NCBI GenBank assembly: GCA_029976075.1
Contig: JARKNW010000012.1
Coordinates: 1-64,000, forward strand
Direction: 5' to 3'
Origin: Pleomorphomonas sp.
Lineage (GTDB): Bacteria; Pseudomonadota; Alphaproteobacteria; Rhizobiales; Pleomorphomonadaceae
Length of the DNA stretch: 64,000 nucleotides
Made by a program: the position numbers and the translations under genes. The notes under the pieces are model-generated. The model was not told where the DNA came from, made no database searches, and saw only the letters and a program-made list of their open reading frames with translations. Below are positions 1 to 64,000 of the stretch, piece after piece. Positions within the stretch are counted from its first letter, which is position 1. Every line of letters begins with the position of its first letter.

Positions 1-101
1 ACCAGCGACAGATGGACCTTGCGCTTCAGGAACGCCCTGAGCTGATCTGCGGACAGCGTCGTGTCGGGCACGAACCAGGGCGGCGTCATCAGCGTCTCTA
101 C

Positions 102-932
102 TCAAAACTTGGCGGTATCGCCGTCGACACGGTCGATGGCGCGCATAAGCTCCTTGGAATGCAGCACGCCGACGATGTTTTCAGGCTCGTCACGCCACAA
201 GGGGTGGCGCGTGAACGGGCTTGAGATCAACGCCTTCAGAAGATCGCCAACGGGCATGTCGATGTCGAAGGTGCGCATCTTGGTGCGATGCACCATGATG
301 TCGGACAGCGGCAGCTCGCTGAGGTCGAGCACGCCGCCCACCATGTCGCGGTCGTCCTTGACCACGCCACCTTCGCGATGCAGCAGATCGACCGCTTCGC
401 GGATTTCCTCATGCGCGGTCCAGGCAGCCTCGCGGGGCGACTTGCTGACGAGCTTCAGCGGGGCGATCACCCCTTTCTCGATGCCGGCGATCAATGGCTC
501 GAGCAGACGAGACGATGCCTCGATGGCCGGAAGAAGCAGCAGCGCTGACCGCTCGGGACGGAGCGACACCATGACGCGCGGGACCGCGTCGAGCAGAATG
601 GCGAGGATGATGCCGCCGATCGTCCAGACGACGAGGCGCGTGGGATCGCTTTCGTAGGCCAGCACGGCCCTCGTCGCGAATATGGTGAGCGCCACCGTCG
701 ATACCTGCCGCGCCAGACGGATGGCCGACACCGCCCGGGCTCGCTCGGCGGTCAGCTCGACGAGCCGCTTGATACGCCCGTCGCCCAGCCTTTCCATGTG
801 ATGCAGCTTGGTGCGGTTGGAGGCAAGCAGTGCCGACCCCGCCGCCGACAGGATGACAGTGATGACAACAAACAGGGCGACCGGTACGCCGGCCAGCAGG
901 AACTCGACGATCCTCCCGCCCCCCGGGCTCAT
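102..932 (-). CDS. HlyC/CorC (CNNM/CBS) family transporter-like protein, interrupted by in-frame TGA
   Basis: N-terminal TM segments plus DRDMVGGVLDLSELPLSDIMVHRTKM and PLWRDEPENIVGVLHSKEL motifs; reading frame continues past TGA at 102-104 as VETLMTPPWFVPDTTLSADQLRAFLKRKVHLSL to the window edge. Confidence 0.8.
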   Translation of the reverse strand: MSPGGGRIVEFLLAGVPVALFVVITVILSAAGSALLASNRTKLHHMERLGDGRIKRLVELTAERARAVSAIRLARQVSTVALTIFATRAVLAYESDPTRLVVWTIGGIILAILLDAVPRVMVSLRPERSALLLLPAIEASSRLLEPLIAGIEKGVIAPLKLVSKSPREAAWTAHEEIREAVDLLHREGGVVKDDRDMVGGVLDLSELPLSDIMVHRTKMRTFDIDMPVGDLLKALISSPFTRHPLWRDEPENIVGVLHSKELMRAIDRVDGDTAKF

Positions 933-2071
933 CAGGCCTGCCCCTCGCTCAGCTTGTCGGTCAGGAAGGCACGGACGGCCTCGGCTGGCACATCCTTGGC
1001 AATGAAGGCCTCGCCGATACCGCGGCTCAGGATGAATGTCAGCGCGCCGTTCTGCACCTTCTTGTCCTGACCAATCAGTTCCATGAAAGTGCTGACCGAC
1101 GGCGCCCCGCCTGGAACTTCGGAAAGCTGAGTCGGCAAGCCGACCTCGGCCAAGTGCGCGCGGATGCGATTGGCGTCGTCGGGCGACATCTGGTTGAGAC
1201 GCGCCGAGAAATCGTGGGCCATCACCATGCCGAGGGCCACTGCCTCGCCGTGCACGACGGCGCCGTTGTAGCCGGCAGCCGTTTCGATGGCGTGACCGAA
1301 GGTGTGGCCAAGATTGAGCAGCGCCCGATCACCGGTCTCGCGCTCGTCGCGGGCGACGATGGCTGCCTTGGATCGACAGGAAACGGCAATTGCCTCGGCA
1401 CGCGCCGGTCCACCGGCAAACACATCGCGCCAGTTCTTCTCGAGTGAAGCGAAGAAATCGGCATTGTCGATCAGGCCGTACTTGACCACCTCGGCATAGC
1501 CCGCGCGGAACTCGCGCTCGGGCAGCGTATCCAGCACTTTCGTGTCGGCCAGGACGAGATCCGGCTGGTGGAACACGCCAACGAGATTCTTGCCGTGGCG
1601 GCTGTTGATGCCGGTCTTGCCGCCAACCGAGGAGTCGACCTGCGAAAGAAGCGTCGTCGGCACCTGCACGAAGCGCATGCCGCGCCGCACCACGCCGGCA
1701 ACGAAGCCGGCGAGATCGCCAACCACCCCGCCACCGAGAGCGACCACCGCGTCACCCCGTTCGTATCGGCCGCCGACGACCTGATCGACCACCTGCTCGA
1801 ACACGTCGAAGCACTTGGATGCCTCGCCCGCCGGGATGACCACGGCGCTGGCGGTGACGCCGGCGCGCCGCAGCGATTTCTCGAAGGCAACGAGGTGCCG
1901 GCCGGACACGTTGGAGTCGGTGATGATGCAGGCACGCGCCTTCGGCAGCACGGCCCGGAACCACCGGCCGGCATCGGTGGCAAGCCCCTCGCCGATCAGA
2001 ATGTCGTAAGACCGTTCGCCGAGCGACACCGGTACCCGGACGATACCGTCCATATCTTCTTCAAGCGCCAT
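932..2071 (-). CDS. aroB: 3-dehydroquinate synthase
   Basis: ALGGGVVGDLAGFVAGVVRRG, PTTLLSQVDSSVGGKTGIN, LNLGHTFGHAIE motifs. Confidence 0.96.
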   Translation of the reverse strand: MALEEDMDGIVRVPVSLGERSYDILIGEGLATDAGRWFRAVLPKARACIITDSNVSGRHLVAFEKSLRRAGVTASAVVIPAGEASKCFDVFEQVVDQVVGGRYERGDAVVALGGGVVGDLAGFVAGVVRRGMRFVQVPTTLLSQVDSSVGGKTGINSRHGKNLVGVFHQPDLVLADTKVLDTLPEREFRAGYAEVVKYGLIDNADFFASLEKNWRDVFAGGPARAEAIAVSCRSKAAIVARDERETGDRALLNLGHTFGHAIETAAGYNGAVVHGEAVALGMVMAHDFSARLNQMSPDDANRIRAHLAEVGLPTQLSEVPGGAPSVSTFMELIGQDKKVQNGALTFILSRGIGEAFIAKDVPAEAVRAFLTDKLSEGQA

Positions 2072-2105
2072 TTCAACCCCCGCCCGTTCCCCGGCCTATG
2101 CGCCA

Positions 2106-2774
2106 TTATGGCGCGCTTTTTTCACGTCCTGCTTCTTCGACAAGCCATGCATCCAGTGCCGTCACCACCGCGTCGACCATCGCCTCATGCGGCACGTCGA
2201 CCGACTGCACCACGAGATCCGCTTCTGCATAAACCGGATAACGCAGATCGACGAGCTTTCTCAGCGTACCCTCGGGATCGGCCGTCTGTAAGAGCGGTCG
2301 CGTAGGCCGGCGCCGCACCCGTTCGTAGAGCAGCTCCCAATCCGCCTTGAGCCAGATCGACAGGCCAGCGCTTCGGATGGCCGCCCGCGTCTCCGCATTC
2401 ATGAAAGCGCCGCCGCCGGTGGCGATGATCTGGCGCGGCTCGCGCAGCAAACGGGAGATCACCCGTCGCTCTCCCTGGCGAAAATAGTCTTCGCCATGTT
2501 CGGCGAAGATTTCGGTGACGGTTTTCTTGGCCGCCTCTTCGATGGCCGTGTCGGCATCGATGAACGTAAGCCCAAGACGGCCGGCAAGTCGCTTGCCGAC
2601 CGATGTCTTGCCCGCCCCCATCATGCCCACCAGCACCACCGAACGACGGCCGAGCAACTCAACGATGCGCGCGTTGACACCACCGCGCCGATGGGCGGCG
2701 TCGGTGTCGCGGCTGCGGCTGGTCTTGACGTCAGTCATGAGAAGTCTCATGGGTTGGGGAGGCGCTTCTGTCAA
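2106..2774 (-). CDS. aroK: shikimate kinase
   Basis: VLVGMMGAGKTSVGKRLA P-loop, FIDADTAIEE, IATGGGAF; adjacent to aroB. Confidence 0.95.
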   Translation of the reverse strand: MTEAPPQPMRLLMTDVKTSRSRDTDAAHRRGGVNARIVELLGRRSVVLVGMMGAGKTSVGKRLAGRLGLTFIDADTAIEEAAKKTVTEIFAEHGEDYFRQGERRVISRLLREPRQIIATGGGAFMNAETRAAIRSAGLSIWLKADWELLYERVRRRPTRPLLQTADPEGTLRKLVDLRYPVYAEADLVVQSVDVPHEAMVDAVVTALDAWLVEEAGREKSAP

Positions 2775-2825
2775 GCTGTTAGCGCTGCCGAGTGTCCTTG
2801 CCGGACCGGACCCCGGAGAGGAATT

Positions 2826-3062
2826 ATGCCGACCATAACACGCTTCCTCGGCTTCCTCCTTGTTCTGGCCGCCACTGCAACGGCCGCCGTTCTCGCACTT
2901 GCCTACCTGGTCACCCCAGAACCGCGTACCTACAAGGTGCCGATCGATCCGGCCGTCCTGTCGGGCGCCCGGCTGTTGTCCCCACCGCCGGCGCCGCCCA
3001 CCGTTTCAGATCCGGCCACAACCGACGCCGCTCCCTCCGACAGTACGGGCAAAGCACCATGA
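2826..3062 (+). CDS. small single-TM hypothetical protein
   Basis: 78 aa; MPTITRFLGFLLVLAATATAAVLALAYLV then Pro/Ala-rich tail; ATGA overlap with the xerD start. Confidence 0.6.
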   Translation: MPTITRFLGFLLVLAATATAAVLALAYLVTPEPRTYKVPIDPAVLSGARLLSPPPAPPTVSDPATTDAAPSDSTGKAP

Positions 3063-3994
3063 GCGTCGGCGACTCCACGCTGGTCGAAACCTATCTCGAG
3101 GCAGCCAGTATCGAAGACGCGGCTTCCGACAACACGCTTGCCGCCTACCGTGCGGACCTCGACCTCTATGTCGCCTTCCTCGCCGGCCGTGGCCGCAGCC
3201 TTCTCAACGCAGAGACGGCCGACGTTGAGGCTTTCATCGCCGGGCTTGCCGCGGAAGGCTATGCCGCCGCTACCCAGGCCCGTCGGCTTTCTGCCGTTCG
3301 GCAACTGCACAAGTTCCTCTACACCGAGGGTCGCCGTACCGATGACCCGACTGCCCAGGTGGACCGTCCCCGTACCCGCCGTCCTTTGCCGAAGGTACTA
3401 TCCGTCGACGAGGTGGGCCGGCTGATGGACGCAGTCGCGCTTGCCGCCGCCGAGCCGCTGGACGATCAGGCTGAAACGCTCCGCCGCAGCCGCTTCTCTG
3501 CCATGCTGGAGACGCTTTACGCGTCCGGCCTCCGCGTCTCGGAGCTCGTCTCGCTGCCGGCCGGAGCCATTCGCGAGAGTACCGCCGCCATTACGGTGCG
3601 CGGCAAGGGCGCCAAGGATCGATTGGTGCCCATCGGCAACAAGGCGAGCGCCGCAGTCATCGCCTATCGTCAGCTCCTGAAGGCAAGCGGCCGTCACGCC
3701 GGCAGCGCCTTTCTATTTCCGGCCAACTCCGAAACCGGTCATGTCACCAGACAGAGCTTCGCCCGCCAGCTGAAGGATGCAGCCGCCCGGTTGGGGATAT
3801 CACCCGACAAGGTGTCGCCGCATGTGCTGCGCCACGCTTTTGCCAGCCACCTGCTGCAAAATGGTGCCGATCTGCGCGTCGTCCAGGAGCTGCTCGGCCA
3901 CGCCGACATCGGCACGACCGAGATCTACACCCACGTTCTGGAGCACCGGCTCACCGCCCTCGTTGCTGACCATCACCCCTTGTCGGAACGGTAA
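3059..3994 (+). CDS. xerD: tyrosine recombinase XerD
   Basis: LYASGLRVSELVSL, SPHVLRHAFASHLLQNGADLRVVQELLGHADIGTTEIYTHV catalytic motifs. Confidence 0.94.
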   Translation: MSVGDSTLVETYLEAASIEDAASDNTLAAYRADLDLYVAFLAGRGRSLLNAETADVEAFIAGLAAEGYAAATQARRLSAVRQLHKFLYTEGRRTDDPTAQVDRPRTRRPLPKVLSVDEVGRLMDAVALAAAEPLDDQAETLRRSRFSAMLETLYASGLRVSELVSLPAGAIRESTAAITVRGKGAKDRLVPIGNKASAAVIAYRQLLKASGRHAGSAFLFPANSETGHVTRQSFARQLKDAAARLGISPDKVSPHVLRHAFASHLLQNGADLRVVQELLGHADIGTTEIYTHVLEHRLTALVADHHPLSER

Positions 3995-4152
3995 CCGACT
4001 TGGTATTGGCACTGAGATGATCACAGAATTGCCGGCATTTGCGGCAATTGGCGTTGACAAGGCGGTGGTTCGGAAGCCAAGTGTGCGCGGCTGCCGCACC
4101 CACGGTTGTCCCCGCGGGGCAAGACGACGGCCGGGCACCAGAAGAGAGCCGG

Positions 4153-5112
4153 ATGAGAAGCTATCTCGACTTTGAGAAACCCATCGCTGACCTTGAAGGC
4201 AAGGTTCAGGAGCTGAAAGCCCTGGCCGACAGCGGCAACGCCCTTTCAATCGACGATGACATCGCCAAGCTCGAGACGAGCGCTGCCCAGGCACTTGCCG
4301 ATATCTACACACGCCTTACTCCCTGGCAGAAGGCTCAGGTCGCCCGTCACCCGGACCGGCCACACACCATTCATTACGTCGAAAAGCTGATCGCCGACTG
4401 GACACCGCTCGCCGGTGACCGCAATTACGGCGAAGACGCCGCGATTCTCGCCGGCCTCGGCAGCTTTCGCGGCCGGCCGGTCGCGGTAATCGGCCAGGAA
4501 AAGGGCCACGATACCCAGACGCGCATTCGCCACAACTTTGGCATGGCCAGGCCCGAGGGCTACCGCAAGGCCATTCGCATCATGGAGATGGCCGACCGAT
4601 TCAACCTGCCGGTCATCTCGCTGATCGACACGGCTGGTGCCTATCCCGGCATCGGCGCCGAAGAACGCGGTCAGGCCGAAGCCATCGCTCGTTCCACGCA
4701 AGCCTGCCTGAGGGTCGGCGTCCCCATCGTGTCGGTGGTCATCGGCGAGGGCGGCTCAGGCGGAGCCATCGCCATCGCCACCGCCAATCGCGTCTTCATG
4801 CTGGAGCACTCGATCTACTCAGTCATCTCGCCAGAAGGCGCCGCTTCCATTCTGTGGAAGGACTCGGCCAAGGCCCAGGACGCGGCGATGAACATGCGCA
4901 TCACCGCCCAGGATCTTGCCCGCTTCGGCATCATCGACGGCATCATCGACGAACCGGTCGGTGGCGCTCATCGGTCGCCCGATCAGGTAGTCGAGGCGGT
5001 TGGCGGCGTCCTCGAGGCGGCGCTTGCCACATTTGACGGCAAGAGCCGCGACGACATCCGCTCCGACCGCCGTCGCAAGTTCCTGGCGATCGGTCGGGAC
5101 CTTAAGGTCTGA
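4153..5112 (+). CDS. accA: acetyl-CoA carboxylase carboxyltransferase subunit alpha
   Basis: [56 protein letters not shown]. Confidence 0.97.
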
Positions 5113-5287
5113 CATCGGGATCGGCGCAGAAACTTCCCTGCCTTGCCATGAATTTCTCACGTTTCCAGTGGAAATGAGAAGATCATGGTGCTCCGACGAA
5201 CATGGGCACCGGCCCTTCGGTGCCCCGGTACCAGGGACCACGTCGTAACCTTTCGGTAACCATAACCGTCGAGGATCGCTTCATGAT

Positions 5288-6946
5288 ATGCTATCCGGCG
5301 CCGGAGGCAGCAGACCTGCCCCAGTTGTACCGGACAACGTCATGGCGTCCATGAGTGAAGCGGAGAGCATGACCTCGTTCTGCCCGACCCAGCCCTCTCC
5401 AGGCATTTCGACCGCTGGCCGTCTTGCGCGCCTTGCCGGCGCCCTCGCAGTTGCCGCGTTCCTCGCCGGCTGCCAGGCCGACGAGATTGGATACGGTTAC
5501 GGCCCCAAGGATCAGCGGCCGGTGTCGCCGAAGACGATCGAGCTGATGAAGAAGCTCGACATGAAGCTCTCCTCGCCGGTGCTGATGCGCATCTTCAAGG
5601 AAGAGAACAAGTTCGAAGTCTGGAAGATGAATGCGAGCGGCCGCTATGCGCTGCTCAAGAGCTATGACATCTGTCGTTGGTCCGGAGCGCTCGGCCCGAA
5701 GGTCAAGGAAGGCGACCGACAGGCACCGGAGGGCTTTTACGCCATCACGCCCGGCTTGATGAATCCCAAATCGGATTGGTATCTCGCTTTCAACACCGGT
5801 TTCCCGAACGCTTACGACCGCGCCAACGGTCGTAGCGGCACTGCTCTCATGGTACACGGCTCCTGTTCGTCGCGTGGTTGTTATGCGATGACCGATCCGC
5901 AGATCCAGGAGATCTATGCCTTGGCCCGCGAGGCCTTCCGAGGCGGCCAGAAGGCGTTCCAACTGCAGGCCTTCCCGTTCCACCTGGACGGGAAGAGCAT
6001 GGCCAAGCACTGGAACGATCCCAACATGCCCTTCTGGAAGATGCTGAAAGAGGGCTACGACACCTTCGAGCTGACCCATCTCGAGCCGAAGGTGGACGTC
6101 TGCGGCCGCAAGTATGTCTTCAACGCCAATCCGACCCAGCCGCTCGACACGGTCGCCGCTTGCCCAGCGGACCTTGGGCAGCCGAAGGAACTCGTGGCCT
6201 CGCTCGAGACGCGCGCGAAGACCGACTATGCCGAGGCCGAGGTGCTTTTCGCCAAGCTCGAGAACGACCGAAAGGCCGAAGAGGACAAGCGGATCCAGGT
6301 GGCGCTTGCCGCCGAAAAGCGCAAGACCGAAGAGGAGAAGGCCAAGGCTGACGCCGAGGCGGCCCGTATCGAGGCCGAGCGCAATCCCGGCGCCATCGCT
6401 CGGCTGTTCGGGGCCGAGCCGAACCCGGACGCCGGCATAACGGTGGGACCGGTGATCGTGCCGCCAACCGGCGCGCCCGTTCCGATCGCCGACCCGCGCG
6501 GACCGCAGGTTCACGCCGTTGCTCTGGCCGAGCCGGTCGAGCAGGAACGGAGCGGAGCCATTTCTCGCCTGTTTTCCTTCATGACGGGCAATGAGAAGAC
6601 CGAGCCGGTTCCGGCAACGGCGGCGCCGACCATTCCGATGATCGCGGCCGTGCCTTCCGCCACGTCGGCGCCGGCAGCCTCCCCTGCTGTCGTCGTGTCC
6701 CATTCGGCAGCCCCGACGGCAAACACTCCCATGCCGCCACTGCCCGCCCGGTCAGCACCGGCAAGCACAGCCCAGCCGACGACGGTTGCCCAGCCGGCCT
6801 CGCCGCAGATTGCCTGCGCCGCACCCGGCGCGGTGGTACCGGCAGGGACGCCGCCTTGCCCATCCATGGCCGCCGCGCCGCCCCCCGATGCGGCAGTGGC
6901 CGCAAAGGACAAGACTATCCTCGACCGCATCGGCAGCTGGTTCTGA
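5288..6946 (+). CDS. L,D-transpeptidase (YkuD family) with lipoprotein-like N-terminus and Pro/Ala-rich C-terminal extension
   Basis: LMVHGSCSSRGCYAMTD catalytic Cys motif; FLAGCQADE lipobox; exact start uncertain (5342 or 5351 possible). Confidence 0.85.
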   Translation: MLSGAGGSRPAPVVPDNVMASMSEAESMTSFCPTQPSPGISTAGRLARLAGALAVAAFLAGCQADEIGYGYGPKDQRPVSPKTIELMKKLDMKLSSPVLMRIFKEENKFEVWKMNASGRYALLKSYDICRWSGALGPKVKEGDRQAPEGFYAITPGLMNPKSDWYLAFNTGFPNAYDRANGRSGTALMVHGSCSSRGCYAMTDPQIQEIYALAREAFRGGQKAFQLQAFPFHLDGKSMAKHWNDPNMPFWKMLKEGYDTFELTHLEPKVDVCGRKYVFNANPTQPLDTVAACPADLGQPKELVASLETRAKTDYAEAEVLFAKLENDRKAEEDKRIQVALAAEKRKTEEEKAKADAEAARIEAERNPGAIARLFGAEPNPDAGITVGPVIVPPTGAPVPIADPRGPQVHAVALAEPVEQERSGAISRLFSFMTGNEKTEPVPATAAPTIPMIAAVPSATSAPAASPAVVVSHSAAPTANTPMPPLPARSAPASTAQPTTVAQPASPQIACAAPGAVVPAGTPPCPSMAAAPPPDAAVAAKDKTILDRIGSWF

Positions 6947-7025
6947 ACAGCCCGCCGTTGACCGTGTTGACACTCGGTGGCGTTTTTGACTTCCGCTCCC
7001 AGAGGGACCGGGTTAAGCTCGCTCA

Positions 7026-7547
7026 ATGAGCACCCTTTCGATCGACGTTCAACGCGCCGCCGTAGAGGATGCCGCGGACATCGCGGCCGTCCACGACGCC
7101 GCTTGGCGCTACGCCTATCGAGGAATTCTCGATGGCGTCGAACTCGAACGAATGATCGAGCGCCGCGGTCCGCGCTGGTGGGCCAAGGCAATCGCCCGCA
7201 ACGTAGCCATGCTGGTCATCAAGGTTGAGGGACGCGTCGCTGGCTACGCGACGCTGGGCCCGAGCCGCATGCGGACCCTGCCCTTCGGCGGTGAAATCTA
7301 CGAACTCTACCTTCATCCCGACATGCATGGCGTCGGCCTTGGCAGGAGATTGTTCGAGGAAGCACGCGCCGCACTTGCCGACATGCACCTCGATGGCCTG
7401 GTGGTGCGCGTGCTCTCGGCCAATGCCGTCGGCGTCGGATTTTATCAACGGCTGGGAGGCCAGGAAGTGGTCGGCTCGAGCGAGGAAATCGCCGGCCGCC
7501 TCGTTCCGGTCACCGTCTACGCCTGGCCGCCGGTCGGGCGAGGTTGA
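7026..7547 (+). CDS. GNAT family N-acetyltransferase
   Basis: EIYELYLHPDMHGVGLGRRLFEEA acetyl-CoA binding motif; NAVGVGFYQRLG. Confidence 0.9.
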   Translation: MSTLSIDVQRAAVEDAADIAAVHDAAWRYAYRGILDGVELERMIERRGPRWWAKAIARNVAMLVIKVEGRVAGYATLGPSRMRTLPFGGEIYELYLHPDMHGVGLGRRLFEEARAALADMHLDGLVVRVLSANAVGVGFYQRLGGQEVVGSSEEIAGRLVPVTVYAWPPVGRG

Positions 7548-7653
7548 AATTCAGGCAGCACGCCATTCCGCCGCTGCTTCTGTCGCCTTGCTTTCGTCCC
7601 ATCATTACGGATAAACACGTGCTCGCGACTTTGTTTCTTTTCAAGGATTAATC

Positions 7654-8187
7654 ATGCGCATCGACGCCGTTCCCATCGGCAGAAACCCGCCCGAGGACAT
7701 CAACGTCATCATTGAAGTGCCGCTCGGTGGCGAGCCCATCAAGTACGAGATGGATAAGGCGGCCGGCGCCATGTACGTCGACCGATTCCTCTACACGGCG
7801 ATGCACTATCCGGGAAACTATGGTTTCGTTCCCCACACGCTGTCCGACGACGGTGACCCGATCGACGTCATGGTGGTCAATACGCGTGCCATCGTGCCGG
7901 GCGCTATCATGAACTGCCGGCCCATCGGCGTCCTCAAGATGCAGGACGAGAGCGGACACGACGAGAAGATCATTGCCGTCCCGTCCGACAAGCTGACCAC
8001 GCGCTACTCGAAGATCAAGACGATCCAGGATCTGCCCGAGATCACGGTCCACCAGATCGAGCATTTCTTCGAGCACTACAAGGATCTGGAACCCGGCAAG
8101 TGGGTCAAGGTGACCGGCTGGGGTGGCGTCGATGAAGCAGCCGAGTTGATCATGGCTGCGATTGCCGCGGCCAAGACTGAATCCTGA
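7654..8187 (+). CDS. ppa: inorganic diphosphatase
   Basis: [45 protein letters not shown]. Confidence 0.97.
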
Positions 8188-8195
8188 TGCGACAA

Positions 8196-8217
8196 GCGGC
8201 GGCCCAAAAGCCGCCGC
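8196..8217. terminator. hairpin between convergent ppa and msrB
   Basis: GCGGCGGC-ccaaaa-GCCGCCGC perfect 8-bp stem; no strong U-run. Confidence 0.5.
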
Positions 8218-8227
8218 TACGTTCTCG

Positions 8228-8632
8228 TCAGGTTGATGGCCGGAACGCCAGCGCCACGCCATTGATGCAATAGCGCAGACCGCTCGGTGGCGGGCCATCG
8301 TCGAACACATGGCCAAGGTGCGAGCCACAGTTGGCGCAATGAACCTCGGTGCGCACCATGAAATGGCTGCGATCTACCGACGTTTCCACGGCACCCGGCT
8401 CAGGCTCGTTGAAGCTGGGCCAACCGGTGCCGCTTTCAAACTTGTCATTTGAAGCGAACAGCGGAGCATCGCAGCCGACACAATGGAAGACGCCGCGCCG
8501 CTTTTCATGAAGCAACGCGCAACTGCCGGGCGCTTCGGTGCCGTGGCTGCGCATGACGCGGTACTGCTCATCGGTGAGCAGGTGTCGCCACTCCTCATCG
8601 GTCCGCGTGAAGGGGAAGGTGTCTGTGGTCAT
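8228..8632 (-). CDS. msrB: peptide-methionine (R)-S-oxide reductase
   Basis: GTGWPSF, SHLGHVFDDGP, RYCINGVAL, CXXC zinc motifs. Confidence 0.96.
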   Translation of the reverse strand: MTTDTFPFTRTDEEWRHLLTDEQYRVMRSHGTEAPGSCALLHEKRRGVFHCVGCDAPLFASNDKFESGTGWPSFNEPEPGAVETSVDRSHFMVRTEVHCANCGSHLGHVFDDGPPPSGLRYCINGVALAFRPST

Positions 8633-8703
8633 GGCGGGCTCCCATATGCAATCTTGGCGACTGCGTCGTTCTCTACGTGGGAACCCTTAACGAAGACCGC
8701 AAG

Positions 8704-9024
8704 TCAGCGCCGGTCGGCGCTTTGCTCGCCCTGCTCCGAGGCAACAGGTGCGTCGACGGAGGGCGCCTCAGTGGACGGCTCCTCGACGGGCGGTTCCTCT
8801 GCAGCAACTCCACTCACCTCTGCCGGCTTGTCTTCCGGATCGACCCATTTGATGAGGAACACCCAGGCCGCATAGACGAATATGCCGGCGGTGAGCACCA
8901 TCCACATCGGGTCTTTGGTCCAGAAATTCTCGAAGCACGCCCAAGCCCCAGTCACCGCCACCAGCGTCACACGAACCCAAAGTGGCCGATATAGGGGGTG
9001 ATTTAGATCAGAAACGCGCTTCAT
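8704..9024 (-). CDS. small membrane hypothetical protein with acidic low-complexity tail
   Basis: MKRVSDLNHPLYRPLWVRVTLVAVTGAWACFENFWTKDPMWMVLTAGIFVYAAWVFLI; start chosen at internal Met. Confidence 0.6.
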   Translation of the reverse strand: MKRVSDLNHPLYRPLWVRVTLVAVTGAWACFENFWTKDPMWMVLTAGIFVYAAWVFLIKWVDPEDKPAEVSGVAAEEPPVEEPSTEAPSVDAPVASEQGEQSADRR

Positions 9025-9186
9025 CCGTCCTCCAGCCACCGGCCAAAACCGGCGGCGCCTCCATAGTAGCGCAGCACCCGGTATTTCCATGAAACTAAAG
9101 GAAGGTGCCTGGCGTGGCAACCTTGGGTCCTTGCCCTATCCTTTTCCAGATGTTCCCGTCTCACGCAATTTTGAGCCCCGTCCCGA

Positions 9187-9226
9187 GGAGTTGCCACGGG
9201 ATTGCCGGATTCGAACTGGCAACTCC
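9187..9226. repeat. 9-bp perfect inverted repeat upstream of cytochrome b561
   Basis: GGAGTTGCC (9187-9195) / GGCAACTCC (9218-9226), 22-nt loop. Confidence 0.6.
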
Positions 9227-9266
9227 GAAAGTACGCACATCTGCGTAAATCAACAGCCTTCACGGG

Positions 9267-9866
9267 ATGACAGGAGACCACGCCTTGACGAACGACCATT
9301 CAACGCTGCTTGACCATCCCGAAGGCTACGGCTCGGTCAGCCGGGCGCTGCACTGGGTTATGGCCGCACTCTTCGCCTGGCAGTTCCTTTCGGCCATCCT
9401 GCATGCGGTCGACCGGGAAATGCCTGTGGCGCGCTTCTTCTGGTCCGGACACGTCTCCGTCGGGTTCCTGTTGCTGGTCGCGGTCGTCCTGCGCGGCATC
9501 TGGGCGCTCGTCAATCTTCGCAACCGACCGGTCCACGCCGCCGGCTTTCTCGGCGCCGCCGCGCGACTCGGTCATATTGCCCTCTATCTCTTGATGATCG
9601 CCGTGCCCCTGCTCGCCACCCTGAGGGCCTATGGCAGCGGTCGAGGTGTTTCGGTGTTCGGGGTTCAGGTGTTCGCCGGCGCCAGTGAACGCATCCCTGC
9701 CCTGGTGGAGCCAGGCAGCGCACTGCACGGTCTTCTCGGCTGGGCGCTGTTGATCCTGGTGATCGGACACATCGTCATGGCTTTGGCCCACACCTTCCTC
9801 TGGCGCGAGAACATCCTGGCACGCATGCTGCGTGGCCGCCCAGTACCGAGCGTCAGAATGGAATAG
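9267..9866 (+). CDS. cytochrome b561
   Basis: RALHWVMAALFAWQF, HVSVGFLLLVAVVLRGIWAL, heme-ligating His pattern; GHIVMALAHTFLWRENILARML. Confidence 0.9.
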   Translation: MTGDHALTNDHSTLLDHPEGYGSVSRALHWVMAALFAWQFLSAILHAVDREMPVARFFWSGHVSVGFLLLVAVVLRGIWALVNLRNRPVHAAGFLGAAARLGHIALYLLMIAVPLLATLRAYGSGRGVSVFGVQVFAGASERIPALVEPGSALHGLLGWALLILVIGHIVMALAHTFLWRENILARMLRGRPVPSVRME

Positions 9867-9883
9867 GCGCCAAAGTCGCTCGG

Positions 9884-10957
<1,074 letters not shown>

Positions 10958-10998
10958 GATGGGTTCCCGAAAATTTCGAGGCGATAAGTGTTGGAGGA

Positions 10999-11832
10999 TC
11001 AGCCCTTGACGGCGCCGGCGGTCATCGACCGACCGATCTGGCGATACATCAGGAGGCCAAGAACGAGGGGCGGCAACGTCGCCAGGATCATCACGGCAGC
11101 GGCGACGCCCCAGCGAACACCGCCGCCCGAGGCGGCGAAGAAGAATGAAGCGCCGACAGACACCGGCGTTGCTTTGTTGGTGGTCAGCATCAAGCCGAAC
11201 AGAAACTCGTTCCAGGAGTAGATGAAGGCCAGCACCGTCGAAGCGGCGACCACGTTGAGCGACATCGGCGCTACCACATAGGCAAGCAGCCTCAGTGTGC
11301 CCGCACCATCGACCCGGCCGGCTTCCTCGATCTCGAGCGGCAAGTCGGCAATCGACGAAGCGAACAGCACCAGCACCAGCGGCACGTTGACCAGGCAAAG
11401 GATGAGGGCGAGGCCGAGACGCGTGTCGAGCAAGCCGACCTGCTGGTACATCAGGTAAATGGGAATGGCGAAGATGATCAGCGGCACGGCGCGAAGGTTG
11501 ACGGCGAGCGGCAGCAGCCAGCTACGCCCGACACTGAAGCGGGCCATGGCATAGGCAGCGGGAAAGGCCAAGGCGATGGCGAGGGCGGAACCAATCAGCG
11601 AGGCGACAAGACTGTTCGTCAGAAAATGCAGGATGTCGAAGCGATCAGCCATGGCGAAGACGGCCGCGTAATTTTCAAGCGTCGGCGCCTCGATCATCAG
11701 CGAAGCGTTGGTCATGATCTCCGCCTCGCCCTTCAGCGAGGTCACCAGCGTGGCGATCACCGGGAAATTCAGGACGACCACGGCGGCGGCGAACACCAGC
11801 CAGCGCAGGGCATTGACGAGGGGCTTGCTCAT
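10999..11832 (-). CDS. carbohydrate ABC transporter permease (MalG type)
   Basis: EEAGRVDGAGTLRLLAYVVAPMSLNVVAAS EAA loop; multi-TM. Confidence 0.9.
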   Translation of the reverse strand: MSKPLVNALRWLVFAAAVVVLNFPVIATLVTSLKGEAEIMTNASLMIEAPTLENYAAVFAMADRFDILHFLTNSLVASLIGSALAIALAFPAAYAMARFSVGRSWLLPLAVNLRAVPLIIFAIPIYLMYQQVGLLDTRLGLALILCLVNVPLVLVLFASSIADLPLEIEEAGRVDGAGTLRLLAYVVAPMSLNVVAASTVLAFIYSWNEFLFGLMLTTNKATPVSVGASFFFAASGGGVRWGVAAAVMILATLPPLVLGLLMYRQIGRSMTAGAVKG

Positions 11833-12698
11833 AGCGGCGCCTTTCTGGCGGTCAGCCCGTTGATGATCCAGAGCACCACGAAGGAGGCGATGAGCAAAAG
11901 CATCGAAGCGGCTACGGCGAGGCCGATGTCGCCCACCTTGAAGAAAGCCTGGTAGATATAGATGCTCATCGACGTCGTGGAGCCGCCGGCACCTGGCCCG
12001 ACCAGGGTGTAGAGATTGTCGAACACCCTGAAGCTGTCGATGAAGCGGATGAAGAACGTGATGCCGATGGCCGGCAGCATCAGCGGCAGGTCGATGTAGA
12101 CGAACAACCGCCGGCCGCGCGCGCCATCCAGCGAGGCAGCCTCGCGGATGTCGGGTGACACGGCCGCATATGAAGAGTGCAGGATCAGCAGTGCGAACGG
12201 CGTCCACTGCAACGTCTCGACGGTGACCAGCGTCGTAAACGCCCAGTCGCGCCCGAGAAACGCCGGGAAATCCCCATACCACTCGAGAAGATAATAGGGC
12301 ACTGCGCCGACGAACTCATGCAGGATCAGCCGGTACATCAGGCCGACCAGTGCCGGCGCCACCATCATCGGCAGCATCAGCAGGGCGATCAGCCAGGGAT
12401 GCTTGGCAAACAGCGGCGCCAGAAACACAGCGAGGGCCAAGCCGACGACCACCTGGATAACGGCGACGATCAGACCGAACCGGAGCGAGAACCATGCCGC
12501 AGACCAGAACTCGGGGTCGGCCATCGCCTTGGCATAGTTGGAAAAGCCGATCAGCTCCGGCGCGCGGATGTTCTCGAAACCGACGCGGGAGATCGAATAA
12601 ATGATGTCGAGAACGAGCGGGAACCCGAGAAGGGCGATGAGGAAGGCCGTGAGTGGGGCGATCAGAAGGCGCCCCTCGAAACGGGAAGTCCGCGGCAT
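11829..12698 (-). CDS. sugar ABC transporter permease (MalF type)
   Basis: REAASLDGARGRRLFVYIDLPLMLPAIGITF EAA loop; overlaps the next permease. Confidence 0.9.
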   Translation of the reverse strand: MPRTSRFEGRLLIAPLTAFLIALLGFPLVLDIIYSISRVGFENIRAPELIGFSNYAKAMADPEFWSAAWFSLRFGLIVAVIQVVVGLALAVFLAPLFAKHPWLIALLMLPMMVAPALVGLMYRLILHEFVGAVPYYLLEWYGDFPAFLGRDWAFTTLVTVETLQWTPFALLILHSSYAAVSPDIREAASLDGARGRRLFVYIDLPLMLPAIGITFFIRFIDSFRVFDNLYTLVGPGAGGSTTSMSIYIYQAFFKVGDIGLAVAASMLLLIASFVVLWIINGLTARKAPL

Positions 12699-12735
12699 AC
12701 GGTCTCGTCCTCGACAGATCGGCTGCAAAAAGGCG

Positions 12736-12767
12736 CCCGCGCGCCGCCGGGGGGATCGGCGCGCGGG
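12736..12767 (-). terminator. intercistronic terminator/attenuator after the solute-binding protein gene
   Basis: 11-bp perfect inverted repeat CCCGCGCGCCG/CGGCGCGCGGG, 10-nt loop, followed on - strand by CGCCTTTTTG. Confidence 0.7.
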
Positions 12768-12856
12768 ATGGCGGCACGGCGTTGCTGGCTCAAATAGTCT
12801 ACCGCAATCCGCCAGCGAGGTGGAACAGCGACGGTCAGGCCACCGCTACCCGAGGA

Positions 12857-14176
12857 TTACGGCTTCAAGAGCTCGGCCATGCCCGTCTTGGCCGCGGCAA
12901 GCGCCTCGTCGAGCGACTTGCCGCCGGACCAGTAGGCCGTGAACTCCTTGGCCTGCAGTTCGTAGACCTGCAGAGCCTTGGCCGCCGTGCCACCGTGCAT
13001 CACGAAGCCATAGGCCCCGGCGAACTGGCCGAGCTTGACGAGATCCGGTCGCTCCGTGCTGACCTTGGCCACCACGGCGTCGCTGAGCGCCGGCGATCCG
13101 CCGGCCTTGGCGTAGATTACCATGGCATCGGGCGTGCCCAGCCAGTTCAGGAACTTGACGGCCCCTTCCTTGTTCTTGGACGCCTTGTTGATGCCGAGGC
13201 CGAGGCCGTGGATGTGCGTGAAGCGTCCCTCCGGTCCGGTCGGCGGCGCCACGGTGCCGATCTTGCCGGCGACGGCAGGCGTCTTTTCCTTGTTGTCGAG
13301 ATCGCCGAAGGCAGCATTCCACTGCAGCATGGTGGCCACCTGACCGGCACCGAAGGCGGCATTGGACTCTGCGAACTCATACGTCGTCGAATCCTTCGGC
13401 GAGGTGCCGTCGTCATAGAGCTTCTTGTACATCTCGAGCGCCGCGCGGAAGGCGGGGCTGTCGACGGTAATCTCGCCCTTGTCGTTCATCCAGTCGCCGC
13501 CCTGGGCACGCGCGGCCGAATGCCAGACCATCATGTTGAACAGCAGGTTCTTCATCTGGAGAACCGTGCCGTAGCGCGTCGGGCTGCTCGAATTGATCGA
13601 CTTGGTGAAGAACAGCGCCGTCGCCATCCAGTCGTCCCAAGTCCAGGCGTCCGGATCCTTCGGCTCCAGCTTCTTGCCGAGATACTTCTCGGAGATTTCG
13701 CCGTATTTGGCTTTCCAGTCAGCGTCGGCGAGCAGCTTCTCGATCAGGTCGGTGCGGTAGTACATGAAGTGCAACGACAGGTCGGTGGGGATACCATACT
13801 GCTTGCCGTCGTATTGCATGGTCGCAAGCACCTTCTCGGGGAAGGTGGCCTTCGAGGCATCCGGCAGCGTGATGGGATCCATGAACGGCGCATAGCGGCC
13901 GAGCGCGTAGGTGGCCAGAAGATTGACGTCGAAATCCGTGGAGCCGGCGGCAAGATCGGCGGCAAGCTTGTCAAAGAAACCGTCACGGTTGAAGAAGATC
14001 AGCTTCACCTTGTCGGCATCGGAAGCGGTCGCATTGTAGGCATCGGCCGCCTTGCGCAGGCCGGCCTCCTCCGGGCCACCGGGCCAGCCGAGCACGGTGA
14101 CCTCGGCCATGGCCCCGGTTACTCCAAGCGCCGCGAACAGGGCAGCGCTGGTCAGAAGAGTCTTCAGTCGCGTCAT
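12857..14176 (-). CDS. extracellular solute-binding protein family 1 (sugar ABC transporter)
   Basis: Signal peptide MTRLKTLLTSAALFAALGVTGAMA; GGSPALSDAVVAK; next to MalFGK-type genes. Confidence 0.9.
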   Translation of the reverse strand: MTRLKTLLTSAALFAALGVTGAMAEVTVLGWPGGPEEAGLRKAADAYNATASDADKVKLIFFNRDGFFDKLAADLAAGSTDFDVNLLATYALGRYAPFMDPITLPDASKATFPEKVLATMQYDGKQYGIPTDLSLHFMYYRTDLIEKLLADADWKAKYGEISEKYLGKKLEPKDPDAWTWDDWMATALFFTKSINSSSPTRYGTVLQMKNLLFNMMVWHSAARAQGGDWMNDKGEITVDSPAFRAALEMYKKLYDDGTSPKDSTTYEFAESNAAFGAGQVATMLQWNAAFGDLDNKEKTPAVAGKIGTVAPPTGPEGRFTHIHGLGLGINKASKNKEGAVKFLNWLGTPDAMVIYAKAGGSPALSDAVVAKVSTERPDLVKLGQFAGAYGFVMHGGTAAKALQVYELQAKEFTAYWSGGKSLDEALAAAKTGMAELLKP

Positions 14177-14193
14177 TTGGGTCCCCTTGGATT

Positions 14194-15744
14194 TTATAAT
14201 GTGCGACGGGCGAGATCGGCGGCGCCGATCACGCCGGCTGATTTTCCGAGAGCCGCAGCGCGGATCTCGGGCTTCAAATGTGGCGGCAAGTGCGCCAGCC
14301 GCGCTTCGAGGCGCGCGCGGTAGCCATCGGCAAGGCCGACGCCGCCGCCTACGACCATGACGGCCGGATCAAAAAGCAGTTGCAGGTCTGCAAGAAGCCG
14401 AGCCACCACGTCGGCCGAGCGATCGACAATGGCCGATGCCCAGACCTCACCATGCGCGGCGGCGGCAAACACGGCCGGCGTATCGACGGAGTGACCTGCC
14501 ACAGCAGCCGTTTCGGCAATGAATCGACCGCTCGCCAAAGTCTCCAGTGGGCTGGGAGCCCCCCCTTGCGTGAGACCGACCGAACCGGCAACGCCACCGC
14601 GGCCGATCAGCAGCCGACCGCCGATGATGGCCCCGCCACCAATGCCCGTGGAAACGGTCACGAAAACGAGGTCACGGCCGGCGCCGGCACCGAAGCGGTA
14701 TTCGCCCCAGGCCGCGGCCTGGGCATCGTTGTGAAGCACGACCGGGTGACCGAGGCGGCTCGCCAGTGCGTCGGCCAGCGGATAGTTGGACGAAACCGGC
14801 AAGGTCCCCGGATTGAGCGCCGTCCAGCGCCCTCCATGCACAACCCCGGTCACCGCGCCGCCGACAGCGCCATAGTGACCCCGCCAGGGAGCGGCCAACT
14901 CGGCTATGGTGTCGCACCAGTCGTCGGGACCAAGCTCGCGGCTGGTGGAACGCTCGCCCGTTTCCAGGACGCGGTCGCCATCCACCAAGGCTACCAGGGT
15001 CTTGGTCCCGCCGAGATCGAATGCCAGCGTCGGTTTGGCCGATGCGGCGCGCGCGGCACCGATGGCATCCGCGAACCAATGGGTAATGTGCTCGGGACGG
15101 GTGATCGCCGAGCCGACGACGACGCCATGTGCTCCGAGACGGATTGCCTCGGCCGCTTGCTCCGGCACCCGGATGCGCCCCTCGGCGATGACCGGGCGGC
15201 CTAACCGAACGGCGGCGGCAAGCAAGGCAAAGTCGGGATCGGACGGTTCCGGACCGCCGGTGTAGCCCGACATGGTCGTCCCGACGACATCGACGCCAAG
15301 CGCCACCGCCGCCTTGGCTTCCTCGATATTGGAGATGTCGGCCATGGCGAGCTTGCCACAGGCGTGCACGGCCTTGCAGAGATCGGCGACGGGAACGGGA
15401 CGGACGCGGTCGGTGGCATCAAAGGCGATGATATCGGCGCCAGCCTCGGCCAGAGCCGCGACGTCGTCGAGAAAAGGCGTGATGCGGATGGGAGAAGTAT
15501 CGAGGTCCCGCTTGATGAGACCGATGATCGGAGCATCCGTGGCCGCCCTCACCGCCTTGAGATTGGCAATCCCTTCGATACGAAGGCCACGGCCACCCGA
15601 CGCAAGCGCCGCCAGCGCAAAACCAACCACTTGCTCGGGATGGTCGAGCGGTCCTTCCGGCACCGGCTGGCAGGAGACGACGAGCGATGACGCGAAACGC
15701 TGGAGGCAGTCAGACACGGTTTCCTCGCTGCTGTTCACTGACAA
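14194..15744 (-). CDS. bifunctional N-acetylmannosamine-6-phosphate 2-epimerase / ROK-family N-acetylmannosamine kinase fusion
   Basis: N-terminal NanE-like (ADIIAFDATDRVRP, ADISNIEEAKAAVALGVDVVGTTMSGYTGG); C-terminal ROK (LAFDLGGTKTLVALVDG, STGIGGGAIIGGRLLIG, VVGGGVGLADGY). Confidence 0.88.
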   Translation of the reverse strand: MSVNSSEETVSDCLQRFASSLVVSCQPVPEGPLDHPEQVVGFALAALASGGRGLRIEGIANLKAVRAATDAPIIGLIKRDLDTSPIRITPFLDDVAALAEAGADIIAFDATDRVRPVPVADLCKAVHACGKLAMADISNIEEAKAAVALGVDVVGTTMSGYTGGPEPSDPDFALLAAAVRLGRPVIAEGRIRVPEQAAEAIRLGAHGVVVGSAITRPEHITHWFADAIGAARAASAKPTLAFDLGGTKTLVALVDGDRVLETGERSTSRELGPDDWCDTIAELAAPWRGHYGAVGGAVTGVVHGGRWTALNPGTLPVSSNYPLADALASRLGHPVVLHNDAQAAAWGEYRFGAGAGRDLVFVTVSTGIGGGAIIGGRLLIGRGGVAGSVGLTQGGAPSPLETLASGRFIAETAAVAGHSVDTPAVFAAAAHGEVWASAIVDRSADVVARLLADLQLLFDPAVMVVGGGVGLADGYRARLEARLAHLPPHLKPEIRAAALGKSAGVIGAADLARRTL

Positions 15745-15762
15745 CAGTGGTAGCAGCGTAAG

Positions 15763-15814
15763 AACCAGTCAGCAACCAGTTTGGACTAAAGGCCTATAAT
15801 TTGCTCAACTGGTA
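15763..15814. promoter_or_regulatory. putative GntR-family operator region upstream of nanEK
   Basis: AACCAGT direct repeats at 15763 and 15774 (11-bp period) and inverted ACTGGT at 15808; overlaps a plausible -10 (TATAGG on - strand). Confidence 0.45.
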
Positions 15815-15828
15815 TCAAAGTGATCACA

Positions 15829-16596
15829 TCAGTCTTGGGCCCGTAGTTCCACCAGAAAGTCGTAGCGCTCGCCGCAATAGTAGGTGCGGGTAAACTCCAC
15901 CGGCGTTCCGTCGGCGGTGAAGCAGCGCCGCTCGGCGACTAGAAGCGGTGCTCCGATCTCGAGGTGAAGCAGGCGGCCGTCCTCCGCGCCGGCCACCGCG
16001 GCGCGCAAGCGTTGCAAAGCTCTGACGGGGCGACGACTCCGCTCAGCCAGCACATCGTAAAGCGAGCCGGTGACCACCTCCGGATCATCGAGGATGTCGG
16101 CCGGCACCACCGCGTGCTCGATGGCCATCGGCATGCCGTCGCCGGTTCTGAGGCGCTTCAAGCGACAGACGCGGGCACCCATCGACAGATGCAGGGCCAT
16201 GATCTCCGCTGGCGAGGCAGGCCCCACCTCCCGACTGATCCAGGTCATGCCCGGCTCGATGCCGCGCGACCGCATGTCTTCCGAGAAGGAAGTAAGTGCC
16301 GACAACGGCTTCTCGACGCGCTCGGCAACCGCCGTCCGGGCACCATGGCGTCGAATCAGCACACCATCGCCGACCAGCGTTTCGATCGCTTTGCGCACCG
16401 ACGTTCGGGAGACGTCGATCGCCTCCGCGAAATCACGTTCGCCAGGCAGAACATCGCCGGTGCCGAGCACATTCTCTGTGATCGCCTGCCGGAGCGCCGT
16501 CGCCAGATCGCGATAGATCACGCCACTCGAATGCCGATCGAGGGCACCGCGAAGAAACTGGATGAGAGGAGATTGGTTCGGCTCGGAGGCTGACAT
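15829..16596 (-). CDS. GntR family transcriptional regulator with UTRA domain
   Basis: VLPGERDFAEAIDVSRTSVRKAIETLVGDGVLIRRHGART winged HTH; C-terminal UTRA-like domain. Confidence 0.93.
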   Translation of the reverse strand: MSASEPNQSPLIQFLRGALDRHSSGVIYRDLATALRQAITENVLGTGDVLPGERDFAEAIDVSRTSVRKAIETLVGDGVLIRRHGARTAVAERVEKPLSALTSFSEDMRSRGIEPGMTWISREVGPASPAEIMALHLSMGARVCRLKRLRTGDGMPMAIEHAVVPADILDDPEVVTGSLYDVLAERSRRPVRALQRLRAAVAGAEDGRLLHLEIGAPLLVAERRCFTADGTPVEFTRTYYCGERYDFLVELRAQD

Positions 16597-16717
16597 GTCT
16601 TGGAATGATCGCGGTTGGGTTCGCCCGATTTAGCAGTTCGGAGCCGAAAGAGAAACACGGCGGAAGTCTCGCGGGCGCTCCGGGATATCAGAGCTGCGAT
16701 CAACGGGGGGCGAGCCT

Positions 16718-17365
16718 TCAATCGCTCCACTTCCTCACCAGCCGATCGGCCCACTCCGGTTCTCCCTTGATTCGGTAGATAGTACCCCGCTGCAGTCCCG
16801 TCATCTTTGCTATATGGGCCATGGGTCGCCCCTCGGCGATCAGTCGTCGGACCTCGACAAGCTTTCCGGCATCGAAGGACGGCGCCTTCCCTCGATATTT
16901 TTGAGGCTGGGTCTGGCGGGTTCGCTTGATGCCCGCCGCGCGGGCCGCCAGTCCCCCCTCAGGTTCGATCTCTGCGAAGTGCGAGAGAAGGGCGACGAGC
17001 AGTTCGTTTTGAATGCGATCCACGGCGCCACCGCTGGAACCACCCCTGAACACCAGGCTGCCGATCACCGTCCTGATCGTGACTCCCCTTGCCAGGAAGG
17101 TACGCACCGTATTGCTCAAGTCCGCCATGTTGTGACCAAGACGATCGAGGGCACGAACGATGAGTTCGTCGCCTTCGCCGAGGTAACCAAGGAGACGCCG
17201 GGCCTGCGGTCTGCCCTGGAAGGGCACCTTGCCGCCGACGATACCCGCATCAATGAAGGCTTGGTCAAACTCAAGCCCCTCGGCCTCCGCCATGATCTCC
17301 TGGTGGGCCGCGACCAGACCCTCGGTGCTGGTTCGCCCATAGAACGCACGCCGGCTTCTTCGCAT
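16718..17365 (-). CDS. serine recombinase (resolvase/invertase family)
   Basis: YGRTSTEGL catalytic Ser motif; FQGRPQARRLL; RALDRLGHNMADL; C-terminal HTH GRPMAHIAKMTGLQRGTIYRIK. Confidence 0.88.
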   Translation of the reverse strand: MRRSRRAFYGRTSTEGLVAAHQEIMAEAEGLEFDQAFIDAGIVGGKVPFQGRPQARRLLGYLGEGDELIVRALDRLGHNMADLSNTVRTFLARGVTIRTVIGSLVFRGGSSGGAVDRIQNELLVALLSHFAEIEPEGGLAARAAGIKRTRQTQPQKYRGKAPSFDAGKLVEVRRLIAEGRPMAHIAKMTGLQRGTIYRIKGEPEWADRLVRKWSD

Positions 17366-17394
17366 CGAACGCCCCCAAGCTCGACCGGTTGATG

Positions 17395-17458
17395 TGTCAT
17401 TATATCAACGCGAATCCATAATGACATGTCATTAGTTTGCACATGATCCTTAATGACA
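17395..17458. promoter_or_regulatory. symmetric array of four 8-bp half-sites forming two abutting 32-bp dyads; candidate res/operator site
   Basis: TGTCATTA-N16-TAATGACA TGTCATTA-N16-TAATGACA at 17395, 17419, 17427, 17451; includes a 16-bp perfect palindrome at 17419-17434. Confidence 0.75.
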
Positions 17459-17820
17459 GATTCCGTGACAGTGAACGCTCTATCGTCCGCAACAGGAGTT
17501 TGTGAACGCACCGCCGGACCGGGTGAACCGCCGACAGATCGCCCGACAGAGACGCGCATTCCCCTGCCTGCGTTATTGGCCGGTGCATCGGGCGTGAACC
17601 AACCAACTCGGATGTCAGCGACTGGAACCTTGACCAGACGGCTTTGCTACATCGGTCGCAAGTCGCCTCCGCGGATCCGGCCCGAATCCCTTCGGTACGA
17701 GCAAGGCCTGCCCGCCAACCTGCGCCTCACGTACCAATCCGCCCCCCTTGAAAGGGAGATAAGCAGAAGCTGGCTTGCCCGAGCAGGTAATAGCTTGATC
17801 AAAAAAGGAAAATTGAGTTT

Positions 17821-17906
17821 TGGTGCCCCAGGCCGGACTCGAACCAGCACGTTCTCGCGAACAACAGATTTTGAGTCTGCCGCGTCTACCATTTCGCCAC
17901 TGGGGC
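17821..17906 (-). tRNA. tRNA-Leu (anticodon CAA)
   Basis: GCCCCAG..CTGGGGC acceptor stem, GGTTCGAGTCC T-arm, GCAGACTCAAAATCTGT anticodon arm, long variable arm, encoded CCA. Confidence 0.95.
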
Positions 17907-18052
17907 AGCGGAGGCGGACTATACCGGCCAGCCATGCGCCGTCAACGGAGAAAGATCAGTTTTTGAAGAGGTTTTTACGTCGACAGCCACGTTTAAGACG
18001 GCGGAAAGGTCCTGTGGATATTGTTCATTGGTCATTTGCCAGGAAACCGATC

Positions 18053-18583
18053 ATGCCCATGCGACCGTCCCCTGCCTCCCCGACCGCTGGTTCAAGCGGC
18101 GCTCAGGCGATTATCGGCGGCCGCCGTCTTGTCGGCCACCTTCTCGGACGGCGGGTCGTTTCCTCGACATCCGCCAGCGATGGAGATGACGCATCGGCCA
18201 ACGAAACTCGCCCCGTGGCACTCGTCGTTGACGACAGCCCGATCGCTCGGATGCTGATGGCGAGCATTCTCGAATCCTTCGAGGTGGATGTATTCGAAGC
18301 CGGCGGCAGCGCCGAAGCGGTAACTGTTGCCACCACCTGCCGGCCGGATGTGGTGATCGTTGACTGGACGCTGCGTGCAGAAACGGCCACCGACGTGCTC
18401 GATGCGCTGGAAACCCGCTTCGCCAGCGGATTGCCACCCGTCGTCATGGTCAGCGCCTCTGCTCGCATGCCTACCGACCTGCGCGCAACGGCAACTCTGC
18501 GCAAACCTTTCACGCCACGAGAGCTCTACGCGGCACTGGCAGCCGCCTTCTCAGGCAAGGGAGGAGGCGCCGCCGAGGCCTGA
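18053..18583 (+). CDS. response regulator receiver domain protein (single-domain, N-terminal extension)
   Basis: ALVVDDSPIARMLMASIL, VVIVDWTL, VMVSASA, LRKPFTPREL receiver motifs. Confidence 0.85.
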   Translation: MPMRPSPASPTAGSSGAQAIIGGRRLVGHLLGRRVVSSTSASDGDDASANETRPVALVVDDSPIARMLMASILESFEVDVFEAGGSAEAVTVATTCRPDVVIVDWTLRAETATDVLDALETRFASGLPPVVMVSASARMPTDLRATATLRKPFTPRELYAALAAAFSGKGGGAAEA

Positions 18584-18607
18584 TCGGCTCCGGCAGCGCG
18601 CCATTGC

Positions 18608-19198
18608 TTACCTTATCGTGAAGGTCGTAGCCGGTGCCATGCCGCCGGTCGTGGCGCCCATGAGCGTGCCACCGGCCGTGACCACCGGCGGGTGAGCGAA
18701 GATCAGGCACCAGAACACCTTGTACTTGGAGTTCGGGTTATAGGCCGTGGCGATGCCCATCAGTGTCATGTCGCGGTCCTTCATGCCACGATCATGCGGC
18801 GGGGACTGGCGCCAACCGGAGAAGGCTTCGGCCAAGGTGTGATAGCCGGCTGCCACGTTCTCGCCAGCGTTAGAGAACTGATACCCATAGCTCTTGAGGC
18901 GGGTGCCGAGCAGCGAATGGCCGTCAACGTCGTGGCCCATCTTGTCGGCCGCAGCCATCTTCCTCGCGTAATCCTGGGCAATGCGGCTGAGCTCCGGATC
19001 GAGTGCCAGCGGCGCGATTCCCGACTGGGCGCGATACTGGTTGAGCATGGACAGCGCCTTGTTCTCGTCGACGCGCGCCGTCGGAGAAGCGAGATCTTCG
19101 TAGAACGCCGGCTTTTGCGGCGGCGGCGGTGCGCTCTGGCAGGCAGCGAGAACGAGCGCCGCGAGAAGCGGCAAAAGGGCAAAGGCGCGTCGGGACAC
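18608..19198 (-). CDS. CAP (SCP-like) domain lipoprotein
   Basis: ALLPLLAALVLAACQS lipobox; LSMLNQYRAQSGIAPLALDPELSRIAQDYA; start GTG inferred. Confidence 0.85.
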   Translation of the reverse strand: MSRRAFALLPLLAALVLAACQSAPPPPQKPAFYEDLASPTARVDENKALSMLNQYRAQSGIAPLALDPELSRIAQDYARKMAAADKMGHDVDGHSLLGTRLKSYGYQFSNAGENVAAGYHTLAEAFSGWRQSPPHDRGMKDRDMTLMGIATAYNPNSKYKVFWCLIFAHPPVVTAGGTLMGATTGGMAPATTFTIR

Positions 19199-19388
19199 GG
19201 GGGAATCTCCATGATGGCTCGATCGACTGGGCCGATCGGCAGGTGGATTTGCCACCAAGAACACGAATGGGTGGTTAAATTTCGACAAATTTAGGTGGAA
19301 CGCGCGAAGGCGATTGCCCCTCGCCTTGGCGGCTGTCGGCATGCTAGGCTGAAACTCCTCCGCAATTGTCCGTAGAGAGGTCATCCCC

Positions 19389-20561
19389 TTGTCCGCCCTT
19401 GAAGAGATCGCCGCCATTGCCGGAGAGGCCGCGCTCTGGCGCCGCGATCTGCATCGTCGCCCCGAACTTCTCTATGCCCTCGACGAGACCTCGGCCTTCG
19501 TGACGCAAAAGCTCCGTGCTTTCGGCCTCGACGAGGTCGTGACCGGCGTTGGCGGCAGTGGAGTCGTCGGCGTGCTGCGCGGGCGGCCAGGCAACCGGGC
19601 CGTGGCGTTACGTGCCGACATGGATGCCTTGCCCATCGAGGAAATCACCGGAGCCCCCTGGGCCTCGGAAAAGCCTGGCGCCATGCATGCCTGTGGCCAC
19701 GATGGACACACCGCAACGCTGCTTGCCGCGGCCGGCCACCTTGCTTCCAGCCGCGACTTTGCCGGCACCGTCGTCTTTGTGTTCCAACCGGCCGAGGAAG
19801 GTGGCGCCGGCGCACGGGCGATGATCGACGATGGCCTCTTCGAACGTTTCCCGGTCGATGAAGTCTACGGCATTCACAACCTGCCGGGCTTGCCCGTCGG
19901 GCGCTTCGCGGTGCGGCCGGGTGCCATCATGGCCTCGACCGACCGCTTCTACATCGACATTCTCGGTCGAGGGGGACACGCGGCCCGCCCCCACGAGACG
20001 ATCGATCCCATCCTGGTCGGCGCTCAACTGGTCACGGCCCTCCAGTCGATCGTGGCACGCAACACCGATCCACTTGCGTCTGGCGTTGTTTCGGTCACCA
20101 CCTTCCATGCCGGCAACACCGACAACGTCATCCCCCAGAGTGCCCGCCTGTCTGGCACCGTCCGAGCACTTGACGAGCAGATCCGCGCCGACCTAGAGGC
20201 CGCCGTCAGTCGAATCGCCACAACTGTCGCCACCGCCTTTGGCGCCGAAGCGAAAGTTGCCTACGAGCGCGGCTATCCGGTGACGGTCAACCATGCCATC
20301 GCGGCAACGCGAGTTGGCGACGTTATCGAGGGCCTGCTCGGCGGTGATGCCATCAACCGAGCCGGCGCCCCGCTGATGGCCGCCGAGGACTTCTCCTATT
20401 ACCTGCAGCGCGTACCGGGAGCCTATTTCTTCATGGGCAACGGACCGTCGGCCGGTTTGCATCATCCCGCCTACGACTTTGCAGACGACGCGATTGCCCC
20501 CGGCGCAGCCGTGTGGTCCGCCCTGGCCAAGGCGAGCCTTGCCGCCGGCGATCACGCTTAA
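19389..20561 (+). CDS. M20 family amidohydrolase (hippurate hydrolase-like)
   Basis: LRADMDALPIEEITGAPWASEKPGAMHACGHDGHTATLL; QPAEEGGAGA; GRGGHAARPHETIDPI. Confidence 0.95.
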   Translation: MSALEEIAAIAGEAALWRRDLHRRPELLYALDETSAFVTQKLRAFGLDEVVTGVGGSGVVGVLRGRPGNRAVALRADMDALPIEEITGAPWASEKPGAMHACGHDGHTATLLAAAGHLASSRDFAGTVVFVFQPAEEGGAGARAMIDDGLFERFPVDEVYGIHNLPGLPVGRFAVRPGAIMASTDRFYIDILGRGGHAARPHETIDPILVGAQLVTALQSIVARNTDPLASGVVSVTTFHAGNTDNVIPQSARLSGTVRALDEQIRADLEAAVSRIATTVATAFGAEAKVAYERGYPVTVNHAIAATRVGDVIEGLLGGDAINRAGAPLMAAEDFSYYLQRVPGAYFFMGNGPSAGLHHPAYDFADDAIAPGAAVWSALAKASLAAGDHA

Positions 20562-20621
20562 GGCTTTGAGAACCGCCATCTCCTAACCTGCCAATGCGAC
20601 CGACACGGTCGAGCGGGGGAT

Positions 20622-21134
20622 GTGATGCTCCGTCTTCTTGGATGGGTACTGGCCGCAACGGTCGTCATCGGTTTCTTCGCGCCGGAACTGCAGCGGTTCG
20701 CCGACATGCCTTCGGCGAACGAAGCACCGACTCCGGCGGCATCTCCCAAGCCGGTGGCAAAGCTAGGCAGGGCGGAAATTGCTGCCGACAGCCGCGGCCA
20801 TTTCGTTTTCACCGGTCGCGTCAATGGCAGGCCGTTTTCCATGCTGGCCGACACAGGCGCCACTCTGGTGGCCCTGCGCGCCTCCGACGCCCGCGCCGCC
20901 GGGCTGATCGTTCTGCCGGGCGACTACACCGCAAAGGTATCGACGGCAGGCGGCGTGGCCGAGGCCGCCCGCGTCCACCTTCAGGAAATCGAGGTGGGAG
21001 ATATCCGTGTCAGGGATGTTGAAGCCGTCGTCCTGTCCGATAACCATCTCGCCACAAACCTGCTCGGAATGAGCTTTCTTGGCCGCCTGAAGGCATTTGC
21101 CATCGAAAATGGGCGTCTGGTCCTGAGCCAGTAA
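20622..21134 (+). CDS. retropepsin-like aspartic protease, TIGR02281-type clan AA
   Basis: N-terminal TM; FSMLADTGATLVALR active-site motif; LGMSFLGRLKAF. Confidence 0.88.
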   Translation: MMLRLLGWVLAATVVIGFFAPELQRFADMPSANEAPTPAASPKPVAKLGRAEIAADSRGHFVFTGRVNGRPFSMLADTGATLVALRASDARAAGLIVLPGDYTAKVSTAGGVAEAARVHLQEIEVGDIRVRDVEAVVLSDNHLATNLLGMSFLGRLKAFAIENGRLVLSQ

Positions 21135-21157
21135 AGCAGCGTAACACGCCGACCAAT

Positions 21158-22789
21158 CTACTCGGTAGCTTTCGCCTTCATGGCGGTTTGCATGCGCTCG
21201 GCAGCGCCCCGCAGAACCACGCGGACGATGACTGCGCCATTCTCGTCCTTTTCCACCTCTGGAAGCTGTCCCCCCACCCGGGTGACGGCTGCCTTGAGAG
21301 CGGCGAGCGCCAGATTGGTATCCGCAGCGCAGGCGCCCTTGCTTCCGCCGGCGGCGACACGCGCCTGCACTTGAAGGCCTGCCGTTTCGAAGTCGATGCC
21401 TCGAACGTCGATTTTCATGTCGACCGGCAAGCTGCCCACCTGCGTATAGGCGACAAAGGCGGCAAACCGCGTCACCGCCCGCAGGTTTTCGGCACCACCA
21501 GCGACTTCCGGGTCCTCCCCATCGATTTCCGACACCGTCACCGCACCCGCCTCGGTCGCCGTGTCGAGCCACTCGCGTACGAAGGTGGCGATCTGAATGT
21601 GATCCTGGCTCTTCTTGCCACCGCCCATCAGAGCCAGACAGGCCTCCAGCATCTGCTTGTACTCAAAGGTGCGCGTCGCCGCCCGGGCCACATCCTCCAT
21701 GCCCGCCTTGAGCGATTCCTCGGCAGCGACCCGCTCTCCATACAATGTACTGATATCGACCCCGACGAGCACATTGACCGGAGCTCGGGTGTCAGCTCCG
21801 AGCACCAGCGAGGCCATCAGCGCCTGCTTAGGACCGCTGGGAGTTGGAAACTCCACCGACCTGATGCCGCTCTTGTAGGTTTCGACATAGGCCTTGAGGC
21901 TATGACGTGCACCGCTCGTCAGGTCGCGCAAGCTCAGGGGCGAGACCTCGTTGGTTCTCAGAAGATCGCGTCCAAAAAGGCGGGCGCAGGCAGGGTTGCC
22001 AAAGAACGGATGACCGTCACCATTGATCTGCAGAACGGCGAAGGGCGACGACTCGATGATGGTGTCGGCCACCATGACGCGCGTCCGCCAGACGTCGGCC
22101 AACATCGATCGCAGGCATTCGAATGCGAACGTCAGCCTGCCGACCTCGCCACCCCACCCCTTGAGCGGATGACCGCGGTCCGCCGATGCCGGATCCTGCA
22201 GCATCGCTTCGACCACGGCACGCACCCGGCGAAGCGGCCACCAGACCATCAGAAGCATGACCAGCTCGGTAATGGCCGCCGCCGCCGCGCCACCACCTAG
22301 CGCGATCGTAAAGGCTCGACCGTCGCGGATCGTCTCAAGGCTGGTTATCTCGCCCACATCGACCCGTACGAAGATATGAAAGGGCGTCAGCGAGAATTCC
22401 GGCGGATAGTAGAAATCGGCTTTGCTACCGCCCGCCGGCCGAAAAACGGTATGCCCGGTACGCATCACCGCGTTGAAGCTCGCTTCGATGCGTTCTCCGA
22501 ACACCTGCTGCTCATGCCCGGAGCCATCGTAAAGAACACCGCCCCGGATAGCGCCAATCACCACCAACCGCTCGGCGACGCGCGTGATTTCATCCGCCTT
22601 GGTCTGGAAGCGCGGATCGATCGCCGCCGACAGGACCTTACCGACATCGGCATACCGCCGCTCGAGATAACGCTCATCGTCTTGATCACGAACGACACTG
22701 GTGATCGAGAAAAGCGCGACGAACACGGCAGCGAAGGCCAGCACCGACGGCCTCAGGATCGTTGAGATGTGGAACACGGGGGATGCCAC
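21158..22789 (-). CDS. membrane sensor-like protein with PAS-like region, no recognisable kinase domain
   Basis: Two TM segments flanking a periplasmic loop; HAMP-like stretch; DTIIESSPFAVLQINGDGHPFFGNPACARLFGRD PAS-like. Confidence 0.6.
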   Translation of the reverse strand: MASPVFHISTILRPSVLAFAAVFVALFSITSVVRDQDDERYLERRYADVGKVLSAAIDPRFQTKADEITRVAERLVVIGAIRGGVLYDGSGHEQQVFGERIEASFNAVMRTGHTVFRPAGGSKADFYYPPEFSLTPFHIFVRVDVGEITSLETIRDGRAFTIALGGGAAAAAITELVMLLMVWWPLRRVRAVVEAMLQDPASADRGHPLKGWGGEVGRLTFAFECLRSMLADVWRTRVMVADTIIESSPFAVLQINGDGHPFFGNPACARLFGRDLLRTNEVSPLSLRDLTSGARHSLKAYVETYKSGIRSVEFPTPSGPKQALMASLVLGADTRAPVNVLVGVDISTLYGERVAAEESLKAGMEDVARAATRTFEYKQMLEACLALMGGGKKSQDHIQIATFVREWLDTATEAGAVTVSEIDGEDPEVAGGAENLRAVTRFAAFVAYTQVGSLPVDMKIDVRGIDFETAGLQVQARVAAGGSKGACAADTNLALAALKAAVTRVGGQLPEVEKDENGAVIVRVVLRGAAERMQTAMKAKATE

Positions 22790-22920
22790 GGAACACGTTC
22801 TCTCAGGCAGACGTCAAACGGTACTTTCGGTCAGCTTAGCACCCCCGCGTTGCTGCCCCGTTAACTGCCGGAGGACGCCATTCATCCCTCACAGGGTCAC
22901 GCTTCCGTCAGTCATCAAAC

Positions 22921-23514
22921 TCAACCGCCCGTGAACGTGATGGTCGTTCCCTGGCGCGGCTTCAGATAGAAGATGTGGCTGAGATTGTACGTCGAGCTTC
23001 CCGTAATGCTCTGCATGATGTTTGAGAAGGGAGAGCTGTAGGAATAGGTGACCCGCCCCACCACCACCTCGTCACCAACGGATCCTATCGTACTGGGAAC
23101 CTTCAACGCAGTTGGAGGCGCCACATTGGCAGTCGCGGCGGTATCGTAGCGCGCCTTGGACCAGGCGACCGTCTGCCCGGAAGATTTGATATCGATGACG
23201 ACGACCAGCACCTTTGCAATGGAAGCATCGTATGGTTCGATAATTGCGGCCGTCGCATCGAAGATGCCATTCATCAAGGTTGTGCTGACGGACGTCTGCT
23301 GCGCGACAAGATCGGAAATGGTGCTGGCGGCCCGGCTGACCTTACGGTCGATCACGAGCGCGGTCGTAACTTCGCTACAACCGGCGTAGATCACCAGCAT
23401 CAATGGCAGAATAAGCGCGAACTCAACGGCAGAAACGCCGCCGCGTTCGGCCAGGAAGCGCCGAACGAGCCGTTTGAGAGCTACTGGTGCCGCTTTTACC
23501 CACGCTACGGCCAT
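22921..23514 (-). CDS. TadE/TadG family pilus assembly protein
   Basis: RRFLAERGGVSAVEFALILPLMLVIYAG. Confidence 0.85.
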   Translation of the reverse strand: MAVAWVKAAPVALKRLVRRFLAERGGVSAVEFALILPLMLVIYAGCSEVTTALVIDRKVSRAASTISDLVAQQTSVSTTLMNGIFDATAAIIEPYDASIAKVLVVVIDIKSSGQTVAWSKARYDTAATANVAPPTALKVPSTIGSVGDEVVVGRVTYSYSSPFSNIMQSITGSSTYNLSHIFYLKPRQGTTITFTGG

Positions 23515-24101
23515 GGATAGGGCTCCGTCTGAAAAGCGACAACGGCTCCGAGCAACTGATCGCCGTTCGAAAGGCGGATGGAGGCTCTTGCCAGAAGATT
23601 GAACAAGACAGGCCAAGCATAAAAGCTCCGGACAACGATAATCTCGCTTGGATTTCCAGTCGTATAGTGGGTCGACGTTATCTTACCATCCTTGTCGAGC
23701 GGGCTTGTCGGTTTATAACCTCCAAAACTCGAATAAGACTGGACGTCGACATAAAGTCGGGTTTTACAGTCAACGAGATTGACCATGCCTGTGCAGATCT
23801 GTGCCGCGAACTGATCCTGACTGAGAGGCAGGTGTTTGGCCTCACCCGTTCGGATCAGACGGGACGCCGACATCGTGGCCGTATCGAGCACCTGGCCGAC
23901 AAAGAACATCAGCGCCATTTCCAGGATGGCAAACAGCAATAGGAAGAACGGAATCGAGACGATGGCAAACTCCATGGCCACCGCGCCCCGGCAATCACGC
24001 AGAAAGCGAGCTCGGGGCAGGGCTTCGTTTGCCATGCTGGAACGGCGGAATGGCCAGATCAGGCGCAATCGAACTTCTCCCCGCGGCGAGTTAGCTTGCA
24101 A
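23505..24101 (-). CDS. TadE/TadG family pilus assembly protein
   Basis: RFLRDCRGAVAMEFAIVSIPFFLLLFAILEMALMFF; overlaps the downstream tadE-like gene. Confidence 0.85.
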   Translation of the reverse strand: MQANSPRGEVRLRLIWPFRRSSMANEALPRARFLRDCRGAVAMEFAIVSIPFFLLLFAILEMALMFFVGQVLDTATMSASRLIRTGEAKHLPLSQDQFAAQICTGMVNLVDCKTRLYVDVQSYSSFGGYKPTSPLDKDGKITSTHYTTGNPSEIIVVRSFYAWPVLFNLLARASIRLSNGDQLLGAVVAFQTEPYPWP

Positions 24102-24146
24102 GAGTAGAAGTTTGCCTCGAACACCTTACCAAGCGGTGTAGTTCGA

Positions 24147-24689
24147 CTATTGGCTGTTGGGCGACGCCGGAGTGGACGCGCTGGCACCGCTGCCGGTGGC
24201 GCCACCGGTAGAGGCCGTGACGCCGCTGCCACTACCGGTCCCGTTATGCTGAGCGACCTGCCCCAGGATTCCTCCGAAATGCGCAGAGTCGTCCCCCGGC
24301 ACCGCCGCCGGTTGACATTCGGGGAGACAGCTCAAGGATTGTCGCTTGACACCCTTATAGACTGTAACGAGGTTCTCCGACGCCGCAAGCACGGCAAGCT
24401 GAACGTCGGTGATCGTTTCACCCTGGTCGTCGAGAACGATCAGATTCGTCTGGCCATAAGCACGCCCGGTCACGATAAGCGTCTGCGAGTCCTGCAATGT
24501 TGCGTCGGCAATTGCTGGATTGCCGATGACAATAGTGCTGGCTGGGGCTGCAAGTCTGTAAATTCTGGCCTGATCGAGTTCAACCTTCACCATATCGGCG
24601 GCGTGGGCAGGGGAGGCCATGAGGGCCACGACGGTCGGGCCGGCGAGAACCGCGACCAGCAGAGCCGAACGAACGAACCTCGTGGACAT
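24147..24689 (-). CDS. stand-alone CpaC/secretin N-terminal-domain pilus protein
   Basis: VKVELDQARIYRLAAPASTIVIGNPAIADATLQDSQTLIVTGRAYGQTNLIVLDDQG; no secretin domain; low-complexity Gly/Ser/Ala tail. Confidence 0.8.
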   Translation of the reverse strand: MSTRFVRSALLVAVLAGPTVVALMASPAHAADMVKVELDQARIYRLAAPASTIVIGNPAIADATLQDSQTLIVTGRAYGQTNLIVLDDQGETITDVQLAVLAASENLVTVYKGVKRQSLSCLPECQPAAVPGDDSAHFGGILGQVAQHNGTGSGSGVTASTGGATGSGASASTPASPNSQ

Positions 24690-24925
24690 GGGGCGCTCCG
24701 GTAACCATCTGTTCACCGCGATCATCCCGGAAGTTGGTAAATAAAGCGCCAACGCCTTGGCACTTCCCCGCTTTCCAGCTTGGGGACAGGAATGCAGCAC
24801 TATGACACCACTTCCGTCGGCCCAGGCTCGGCGCCCCACTTTCAGGGAGAAAAAGCATTCCGAAGGCCACATATGCCAAATTCTCGCGAAGAACTAGGTA
24901 AAGAAAGAGTTTTTTGCCCACCCGT

Positions 24926-24942
24926 TCAGTTAACTTTAACCA
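24926..24942. promoter_or_regulatory. near-consensus CtrA box upstream of flp pilin
   Basis: TTCA-gttaact-TTAACC, one mismatch to TTAA-N7-TTAAC. Confidence 0.4.
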
Positions 24943-25096
24943 TCAGGCGATTTCCGCTGATGATGGCATGTTTCATCGATCACTTTAACTCGGTGGAAAC
25001 AGCTCCAAACCTACATTGACCTCGGTTCAGACGGGTCAGGCGAAATTAGACCTTCGAACCTGTGCTGTCAGATAAGTGAGCTTAGGAGTATCTTAA

Positions 25097-25282
25097 ATGA
25101 AGGCTCTCGTGTCGCGCTTCCTCAAGGACGAGTCCGGCGCCACCGCCATTGAATACGGCCTGATCGCCTCGCTGATCGCCGTTGCCATCATCACCGCCGC
25201 CGGCGCTCTCGGCAACCAGATCAGCGATACGTTCGTCAACATCACGAACGCCCTGAAGCCTAAGGCTGCCGCTGCCACCTGA
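25097..25282 (+). CDS. Flp family type IVb pilin
   Basis: FLKDESGATAIEYGLIASLIAVAIITAAGALG prepilin processing motif. Confidence 0.96.
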   Translation: MKALVSRFLKDESGATAIEYGLIASLIAVAIITAAGALGNQISDTFVNITNALKPKAAAAT

Positions 25283-25346
25283 TCGTCAATCTGGTGTAAG
25301 CTGCCGTTCAAGGACGCTTTGGACAGAAAAGCGATCCCGTCACGAT

Positions 25347-25372
25347 AAAGGGAGGCCGTATGGCCTCTCTTT
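25347..25372 (+). terminator. hairpin after flp pilin
   Basis: AAAGGGAGGCC-gtat-GGCCTCTCTTT 11-bp stem (one G-U) followed by a T-containing tract. Confidence 0.75.
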
Positions 25373-25456
25373 GCGTTTTCGGCATTGTTCAGGCCACGTT
25401 TACCTGCATGAGCTAAATGTTTCGGTCGCCGCTTCAGCCGGTGTCCGGAGAACGTT

Positions 25457-25969
25457 TTGCTGCTCGTCATCTCACTCCTTACGGTCATCTTTCCCGTCGT
25501 TGTTACGGTCGCCGCCTGCTACGACCTGTTGACGATGCAGATTCCAAACCGGTTTCCAGCCGTACTCGCGGTCGTCTTCTTAGCTTTGGCACTTCTGACC
25601 GGCCAGCCAGTCACAACAATCGGTATCCACTTCCTCGCGGGGCTCGGCGTTCTCGTCGGCACGTTCGCTCTCTTCGCCTTCGGCTTCCTCGGAGGGGGCG
25701 ACGCCAAGTTAGCTTCGGCAATCACCCTCTGGCTGGGCATTGAACAGGCTCTACCTTTCCTGGTGCTGACCGCACTGTTCGGTGGTGCGTTGTCGATCGC
25801 TGTACTGGCGTTTCGTTACCTACCTCTTCCCGGTTTTCTCCTAGGCTGGACACCGGCGTTGCGGCTGCACGAAAAGGGGGCTGGCGTTCCCTATGGGGTG
25901 GCGCTCGCGGCAGCGGCCCTCGTTATCTTTCCCGACACGCAATGGTTCGCCGCCCTCGCCGGGATATAA
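25457..25969 (+). CDS. cpaA: A24 prepilin peptidase CpaA/TadV
   Basis: CYDLLTMQIPNRFP; GFLGGGDAKLASAITLWLG. Confidence 0.92.
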   Translation: MLLVISLLTVIFPVVVTVAACYDLLTMQIPNRFPAVLAVVFLALALLTGQPVTTIGIHFLAGLGVLVGTFALFAFGFLGGGDAKLASAITLWLGIEQALPFLVLTALFGGALSIAVLAFRYLPLPGFLLGWTPALRLHEKGAGVPYGVALAAAALVIFPDTQWFAALAGI

Positions 25970-26041
25970 GTTTCCGGGAACCGCCAATTCCTGACGATTC
26001 CTGAACGATCGATGCAAACCGATACGATTTCCAACACCTTA

Positions 26042-26058
26042 TTAACCATAAATTCAAC
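26042..26058. promoter_or_regulatory. near-consensus CtrA box upstream of cpaB
   Basis: TTAA-ccataaa-TTCAAC, one mismatch to TTAA-N7-TTAAC. Confidence 0.35.
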
Positions 26059-26120
26059 GTTACCCCGTGTACTCGGCCTCAGAGTGGAACGCTCGCCGTC
26101 CCAGGTCATGAGGCAACATC

Positions 26121-26915
26121 ATGCGTCCGATCCAAATGGTCATCCTGCTCGTCGCCGTCGGCGCCGCCGCTGGCGCAGGGCTTTTAGCGACACGGATCGG
26201 AGCCCGCGCACCGGAAGCGCCCCAGCAAGTTGCGGCCCAACCGGCACCCCCACCCATGGACCTCGAGGATGTGCTGGTTGCATCCAAGGACATCGGGATC
26301 GGCAAGAATGTCGACGCCGACAACCTCGTCTGGAAGACCTGGCCCAAGAACGGCCTGAGCGACGGGTATATCCAGCGGTCGAGTGAGCCTGACGCGGTCA
26401 CCGATCTCAAAGGCATGCTGGCGCGCAGCCCCATCTTGGCAGGCGAACCCATTCGCAAGGCCAAGCTGGTTCGTTCTGACCGTGGCTTCCTGTCGGCCGT
26501 GCTCCCCGAGGGCATGCGCGCCGTGGCGGTGCGCGTCAACGCTGCTTCCACAGCTGGCGGCTTCATCCTGCCCGAGGATCGCGTCGACATCCTGCTGGTC
26601 CGCCAGAAGGATGCCAATGAAGCAGTGGCCGAGACCATCCTGACCGACATCAGGGTACTGGCCATCGATCAGTCCGTGCAGCAGTCCGGCGATGAAAAGC
26701 AGCCATCGATCGTCGCTCAGAACACGGCAACGCTGGAGCTCACGCCTGACCAGACCGAGCTGGTTACCCAGGCCCAGCAGATCGGCTCGATCTCGCTGGC
26801 CTTGCGCCCGCTTGCCGACAACGCTCAACCCGCCGCCCGACAACGCAAGCCCACCGGCATTGCCGTCGTGAAATTCGGCGTCGTCTCGCGCGTCACGGCC
26901 CAGCAAGCGCCATGA
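26121..26915 (+). CDS. cpaB: Flp pilus assembly protein CpaB/RcpC
   Basis: SAF-type domain; VLVASKDIGIGKNVDADNLVWKTWP; GFILPEDRVDILLVR. Confidence 0.93.
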   Translation: MRPIQMVILLVAVGAAAGAGLLATRIGARAPEAPQQVAAQPAPPPMDLEDVLVASKDIGIGKNVDADNLVWKTWPKNGLSDGYIQRSSEPDAVTDLKGMLARSPILAGEPIRKAKLVRSDRGFLSAVLPEGMRAVAVRVNAASTAGGFILPEDRVDILLVRQKDANEAVAETILTDIRVLAIDQSVQQSGDEKQPSIVAQNTATLELTPDQTELVTQAQQIGSISLALRPLADNAQPAARQRKPTGIAVVKFGVVSRVTAQQAP

Positions 26916-28348
26916 ACCAAGCGTCCCGACCGATGACAACTTCAGGAAACACGGTCATGAACCGCTGCCTAGCGCTGATTCTTCCTTTCGCGGGCCTGTT
27001 TGCCGCCGGCCTCGCAACTTACGCCGTGCCGGCCCGAGCGGCCGATCCCGCCGCCCTCAGCTCGGTTGCCGATATCGAAGGTAGGGTCATCAACCTGGGC
27101 CTCAACAAGTCGATGGTCATCGACTTGCCGGAGGATATCCGCGACGTTCTGGTTTCCAATCCGACGATCGCCGACGCGGTCGTCCGCAACAATCGCAAGA
27201 TCTATCTGATCGGCATGAGCGTCGGCGAAGCGAACGTCTTCCTGTTCGGCGAAGGCAACCGGCAGATCGCGCACTTTGAACTGGTGATCGGCCGCGACAC
27301 CGTCGGCCTTGAGAACACGCTTGCCCAAGTCATTCCCGATTCTCACATCAAGGCGCAATCACTCGGCGATTCGATCGTGTTGTCCGGCACCGTCACTTCG
27401 GCGGAAGCCGTCGCCATGGCGACGAACATCGCCGGCAAGTTCGTTGGCTCGCCCGACAAGATCGTCAACTCCATTACCGTTTCCGGCTCTGATCAGGTCA
27501 ATCTTCGCGTCGTCATTGCCGAGGTGGAAAAGAACACGGTCAGGAAACTCGGGATCGATATGGCCGGCACCGTGGGTGCGGTCGCTGCGGTAAGTTCTCC
27601 AAACAACCTTACCTATAATCTCGCGGGCCTCTCCTCCGCCTCAACCAAGATGTTCGGTATCGCCGACGGCAGCAGCAGCTCGGCGGTCAACATCGGAACG
27701 GACCACTTCTCGGCGATGATCAACGCCCTGAAGACACAGGGTGTCGTGCGCACACTGGCCGAGCCCAACGTTACTGCCATCTCCGGCCAGCCGGCCAAGG
27801 TGGTGGTGGGTGGCGAGATTCCCTACACGATCGTCAGCAACAACGGCAACACCATCAACTTCAAGGAATACGGCGTCATCCTGAAGTTCACGCCGGTTGT
27901 GCTCACCTCCGGCCGCATCAGCCTCAACATCAATACCGAGGTGAGCGATATCGACACCTCACTCAGTTCGTCCGTGCCGGCCATCAAGAAGCGTGGCGCC
28001 GAGACGACGGTCGAGGTCCCATCGGGCGGGGCGATCGCCATTGGCGGCCTCCTGCGCGACAACATTTCCAAGACCATCAACGGCACGCCGGGGCTGTCGG
28101 ACGTGCCGATCCTCGGCGCGCTGTTCAAGAGCGACGCCTACCAGCGTCAACAGACCGAGCTGGTCGTCTTCGTGACGCCCTATCTCGTCAAGCCCGTCGC
28201 GCAGTCGGCCATCACGCGTCCCGACCAGAACCTCAACTTCCAGGCAGACGCCCAGAGCTATTTCTTGAATCAGATCAACCGCATCTACCGCGTCAACGGT
28301 GCCGCTTCCGGTTCCTACAAGGGCCGCTACGGCTTCTCCTATGAATAA
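26912..28348 (+). CDS. cpaC: type II/IV secretion system secretin CpaC/RcpA
   Basis: NTVRKLGIDMAGTVGA; LAEPNVTAISGQPAKVVVGGEIPY; ELVVFVTPYLVKPV. Confidence 0.95.
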   Translation: MNQASRPMTTSGNTVMNRCLALILPFAGLFAAGLATYAVPARAADPAALSSVADIEGRVINLGLNKSMVIDLPEDIRDVLVSNPTIADAVVRNNRKIYLIGMSVGEANVFLFGEGNRQIAHFELVIGRDTVGLENTLAQVIPDSHIKAQSLGDSIVLSGTVTSAEAVAMATNIAGKFVGSPDKIVNSITVSGSDQVNLRVVIAEVEKNTVRKLGIDMAGTVGAVAAVSSPNNLTYNLAGLSSASTKMFGIADGSSSSAVNIGTDHFSAMINALKTQGVVRTLAEPNVTAISGQPAKVVVGGEIPYTIVSNNGNTINFKEYGVILKFTPVVLTSGRISLNINTEVSDIDTSLSSSVPAIKKRGAETTVEVPSGGAIAIGGLLRDNISKTINGTPGLSDVPILGALFKSDAYQRQQTELVVFVTPYLVKPVAQSAITRPDQNLNFQADAQSYFLNQINRIYRVNGAASGSYKGRYGFSYE

Positions 28349-28370
28349 GCCGGCGCATTGGAGGAGTGCC

Positions 28371-29081
28371 ATGCAGGCAATGAATCCGCTTACCTGCTCT
28401 CGAAGGCAGCCGCGTCGGTGCGCAAAGCCGGTGGTGGCTGCTCTCGCGCTCGTGCTTGCTGCGTGCAACCAGCAGGGCCAGACCGTGACGGACGGCCTTC
28501 CGACCGATGGCTACCGCAGTGCTTATCCCATCGCGGTCACCGAAGCGCCACAGACACTGGACATCCCGGTTGGCACGGGAACTGGCGGACTTTCGCCAGA
28601 TCTCAAGGCTGTCATTGCCGACTTCGGTGCCGACGCCGCGCGGAACGCCACCGGACCAGTCGTGGTGATGACGCCGGCTGGATCGATCAATCAGGCTGCC
28701 GCCGATTATGTCGCTCGCCAGATTCGGACCGTCCTGAGGCAATCGGGCGTAGCGGCCACCTATCTGAGAAATCAGACCTATGCGGTAGCCGATCCGCGTA
28801 TTCCGGCGCCTATCCGGCTCGGCTTCACGCGCATCAAGGCGGTGAGCCCTCCGTGTGGCCGTTGGACTTCCGATGCCATGCCGGACAATCAAAAGGGTAC
28901 CGATGGTGCCGAGTTCGGCTGTTCCACGCAGGCGAATCTCGCCGCCATGGTGGAGAATCCCAACGACCTCCTGATGCCCAGAGCCGAAACTCCCGTGCAC
29001 GGCTGGCAGCGCTGGGAAATGTTGCAGAAGGCGTCCAAGGGATCGAGCCCATCTGCCACTTATCCGACTTCGACCTTCTAG
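28371..29081 (+). CDS. cpaD: Tad pilus lipoprotein CpaD
   Basis: VVAALALVLAACNQQ lipobox; FGCSTQANLAAMVENPNDLLMPR. Confidence 0.92.
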   Translation: MQAMNPLTCSRRQPRRCAKPVVAALALVLAACNQQGQTVTDGLPTDGYRSAYPIAVTEAPQTLDIPVGTGTGGLSPDLKAVIADFGADAARNATGPVVVMTPAGSINQAAADYVARQIRTVLRQSGVAATYLRNQTYAVADPRIPAPIRLGFTRIKAVSPPCGRWTSDAMPDNQKGTDGAEFGCSTQANLAAMVENPNDLLMPRAETPVHGWQRWEMLQKASKGSSPSATYPTSTF

Positions 29082-29093
29082 GAACCGACGGCT

Positions 29094-30362
29094 ATGACCA
29101 CCGACGATCCGTTCGTCCCCCCCACTTCTGGCCGATCCGACAGCGAAGGGCTCAAGCCCGTGCCACGCATTGCCATCCAGGCGTTCTGCGAGACGCCCGA
29201 GGTCGCCGATGTGCTGGAGCAAGCTGCGGCCGATCGTCATATGGCCAAGGCACACGTCAAGGTACACCAGGGAGGCGTCCCCGCCGCCCTCGATTTCTAC
29301 TCCGCCGCCCCAACGCCCAATCTGCTGTTCGTCGAGACACGCGAACGACGGGAGCAGGTGCTTGAGCAGGTCGATCAGTTGGCCACCGTCTGCGATGCCG
29401 GAACCAAGGTGGTACTCATCGGTCATCACAACGATGTCGCCCTTTACCGCGACCTGATGCGGCGTGGCGTCTCGGAATACATGGTGGCCCCTTTCGACCT
29501 CTACGACGTGATCAGAGAAATCGGCGAGATCTATCTTTCTCCGGACGTCAAACCAGTGGGACGGACGATCGCCTTCATCGGGGCTCGCGGTGGGGCGGGT
29601 TCTTCGACGGTTGCCCACAATGTTGCGTTTGCGCTGTCGCGCTCATTCGATGGCGGTGTCGTTCTGGCCGATCTCGACTTGCCCTTCGGCACGGCCAGTC
29701 TCGACTTCAATCAGGAGCCGGCGCAAACCCTGGCGGACGCCCTGGCTGCCGGTGACAGGGTCGACGATGTCTATCTCGACCGACTGCTTTCGAAATGCGC
29801 CGACAACCTGAGCCTCTTGGCCGCCCCGGCCACCCTTGATCGTGCCTTCGATCATGACGAGATGGCCTTCGACACGATCGTCGACTCTGCCCGCGTCGGG
29901 GCTCCCGCCGTGATCCTGGACCTGCCGCATCTCTGGACGGCATGGGTCCGTCGGCTGCTCAGCTCAGCCGACGAGGTCGTCATCACGACGATGCCCGATC
30001 TGGCCTCCCTCAGGAACGCCAAGAACCTGATCGACCAGCTAAAGATAGCCCGCCCGAACGATGACGCCCCTCGCCTCGTCATCAATCAGGTCGGACTGCC
30101 GAAGCGACCGGAAATCAAGCCAGTCGAGTTTCAGAAGGCACTGCAGCTCGAACCGGCAGCCATCATTCCTTTTGATGCGGCCCTGTTCGGAACTGCCACC
30201 AACAATGGGCAGATGATCGCCGAGATCAACGCTCGTTCGTCCGTCGCCCAGATCTTCGAAGCGCTTGCCGCCCGCCTGACCGGCCGTAGCGTCGCTCGCA
30301 GCGGCCGCAAATCCGCTCTCATGCCGTTACTTGCCCGCCTGCCGCGCCTCAAGGCGCGCTGA
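29094..30362 (+). CDS. cpaE: pilus assembly ATPase CpaE/TadZ
   Basis: Receiver-like N-term; FIGARGGAGSSTVAHNVAFALS deviant Walker A; VVLADLDLPFGTASLDFNQ. Confidence 0.93.
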   Translation: MTTDDPFVPPTSGRSDSEGLKPVPRIAIQAFCETPEVADVLEQAAADRHMAKAHVKVHQGGVPAALDFYSAAPTPNLLFVETRERREQVLEQVDQLATVCDAGTKVVLIGHHNDVALYRDLMRRGVSEYMVAPFDLYDVIREIGEIYLSPDVKPVGRTIAFIGARGGAGSSTVAHNVAFALSRSFDGGVVLADLDLPFGTASLDFNQEPAQTLADALAAGDRVDDVYLDRLLSKCADNLSLLAAPATLDRAFDHDEMAFDTIVDSARVGAPAVILDLPHLWTAWVRRLLSSADEVVITTMPDLASLRNAKNLIDQLKIARPNDDAPRLVINQVGLPKRPEIKPVEFQKALQLEPAAIIPFDAALFGTATNNGQMIAEINARSSVAQIFEALAARLTGRSVARSGRKSALMPLLARLPRLKAR

Positions 30363-30386
30363 CGGTCAAGACGAGGAGACCGTTCA

Positions 30387-31862
30387 ATGTCATTTGGCAA
30401 GCGTGGCTCATTTGGCTCGGTGCAGGAAAAGCCGGCGGCTCCCGCGGTCGCTCGGGTGCCCGACGTGTCGCACGCCGCCACACCTGCTGCCCCCCCGCCG
30501 GCGCCGGTTGCCGCGAGCCGTCCCACGCCGCCCCCTGCCCCGGAGATGCAGGAGCGGCGCAAGTCCGACAGTTATTATGACACCAAGTCATCGATCTTTT
30601 CGGCGCTGATCGAGACCATCGACCTCAGCCAGCTTGCCAAGCTCGACATAGAAACAGCGCGCGAGGAAATCCGCGACATCGTCGGCGATATCATCACTCT
30701 GAAGGCCGTGGTGATGTCGATCTCCGAGCAGGAAGAGCTGCTCGACGACATCTGCAACGACGTTCTGGGCTACGGCCCGCTTGAGCCGTTGCTGGCGCGT
30801 GACGATATTGCCGACATCATGGTCAACGGAGCCGACGCCACCTTCATCGAAGTGGCTGGCAAGATGGTCAAGACCGGCGTGCGCTTCCGCGACAACGTGC
30901 AGCTGATGAATATCTGTCAGCGCATCGTCAGCCAGACAGGCCGCCGTGTCGATGAAGCCTCGCCGATTTGCGACGCCCGCCTTCCCGACGGCAGCCGCGT
31001 CAACGTCATCGCCCCGCCGCTCGCCATCGATGGGCCGACGCTGACCATTCGTAAATTCAAGAAAGACAAGCTGACACTGCCGCAACTGGTCAAGTTCGGC
31101 TCGATCACCCCCGAGGGTGCCACCATCCTCGAAATCATCGGCCGCTGCCGCTGCAACGTGCTGATATCCGGCGGTACCGGTTCCGGCAAGACGACGCTGC
31201 TGAACTGTCTCACCGCCTACATCGAACCGACCGAACGCATCATCACCTGCGAAGACGCCGCAGAGCTCCAGCTGCAGCAGCCGCACGTCGTTCGCCTTGA
31301 GACGCGCCCGCCCAATCTGGAGGGCGAGGGCCAGGTGACCATGCGCGACCTCGTGAAGAACTGCCTGCGCATGCGTCCCGAACGCATCATCGTCGGCGAA
31401 GTGCGCGGCCCTGAGGCTTTCGATCTTCTGCAGGCCATGAACACCGGCCACGATGGCTCGATGGGCACGCTGCATGCCAACACGCCGCGCGAAGCGATCT
31501 CCCGCATTGAATCGATGATCTCCATGGGTGGCTACACGCTGCCCTCCAAGACGGTGCGCGAGATGATCGTCACTTCGATCGATGTCATCATCCAGGCGGC
31601 GCGCCTGAGAGACGGTTCGCGCCGCATCACCCACATCACCGAGGTGGTTGGCCTCGAAGGCGATGTGGTGATCACTCAGGATCTGTTCGTATACGACATC
31701 GTCGGCGAGGAAGCCGACGGGCGGCTGATCGGTCGTCACAGGTCGACCGGCATCGGTCGGCCGAAGTTCTGGGATCGCGCTCGCTATTTTGGCGAAGAGC
31801 GGCGGCTCGCCGCGGCTCTCGACGCGTCCGAGGCGCCGGCACCGTCCGGCGCGTTCGGCTGA
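30387..31862 (+). CDS. cpaF: Tad secretion ATPase CpaF/TadA
   Basis: [16 protein letters not shown] Walker [47 protein letters not shown]. Confidence 0.97.
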
Positions 31863-31891
31863 TCGTTGGCGACCGACAAGGGAGAAGGAGC

Positions 31892-32890
31892 ATGCCGATC
31901 GATATCCACGTCCTCGCGATCATGGGACTTGTTGGCTTTTCGATTGCGGCGATGCTCTATGGCTTTTTCTATGGTCGCATCGAGCGGCAGGCCTCGGAGG
32001 AGCGCCGCAGGACACTCATTGTCGCCCCGCCGGCTGAAACCGAGCGATCCAAGGCGACGACCACACCGACCGCCCGCCGCCGCAATGTCCAGGAGACGCT
32101 CAAGGAACTCGAGATCAAGCAGAAGCACAAGGCGTCGAAATCCACCAATCCGCCGATGCAGCTCCGTCTCGAGCAAGCCGGCCTGAGCCTTTCGATCGGT
32201 CGCTTCTACACCTATAGCGCCCTGACCGGCCTCATCGTTACACTCATTTGTTTCCTCGTCGGCCTGCCGCTTGCGCTGGTGCTCGGCGCGGGTTTCGTCG
32301 GCGCCGTCGGTTTGCCGCGCTTCCTTGTCAATTTCATTCGCAAGCGTCGCCACGCAGCCTTTATCGAAGAACTTGCCAATGCCGTCGAGGTCATCGTCCG
32401 CGGTGTCAAGGCAGGCCTTCCGCTCAACGATTGCCTTCGAATGATCGCCAGCGAAGCGAAGGAGCCGGTCAGAAGCGAGTTCCGTACGGTCATCGAGGCA
32501 TTGCAACTGGGGATGCCGCTCGATGAGGCGGTCACCCGCATGTACGAGCGCGTGCCACTGCCGGAAACCAACTTCTTCGGCATTGTGCTGTCCATCCAGT
32601 CGAAGGCGGGCGGCAACCTTTCGGAAGCGCTCGGCAACCTTGCCAAGGTGTTGCGCGAACGCAAGAAGATGCGGGCCAAGATCCAGGCCATGAGCATGGA
32701 GGCCAAGTCCTCGGCCGGCATCATCGGCTCGCTGCCGTTCATCGTCACCACCCTCGTTTACCTGACCAGCCCCGGCTACATCATGGTGCTGTTCGTCACG
32801 CCGATCGGGCAGATCGTTCTGGGCATTTCACTTCTCTGGATGTTGATCGGCGTCTTCGTCATGAAACGCATGATCGCTTTCGATTTCTAA
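31892..32890 (+). CDS. tadB: type II secretion system F family protein TadB
   Basis: VEVIVRGVKAGLPLNDCLRMIASE; VLSIQSKAGGNLSEALGNLA. Confidence 0.93.
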   Translation: MPIDIHVLAIMGLVGFSIAAMLYGFFYGRIERQASEERRRTLIVAPPAETERSKATTTPTARRRNVQETLKELEIKQKHKASKSTNPPMQLRLEQAGLSLSIGRFYTYSALTGLIVTLICFLVGLPLALVLGAGFVGAVGLPRFLVNFIRKRRHAAFIEELANAVEVIVRGVKAGLPLNDCLRMIASEAKEPVRSEFRTVIEALQLGMPLDEAVTRMYERVPLPETNFFGIVLSIQSKAGGNLSEALGNLAKVLRERKKMRAKIQAMSMEAKSSAGIIGSLPFIVTTLVYLTSPGYIMVLFVTPIGQIVLGISLLWMLIGVFVMKRMIAFDF

Positions 32891-32899
32891 AGGGCCAAC

Positions 32900-33874
32900 A
32901 TGGGCGCGATCATCGATACACTGCGCGATCCGGTGGCCCTGATGGCCATCCTGGTGTCGCTTGCCATCTTTGCAACGGTCCTCAGTCTGGCCATGCCGCT
33001 GCTGTCGAGCGACCGCTTGCCGGCCCGCATGCGCGCTGTTGCCGACGAGCGCGAAAAGATCCGCCAGCGCGAGCGTGCCCGGCTTGCTGAGGAGGGGCGC
33101 GGTTCGCTGCGCGGCAAGGAGTCCAAGGCCTATATGCGCAGCTTGGTCGAGAAGCTGTCGCTCAGAAAGGCGCTGCTCGACGAAAAGGGCGAGGAAAAGC
33201 TGAAGCAGGCCGGCTTTCGGAGCGAGGCGGCAACGACGACCTTTCTGTTCGCCCGCTTCGTGCTGCCCTTCGCCTTCCTGGCCATTGCCGTCTTCTACAT
33301 CTTCATCGTCTTGAAGATCGATCGTCCGCTGCCCTTCAAGCTCGGTCTCTGCCTGGTATTTGCCTATGTCGGCTTCTACCTGCCGGTGATCTTCGTCTCA
33401 AACGCGCTGCAGAAGCGCCAGCAGTCGATCAAGCGGGCCTTTCCCGACTCTCTCGATCTGATGCTCATCTGCGTCGAAAGCGGCATGTCGATCGAACTCG
33501 CCTTTCGCAGGGTATCCGAAGAAATTGGCAGTCAGTCCCTGGCTCTGGCGGAAGAACTCAGCCTTACGACCGCCGAGCTGTCCTTCCTGTCCGATAGAAG
33601 ACAAGCTTACGAGAACCTGGCGAACAGGACCGGCCTCGACGGCGTCAAGGCGGTTTGTCTGGCGCTGATCCAATCCGAGCGATACGGCACGCCGCTTGGC
33701 CAGACGTTGCGCGTGCTCAGCCAGGAAAATCGCGACATGCGCATGAACGAAGCGGAGAAGAAGGCAGCCGCGCTACCGCCCAAGCTGACGGTACCGATGA
33801 TCCTGTTCTTCCTGCCGGTGCTGTTCGCCGTCATCATGGCGCCGGCGATCATCAAGATCATGTCGATGCACTGA
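32900..33874 (+). CDS. tadC: type II secretion system F family protein TadC
   Basis: AFPDSLDLMLICVESGMSIELAFRRVSEEIG; C-terminal TM. Confidence 0.93.
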   Translation: MGAIIDTLRDPVALMAILVSLAIFATVLSLAMPLLSSDRLPARMRAVADEREKIRQRERARLAEEGRGSLRGKESKAYMRSLVEKLSLRKALLDEKGEEKLKQAGFRSEAATTTFLFARFVLPFAFLAIAVFYIFIVLKIDRPLPFKLGLCLVFAYVGFYLPVIFVSNALQKRQQSIKRAFPDSLDLMLICVESGMSIELAFRRVSEEIGSQSLALAEELSLTTAELSFLSDRRQAYENLANRTGLDGVKAVCLALIQSERYGTPLGQTLRVLSQENRDMRMNEAEKKAAALPPKLTVPMILFFLPVLFAVIMAPAIIKIMSMH

Positions 33875-33893
33875 GCCCGGTCATAAAAGAAAA

Positions 33894-33917
33894 GGCCCCG
33901 ATCGACTCGCCGGGGCC
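33894..33917. terminator. hairpin between convergent tadC and upp
   Basis: GGCCCCG-atcgactcgc-CGGGGCC; on - strand followed by TTTTCTTTTA. Confidence 0.75.
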
Positions 33918-33942
33918 CTTACGTCACGAAGGTTCCGAAAAA

Positions 33943-34569
33943 CTACTTGGTGCCGTACATCCGGTCGCCGGCATCGCCGAGTCCCGGCACGATATAGCCC
34001 TTCTCATTGAGGTGGCTATCGATGGCAGCCGTGAACACCGGCACGTCGGGATGCGCCTCGGTGAAGTGCTTGATGCCCTCAGGGGCCGCCAGCAGGCACA
34101 CGAAGCGGATATCGCGCGCGCCGCGCTCTTTCAGCTTGTCAACGGCGGCAATCGATGAGTTACCGGTCGCCAGCATCGGATCGACCACGATCGTCAGGCG
34201 ATCGGAAAGATCGGCCGGCGCCTTGAAGTAATACTCGACCGGCTGCAGCGTCTCATGATCGCGATAGATGCCGATATGCGACACGCGAGCGGCAGGAACG
34301 AGATCGAGCATGCCTTCAAGCAGGCCATTGCCGGCGCGAAGAACCGAGGCGAACACCAGCTTCTTGCCTTCAAGCGTCGGCGCCGTCATCGTCTGAAGCG
34401 GCGTTTCGATCTCGATTTCGGTCAGCGCCAGATCGCGCGTCACCTCGTAGCAGAGCAGCGTCGAAATCTCGCGCAGCAACCGCCGGAAACTCGCCGTCGA
34501 GGTTTCCTTGTTGCGCATGATGGTGAGCTTGTGCTGCACCAGCGGATGATCGATGACCTTAACGCTCAT
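33943..34569 (-). CDS. upp: uracil phosphoribosyltransferase
   Basis: [28 protein letters not shown] motif; [30 protein letters not shown]. Confidence 0.97.
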
Positions 34570-34661
34570 GGTTTCCTCGCGGGCTTTGAGTTTGGGCGAC
34601 CATAGAGATTCAGAGCCGCCTCCGAAACCGGCATTTTCCCCGATCTCCACCAGATTCCCGC

Positions 34662-35648
34662 TCATAACTTGGCGAAAAGCCGCGCTTTGGTTACCTCATC
34701 GCAGAAGGCATCCTCGATGGCGGTCCGCGTGACGGCGGCAAGGTCGTCCTCGCTCAGCCCGAACGCATCGCGTGCCATCCGATACTCATGGCCGACCGAT
34801 GTCCAGAAGAACGGCGGATCGTCCGTATTGAGCGAATGACGAACGCCCGCCTCCCTGAGCGCGCGAAGCGGGTGGCGCGCATAGTCGGGATAGACACCCA
34901 GCGTCACGTTCGAGACGGGGCAGATCTCGAGGTGAATGCCCTCCTCGACGATGCGACGGATAAGGTCGCCGTTCTCGATGGCCCTTACGCCATGGCCGAT
35001 ACGCTTCACCGGAATGGCATCGAGCGTTGCGGCGACGCCTTCCCAGGAGCACCATTCGCCCGCATGACAGGTAAGAGGCAGGCCGGCCTCGGCAGCGATC
35101 TCGAACGCGGCGGCAAACTCATGCGGAGCATGCAGCCGTTCTTCACCGGCCATACCGAAGCCCACCACTTCGGGAACGAGATTGTTTACGGCGATCCGGG
35201 CGGCCTCGACGCCACGCTCCGGACCATAGTGGCGCTCGACGAGCGGAATGACCCGACCGACGATACCCGTTGCGGCCTCGGCCCGCCGCAACCCTTCGAC
35301 AATACCGTCGAGATAAGCACGGTAGCCGAGGCCGGAGCGTTCGCCGAAGTCAGGCGACACGAAGAACTCGGTGTAGATCGAGCCAGCGGCGGCGGCCTCC
35401 TGCTGATAGATTTCCGCGAGTTCGGCAAAATCCTCCGGCGTCCGGAACACCGAGGCCGCGAGATCATAGGCGACAAGGAACGCGGAAAAGTCAGTCCAGA
35501 GATATCGTCCCTCCTCGTCGAAGAGGCGCGAGACATCCACTCCATAGCGGGCAGCGTTGCGGCGGACCAGTTCAGGGGCGGCGCCGGCTTCGAGATGAAC
35601 ATGCAGTTCGGCTTTCGGCACCAGGGGCACGGAAGTCGGTTCGGTCAT
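34662..35648 (-). CDS. add: adenosine deaminase
   Basis: [45 protein letters not shown]. Confidence 0.92.
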
Positions 35649-35657
35649 GATGAACCT

Positions 35658-36875
35658 TCAGAGCAGTGAGCGGCCATGCTGCCCCGGCGCGAGGCCAAGC
35701 CAGTCGGCAACGGTTTCGGCCATGTCGGCGAAGGTATTGGGTCGACCGGCCGGGCCAGGCGGCACGCGAGCTCCGGCAAACAGCGCCGGCACGCGCTCCC
35801 GTGTGTGGTCGCTGCCACTCCAGGTTGGATCGCAGCCGTGGTCGGCAGTGATCAGCAGCATGTCGCCTTCGCCCATCGCCGCTTCCACCTCGGGCAGGCG
35901 GCGATCGAAAGCCTCAAGGCACGCGGCATAACCGGCGACGTCGCGCCGGTGCCCATATTCGGTATCGAAGTCGACGAGATTGACAAACACCAAGTCCCCA
36001 TCGGCGGCCTCCCCGAGCGCGGCGATGCCGAGGTCGAGATTGCCATCGTTGGACTTTCCCTTTCGGGTGATGGTGATGTTCTGATGGGCGAAGATATCCC
36101 CGATCTTGCCGATGCCGTAGACCTTGTGGCCCGCCGCCTCGACGCGGGTGAGCAAGGTCGGTTCAGGTGGCGGCACGGCATAATCTCGCCGGTTGGCCGT
36201 GCGCTTGAAGGTATCCTTGGTTTCGCCGACGAAGGGTCGGGCTATCACCCGGCCGACGCGGTAGTCGTCGACCAGCCTGCGGGCGATTTCACAATCGGCG
36301 AGCAACTTGGCGAGGCCGAAATGGGTCTCATGCGCCGCGATCTGCAGCACCGAGTCCGCCGAGGTATAAATGATCGGCTTGCCGGTGCGGATATGTTCCT
36401 CCCCGAACCGGGCGATCACCTCGGTTCCTGAAGAGTGGCAGTTGCCCAGAATGCCGGGCACGCCCGTCTCGCGCACATAAGCCTCGATCAGCTCGGCGGG
36501 AAAGCTCGGATACTCCGGCGGGAAATAGGTCCATTCGAAGGGGACTGGCACGCCGGCGATTTCCCAGTGACCGGACGGAGTATCCTTGCCGCTCGACACC
36601 TCGGCAGGCGCAGCATATCGGCCTTCGGCCTTGGCCCGGGTAAAGCCGGCCGGCTTGCGACCCGTCGCGAGTTCCGCCGCAAGCCCCAGGCCGATGCGCT
36701 CGAGATTGGGGAGCAACAGCGGCCCCGAACGCACACCATCCCGATCGCCCCGTCCGGCCGCGCACTCGGCGGCAATATGACCGAGCGTGTCGGAGCCTTC
36801 ATCGCCGAAGCGGGCGGCATCCGGCGCACCGCCGATGCCAAAGCTGTCCAGCACGATGATGATGGCCCGTCTCAT
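35658..36875 (-). CDS. deoB: phosphopentomutase
   Basis: [51 protein letters not shown]. Confidence 0.97.
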
Positions 36876-36922
36876 GATTCCTCCTCGATGCCTGAACGGC
36901 ACCACAACCTTCCAAAACTCAT

Positions 36923-36954
36923 CCTGGGGCGGCGCCGTCCGCTGCCGCCCCAGG
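36923..36954 (-). repeat. 11-bp perfect hairpin between deoA and deoB
   Basis: CCTGGGGCGGC / GCCGCCCCAGG, 10-nt loop. Confidence 0.7.
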
Positions 36955-36961
36955 AAATCTC

Positions 36962-38278
36962 TTAGCCGCCGACCCGCTCGATCACCGACGGGCCGCGTTC
37001 CGGCCGATCGCCGAGCTGGTAGGCGGCGATCAGCGCGGCGGCGGCAACTTCGGCAGCCGAGTCGCTTGCCGCATGCACGAAGCCAAGCGGATGGTCGGCA
37101 TCAACGTCCTCGCCAAGACCGGCCAGCGCCGAGAAGCCGACAGACGGATCTATGGGATCCTGCGGACGGGTACGGCCGCCGCCCAGCCCGACGACGGCAA
37201 CGCCGATCGCCCGTGCGTCGATCGATGCGACGGTACCTGCCTGAGGCGCGTGAACCGGCTTCACCACCGGCGCCTTGGCGAGATAGCTGTCGGCCTTGGT
37301 GACGAAATCGATCGGGCCACCGAGCGCACTGACCATGCTGCCGAAGATTTCCGCCGCGCGGCCGGAGGTGAAGGCCTCCTCGATGGCCACGCGCGCTTCG
37401 GCGAGATCGGGACGAAGACCGCCGATCACCAGCATTTCGGCGGAAAGAGCAACCGTGACGTCCCACATGCGCGGATCGATGCGCTTGCCCGTCAGAAAGT
37501 CGACGGCGAGCTGCACTTCCAACGCATTGCCCGCCGCGGTCCCCAAGGGTTCGTTCATGTCGGTGATCAGGCCGATGGTCGGAAGTCCTGCCCCGTTGGC
37601 AACGCGAACGAGGCTTTCAGCCAGGGCGCGCGAGTCGTCCAACGTCGCCATGAACGCGCCGGTACCCGTCTTGACGTCGAGAACCAAGCCATGCAGTCCG
37701 GCGGCGAGCTTCTTGGAAAGGATCGACGCGGTGATGAGGTCGATGCTTTCCACCGTACCGGTCACGTCGCGGATGGAATAAACCCGCTTGTCGGCCGGCG
37801 CGAGATCTGCGGTCTGGCCGATGACGGCGCAACCAACTTCGCGAACCACCTTGCGGAACAGGTCGTTGTCGGGCTGCGTCTTGTAGCCGGGCACCGTGTC
37901 GAGCTTGTCGAGCGTGCCGCCAGTGTGCCCGAGGCCCCGGCCGGAAATCATCGGCACGTAGCCGCCGCAAGCGGCGATCGCTGGCGCCAGCATCAATGAC
38001 ACGGTATCGCCGATGCCGCCCGTCGAGTGCTTGTCGAGGGCCGGTCCCGGCAGGTCCGACCAATCGAGCACGGTTCCGGAATCGCGCATGGCAAGCGTCA
38101 GTGCCACGCGTTCATCGATGGTCATGCCCCGGAAGAAGGTCGCCATGGCAAAAGCCGCCACTTGCCCCTCGGTTACCGAGCCGGCGGTCAGCCCCTCGAC
38201 CATGAAGGCGATCTCTTCGCGACTGAGCACGGCACCGTCGCGCTTGCGACGGATGATTTCCTGCGGCAGGAAGCTCAT
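36962..38278 (-). CDS. deoA: thymidine phosphorylase
   Basis: [46 protein letters not shown]. Confidence 0.96.
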
Positions 38279-39096
38279 GCGGATGCTCCATAGGCAGCGA
38301 TGACGCGGGGCAGGATGCGCCGAAGCTTCTCGGCTCCCTTGGGAGCAGCTTCCTTCACTTCCTCGTGGCTGAGTTCCTGGTCGGTGAGCCCGGCGGCCGG
38401 ATTGGTGACGGTGGAGACGGCCGCGACTTCAAGGCCCATGTAGCGGGCGAGGATAACCTCGGGCACTGTCGACATGCCGACGGCGTCACCACCGAGGATC
38501 TTCGCAGCGCGGATCTCGGCCGGCGTCTCGAAGGACGGACCGGTGAACCAGACATAGACACCGGAATGCAGCTTGATCCCCTCGGCTGCCGCCGCTTCCC
38601 GGAACAGGCTCTGCAGACGTAGATCGTAGGCCTGCGACATGCCGACGAAGCGCTCGTCTCCTAGCTCGCCGACCAGCGGATTGGAGCCGGTGAAGTTGAT
38701 GTGGTCGGTGATCAGCATCAACTCGCCGGGACCGACCTCGAGGTGCAGGCCGCCGGCGGCGTTGGTCAGGATCACCGCCTTGCAGCCGATCAGCTTCAGC
38801 ACCTCGATCGGTGTCTTCATGATCGCCGCCTCGCCATGCTCATAATAGTGAGCGCGACCGGACAACACTGCTACCGGCTGGCCGGCGATACGGCCGATGA
38901 CCAGTTCGCCCTTGTGGCTGGAGACGGTGGACACAGGGAAGCCGGGCAGATCGGCAAAGGAGAAGCGGACGGCGCCCTCGACACTGTCGGCAAACGAGCC
39001 GAGACCGGAGCCCAGCACCATGCCGACAACCGGCTTCAGATCCGTCTTGGCAGCGATCATCGCCGCCGCGCGGGCAGCGTTGGAGACTTCGGACAT
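38275..39096 (-). CDS. purine-nucleoside phosphorylase (trimeric type)
   Basis: [60 protein letters not shown]. Confidence 0.94.
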
Positions 39097-39102
39097 GTTC
39101 GT

Positions 39103-39522
39103 TCACTCCTCCAGAACGAAACCGGCCGGCAGCAGCTCGGCCATTGTGAAACGCTGGCTGGCACCGTCGGGATCGGCGGCCCACACTTCGGTCATCGGCG
39201 ATGCGGCGAACTCCGAGAGGCGCTGGCGGCAACCGCCGCAGGGCGTGCAGAAGCGACCGCCCGGCACCCGCTCGCCGTCGATGCGGCTCGCCACCACCAC
39301 GGCACGAATGATGCGTTTGCCGCCGCCCATGACCATGTGGCCGATGGCCGTCGTCTCGGCACACCATCCCTCCGGGAAGGCCGCATTCTCGACGTTGCAA
39401 CCGGCATAGACCTTACCGTCGTCGGCAAGCAGCGCCGCTCCGACGGCATAGTTGGAATAAGGGGCATGCGCGCGAGCGCGGGCAGCGCTCGCCGCCGCGA
39501 ACAACGTATCGAAATCGGCCAT
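39103..39522 (-). CDS. cdd: cytidine deaminase
   Basis: GCNVENAAFPEGWCAETTAI; CTPCGGCRQRLSEFA zinc motif. Confidence 0.96.
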   Translation of the reverse strand: MADFDTLFAAASAARARAHAPYSNYAVGAALLADDGKVYAGCNVENAAFPEGWCAETTAIGHMVMGGGKRIIRAVVVASRIDGERVPGGRFCTPCGGCRQRLSEFAASPMTEVWAADPDGASQRFTMAELLPAGFVLEE

Positions 39523-39523
39523 C

Positions 39524-40492
39524 TCAGCGCTCCTTCACATAAGGCACGCCACCCGCCTTCGGCGGCCGGGCAACGCCGATGAAGCCGGCAAGCAGCACGC
39601 AGGTCAGCACATAGGGCAGCGCCTGGAAGATCTGCACGGGCACCTCGCCAATCCCCGGCACGCTCTTGCCTTGCATGAAGTTGGCGAAAGCGTCGAGGAA
39701 GCCGAACAGAAGACAGGCCAGCATCACCGGCACCGGCCGCCACTTGGCGAAGATGAGCGCGGCAAGCGCGATGTAGCCCTTGCCAGCCGACATGTCCTTC
39801 ACGAAGCCCGCCGACTGGGCGATGGCGAGATAAGTACCCGAACAACCGCACAGGATACCGGCGCAGATGGTGGCCCGGTAACGCAGCCAGGTGACCGAGA
39901 TACCGGCGGTATCGACGGCGCCCGGATTCTCGCCGACAGCCCGGAGACGCAGGCCGAACCGGGTTCGATACAGAATCCACCAGGACACCGGCACGGCGAT
40001 GAAGGCCAGGTAGGTCAGAATGTTGTGGCCCGAAATGACGTTGGCATAGAAGCGGCCGATGAAGCCCGTGTTCCGGAGCTCGGCGGCATAGGGAAAGACG
40101 ATTTCGGTAAAGCGTGCCGAAGGCGCCAGCGGCGGCGTGCGGCCGCCCTGGCTGAACCAGGCCTGCCCCAGCACCGCCGTCAGACCGGAGGCCAGGAAGT
40201 TGATGGCGACGCCCGACACGATCTGGTTGCCGCGGTTGGTGATCGAAGCAAAGCCGTGGATCAGCGAGATCAGCACCGACACGGCGATGCCGGCCAGAAG
40301 GCCCATCCATGGCGATCCGGTCATGAAGGCGGCGACGGCGGCGGCAAAGGCTGAGAACAGCATCTTGCCTTCGAGACCGATGTCGAACACACCGGCCCGC
40401 TCCGTGAAGAGACCCGCCAATGCGGTGAAGATCAGCGGGATCGACAGTCGAATGGTCGAGCCGAGGATCGAGATGAGGTCAAGGTTTTCCAT
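39524..40492 (-). CDS. nucleoside ABC transporter permease (NupQ/BmpC type)
   Basis: LAGLFTERAGVFDIGLEGKMLFSAF; LRAVGENPGAVDTAGI. Confidence 0.93.
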   Translation of the reverse strand: MENLDLISILGSTIRLSIPLIFTALAGLFTERAGVFDIGLEGKMLFSAFAAAVAAFMTGSPWMGLLAGIAVSVLISLIHGFASITNRGNQIVSGVAINFLASGLTAVLGQAWFSQGGRTPPLAPSARFTEIVFPYAAELRNTGFIGRFYANVISGHNILTYLAFIAVPVSWWILYRTRFGLRLRAVGENPGAVDTAGISVTWLRYRATICAGILCGCSGTYLAIAQSAGFVKDMSAGKGYIALAALIFAKWRPVPVMLACLLFGFLDAFANFMQGKSVPGIGEVPVQIFQALPYVLTCVLLAGFIGVARPPKAGGVPYVKER

Positions 40493-40505
40493 GGATCTCT
40501 CTCCC

Positions 40506-41627
40506 TCAGGCCTTGCCGAACCGCTGCCAAATCCGGACGATGGCCGGACGGAACATGTATTCGAGGGCGCCGGCGAACAGGACCACCAGACCCTGGATGA
40601 CGACGATCATGTCACGGGTGATCTTCGGCATGTCGAAGGACAAGGCGTCACCGCCCTGATAGAGCACGCCGAACAGGATGGCCGCGAGCACGATGCCGAT
40701 TGGATGACTGCGTCCCATCAGGGACACCGCGATGCCGACGAAGCCGGCGCCGCCCACGAACTCCACCTGCAAGCGGGCGGACGCACCAAGAACAGGATTG
40801 AGCGCCATCATGCCGGCGAGGCCGCCGGAGATCAGCATGGTGATGATGACAGTCTTGACATAGGGGATGCCGGCGTAGACGGCAGCCGTCGGACTGGCCC
40901 CGAGGGTACGGATCTCGTAGCCGAACTTGGTCCGCCAGATCAGCAGCCAGACGACGACGCACATGACCAGCGCGATGAGGAACGACACGTTGAACGGTGC
41001 CGCCCCGAGCTTGCCCCCGAACATCGCGATCAGCCAGTCGAGCTTGGGCAACTGCCCGCCCTCCAGGAAAACGCGGGTTTCCGGCGCCATCTTGCCCGGC
41101 ACGATCAGCACGTGAACGAGCAGATAGACCATCATCGCGGCGCCGATGAAGTTGAACATGATGGTGGTGATGACGATGTGGCTGCCCCGCTTGGCCTGCA
41201 GCCACGCCGGGATCAACGCCCAGGCGGCGCCGAAAATCGCCGAGCCGATCACCGCAAAGGGCATCGTCACGTACCAGGGCACATAATGATCGAGGGCGAG
41301 CGAGGCGAGCGCCGCGCCGAGGCCACCCACATAGGCCTGGCCTTCCGAACCGATGTTGAAGAGACCGGCATGATAGGCGACGGCCACCGACAAGCCGGTG
41401 AAGATGAAGTTGGTGGCGTAGTAGAGCGTGAAGCCTATGCCCTCGCCGTTGCCGAGCGCCCCTTGCAACAGGAGCTTGACGGCTTCGAGCGGGCTCTCGC
41501 CGATGAACCAGACGACAAGTCCGGAAATCAGGAAGGCGACCACAAGGTTGAGAAACGGCATCAGGCCGTAGGTGATCCAGTTGGGAAGCGGTACGGACGC
41601 GGTGCTCATCTCGGCCTCACGCGGCAA
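40506..41627 (-). CDS. nucleoside ABC transporter permease (NupP type)
   Basis: VAYHAGLFNIGSEGQAYVGGLGAALA; multi-TM; paired with the preceding permease. Confidence 0.93.
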   Translation of the reverse strand: MPREAEMSTASVPLPNWITYGLMPFLNLVVAFLISGLVVWFIGESPLEAVKLLLQGALGNGEGIGFTLYYATNFIFTGLSVAVAYHAGLFNIGSEGQAYVGGLGAALASLALDHYVPWYVTMPFAVIGSAIFGAAWALIPAWLQAKRGSHIVITTIMFNFIGAAMMVYLLVHVLIVPGKMAPETRVFLEGGQLPKLDWLIAMFGGKLGAAPFNVSFLIALVMCVVVWLLIWRTKFGYEIRTLGASPTAAVYAGIPYVKTVIITMLISGGLAGMMALNPVLGASARLQVEFVGGAGFVGIAVSLMGRSHPIGIVLAAILFGVLYQGGDALSFDMPKITRDMIVVIQGLVVLFAGALEYMFRPAIVRIWQRFGKA

Positions 41628-43140
41628 TGCCGGCCATCATCAGGCCGAGTGTCTGTTCGCCGGTATCCGGCGTCTTCTCGCCAACCACATGGCCGGCGAA
41701 CATCACGAGGATGCGGTCGGAAAGCGAGCGGATCTCATCGAGCTCCACCGAGACCAACAGCACCGCCTTGCCGGCGTCGCGCATGGCGATCAACCGACGA
41801 TGAATGAATTCGATGGCACCGATGTCAACGCCGCGCGTCGGCTGACCGACGATCAGGAGCGACGGATCGCGCTCGATCTCGCGGGCCACGACGATCTTCT
41901 GCTGATTGCCACCTGAGAAGTTGGCAGTCTTCAGCCGGCAGTTGGGTGGTCGGATATCGTATTTCTCGATCTTGGCCTTGGCATCCTCACGACAGGAATC
42001 GAGATTGAGCATCGGTCCACGACCATAGCGGCTATCCCGATGATAGCCCAGAATGGAGTTCTCGCTCTCTTCAAACCCCAGCACGAGGCCCATGTGGTGC
42101 CTGTCCTCGGGGATGTGACCGAGACCGAGCGACCGCAGACGGGCGGAATCGAACCCGGTCACCGGCTTGCCGTGCATCAGGATTTCGCCCGAGGTCGGCT
42201 TGCGGATACCGGTGATCGCTTCCAGAAGCTCCGACTGGCCGTTACCGGCAACACCGGCGATGCCGACCACCTCGCCGGCACGAACGTCGAAGGAGACGTT
42301 GTCGACCATGACGACGCCACGGCCGTCCTTGACCGTCAGGTTCCGGACCGAAAGCACGATATCGCTGGGGGCCGCCGGCCCCTTCTCAACGCGCAGCAGC
42401 ACGCGGCGGCCAACCATCAGCTCGGCGAGTTCCTCAACCGTCGTCTCGGAGGTACGGCGCGTCGCCACCATCTCGCCACGCCGCATCACCGAGACAGTGT
42501 CGGTAATCGCCATGATCTCGCGGAGCTTGTGAGTGATCAGGATGATCGTCTTGCCCTGATCGCGCAGCACGCCAAGGATGCGGAACAGGTGATCGGCCTC
42601 GGCCGGGGTCAGCACGCCCGTAGGCTCGTCGAGGATCAGTATCTCGGCACCGCGATAGAGCGCCTTGAGAATCTCGACACGTTGCTGCAGACCGACCGGC
42701 AGTTCCTCGATGATCGCGTCGGGATCGACCTCCAGCCCATAGTCGGCCTCAAGCCGCTTTAGCGCCGACCGCGCCTCGGAGACGCCCCGACCGAGCAGGG
42801 CCCCTCCCTCGACACCAAGAACCACGTTTTCCAGGACCGAGAAATTCTCGACCAGCATGAAATGCTGGTGGACCATGCCGATACCGGCGGAAATCGCCGC
42901 CTGGCTATCGTGGATGATGGTTTCCTTGCCGTTGATGCGGATCGAGCCGCCATCGGCTTGATAGAAACCATAGAGGATCGACATCAGCGTCGACTTGCCG
43001 GCGCCATTCTCACCGATGATGCCGTGGATCGATCCCTTGGCGACGGTGAGGTTGATATTCTTGTTGGCATGGACGGCGCCAAACTTCTTGTCGATGCCGA
43101 TCAGTTCAATGGCGGGCACTGCGGTCGTGGATGGGCTCAC
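41617..43140 (-). CDS. nucleoside ABC transporter ATP-binding protein (NupO type, dual ATPase)
   Basis: GENGAGKSTLMSILYG; ILILDEPTGVLTPAEADHLF; NFSGGNQQKIVVAREIERDPSLLIVGQPTRGVD; GTG start at 43140 preferred because the 43173 ATG lies inside a hairpin. Confidence 0.92.
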   Translation of the reverse strand: MSPSTTAVPAIELIGIDKKFGAVHANKNINLTVAKGSIHGIIGENGAGKSTLMSILYGFYQADGGSIRINGKETIIHDSQAAISAGIGMVHQHFMLVENFSVLENVVLGVEGGALLGRGVSEARSALKRLEADYGLEVDPDAIIEELPVGLQQRVEILKALYRGAEILILDEPTGVLTPAEADHLFRILGVLRDQGKTIILITHKLREIMAITDTVSVMRRGEMVATRRTSETTVEELAELMVGRRVLLRVEKGPAAPSDIVLSVRNLTVKDGRGVVMVDNVSFDVRAGEVVGIAGVAGNGQSELLEAITGIRKPTSGEILMHGKPVTGFDSARLRSLGLGHIPEDRHHMGLVLGFEESENSILGYHRDSRYGRGPMLNLDSCREDAKAKIEKYDIRPPNCRLKTANFSGGNQQKIVVAREIERDPSLLIVGQPTRGVDIGAIEFIHRRLIAMRDAGKAVLLVSVELDEIRSLSDRILVMFAGHVVGEKTPDTGEQTLGLMMAGIAA

Positions 43141-43166
43141 GGTTGGACGACTCCGGATACGAAAAA

Positions 43167-43206
43167 GGCGCAAGGCACGCCCGAGAAACCGGCCATGCCT
43201 TGCGCC
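43167..43206 (-). terminator. intercistronic terminator/attenuator between bmp and the transporter ATPase gene
   Basis: 11-bp perfect inverted repeat GGCGCAAGGCA/TGCCTTGCGCC followed on - strand by TTTTTC. Confidence 0.8.
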
Positions 43207-43221
43207 CCCATGATTGCTAGA

Positions 43222-44217
43222 TCATTTCGGGCAGGAGTTGTCCGACATATAGTCGTGCACCTTGACGGCGCCGGAGACGATGTCGGCCTTGGCCTTCTCG
43301 ACCGCCGCAAGGATCTCTGGCGTGATCAGCGGCTTGTTGTTGTCGTCATAGGCCCAGGCAACGCCGTCTTCCTTGATGCCGAGCGCCTGTACGCCGGGGG
43401 TGAACTTGCCGGCCTTGGTGTCGGTGAAGGCATTGTAGACCGCGAGATCGACGCGCTTGACCATCGAGGTCAGCACCGAACCGGGATGCAGATAGTTCTG
43501 GTTGCTGTCGACGCCGATCGAGAACTTGCCCTGGTCGGCCGCCGTCTGGAGCACACCGATGCCCGACGCACCAGCCGCCGCGTAGATGACATCCGCGCCC
43601 TGGTCGATCTGGCCCTTGGCAAGCTCGCCGCCGCGCACCGGATCGCTCCAGGCGGCGCCAGTGGTGCCGATGAAGTTCTGGAACACTTCGTTGCCCGCCT
43701 TGGCCGCACGAGCGCCCTGATCGTAACCGCACTCGAACTTGCGGATCAGCGGAATGTCCATACCGCCGACGAAACCGACCTTGCCGGTCTTCGAGAACAG
43801 CCCGGCAACGGTGCCGACGAGGTAGGAACCTTCCTCTTCCTTGTAGACAACCGAACGGACATTGGGCTTGTCGACAACGGCATCAACGATGACGAACTTG
43901 GTATCGGGGAACTCGGTCGCAACCTTCTCGATGGCCGAAGTCCAGGCGAAGGAGACGGCCACCACCGGATTGAAGCCCTTGGAAGCGAAGTTGCGGATCG
44001 CCTGCTCGCCCTGGGTATCGCCGGTCGGTTCGAAGTCGCGATACTCGATGCCGGTCTCGGCCTTGAACTTCTCGGCGCCGGCATAGGACGCCTCGTTGAA
44101 GGACTTGTCGAACTTGCCGCCGGTGCCATAGACGAGCGCCGGCTTGATATCCGCCGCCATGGCCGTGCTGGTCAGCATGGCTGCGACAAAGGTAGCGCCG
44201 ATCAGTTTGTTGATCAT
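43222..44217 (-). CDS. BMP family nucleoside-binding lipoprotein/ABC substrate-binding protein
   Basis: Signal peptide MINKLIGATFVAAMLTSTAMA; FDKSFNEASYAGAEKFK; GFVGGMDIPLIRKFECGYDQGARAA. Confidence 0.95.
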   Translation of the reverse strand: MINKLIGATFVAAMLTSTAMAADIKPALVYGTGGKFDKSFNEASYAGAEKFKAETGIEYRDFEPTGDTQGEQAIRNFASKGFNPVVAVSFAWTSAIEKVATEFPDTKFVIVDAVVDKPNVRSVVYKEEEGSYLVGTVAGLFSKTGKVGFVGGMDIPLIRKFECGYDQGARAAKAGNEVFQNFIGTTGAAWSDPVRGGELAKGQIDQGADVIYAAAGASGIGVLQTAADQGKFSIGVDSNQNYLHPGSVLTSMVKRVDLAVYNAFTDTKAGKFTPGVQALGIKEDGVAWAYDDNNKPLITPEILAAVEKAKADIVSGAVKVHDYMSDNSCPK

Positions 44218-44348
44218 CGTGTTCCTCACCCCTTGTGGAAGGAGCCCCCGTTCGGGCTGGTCGGTGGAGGAAACCCCAAACGCTCCTCCCCCGAGTGGCG
44301 CATACCTAAGCATGCTTTCTGGCCCTTTGCATCGTCTTTCTTCTGTTT

Positions 44349-44364
44349 TTGACCAAATGGACAA
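44349..44364. promoter_or_regulatory. dyad-symmetric putative operator upstream of the nucleoside operon
   Basis: TTGACCAAATGGACAA (TTGwCCAwwTGGwCAA). Confidence 0.4.
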
Positions 44365-44650
44365 TATTAATGCACAACGCTTTCGGGGGAGGCAGGCGTT
44401 GCCGGATAACGCGCCAGCAATGGCTAAAACCCAAGGTTCCGGCGCATCATGGGAACACTGAGCACGACGATTGCCGGCTTGCTGCCAGCCATTTCTTACG
44501 CGTTTGCCCGTAGAACAACCGGCCAGCACGTCGCTTCGGAGGCACCCAAGCCGAAATTTCCAGAGGGCGAGGAGCAAAACCGATACCGTTTCAGGGGGAA
44601 AGGCGCTAAGAGCGTGCCGAGCGAGTTCCCTGCCGTATCCGAAGGACACG

Positions 44651-45076
44651 ATGACCGCGCCGACCGCATCCGCCATCGCCCCAGCCATCGCGCTCGTCGC
44701 CCACGACGCCAAGAAGGACGAGATGGTCGCCTTCGCCCGTATCCACGAAATGTGGCTTTCCGCGTACCGCCTGTTTGCCACGGGCACGACCGGCGGCCGT
44801 ATTCTGGATGCCTGCCCATCCCTCAACATCACGCGCCTGAAGAGCGGCCCGCTCGGCGGTGATCAGCAGATCGGCGCGATGATCGCAGAGGGCAGACTGA
44901 GCGGCCTCTTCTTCTTCATCGACCCGCTGTCGCCGATGCCGCACGACGTCGACGTCAAGGCCCTCACCCGGTTATCGGTCGTCTACGACATTCCGATGGC
45001 TCTCAATCGCGCGACCGCCGAGCTGTTGATCCGTGCCGACGGTTTCGTCCACCCCGCCCCTCATTCCTCCGACTGA
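44651..45076 (+). CDS. mgsA: methylglyoxal synthase
   Basis: [61 protein letters not shown]. Confidence 0.96.
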
Positions 45077-45088
45077 GCGAAGATCACG

Positions 45089-46105
45089 ATGTCCCAGAGC
45101 GCCTCCAACGTCGTCACCTTTCCGGTCCTTTTCGCCGACATCGGCGGCACCAATGCCCGCTTCGCCCTCCTGACCGATGCCGACGGTGAGATCCGCCATT
45201 TCGACACCGTCGAGACCCGGCTGTTCCCGATGATCGAGGACGCCATCCAGAAGACGGTCATCGACGCCGGCGCCCCCGCACCGAAGTCCCTGGTGTTTGC
45301 CCTCGCTGGGCCGATCGGCGAGGAAAGCACCCAACTGACCAACTGCCCCTGGGTCGTCACCCCGAAACGCCTCGTCGAGCGCTTTCGGCTCGATCACGTC
45401 ATCCTGTTCAACGATTTCGAGGCACTCGGCCTCTGCCTGCCCGGCCTCAGGCCGAACGACCTTGTCGCCATCGGTGGGGGACTGCCGCCGGAGCGTGGGA
45501 CCACGGTGGTGATCGGCCCCGGTACCGGTCTTGGTGCCGCCGGTCTGGTCGATGCGGCGGGCCTCTGGGTGCCTGTACCCGGCGAGGGTGGGCACATCGA
45601 TCTCGCGCCGGTGACGGCGCGGGACTATGACATCTGGCCGCATATCGAGCGCGCCGGTGGCCGCGTGACCGGCGAAACCATCATCTGCGGCTCCGGCCTG
45701 CTGCGTCTTTACCGAGCGGTGGCCGCCGCCAGCAAGTCCCTGCCGGCCTGCGACACGCCGGCTGCCGTCACCGGCGCCGCCGAGACGGGTGATCCGCTCG
45801 CCGTCGAAACCGTTGCCTTGTTTGCCGAGCATCTCGGTCGCATCGCCGGCAATCTTGCCCTCACCTTCCTTGCCCATGGTGGCGTCTATCTGGCTGGCGG
45901 CATCGCGCCACGCATCGTCAAGGTGCTGCAGCAGGGCAGCTTCCGCGCCGCCTTCGAGGACAAGTATCCGCATCAAGGCCTGATGGCGACGCTGCCGACG
46001 GCGATCATCGTCCATGATCGTCCGGCGCTGGCCGGCCTCGTCGACTTCGCTCGACGCCCAAGCACCTTTGGGCTGCGTCTCGACGGACGCCACTGGCGCG
46101 GCTGA
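45089..46105 (+). CDS. glk: glucokinase
   Basis: LFADIGGTNARFALL; LTNCPWVVTPKRL; FNDFEALG; GPGTGLGAAGLV; PGEGGHIDLAP. Confidence 0.95.
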   Translation: MSQSASNVVTFPVLFADIGGTNARFALLTDADGEIRHFDTVETRLFPMIEDAIQKTVIDAGAPAPKSLVFALAGPIGEESTQLTNCPWVVTPKRLVERFRLDHVILFNDFEALGLCLPGLRPNDLVAIGGGLPPERGTTVVIGPGTGLGAAGLVDAAGLWVPVPGEGGHIDLAPVTARDYDIWPHIERAGGRVTGETIICGSGLLRLYRAVAAASKSLPACDTPAAVTGAAETGDPLAVETVALFAEHLGRIAGNLALTFLAHGGVYLAGGIAPRIVKVLQQGSFRAAFEDKYPHQGLMATLPTAIIVHDRPALAGLVDFARRPSTFGLRLDGRHWRG

Positions 46106-46188
46106 CAGCCCGACGTCGAAACGACAAAGTGAATGGGAGGGAGACGATCGGCGGCCATCATCTGCTATAGGATCGGCAGAGGTGTGAA

Positions 46189-48417
46189 ATGACCGAAAGC
46201 TCCGTCCGTTCCTTCGACATTCGTGGCATGACCTGCGCCGCATGCTCGGCTCGTCTCGAGCGGGTGTTGAAGAAGACACCCGGCATCCTCGACGCCCGCG
46301 TCAATCTCGCCCTTGAACGCGCCGACATAGCGGTCGGCCCTGAAGTAACGCCTGAGGCGATCGCCTCCGCCGTGGACCGGGCCGGCTTCTCGGCGACGCT
46401 GAGGTCCGATGATCCCGTTATCGCCCGCGCCGAGCGTGAAGCCCGTGAGGCGGAGGCGACGACAAACCGCCGCCGCACGGCTTGGCTGCTCGCGGTCTGC
46501 GCCGTCCTGACATTGCCTTTCGTCGTTGCCATGGCCGCGATGATGGCGGGGTTCGGCCATGTCCTGCCGGCCTATGTCCAACTACTGCTCGCCACTGCCG
46601 TGCAGATTCTCGCCGGCAGGCGCTTTTACCGCGGAGCCTGGAATGCCCTGCGCGGAGGCGGTGCCAACATGGACGTGCTGGTGTCGCTCGGCACCACGGC
46701 GGCATGGGGCTTCTCGGTCTACATGATGGCAACCATCCACCACATGGTGGAAGATCATCTCTATTTCGAAGCATCGGCCGTCGTGCTGACGCTCGTCCTC
46801 CTCGGCAAGTTCCTGGAAGAACGCGCCAAGGCCTCCACTACGCGCGCCGTGCGCTCGCTCATGGCGTTGCGGCCGGAGACGGCGACAAAACTCGCCGACG
46901 ACGGCAGCCAGATCATCGTACCGGTCACCAGCATACTGCCCGGCGATCGCGTGCTGATCAGACCGGGTGAGCGCGTGCCGGTCGATGGACGCATTCTCTC
47001 GGGCGAGAGCCACTTCGATGAGGCGGTCATCACGGGAGAGAGCCTGCCGGTACGGCGAGCTTCGGGCGAACCGGTGGTTACCGGCGCCGTCAATGGCGAA
47101 GGTGCCATCACCGTCGAGGTCGGGGCCGTTGGCGAGGAATCGACCCTCGGGCGCATTACCCGCCTCGTCGAGAATGCCCAGTCCGGCAAAGCGCCGGTAC
47201 AGCGCCTCGTCGATCGCGTCGCCGCCATCTTCGTACCGACGGTGGTCACCGTCGCCGCCATCGCCTTTGCGTTCTGGCTTGTGTTCAGCGGTAATCTTGA
47301 GCAGGCGCTCGCCGCCGCCGTCGCCGTTCTCGTCATCGCCTGCCCCTGTGCCCTTGGCCTTGCCACCCCGACGGCGCTCGTCGCCGGAACCGGAGCCGCA
47401 GCACGTGCCGGTATCCTCATCAAGGATATCGAAGTGCTGGAGCGCGCGGCCCATATCGGCACCGTGGTGTTCGACAAAACCGGCACGCTGACCGCCGGAC
47501 ATCCGGAGTTGCAGGAAGTCGTGACAGCCGACGGTATCGAACCATCTCGGCTGCTGGCGCTGGCGGCCGGAGCGCAGACTGCCTCCGAGCATCCACTTGC
47601 CCGCGCCACGCTCGCCCGCGCCGCGGCGGACAACATCGCCCCGTTGGCCGCAGAAGACGTGAAGGCGGTACCCGGCAAGGGTCTCATCGCCCGTGTGGGC
47701 GACGCCAACGTCCTGATTGGCACCGCCGCGCTTCTCGATGAGCACGGTATCGATCACGCCGATGTCGACAAGGCCGGCCTCGGTCGCCTTCGTCCGGAAA
47801 TGACGCTTGCCTACGTTGCCGAGGGCGATCGCACCATCGGTCTCTTCGGCTATGCCGATGCGCTTCGTCCGGAAGCCCCGGCCGGCGTGACCGAACTGCG
47901 CAAGCGCGGCATCCGCACATTACTGTTGACCGGCGATCGGGCACCCGCCGCGCGCGCCATTGCTGGCGCCGCCGGCCTCGACGACTGGCGCGCCGAAGTG
48001 CTGCCCGAGGGCAAGGCCACGGAGGTCGAGGGGCTGCGCGCAGCCGGCGGTCGCCTCGCCATGGTCGGCGATGGGGTCAATGACGCACCGGCGCTCGCGG
48101 CAGCCGACGTCGGCATCGCCATGGGATCGGGCACCGATGTCGCGATGGAAACGGCCGGCATCACGCTGATGCGGCCCGATCCGCGCCTTGTTGCCGCAGC
48201 TTTCGATATTTCAGCCGCCACGTCGCGGAAAATCCGCCAGAACCTGTTCTGGGCCTTTATCTACAATGTCATCGGCATTCCGCTTGCCGCCTTCGGCTTG
48301 CTGACGCCGGCGCTTGCCGGCGCCGCCATGGCCATGAGTTCGGTGTCGGTCGTCACCAACGCCGGCCTTCTGACGCGCTGGTCGCCGAAACTTCCGCCAA
48401 TCAGCCAGACGGATTGA
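46189..48417 (+). CDS. heavy-metal (copper-type) translocating P-type ATPase
   Basis: HMA motif GMTCAACSARLE; CPCALGLATPTAL; FDKTGTLTAGHP; GDGVNDAPALAAADVGIAMGSGTDVA. Confidence 0.95.
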   Translation: MTESSVRSFDIRGMTCAACSARLERVLKKTPGILDARVNLALERADIAVGPEVTPEAIASAVDRAGFSATLRSDDPVIARAEREAREAEATTNRRRTAWLLAVCAVLTLPFVVAMAAMMAGFGHVLPAYVQLLLATAVQILAGRRFYRGAWNALRGGGANMDVLVSLGTTAAWGFSVYMMATIHHMVEDHLYFEASAVVLTLVLLGKFLEERAKASTTRAVRSLMALRPETATKLADDGSQIIVPVTSILPGDRVLIRPGERVPVDGRILSGESHFDEAVITGESLPVRRASGEPVVTGAVNGEGAITVEVGAVGEESTLGRITRLVENAQSGKAPVQRLVDRVAAIFVPTVVTVAAIAFAFWLVFSGNLEQALAAAVAVLVIACPCALGLATPTALVAGTGAAARAGILIKDIEVLERAAHIGTVVFDKTGTLTAGHPELQEVVTADGIEPSRLLALAAGAQTASEHPLARATLARAAADNIAPLAAEDVKAVPGKGLIARVGDANVLIGTAALLDEHGIDHADVDKAGLGRLRPEMTLAYVAEGDRTIGLFGYADALRPEAPAGVTELRKRGIRTLLLTGDRAPAARAIAGAAGLDDWRAEVLPEGKATEVEGLRAAGGRLAMVGDGVNDAPALAAADVGIAMGSGTDVAMETAGITLMRPDPRLVAAAFDISAATSRKIRQNLFWAFIYNVIGIPLAAFGLLTPALAGAAMAMSSVSVVTNAGLLTRWSPKLPPISQTD

Positions 48418-48426
48418 AACCCTGGA

Positions 48427-51399
48427 TCAAGGAATGCAACGCCCGTCGCGCCCCGGACGACACTGATAGCCCCGAGGACTGGGTGTCGGCCCAACACCGC
48501 CCGCGACACGTCCCAGAGCCCCGAGGTCGAGCGGTCCCCCCTCGGCCACATTGGGGGAGCGTGCCGCAGCTTGCTCCCGACGCGGAGCGGACACCAGGCC
48601 GTTTGGGCGAGCCAAAGGCAAAGGCAACGGTGGCTCGGCTATTGCCGAAGGCGCGGCGACCACCGCGACGGGGACAGCCGTGGGGGCTTCCGCCGGCTTC
48701 GGAGCTTCCGACAGCGTATCGATCATCGACGTCACCGCATCCGGCTTAACCGGCTCCAGCTTCGGCGTAGCATCGCCACCGATCAAGCGAGCAAAGCCGC
48801 CCGTCATGGTCGCAAGGCGTGAATAGCCCGAGACGGAATCATCCAGAAGACCAGGAAGATCCGGATAGAGACGCGGCGAAGCAAGCGAGCCGACCACCGC
48901 CACGGGAACTTCGAACTCCGGGTATCCCTTCAGCGTCGGACGGAGCCGCATGTCGAGATTGCCACCAACCAGACCAAGCGTACCGGTTCCCGACAGTTGG
49001 AGATCGCCAGCCGAAAGCACAAGCTCATCGGCCGTCATCGTCCCGTTTGACAGTTTCAGACGACCGTTCAGCTTGTCGAAGCCGACGCGCCCAGAATCCG
49101 TTCCAAAACCCACCTGGACGGACCGGGCCAGCCGGCCGAGCAGCGCCACCGGATCAAGGCCATCGAGAAGGCCATGCGCGATGGAGAAGTCGGCAGTGCC
49201 GGCGGCCGATTTGAAAAGATCGCTCCGCTTCCTTCCTGCGGCGCCGATATCGACCGCCAGGGCGAGCTCGCCATCCACCATGTTGCCGATAAGCGGCGCA
49301 AGGCTGGCAAGACGTGCCCCCTCGAGCTTGCCACGGATGGTATAGCCCGGCTGGCTGCCCGGCTTGACCGTCAATGTCGCGAAACCACTGCCACCCCCGA
49401 GAGAAAGCTTGGGAAGCGAGATCTCGCCCCCTTCTTTGCCAACCCGGAAATCGACGGGCCCGCCAGCCGCAGCCACCGGACCGGCCACAATGCGCCCGGC
49501 CTCGACATGGAGATCGGCGTCGATAATGGCCGGCTGCTGGCCAGCTTTCGACGGGCCATTGGCAAGTGCGCCCGCCAAGGCACCTACATCAACCATATCA
49601 CCACTGAGACGGCCGGTCAGATGCTCCTGGCTATCGACAGTTGCGAGGTCAAGTACTCCGCCAAAGGCCACATCGCCAAGCATCAGCCTGACATCCGAGA
49701 GGGTGAAACGGCCGGCAGCAGCTTCCAACTGGCCATCAAGCGAAGCACTCTGTGGCAGATCGGCAATGCCTGTCAGCACTGGAAGCCGACTGCTTGTCAT
49801 GGTCAGGCTGCCATTCAACGAAGCCGCAGCCGGATCGGCCTCGCCGATGAAACCCGCGGACAACGCCGGACCTTCGACGCGCACCTCAACAGGCGCCGCA
49901 CCGCCGCCGAGCAACTGGCGCGCCGGTGCCGTCATCTCGAACGTGACGGCGCCGGACGGCGCAGTTCCTTGCGCGGTGAGCCGCGCCGGCTTGTCGATGC
50001 CGACCACTGACAAATCGGCAGAAAGGTCTGTCAAAGCCGGCAGTTTGATCGCACCGCTCAGCGGCAACGCATCGAGATGCCCTCCCCGGACCTGGCCCGC
50101 CCCATCGATTGACAGTGTTGCGGCCAGTTCATCAGCCGTCCGGCCATGAGCCGCCATGCGAAGATCGGCGGCAAGCCGGCCGGAGAGCGGCGACGAGGGT
50201 AGGCCGGCGATCATCGACAGATTGCCGACATCGACATTCTTTGCCGAAAACGAGGCGCCAAGGCGCCGACCATCGCCATCGGGAACCAAGTCGAGCCGCC
50301 CCGACAGCACGCCGTCGCCGGCCGCTCCATCAAACAGTGCACCGAAGCGCCCATCCCGATCGACGGCAGTGAACCGGAGGTTTCGCATCCCCCCGCCAGG
50401 GAGCGTGAGCTCGGCAAGCTTCAGATCCAGCCCGGCATCAAAGGGAGCTGGACCGCCGGCCGGATCAAAGCCCAGATGGGTGGCCAGAGAACCAAGCGCC
50501 GCCAGGGAGCCAGCCGGCAGCCTGCTGAAATCCGCGTGAAGATCAACCGAAGCACGCGGCGCACTCAGATCGAGCGCGGCGGACAGTCGGCCGTTGCCAC
50601 CGAAAGCGATAGCCGCAGCATCGACCAACTCGATCCGATCCGAGGACAATGAAACGGCGCCGCTGAGCTTCATTGGTCCACGCGCCGCGGCAAACGGCCC
50701 ACCAAAGGCGGCGGCATCCGGCGCTGACAGTTCGAGACGCCCGGCGAAGGCGCCGCCGGCCAGCCCACCGTCGAGATCGATGTTGAGTGCCGCCGTCGTG
50801 AACTGTGCCCGGGCCGCCCCAGCCGAGCCAGCTTCGATGGTCAGCGAAAGCGGCTTGTCTTGCAGCGTCGCCTTGAGAACGAGGCGGTGACCTTCCTCGG
50901 CACGCGCGGCCGAAGCCGTCAGCCCTTCAAAACTCGCTTCCGTACCCCCCGTCGAAATGACGAGACGCCCATCCGTAGCCAGAAAATGCCGGCTGGTGGC
51001 CAGACTGGCCAGATTGGCCAGTGCAGCGATCATTCTCGACGGATCGAGGTCCCTTCCCTTGAGGGCGAGATTGAGTATTGGTCGCTCGATCGTCACGCTA
51101 CCGAGTTCGGCCGATCCGGAGAGGACGGGGAGCGGGCTGAGAGCAAGGAGAAGACGATCGGCATGTACGCTGCCAAGTCCGTCAGGCAGCTCGATCGCGA
51201 CATCGGCCGCCACAACGCAGGGCGTCGGCAGCAGGGTGAGGTCGGCATTCCGAAACTTGACCAGCGTCCCGGTCTCGGTCTCGAAGGTGGTGATGGCCGG
51301 CGCGACGAACTTGTCGAGCGGAAACAGCGGCGCCATCGCCAAGCGCAACGCAAGGACGATCAACACCAGCCCCGACAAGGCGGTGACGACGCGAACCAT
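48427..51399 (-). CDS. AsmA family protein
   Basis: N-terminal TM then long repetitive beta-rich domain; LKLSNGTMTADELVLSAGDLQLSGTGTLGLVGGNLDMRLRPTLKG. Confidence 0.88.
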   Translation of the reverse strand: MVRVVTALSGLVLIVLALRLAMAPLFPLDKFVAPAITTFETETGTLVKFRNADLTLLPTPCVVAADVAIELPDGLGSVHADRLLLALSPLPVLSGSAELGSVTIERPILNLALKGRDLDPSRMIAALANLASLATSRHFLATDGRLVISTGGTEASFEGLTASAARAEEGHRLVLKATLQDKPLSLTIEAGSAGAARAQFTTAALNIDLDGGLAGGAFAGRLELSAPDAAAFGGPFAAARGPMKLSGAVSLSSDRIELVDAAAIAFGGNGRLSAALDLSAPRASVDLHADFSRLPAGSLAALGSLATHLGFDPAGGPAPFDAGLDLKLAELTLPGGGMRNLRFTAVDRDGRFGALFDGAAGDGVLSGRLDLVPDGDGRRLGASFSAKNVDVGNLSMIAGLPSSPLSGRLAADLRMAAHGRTADELAATLSIDGAGQVRGGHLDALPLSGAIKLPALTDLSADLSVVGIDKPARLTAQGTAPSGAVTFEMTAPARQLLGGGAAPVEVRVEGPALSAGFIGEADPAAASLNGSLTMTSSRLPVLTGIADLPQSASLDGQLEAAAGRFTLSDVRLMLGDVAFGGVLDLATVDSQEHLTGRLSGDMVDVGALAGALANGPSKAGQQPAIIDADLHVEAGRIVAGPVAAAGGPVDFRVGKEGGEISLPKLSLGGGSGFATLTVKPGSQPGYTIRGKLEGARLASLAPLIGNMVDGELALAVDIGAAGRKRSDLFKSAAGTADFSIAHGLLDGLDPVALLGRLARSVQVGFGTDSGRVGFDKLNGRLKLSNGTMTADELVLSAGDLQLSGTGTLGLVGGNLDMRLRPTLKGYPEFEVPVAVVGSLASPRLYPDLPGLLDDSVSGYSRLATMTGGFARLIGGDATPKLEPVKPDAVTSMIDTLSEAPKPAEAPTAVPVAVVAAPSAIAEPPLPLPLARPNGLVSAPRREQAAARSPNVAEGGPLDLGALGRVAGGVGPTPSPRGYQCRPGRDGRCIP

Positions 51400-51634
51400 G
51401 TTCCCCCGATTCCTAGAAGCCTCTCCCGAGCGCACCGCATTCTCCTCCGAAACCGGTGCAAGTTGATACAATACCAGTCCTTTCGGACTTTGGCATCCTT
51501 GTCCGGCTATCCGATGGGAGAACACTCGTTTCGCACTGCAAAAGAAACAACTGCGGAGCAAAAGGCTTGGCTGCGGTGCACCAATGCCCCTATGCTGGCG
51601 GGATCGCGCAGTAGCATTGCGGCATGAGGCTCCG

Positions 51635-52201
51635 ATGTCGAAGACGAAGCAGGGCACCGTAATCCGGAAGTACGCCAACCGACGCCTCTACAACACGGGC
51701 ACCTCCAGTTACGTTACCCTGCAGGATCTCGCCACCATGGTGCGCGCCAACACGGACTTCGTGGTGATCGATGCGAAAAGCGACGAAGACATCACCCATG
51801 AAGTCCTGACGCAGATCATCCTCGAGGAGGAAATGCGCGGGCCGCATCTTCTACCCGTCAACTTCCTTCGCCAGCTCATTCGCTTCTACGGAGATGAACT
51901 GCAGGCCATGGTGCCTGCGTTCCTCGAATACTCGATCGGCCAGTTCGCTCGCGAACAAGGCAAGATGCGTGGCATCGCCGGTGAGGCGCTGGGTGCCTCG
52001 AGCCTCAGCGAAAAGCTCGGAGAGCAGGTAAGGCTCAATGCCGAGTCCTTTGAACGTGCGGTGCGCGCCGCCTTGCCGGGGGAAGCGCCGGAGAGCGAAG
52101 AACGCCCTCCCGAAAGCCGCGCTGCCGACATCAATGCGCTGCGTGACGAGCTTGACGCCATGCGACGGCGGCTCGATCGTCTCGCGCCGGAGAACGAATA
52201 A
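51635..52201 (+). CDS. phaR: polyhydroxyalkanoate synthesis repressor PhaR
   Basis: VIRKYANRRLYNTGTSSYVTLQDLATMVR; DITHEVLTQIILEEE. Confidence 0.95.
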   Translation: MSKTKQGTVIRKYANRRLYNTGTSSYVTLQDLATMVRANTDFVVIDAKSDEDITHEVLTQIILEEEMRGPHLLPVNFLRQLIRFYGDELQAMVPAFLEYSIGQFAREQGKMRGIAGEALGASSLSEKLGEQVRLNAESFERAVRAALPGEAPESEERPPESRAADINALRDELDAMRRRLDRLAPENE

Positions 52202-52211
52202 GCCGGCCGGA

Positions 52212-53963
52212 TCAAGTCAGGTTGACGGCGAGCGGTCCGTGGAGCCAGCCATCGTCATCGAGGCCATCAAGCACCGCGGCGTTCGGCACCGCCCGAAGAC
52301 GCGGCTCGCCGATCAGGCGCCCCTGGAAGGCAGAAATGCCCAGCTCGGCGAGCAATGTCGCCGAGTCCTCATCTTGCACGAACTCGGCCACCGTCCGGAT
52401 GCCGAAATGACCAGCGAGCGTTGTAAGCGCCCTCACGAAGACAACGGCGTCGGGATCCCGACCGATATCGCGAATGAAGGCACCATCGATCTTCAGCCAG
52501 TCCGGCTTGATGTCACGCAGCATCCTGAGCGAGGTATGCCCGGAACCGAAGTCGTCGATGGCAATCCGGCAGCCGATATCGCGCACGGTAGCGACCATGT
52601 GCCTGAGGTCGTCTATGCGCGACCATGCCGCCGTTTCGGTGATCTCGATGGTCAGCCTCTTGAGGGCATCGCCGTCGCGACGGGCGCCCGCTACCAGCAT
52701 GCTGAGCCATGCCGGATCGGCCAGGGTCTCCGGCGACACATTGACGGACAGCTTGAGTGACGGTGAAGCCTGAAGGTCGGCCATCACCAGCATCAACGCC
52801 CGCATATCGAGACGCCGGATCAACCCAAGCTTTTCAGCCGCTTCCACATAGGGGCCGCCCGAGACGATTTCACCCGACGGCAGGACCAGGCGGCTGAGAG
52901 CTTCGTAATAGATGATGTCCCGATCGCCCACCCGAGCAATTGGCTGGTAGGCGAGCACGAAGCGATCCTCGGCAAGGCCGCGCTGGATCGCCTCGGCAAT
53001 CTCCACGTTGCGGCGCCGAAGGGCATCGCGAGCCACGGACGGTTCATAGAGGTTGAGATGGCGGTCGGCATCCCGCCGGGCATCGCCGAGCGCCTCTTCG
53101 GCACGGTTGGCGGCCATGGCCCCGGACAACGCATGCTGCGGCAGCATGACGGCACCGATGGCAATGTCGGCTCGAATGGCAGCGCCATCGCAATCGATTG
53201 TCTCGCTTCGCACCGCATCCCGGAACCGCTCGGCTGCAACAATCAGCGCATGTTCGTTGCAATCGTTGAGAATGGCACCGAACTTGTGGCCGGAGAACGA
53301 GCCAAACACGTCGCCCTGCCGCATGCGACGGAGGATGCGCTCACCGGCGACGTCAATGACCCGATCACCGGCTTCGTAGCCAAAATTCGCATTGATCCGG
53401 CCTATATCGAGCACGGCTATGATCAGAAACACCGCCGAGCCGCCTTCGGCCTCCAGAAGCTTCAGCCGATCGGTGAGGCTTTGGAGCAGTTCATCGCGAT
53501 CAAGCCGGCGATCTGGTCCGTAAGCGCGGGTCGGGCTCGCCATCTGCGTATCGCGTGGCAGAACACGAACGGCGCCTCGCGCGCCAAGCGCAGGCTGGCC
53601 GGCCGGTCCGAACCAACTGCCGCTCTCTTCGATGCGGACACCTTGCGGTTTGCCGCCGCGCGGCAGCAAGTCGTAGACGAGCCGATAATCGGGACCGATG
53701 CGATCGGCGGGCAATAGCGGAGGTGGCGTTGCGGCGGCCCGCAGCGTTTCAGCCTGCGGACCGATCAGGCGATGAAGCGCCCGGACGGAGAGCGGTACGT
53801 CGTAGCTGGGAAGATCCAGCACCGCCCCCGCATTCGGAGACCAGCGCAGGCGATCTTCGACATAGTCATATTCGTAGGCGGCAACCCCGGCCGCAGCCAT
53901 CGCTGCGTCGATAGCGCCACTGGCCAGCCCGTGTCCTTCGGGGGAAACGAGATCGTCATCCAT
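52212..53963 (-). CDS. PAS-like / degenerate GGDEF / EAL domain protein (putative c-di-GMP phosphodiesterase)
   Basis: SGHKF in place of GGDEF; YYEALSRL, LSVNVSPETL, IEITETAAW, IAIDDFGSGHTSLRML, DWLKIDGAFI EAL motifs. Confidence 0.9.
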   Translation of the reverse strand: MDDDLVSPEGHGLASGAIDAAMAAAGVAAYEYDYVEDRLRWSPNAGAVLDLPSYDVPLSVRALHRLIGPQAETLRAAATPPPLLPADRIGPDYRLVYDLLPRGGKPQGVRIEESGSWFGPAGQPALGARGAVRVLPRDTQMASPTRAYGPDRRLDRDELLQSLTDRLKLLEAEGGSAVFLIIAVLDIGRINANFGYEAGDRVIDVAGERILRRMRQGDVFGSFSGHKFGAILNDCNEHALIVAAERFRDAVRSETIDCDGAAIRADIAIGAVMLPQHALSGAMAANRAEEALGDARRDADRHLNLYEPSVARDALRRRNVEIAEAIQRGLAEDRFVLAYQPIARVGDRDIIYYEALSRLVLPSGEIVSGGPYVEAAEKLGLIRRLDMRALMLVMADLQASPSLKLSVNVSPETLADPAWLSMLVAGARRDGDALKRLTIEITETAAWSRIDDLRHMVATVRDIGCRIAIDDFGSGHTSLRMLRDIKPDWLKIDGAFIRDIGRDPDAVVFVRALTTLAGHFGIRTVAEFVQDEDSATLLAELGISAFQGRLIGEPRLRAVPNAAVLDGLDDDGWLHGPLAVNLT

Positions 53964-54101
53964 CAGCCGCCGTCCTCACCGTTTTGGAACACCTACCGCA
54001 ACGTCTCACCAACGGGAACCCGCGATTTTGCCCCGTCCGTCGCCTTTCCGCTTCTAAAGGACCTGAGTTACCAAAGTTTTTTCAGTCCGGAGACTTGCCG
54101 A

Positions 54102-54118
54102 TTAACCTTTTCTTAACC
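54102..54118. promoter_or_regulatory. perfect CtrA-type box
   Basis: TTAA-ccttttc-TTAACC exactly matches TTAA-N7-TTAAC; lies between divergent EAL and hypothetical genes. Confidence 0.6.
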
Positions 54119-54207
54119 ATTCTTGAAATGTGGCGCACCAATTGCTCCGCATTCCTTGCGTTGGTTCATTTGTGCCAAAACGGCACAATCTTGGAAAGGC
54201 CTGCGAC

Positions 54208-54591
54208 ATGATCGGATCGATCGGCTCCATCGGCAAGAGCGTCAGCAGCCAATACGAAAGAGCGCCCCATCGCGCTTCCGGTCGTTATGTCGAAGCAACC
54301 GAGGACGTTTCTTCGGGGGACGAACAGTCACGTCCTGCCCTGGTCGACCTTCGTGCAGAAGCCATGAAGGAAGCCTTTCGTCAACGTGCCACGATGTCGG
54401 CGAACAATCCAGCGTCCGCGCCGTTCATTGCCCAACTTGCCGCCGTTGGTCTTGGCGACGCCGGAACTGGAGAACGCCGCGTGCGCCGTGACCCGTCGCT
54501 GATCGTCGCACGAGCCGACGCTCTCTATCGCGATGGCTACCGCCGCGTGACCGATCTCGAGCCCGGCTTCTTCGGCACCGCCGAGTACTGA
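54208..54591 (+). CDS. conserved hypothetical protein, 127 aa
   Basis: ORF MIGSIGSIGKSVSSQYERAP...GFFGTAEY; followed by hairpin; no recognised domain. Confidence 0.65.
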   Translation: MIGSIGSIGKSVSSQYERAPHRASGRYVEATEDVSSGDEQSRPALVDLRAEAMKEAFRQRATMSANNPASAPFIAQLAAVGLGDAGTGERRVRRDPSLIVARADALYRDGYRRVTDLEPGFFGTAEY

Positions 54592-54609
54592 ACAGCCCCA
54601 AAACAAAAA

Positions 54610-54630
54610 GGCCGGCGCAATGCACCGGCT
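54610..54630 (-). terminator. rpmF terminator
   Basis: GCCGG..CCGGC stem with - strand CTTTTTGTTTT tail. Confidence 0.65.
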
Positions 54631-54680
54631 CTTTTCAGGTCGACATCCCGGCCGTCGTGGACGGCCGAGCGAAGCTGTTG

Positions 54681-54863
54681 TCAGGCTTCCTTGGGCGCCA
54701 GAATCTGGCGGCCGCGGTACATGCCAGTCTTGAGATCGACATGATGGGGACGACGCAGCTCACCCGAGGTCTTGTCCTCGACGTAGGTCGGCTGCTTCAG
54801 AGCATCGGCGGACCGACGCATGCCCCGCTTGGACGGCGAGGTCTTTCGCTTGGGAACTGCCAT
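54681..54863 (-). CDS. rpmF: 50S ribosomal protein L32
   Basis: [22 protein letters not shown]. Confidence 0.98.
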
Positions 54864-55051
54864 TGTCTTCTACTCCATCGCCCGCTCTGAAGGGAGAACC
54901 GCAATGATCCACCATTCGGGCGCGCGGGCGCTCGTTCCTAAAGATGCGGCCTTATACAGACTGACGGGCTACTTTGCCAGTGCCTGCCCGGAAAAAAGTA
55001 CGTCTCTCCGTCGCAATCCCGATGGCGGAACCTCATAAGGATGGGCGACCC

Positions 55052-55795
55052 TCAGGGAGCGAGGCACTCGACATACGCCCCGGACTGACCAACGCGGAGC
55101 TCAATGATCCTCGAAAGAGTCTTTTGTGCCCGGCTCGGCTTCAGCGGATTGCGGATGGACGGATTGGGCAGGGCAGCGGCGATGAGGGCAGCTTCTCTTC
55201 GGCTCAGCTTCGATGCCGGCTTCTTGAAATAATACCGGGCCGCCGCCTCGACACCGTAAATGTTGGGGCCAAGCTCGGCAATGTTCAGATAGATTTCCAG
55301 CGTCCGCCGTTTCGACCAGACCAGATCGGCATAAAGAGCAAGCGGTATTTCGAGTCCCTTGCGGATATAGGAGCGGGACGGCCAGAGAAAGACGTTCTTC
55401 ACCGTCTGCATGGTGATGGTGCTGGCACCACGGTTGGGACCGCCGTTGCGGTTCAGGACGGCGCGAAGCTGTGCCCAATCGACGCCATCGTGGAAACAGA
55501 ACTGACCATCTTCGCTCATGACGACGGCCTGCTTCATGCTGGGCGCGATATCATCGAGATCGACCCACTGACGACTGTAGCCCTGAAAGGTCAGCAGATC
55601 CCAGATCATGATCGTCGAAACAGGGCGGACGAACAGATAGAGCGGCGCCAGCACGAAGGGCAGGATGACAACCACCGCGGCAGCCATGGAGACCCGCCGG
55701 AGCCAGATCCGCCAGCCAGCTTGCCTCACAGCCGCCGCCTCCCCATCGCTCACCACCGGCTCGCCTTCGGCCATCGCCTCGCTGAGATCGCTCAT
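55052..55795 (-). CDS. mtgA: monofunctional biosynthetic peptidoglycan transglycosylase
   Basis: VVMSEDGQFCFHDGVDW; GASTITMQTVKNVFLWPSRSYIRKGLEIPLA; NIAELGPNIYGVEAAARYYFKKPASKLSRREAALIAAALPNP. Confidence 0.96.
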   Translation of the reverse strand: MSDLSEAMAEGEPVVSDGEAAAVRQAGWRIWLRRVSMAAAVVVILPFVLAPLYLFVRPVSTIMIWDLLTFQGYSRQWVDLDDIAPSMKQAVVMSEDGQFCFHDGVDWAQLRAVLNRNGGPNRGASTITMQTVKNVFLWPSRSYIRKGLEIPLALYADLVWSKRRTLEIYLNIAELGPNIYGVEAAARYYFKKPASKLSRREAALIAAALPNPSIRNPLKPSRAQKTLSRIIELRVGQSGAYVECLAP

Positions 55796-56003
55796 GCCCC
55801 ACCCGCCTGTCCGTTTTTTTCATAAACCAACGGTGCCGGCCGGGCAAACGGGGGAATCATGGCAATCATCCATTAGCCGCCACACCACCTGCCCTCCACG
55901 CCGCTTTGAGCTCGAAGAGGCGCAAAACGCCACCCAATGCGGCAAATGCCTGCAATTTGGACAGACGTGGCGCTATTTTGACATGGCGAAAATTGAGGCA
56001 GCA

Positions 56004-56125
56004 TGAGACCTTTTACTTGTGAGCGCTGCTTTGTCGGTCTTCCGTCTGGATCTTCCTCCTGATCCACCGTGGCACTCCAGCTTTCCTCCCAGAACTCAGG
56101 CCGGCGACCCCGGCCTGTTTTTTTT
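56004..56125 (+). ncRNA. candidate small RNA with anti-Shine-Dalgarno loop and rho-independent terminator
   Basis: GGATC-TTCCTCCT-GATCC hairpin (56048-56065); second TTTCCTCCC at 56082-56090; terminator CAGGCCGG-cgacc-CCGGCCTG-T8 (56097-56125); 5' end uncertain. Confidence 0.5.
56097..56125 (+). terminator. rho-independent terminator
   Basis: 8-bp perfect GC stem followed by eight T. Confidence 0.85.
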
Positions 56126-56170
56126 GCGCCGCACCTCGGCGGGCCATTAGGTCTAAACCTGAATAAAGAA

Positions 56171-56194
56171 GGACCGGAGATCACTCCCCGGCCC
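56171..56194 (-). terminator. putA terminator
   Basis: - strand GGGCCGG...CCGGTCC then TTCTTTATTC. Confidence 0.6.
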
Positions 56195-56225
56195 TTCCGG
56201 CCCTCTGCGTCTTGTTGTGTTGTGG

Positions 56226-59200
56226 TCAGTCGTCGCCCATGGCAACCAGCGTCGCGTTGCCACCGGCTGCGGCCGTATTGATGGACACCACCTGCTCGAG
56301 CGCAAAGCGGGTGAGGTAGTTGGGACCACCCGCCTTCGGCCCGGTCCCCGAAAGACCTGAGCCACCAAAGGGTTGCGAGCCAACCACCGCTCCTATCATG
56401 TTGCGGTTGACGTAGACATTGCCGACCGGCAACCGTTCGACGACGCGCTTCACGGTGGTCTCGATACGCGAGTGGATACCCAAGGTGAGGCCGTAACCGC
56501 TCGCAGCAATATCCTCGATGACCTTGTCGAGTTCCTTTGCCTTGTAGCGGACGATGTGCAGCACCGGGCCGAACACCTCCTTTTCGAGCGCACTCGCATC
56601 GGGCAGCTCGACGATGGTCGGCGCAAAGTAGGTGCCACCGGCCAGGGCACTTTGCGGGGTCTCGCCGGAAAACAGCACACCTCCCTTGCCCTGCCAGGCG
56701 GCCACGTGAACGGCGAGTTTCTCTCTCTGCTCGCGGTCGATGATCGGACCGACATCCGTCTCCGGCCGGCGCGGATCGCCGACCTTGAGCTCGGCCGCCG
56801 CGCCCTTGATGAGATCGACCATATGGTCGGCGACATCGTCCTGTACGAACAACAGCCGCAGTGCCGAACAACGCTGGCCGGCGGAGCGAAACGCGGAGGT
56901 AATGACGTCATCGGTCACCTGTTCGCCGAGCGCAGTGGCATCGACGATCATGGCGTTGAGACCACCCGTCTCGGCAATCAGCGGCACGATCGGTCCGCGT
57001 TTGGCGGCTAGCGCCCTGTTGATGGCAAAGGCAGTATCCGTCGAACCGGTAAAGGCAACGCCAGCAATGCGCGGATCGTCGACAAGCGCCGCGCCGGCGG
57101 AGCCATCGCCAACGACCAGCGTCAACGCCGACACGGGCACCCCCGCTTCATGCAACAACCGCACCGCCATGGCGCCGGTAAGCGGCGTCTGTTCGGCGGG
57201 CTTGGCCACCACGGCATTGCCGGCCGCAAGTGCCGCTGCCGTCTGGCCGACAAAAATCGCCAGCGGGAAGTTCCACGGTGCAATAGCGGCAAAGACGCCC
57301 CGTCCCCGGTAGTCGAGGTGGTTTTCCTCGCCTGTCGGGCCGGGCATGGCAACCGGCGCCTCGAACAGGCGCCGTGCCTCGGCGGCATAGTAACGGCAGA
57401 AATCGACCGCCTCGCGGACCTCGGCGATGCCATCGGCCAGCGTCTTGCCTGCCTCAAGCGCCAGTACCGCCAGAAGCTGCGGTAGTCTGTCCTCGAGAAG
57501 ATCGGCCGCCCGCTCAAGGGCAGAGGCGCGTGTCTCGGCTGAAGCTGTACACCAGGAGCGGAAGCCCTCGGAGGCCGAGGAGACCGCTCGCCTCACGGTT
57601 TCCACATCGGCGTCGATCGCACGGCCGATCTCCGTCTTTCCATCGATCGGCGACAGAAGAACGCGCGGCGTGCCGGTCGCATCTTCTCCATCAACGATCG
57701 AAGCGGCAGTCCCGAAGTCGCTGCCCGCAGCCGCGATGGCGTTCAGCAGCGGCTCGAGCGCCTGCTCATCGGCCAGCTCCACGCCGCGCGAGTTCCGGCG
57801 GGACCCGAACAGATCGGCAGGCAGCGGAATGCGGGCATGACGGGCGCGGTCGCCGCCAGCCAATACGTCAGCGGGACGCTTCAACAAGGTCGAGATCTCC
57901 ACATTGGAATCGCCGACGGCGGCGACGAAGGATGAGTTGGCGCCGTTCTCCAGAAGGCGTCGAACGAGATAGGCGAGAAGATCCTTGTGCCCTCCGACGG
58001 GCGCATAGATGCGGCAGGGCTGGCCGCCCTTTTCAGTGACCTCGCGATAGAGCGTGTCACCCATGCCGTGCAGGCGCTGGAACTCGAAATGCCGGTCCTT
58101 GCCGGCGATCTCCGAAACTTCGGCCACCGTCAACGCATTGTGCGTGGCGAACTGCGGGTAGATGCGAGGTCGCGCACGAAGGAGTTTTTCGGCACAGACG
58201 AGGTAGGAGAGGTCGGTGGAAGCCTTGCGGGTGAACAGCGGGTAGTCCGCAAGCCCCCGCTCCTGGCCGCGCTTCATCTCGGTATCCCAATAGGCTCCCT
58301 TGACGAGGCGCACCATGAAACGGCGCCCAAGGCTTTCGGCTAGCTCGATCATGTAGTCGATCACTGCCGGCGCGCGCTTTTGATAGGCCTGCACGGCAAG
58401 GCCAAAGCCATGCCACCCGGCGAGCGACGGATCGGCGGCCACGGCGGCAATCACCTCGAGCGACAGCTTCAGGCGATCGGCCTCCTCTGCATCGACCGTC
58501 AGATTGAGATCGTAGGCCTTTGCCGCTCGTGACAGCTCCAGGAGTTTCGGTACCAACTCGGCCATTACCCGTTCGGCATTCAGTGCCTCATAACGCGGAT
58601 GCAGGGCCGACAACTTGACCGAGATACCCGGCCGGGCCGGCAGCGGCTCCGAGCCGGCCGACTTGCCGATTGCCTCGATCGCCATCGCATAATCGGCAAA
58701 GTAACGCGCCGCATCTGCAGCCGTGCGGGCCCCTTCCCCGAGCATGTCATAGGAATGACGATAACCCTTGCCGCCAAGGCCACGGGCGCGCGACAGCGCC
58801 GCCTCGATCGAGGTACCCAGCACGAACTGGTAACCCATGATCTTCATCGCCTGCCGCGTGGCAGCGCGCACCGGCGGCATGCCCAGGCGCTTGACAAGGC
58901 CGGTGAAGATATTCTCCGGCGTCTCGCCCGGCTGCAGCACGCGCGTGGTCACGCCGAGCGCCCAGCCGGAGGCGGCGACCAGCCAGGGATCCTCACCCTT
59001 GCCGTGGAAGCCGAAGGCGGCCGATGCGAGCTTGTCTTCGATCAGCCGGTCGGCAGTGGCGCCATCCGGCACGCGCAACAGCGCCTCCGCCATCACCATG
59101 ATGGCAAGCCCCTCGCGTGTCGTCAGCGAGTAAGCCTTCAGAAAATCCTCGACACCACCGATTGCCGATTTGCCATCACGAATGGCCGAGATGAGACGGC

Positions 59201-59342
59201 TGGCGTGCGCATCGACACGCGCCCGCGTCTCGCGGTTCTCGGGCCGTGCCGCCAGAAGACGACGGACCACGATGGTCTCGTCCTCCGCATAGGGCGGCGA
59301 AAAGCACGGAGCCCGGACGGGCTCGGAATGAACTGCAGACAT
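56226..59342 (-). CDS. putA: bifunctional proline dehydrogenase / L-glutamate gamma-semialdehyde dehydrogenase
   Basis: PRODH RLVKGAYWDTEMKRGQERGLADYPLF; ALDH AETGGLNAMIVDATAL, SAGQRCSALRLLFVQ; no obvious N-terminal RHH DNA-binding domain. Confidence 0.96.
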   Translation of the reverse strand: MSAVHSEPVRAPCFSPPYAEDETIVVRRLLAARPENRETRARVDAHASRLISAIRDGKSAIGGVEDFLKAYSLTTREGLAIMVMAEALLRVPDGATADRLIEDKLASAAFGFHGKGEDPWLVAASGWALGVTTRVLQPGETPENIFTGLVKRLGMPPVRAATRQAMKIMGYQFVLGTSIEAALSRARGLGGKGYRHSYDMLGEGARTAADAARYFADYAMAIEAIGKSAGSEPLPARPGISVKLSALHPRYEALNAERVMAELVPKLLELSRAAKAYDLNLTVDAEEADRLKLSLEVIAAVAADPSLAGWHGFGLAVQAYQKRAPAVIDYMIELAESLGRRFMVRLVKGAYWDTEMKRGQERGLADYPLFTRKASTDLSYLVCAEKLLRARPRIYPQFATHNALTVAEVSEIAGKDRHFEFQRLHGMGDTLYREVTEKGGQPCRIYAPVGGHKDLLAYLVRRLLENGANSSFVAAVGDSNVEISTLLKRPADVLAGGDRARHARIPLPADLFGSRRNSRGVELADEQALEPLLNAIAAAGSDFGTAASIVDGEDATGTPRVLLSPIDGKTEIGRAIDADVETVRRAVSSASEGFRSWCTASAETRASALERAADLLEDRLPQLLAVLALEAGKTLADGIAEVREAVDFCRYYAAEARRLFEAPVAMPGPTGEENHLDYRGRGVFAAIAPWNFPLAIFVGQTAAALAAGNAVVAKPAEQTPLTGAMAVRLLHEAGVPVSALTLVVGDGSAGAALVDDPRIAGVAFTGSTDTAFAINRALAAKRGPIVPLIAETGGLNAMIVDATALGEQVTDDVITSAFRSAGQRCSALRLLFVQDDVADHMVDLIKGAAAELKVGDPRRPETDVGPIIDREQREKLAVHVAAWQGKGGVLFSGETPQSALAGGTYFAPTIVELPDASALEKEVFGPVLHIVRYKAKELDKVIEDIAASGYGLTLGIHSRIETTVKRVVERLPVGNVYVNRNMIGAVVGSQPFGGSGLSGTGPKAGGPNYLTRFALEQVVSINTAAAGGNATLVAMGDD

Positions 59343-59514
59343 TTGATCTCCGGAAGGTTGTCGCCTTCAGTGGGCGGCTTCTATTTATAATCCGCAGGAT
59401 AGCAGCAGACTTTCGGTGACACTCTCCTTAATGAGGTATAGAATCGGGGCTATTCTCGGAATGAACCGTTTGCTTCCGTGAATTTTCCGGATTGATCTGT
59501 CTTGGAGGCCTGCA

Positions 59515-60021
59515 ATGGCGGCAGCGGCGAGTGGTGATCGGTCTCCTTACAACAAGGATATCCCGGGCCTCGATCGCATTGATCGTCGTATCCTCGCTGC
59601 ACTCCAGGAAGATGGCCGGATCACCAACCTGGAACTCGCCGAGAAGATCGGCATGTCTGCAACAGCCACGGCGGAACGGGTCAAACGACTGTCGCGCGAT
59701 GGTTTCATCATCGGTTATACGGCTCGTCTCGATCCGCTTCATCTCCAGCGGGGCCTCCTCGTCTTTGTCGAGATCAAGCTGGACCGCATGAACCCAGAGG
59801 TATTCACCACCTTTGCCGCAGCTGTGAAAAAGGCGCCCGAAGTCCTTGAATGCCATCTGATTGCCGGCGGATTCGACTATCTCGTCAAGGCGCGTGTCCG
59901 GGACATGGAAGCCTACCGCGAGTTCCTGTCCGAGGTGCTGATGACACTGCCAGGCGTGCGCGAGACCCACACCTATCCGGTGATGGAAGAAGTGAAGAAC
60001 ACCACCGTGCTACCGGTATGA
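59515..60021 (+). CDS. putR: Lrp/AsnC family transcriptional regulator, probable proline-catabolism activator
   Basis: LDRIDRRILAALQEDGRITNLELAEKIGMSATATAERVKRL; divergent from putA. Confidence 0.9.
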   Translation: MAAAASGDRSPYNKDIPGLDRIDRRILAALQEDGRITNLELAEKIGMSATATAERVKRLSRDGFIIGYTARLDPLHLQRGLLVFVEIKLDRMNPEVFTTFAAAVKKAPEVLECHLIAGGFDYLVKARVRDMEAYREFLSEVLMTLPGVRETHTYPVMEEVKNTTVLPV

Positions 60022-60103
60022 GCCTCGCCTTGACCGCATGGCGAGGCCAGAGCTAGGACGGTGATCAACTGGTGACCAACTCATGTGCATGACCGGATAA
60101 CCG

Positions 60104-61030
60104 ATGACTGCCGCATTCGAAGCCGCCCTTTCCGAGTTTGCCCGTCTGATCGAAGAAGGGCTCGCGGCGCGTCTCGACGACATTCCTCGTCCTGGAGAGA
60201 CGACACGGCCGGCAAGGCTGCTCGCCGCCATGAGGCATGCCGCGCTCGCCGGAGGCAAGCGCCTCAGGCCATTTCTACTCGCGGAAGTCGCCCGCCTTCT
60301 GAACCCGGGCTTGACCGCCGAGGACCTGATGCCGGCGGCGACGGCCATCGAATGTCTGCACTGCTATTCGCTGGTTCACGACGACCTGCCGGCCATGGAC
60401 GACGACGCGTTGCGGCGCGGCCGACCGACCGTTCACGTTGCCTATGACGAAGCGACGGCCATCCTGGCCGGAGACGGTCTTCTGACACTGGCATTCGACC
60501 TCCTTTCCGATCCGGTCTGCCATCCCGATCCGGCGATCCGAGCAGCGCTCGTGCTCGATCTCGCCCGCGCTGGGGGTCTCGGCGGCATGGTGGGAGGCCA
60601 GATGCTCGATCTCGCGGCGGAAGGACGGTTCGGCGACGGCGCAGCCCCCAACGAGAACGACATCCGCCGACTTCAGGCCATGAAAACCGGAGCATTGATC
60701 CGTGCAGCGACGGTGATGGGCGCCCGGCTGGGCGGCGCCAGCGAGGGAGAGGTCAGCCGCTTCGGGCGCTTTGGCGAGATCATCGGTCTGGCTTTCCAGC
60801 TCGCCGACGATCTGCTCGACGTCACTGCCACCGAGAGCGAAATGGGCAAGGCGGTCGCCAAGGACGCGGCGCACGGCAAGGGCACGCTCGTGGCGTTCCT
60901 AGGCATCGATGCGGTCCGCGCCGAGCTCGACAAACTCGTCGCCGAAGCGACGGAGCTGCTCGCCCCATGGGGTACTCGCTCGGAGATGCTGGCCGCCGCG
61001 GCACACTTCGTCGCCGAAAGACGGCGCTGA
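60104..61030 (+). CDS. ispA: polyprenyl/farnesyl diphosphate synthase
   Basis: GGKRLRPFLLAEV; SLVHDDLPAMDDDALRRGRPTVHVAY; FQLADDLLDVT. Confidence 0.94.
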   Translation: MTAAFEAALSEFARLIEEGLAARLDDIPRPGETTRPARLLAAMRHAALAGGKRLRPFLLAEVARLLNPGLTAEDLMPAATAIECLHCYSLVHDDLPAMDDDALRRGRPTVHVAYDEATAILAGDGLLTLAFDLLSDPVCHPDPAIRAALVLDLARAGGLGGMVGGQMLDLAAEGRFGDGAAPNENDIRRLQAMKTGALIRAATVMGARLGGASEGEVSRFGRFGEIIGLAFQLADDLLDVTATESEMGKAVAKDAAHGKGTLVAFLGIDAVRAELDKLVAEATELLAPWGTRSEMLAAAAHFVAERRR

Positions 61031-61072
61031 GCATCCATTCGAAACGCCCTCGCGAGACCGTTTCTTCAGCGA

Positions 61073-62329
61073 TCATTCAGCCGCTGGCTTGCGATGGGCA
61101 CCATCGCCGAACCGCCGTTCGATATAGTCAAGCACCAGCGACTGGAAATCCTGGGCGATGGTGGGCCCGCGTAGCGTCGCCGCCTTTTCACCGTCGATGA
61201 AGACCGGTGCGGCCGGATTTTCACCGGTTCCGGGCAGGGATATGCCGATGTCGGCGTGCTTGGACTCGCCGGGACCGTTGACGATGCACCCCATCACGGC
61301 GACCTGCAGGGCCTCGACACCGGGGTAGCGCTGCCGCCATTCCGGCATGGCGTCGCGGATCTGGTCCTGGATGGTCTTGGCGAGTTCCTGAAAGACCGTC
61401 GAGGTGGTGCGTCCGCAACCGGGGCAGGCGGCGACGATCGGCACAAAGCTGCGGAAGCCCATGACCTGCAAGAGTTCCTGGGCGACCACCACTTCGCGCG
61501 TGCGGTCGCCACCGGGCTCCGGCGTCAATGAAACGCGGATGGTGTCGCCGATGCCATGCTGCAGCAGGTAGCCCATGGACGCCGACGAAGCGACGACCCC
61601 CTTGGTGCCCATGCCGGCCTCGGTGAGACCAAGATGAAGGGCGTAGTCGCCACGCGAAGCGAGTTCACCATAGACCGCGATGAGATCCTGGACCTGGCTG
61701 ACCTTGGCTGACAACACGATGCGGTCGCGGGAAAGACCGATCTCCTCGGCCCGGGCGGCCGACAGCAAGGCCGACTGCACCATTGCCTCGCGCATGACTT
61801 GCTGCGCTGTCATCGGCGAGCCCTTCGCCTTGTTCTCGTCCATCAGCCGTGTCGCCAGTTCCTGGTCGAGCGACCCCCAGTTGACGCCGATGCGTACCGC
61901 CTTGCCGTGACGGGCAGCGATTTCGACGATGTCGGTGAAGTGGCGATCGCGCTTGGCGCGCACGCCGACATTGCCGGGATTGATGCGATACTTGGCGAGC
62001 GCCTCGGCACAGGCGGGAAAGTCGGCGAGCAACCGATGACCGATGAAGTGAAAATCGCCGATCAGCGGCACATCGACGCCGACCCGATCGAGCCGCTCGC
62101 GGATCCGTGGCACGGCGGCGGCGCTCTCATCGCGGTCGACCGTAATGCGGACAAGTTCCGAGCCAGCGCGGGCGAGCGCCATCACCTGCGCCACCGTTGC
62201 ATCGACGTCGGCAGTATCCGTGTTGGTCATCGATTGAACGACGACGGGTGCATCGCCACCGATCGTTACCTTGCCGACAAAGACGGGAACCGAGCGGCGG
62301 CGCGGCGCCGGACCAAAGGAGTTGGGCAT
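61073..62329 (-). CDS. ispG: 4-hydroxy-3-methylbut-2-en-1-yl diphosphate synthase (flavodoxin)
   Basis: [72 protein letters not shown]. Confidence 0.97.
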
Positions 62330-62343
62330 TGCGTCGAGAATCC

Positions 62344-62931
62344 TCAACTGTGGCTGTGCGAGTGATCGTGATGATGGCCACCGGCCCGGCAGGCGGCACA
62401 AAGACCGCGCACCTCGAGGACCGAGGCTGACGGCGAAAAACCTTCCGCCGCCGCTATGCGGGTGAGCAAACCGCCAAGCTCGGCCGGTTCGGCCTCGGTA
62501 GCCGAGCCGCACTCCTCGCAAAGAAGGAACACGAGCGGAGCCTCCGGCCCCGAGCTGGCATGCCCATGCTCGTCGATGCAGGCAAGAAAGGCGTTTCGGC
62601 TCTCGATGCGGTGAGCGAAACGATGCGCAACCAGGAAATCAAGGGCACGATAAACGGAGATCGGGCTCGGCCGGCGTGCCTTTTCGGCTATGCGATCCAT
62701 GATCTCGTAGGCGGACACCGGCGCATGGCTCTCAAGCATCGCCTCAAGCACCTGCCGCCGCTGCTCGGTGAGACGCAGTCCCTCATCGCGGCAACGCTCC
62801 TCGGCGCGAGCAACGGCGCGACTGCGGCAGACCTGATGATCGTGGTCGGAATCGTTGAGCAAGTCTCTCTCCAGGCATCCAACACAGTATATAGTCGCCC
62901 GAACCGTCCGGAGAAAGACTGATTGTCGCAC
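62344..62931 (-). CDS. Fur family transcriptional regulator, Zur-like, His-rich C-terminus
   Basis: [60 protein letters not shown]-terminal [12 protein letters not shown]; start uncertain. Confidence 0.88.
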
Positions 62932-62960
62932 CGTCCGGCCTGTCTTCCAGGGGGACCGCC

Positions 62961-63818
62961 ATGCATTTTCCCGCCGTCGACCGCAGCATTCTGATCACCG
63001 GAGCCTCCTCCGGTATCGGCCTTGCCGCCGCCACCACCATGGCAGGGCGAGGTTGGAGGGTATTTGCGACAGTGCGCCGCGCTGAGGATGGCGAGCGCCT
63101 CGCCTCCATACCCGGCGTAACGCCCCTTCTCATGGATTATGCCGATTCCGGCTCGATCGCCGCCACCGCCGACGCGGTGCTTGAAGCGACAGGCGGTCGG
63201 CTTGGCGCGCTCTACAACAACGGAGCCTATGGCCAGCCCGGGGCGCTCGAAGATCTGTCCACCGAAGTGCTCCGACACGTGTTCGAGGTCAACGTGCTCG
63301 GCTGGCACGATCTCACGCGCCGCTTGATCCCTTCGATGCGCCGAGCCGGAGCGGGACGCATCGTCATGTGCTCGTCGATCCTCGGCTTCCTGTCGATGCC
63401 CTATCGCGGGGCCTACAACGCTTCCAAGCATGCCATCGAAGGGCTGGCCGACAGCTGGCGGCTGGAACTGATCGATGCCGGTATCCACGTGGCCACCATC
63501 CAGCCCGGACCGATTGCCACCAGCTTTTCTTCGACCGCGATGAAGAAGTTCCATGAAAACGTCGATATAGGGGGCTCCGCAAACGCCGCCGGCTATCGTC
63601 AGCGGCTCGCCGATATGCAGCGGCCGCCAGAAGCGTCCTTCTTCAGAAAGCCGCCGGAGGCCGTGGTGGATTGCCTCGTCCATGCCTGCGAATCAGCCCG
63701 GCCCCGCCCCTACTACCGGGTGACATGGCTCACCAAGGGAGCCGCGGTGGCCAAGCATCTCTTGCCGGCCTCCTGGTTCGTCGCCTTACTGCATCGCGCG
63801 GCAAAAGCCGGCAATTGA
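62961..63818 (+). CDS. SDR family oxidoreductase
   Basis: ILITGASSGIGLAAATTMAGRGWRV; YNNGAYGQPG; YRGAYNASKHAIEGLADSWRLEL. Confidence 0.94.
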   Translation: MHFPAVDRSILITGASSGIGLAAATTMAGRGWRVFATVRRAEDGERLASIPGVTPLLMDYADSGSIAATADAVLEATGGRLGALYNNGAYGQPGALEDLSTEVLRHVFEVNVLGWHDLTRRLIPSMRRAGAGRIVMCSSILGFLSMPYRGAYNASKHAIEGLADSWRLELIDAGIHVATIQPGPIATSFSSTAMKKFHENVDIGGSANAAGYRQRLADMQRPPEASFFRKPPEAVVDCLVHACESARPRPYYRVTWLTKGAAVAKHLLPASWFVALLHRAAKAGN

Positions 63819-64000
63819 CGAGCACGGGCAATATCTTAGATGCAAGGCCGCCCAAGCGCGGCAGCACTTTGGCCTGCCTGCGAAACGGGCGGAAAACAGC
63901 GGCTTTCAGCTTCACATCACCGACATCATCAGCGTAGAGTATGCGGGCGTGGGGCCGGCTCGTACGCCGCCTCGGTGAAGGAGAGCGTGAGGTGACGATC

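Follow-up and report, generated by a model that had tools for sequence, protein, structure and literature searches.

Two abutting dyads beside a serine recombinase gene at a tRNA-Leu island hotspot: probable accessory subsites of a res site that has lost its crossover site

The window analysed here, by which we mean the whole 64-kb stretch of DNA, carries a gene for a small serine recombinase of the resolvase type that lies, together with two abutting dyads, in a short insertion between a GntR/UTRA regulator gene and a tRNA-Leu(CAA) gene (Table 1). The protein matches the Pfam Resolvase family well over the cut-off (54 bits), its C-terminal HTH_7 match (23.4 bits) falls just below the 23.8 cut-off, and alignment places the nucleophilic-serine motif YGRTST in it. 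By sequence, its best matches in the PDB are Sin (2r0q being the closest) and gamma-delta resolvase. The same genome has one close paralogue (contig C77, 71% identity) and a further two resolvase-domain genes that are more distantly related, and a close copy (73% identity) is found in the same-genus genome G303. Profile scans for close orthologues, two over genome contigs and two over viral contigs, found none among records that may leave out very near genomes.

Table 1. Features at the locus, in window coordinates.
Feature	Position	Strand	Basis or remark
GntR/UTRA regulator gene, chromosomal flank on the insertion's other side	15829..16596	-	syntenic in genus-mates
Insertion of ~1.1 kb with recombinase and sites II-III, between GntR gene and tRNA-Leu	16675..17800	.	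comparison with genus-mates; edges known within ~30 bp
Small serine recombinase (resolvase type), 215 aa	16718..17365	-	Pfam Resolvase match; catalytic and conserved positions substituted
Resolvase subsite III (accessory, gene-proximal)	17395..17426	-	TGTCATTATGGATTCGCGTTGATATAATGACA, minus-strand reading; abuts II as in C77 (31 bp) and distant homologues (31 bp)
Promoter-like -35/-10 (ATGTCA-17-TATAAT) within site III, directed into recombinase gene	17399..17427	-	10/12 consensus matches; 0.2 expected per shuffle
Resolvase subsite II (accessory)	17427..17458	-	TGTCATTAAGGATCATGTGCAAACTAATGACA, minus-strand reading; place and 32-bp length as in C77 site II and ~24 distant homologues
Subsite I (crossover): expected place, 22 bp upstream of II	17481..17508	-	no recognisable site
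tRNA-Leu(CAA), integration hotspot adjoining the insertion	17821..17906	-	ARAGORN

An earlier, sequence-only reading had drawn attention to two abutting 32-bp dyads with four half-sites just upstream of the recombinase start, and this description holds. There are exactly two copies of TGTCATTA-N16-TAATGACA, one at 17395-17426 and the other at 17427-17458; they directly abut, and 100 dinucleotide shuffles produced none (0 expected by chance). All 4 matches to TGTCATTA in the window (0.41 expected) are perfect and are the dyad half-sites themselves, which agrees with the earlier remark that no second copy had been noticed elsewhere in the window. The junction TAATGACATGTCATTA (17419-17434) is indeed a perfect 16-bp palindrome, and 29 bp separate the array from the gene, whose ATG is at 17365. 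When the search was widened to the 5.36-Mb genome, as that reading had proposed, it returned a single further dyad at up to two mismatches, G000:C77:1096-1127, upstream of the paralogous recombinase gene. Of 14 genus genomes compared, this is the only one with matches at up to one mismatch; viral contigs, scanned for exact copies of the abutting dyads, yielded none.

Just upstream of the C77 paralogue, the product of which is 71% identical to the window recombinase, sits a full array composed of site I TGTCATTTTGGCTACTCCCATAGTGACA (28 bp), a 22-bp spacer, site II TGTCATTAAGGGTTGTCTTCTAACAAATGACA (32 bp) and site III TGTCATTGAATGGCGGATATCCATAGTGACA (31 bp). Of 25 homologues at 31-42% identity, about 24 keep this 28-22-32-31 layout, a few being offset by 1-2 bp; these distant homologues, from many families of the order, have half-sites of the TGTCCG type, and the core of their site I is GGTATACC-like. 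When the spacing was kept strictly constant and the left half of site II alone served as the anchor, site I reaches z>3 in 16 of the 25 homologues and site III does so in 19, and the homologues below this value include several offset by 1-2 bp and L028, which is without an array. The earlier reading had tied its proposal to the presence of the array upstream of orthologues, and homologues do carry it, with half-sites that have co-varied. A matrix trained solely on the distant homologues (31-42% identity) ranks the window locus in the predicted register 1st among 127,774 window positions, both for sites II and III and for the whole block. Taken together, the matrix rank and the shared layout identify 17427-17458 as subsite II and 17395-17426 as subsite III. 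Site III of the window measures 32 bp, compared with 31 bp in C77 and the distant homologues, and the four window half-sites are more perfect than those of C77, which is unexpected for a long-dead relic. A separate feature concerns the orientation of site III. In the distant homologues L011-L034, this site is a pair of directly repeated CGGACA motifs separated by about 15 bp, a direct-repeat arrangement that Sin site II shares, and in the TGTCATTA subgroup (window, C77 and G303) it forms an inverted repeat; there is thus an apparent orientation switch of site III within one resolvase family.

In a three-subsite res, the resolvase gene is immediately preceded by sites II and III, which the window has, and a 28-bp site I lies some 5 helical turns farther upstream than II; this site I is present in C77 and most homologues but absent from the window. 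The half-site matrix reaches at best -9.9 near the window array (null median, -7.3), against a score of 32.2 at C77 site I, and the site I matrix gives -4.4 at the expected place, compared with about 20-30 for nearly all real sites and a null 95% value of -1.2. A very weak site I-like stretch does lie exactly at the expected spacing (17481-17508), with a score within the null range. Another site I-like stretch, at 17631-17658, was the window's best in one matrix, ranked 576th in a second and had no adjoining site II, and was rejected. In G303 (L065:6335-6520), the gene-side half of site I alone remains, at exactly 22 bp; similarity to C77 ends at the crossover centre and is followed by a tRNA-Leu 3'-end-like stretch, TTGGTGCCCCCAGGCCGG, with an integrase C-terminal remnant. 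This could be a recombination junction at site I.

The enzyme, too, departs from its family. It deviates at 7 of 45 near-invariant positions (Q17L, S43V, D60G, R78H, V83L, Q142R and A149T), compared with 0-1 in nearly all homologues and 4 in one. The equivalents of the catalytic arginines R8, R45 and R68 are kept, and that of R71 (gamma-delta numbering) is His at residue 78; a contact between R71 and the scissile phosphate has been proposed for Tn3 resolvase (PMC4499144). The C77 and G303 copies, which were compared on another column set than the 45 and differ at 15-18 lineage-specific positions, keep Q17, S43 and R78. From the loss of site I, of the R71-equivalent arginine and of other conserved residues, we infer that recombination in the window is very probably dead. 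The reading frame is intact and the pairwise dN/dS to C77 is about 0.11, so selection acted on the gene through most of its past and may be acting on it today, and any relaxation is recent or partial. Identity to close orthologues is 0.78-0.82 in the DNA-binding domain and 0.70-0.71 in the catalytic part. Across the whole resolvase family, the alignment shows an E helix without the ER..ER arginine pattern of gamma-delta (AERQRILER becoming AQAEATKEA), yet site I is conserved, and catalysis in this family may differ in detail from that of gamma-delta. One homologue, L013, has an in-frame TGA and another, L028, has no recognisable array at the fixed spacing; judged from these two, decay of the system seems to be recurrent.

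The distance from the GntR gene to tRNA-Leu(CAA) is about 80-100 bp in most genus-mates and about 1.2 kb in the window, and three genus-mates (L066, L067 and L075) have inserts of about 9, 13 and 20 kb at the same spot, making tRNA-Leu(CAA) an island hotspot in the genus. At this tRNA, G180 has a 9.3-kb island bounded on either side by a 17-bp repeat of the tRNA 3' end (attL/attR). Its integrase gene lies beside the tRNA and is followed by genes for Rha and SNase, then by a full res and the gene for a resolvase 34-35% identical to that of the window; in C77, an SNase gene abuts site I. Because G180 has an island at the same tRNA spot and C77 shares the adjacency of SNase and site I, the window insert is best read as an island remnant. 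The 1.1-kb insert contains no transposase-sized ORF, no flanking repeats were found within 16560-18000, and six-frame translation of 17459-17822 gave no convincing match to the island proteins compared. In two islands (L004:503-1165 and L066:7041-8372) the SNase gene directly abuts res and resolvase, pointing to a possible conserved SNase-res-resolvase module.

We therefore favor, with a probability of about 0.78, the reading that the dyads represent subsites II and III, the accessory part of the res of a serine resolvase from a tRNA-Leu island, that site I has been lost and recombination is very probably dead, and that autorepression may persist. In intact relatives, a resolvase dimer would bind each of the three subsites, sites II and III would form a regulatory synapse, and site I, 22 bp upstream, would be cut and rejoined; by analogy with SGI1, recombination there would resolve multimers of the island to monomers. 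Loss of site I in the window would have come together with that of most of the island, and the enzyme has lost the R71-equivalent arginine along with other conserved residues. The promoter-like element inside site III, called by consensus match only, leads to the prediction that resolvase binding represses the gene, and such autorepression via sites II and III may still operate. The earlier reading had offered a minimal res site, an autoregulatory operator, or both: the operator part remains plausible, given the -35/-10 pair on the gene's strand inside the array, whereas the minimal res does not stand, as only accessory sites II and III are present. Counted against this reading are the intact frame, the low dN/dS, the very weak site I-like stretch at the expected spacing and the 32-bp site III; we nevertheless consider the window copy probably a relic.

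Several other explanations deserve consideration. The array could be a stand-alone autoregulatory operator, with a former resolvase that has lost catalysis but been retained as a DNA-binding repressor of itself or of other genes. This would fit a promoter-like element overlain by four perfect half-sites, an intact frame and a DNA-binding domain better conserved than the catalytic part, but the genome has no other operator-like dyad except the paralogue's own array, a normal resolvase is also expected to autoregulate, and nothing points to selected retention, so we regard this explanation as unlikely. Exaptation of the former resolvase into a dedicated repressor of transcription, or an action in trans at the res of the paralogous island, seems to us quite unlikely. 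One might instead see a complete and active two-subsite res, Sin-like or minimal, in which II or III is the crossover site, since Sin is the best PDB match and its res has only two dimer sites, and since each dyad is a perfect inverted repeat that could accommodate a dimer. However, the register of both dyads is that of the family's accessory sites II and III, the crossover site of relatives is 28 bp long compared with 32 bp for the window dyads, and the R71 arginine is replaced. In Sin, moreover, site II is a direct repeat with an HU/IHF site between it and site I (PMC2428073), whereas the window dyads abut, and this reading is accordingly very unlikely.

A Hin-like DNA invertase site with its partner elsewhere would accord with the PHROG name 'DNA invertase', a label given to the family of small serine recombinases. 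Invertases act on a pair of 26-bp sites. They also use a Fis enhancer (PMC3798978). Neither a pair of inverted crossover sites nor an invertible segment was found, and an inversion or deletion partner, which had been expected to lie outside the window, did not turn up in the genome assembly, where the only second site is the paralogue's res. Homologues, furthermore, carry conserved three-subsite res arrays, and we hold an invertase to be highly improbable. The idea that the palindromes are coincidental and unrelated to the recombinase is at odds with the zero chance expectation, is refuted by the conserved position before the paralogue and homologues and by the rank of the locus in the distant-homologue matrix, and receives virtually no credence.

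On the favored reading of accessory sites bereft of their crossover site, a puzzling array is explained by a known mechanism: it would be the accessory portion of a recombination site of a familiar type. It also belongs to a widespread, apparently undescribed alphaproteobacterial resolvase family with a rigid 28-22-32-31 res layout, in which the half-sites change together with the protein (TGTCCG versus TGTCATTA). The family is therefore a natural set for examining the co-evolution of DNA-binding specificity and the switch in site III orientation.

Comparison with known systems places the locus among resolvases of the Tn3, gamma-delta and Sin kind, as the resemblance noted earlier between its half-sites and those of Tn3 and gamma-delta had suggested, and the array is predicted to be resolvase-binding DNA. 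Tn3 and gamma-delta share with the window's family a homologous enzyme and a series of three dimer sites (I-II-III), of which III adjoins the gene; their 12-bp half-sites are inverted and likewise start with TGTC. Their differences lie in sites II and III of Tn3, which are 34 and 25 bp, in the window insert having no transposase-sized ORF, in the E-helix arginines of gamma-delta that are absent from the window's family, and in the His at the R71 position and the lack of site I in the window. Sin/resH of Staphylococcus offers the closest solved structure by sequence (2r0q), and its direct-repeat site II is like site III of the distant homologues and not like the inverted site III of the TGTCATTA subgroup; its res comprises two dimer sites and an HU/IHF site, whereas the window's family has three dimer sites. 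In SGI1, the island resolvase has been tested and removes SGI1 multimers, with a res made up of box I (28 bp), 22 bp and box II (PMC12217951). SGI1 res/S027 is, like the window system, an integrated-island resolvase with res upstream of the gene, and the 28-bp box I and 22-bp spacer are as in the family described here, with a centre distance of 51 bp compared with 52 bp (PMC12217951). Box II (30 bp) and box III (25 bp) of SGI1 are 2 bp apart, whereas the window's II and III, both 32 bp long, abut. The res of wild-type SGI1 is split, which leaves boxes II-III alone beside the gene, as in the window (PMC12217951), although the SGI1 res was broken by an integron insertion and its resolvase gene is intact, whereas site I of the window is simply absent and its gene has catalytic changes. 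The G180 (L066) island resolvase shares with the window the integration spot and the gene order from tRNA to resolvase, and has the res geometry of the window's family; it differs in a protein identity of only 34-35% and in residing in a full 9.3-kb island complete with attL/attR, integrase, SNase and site I.
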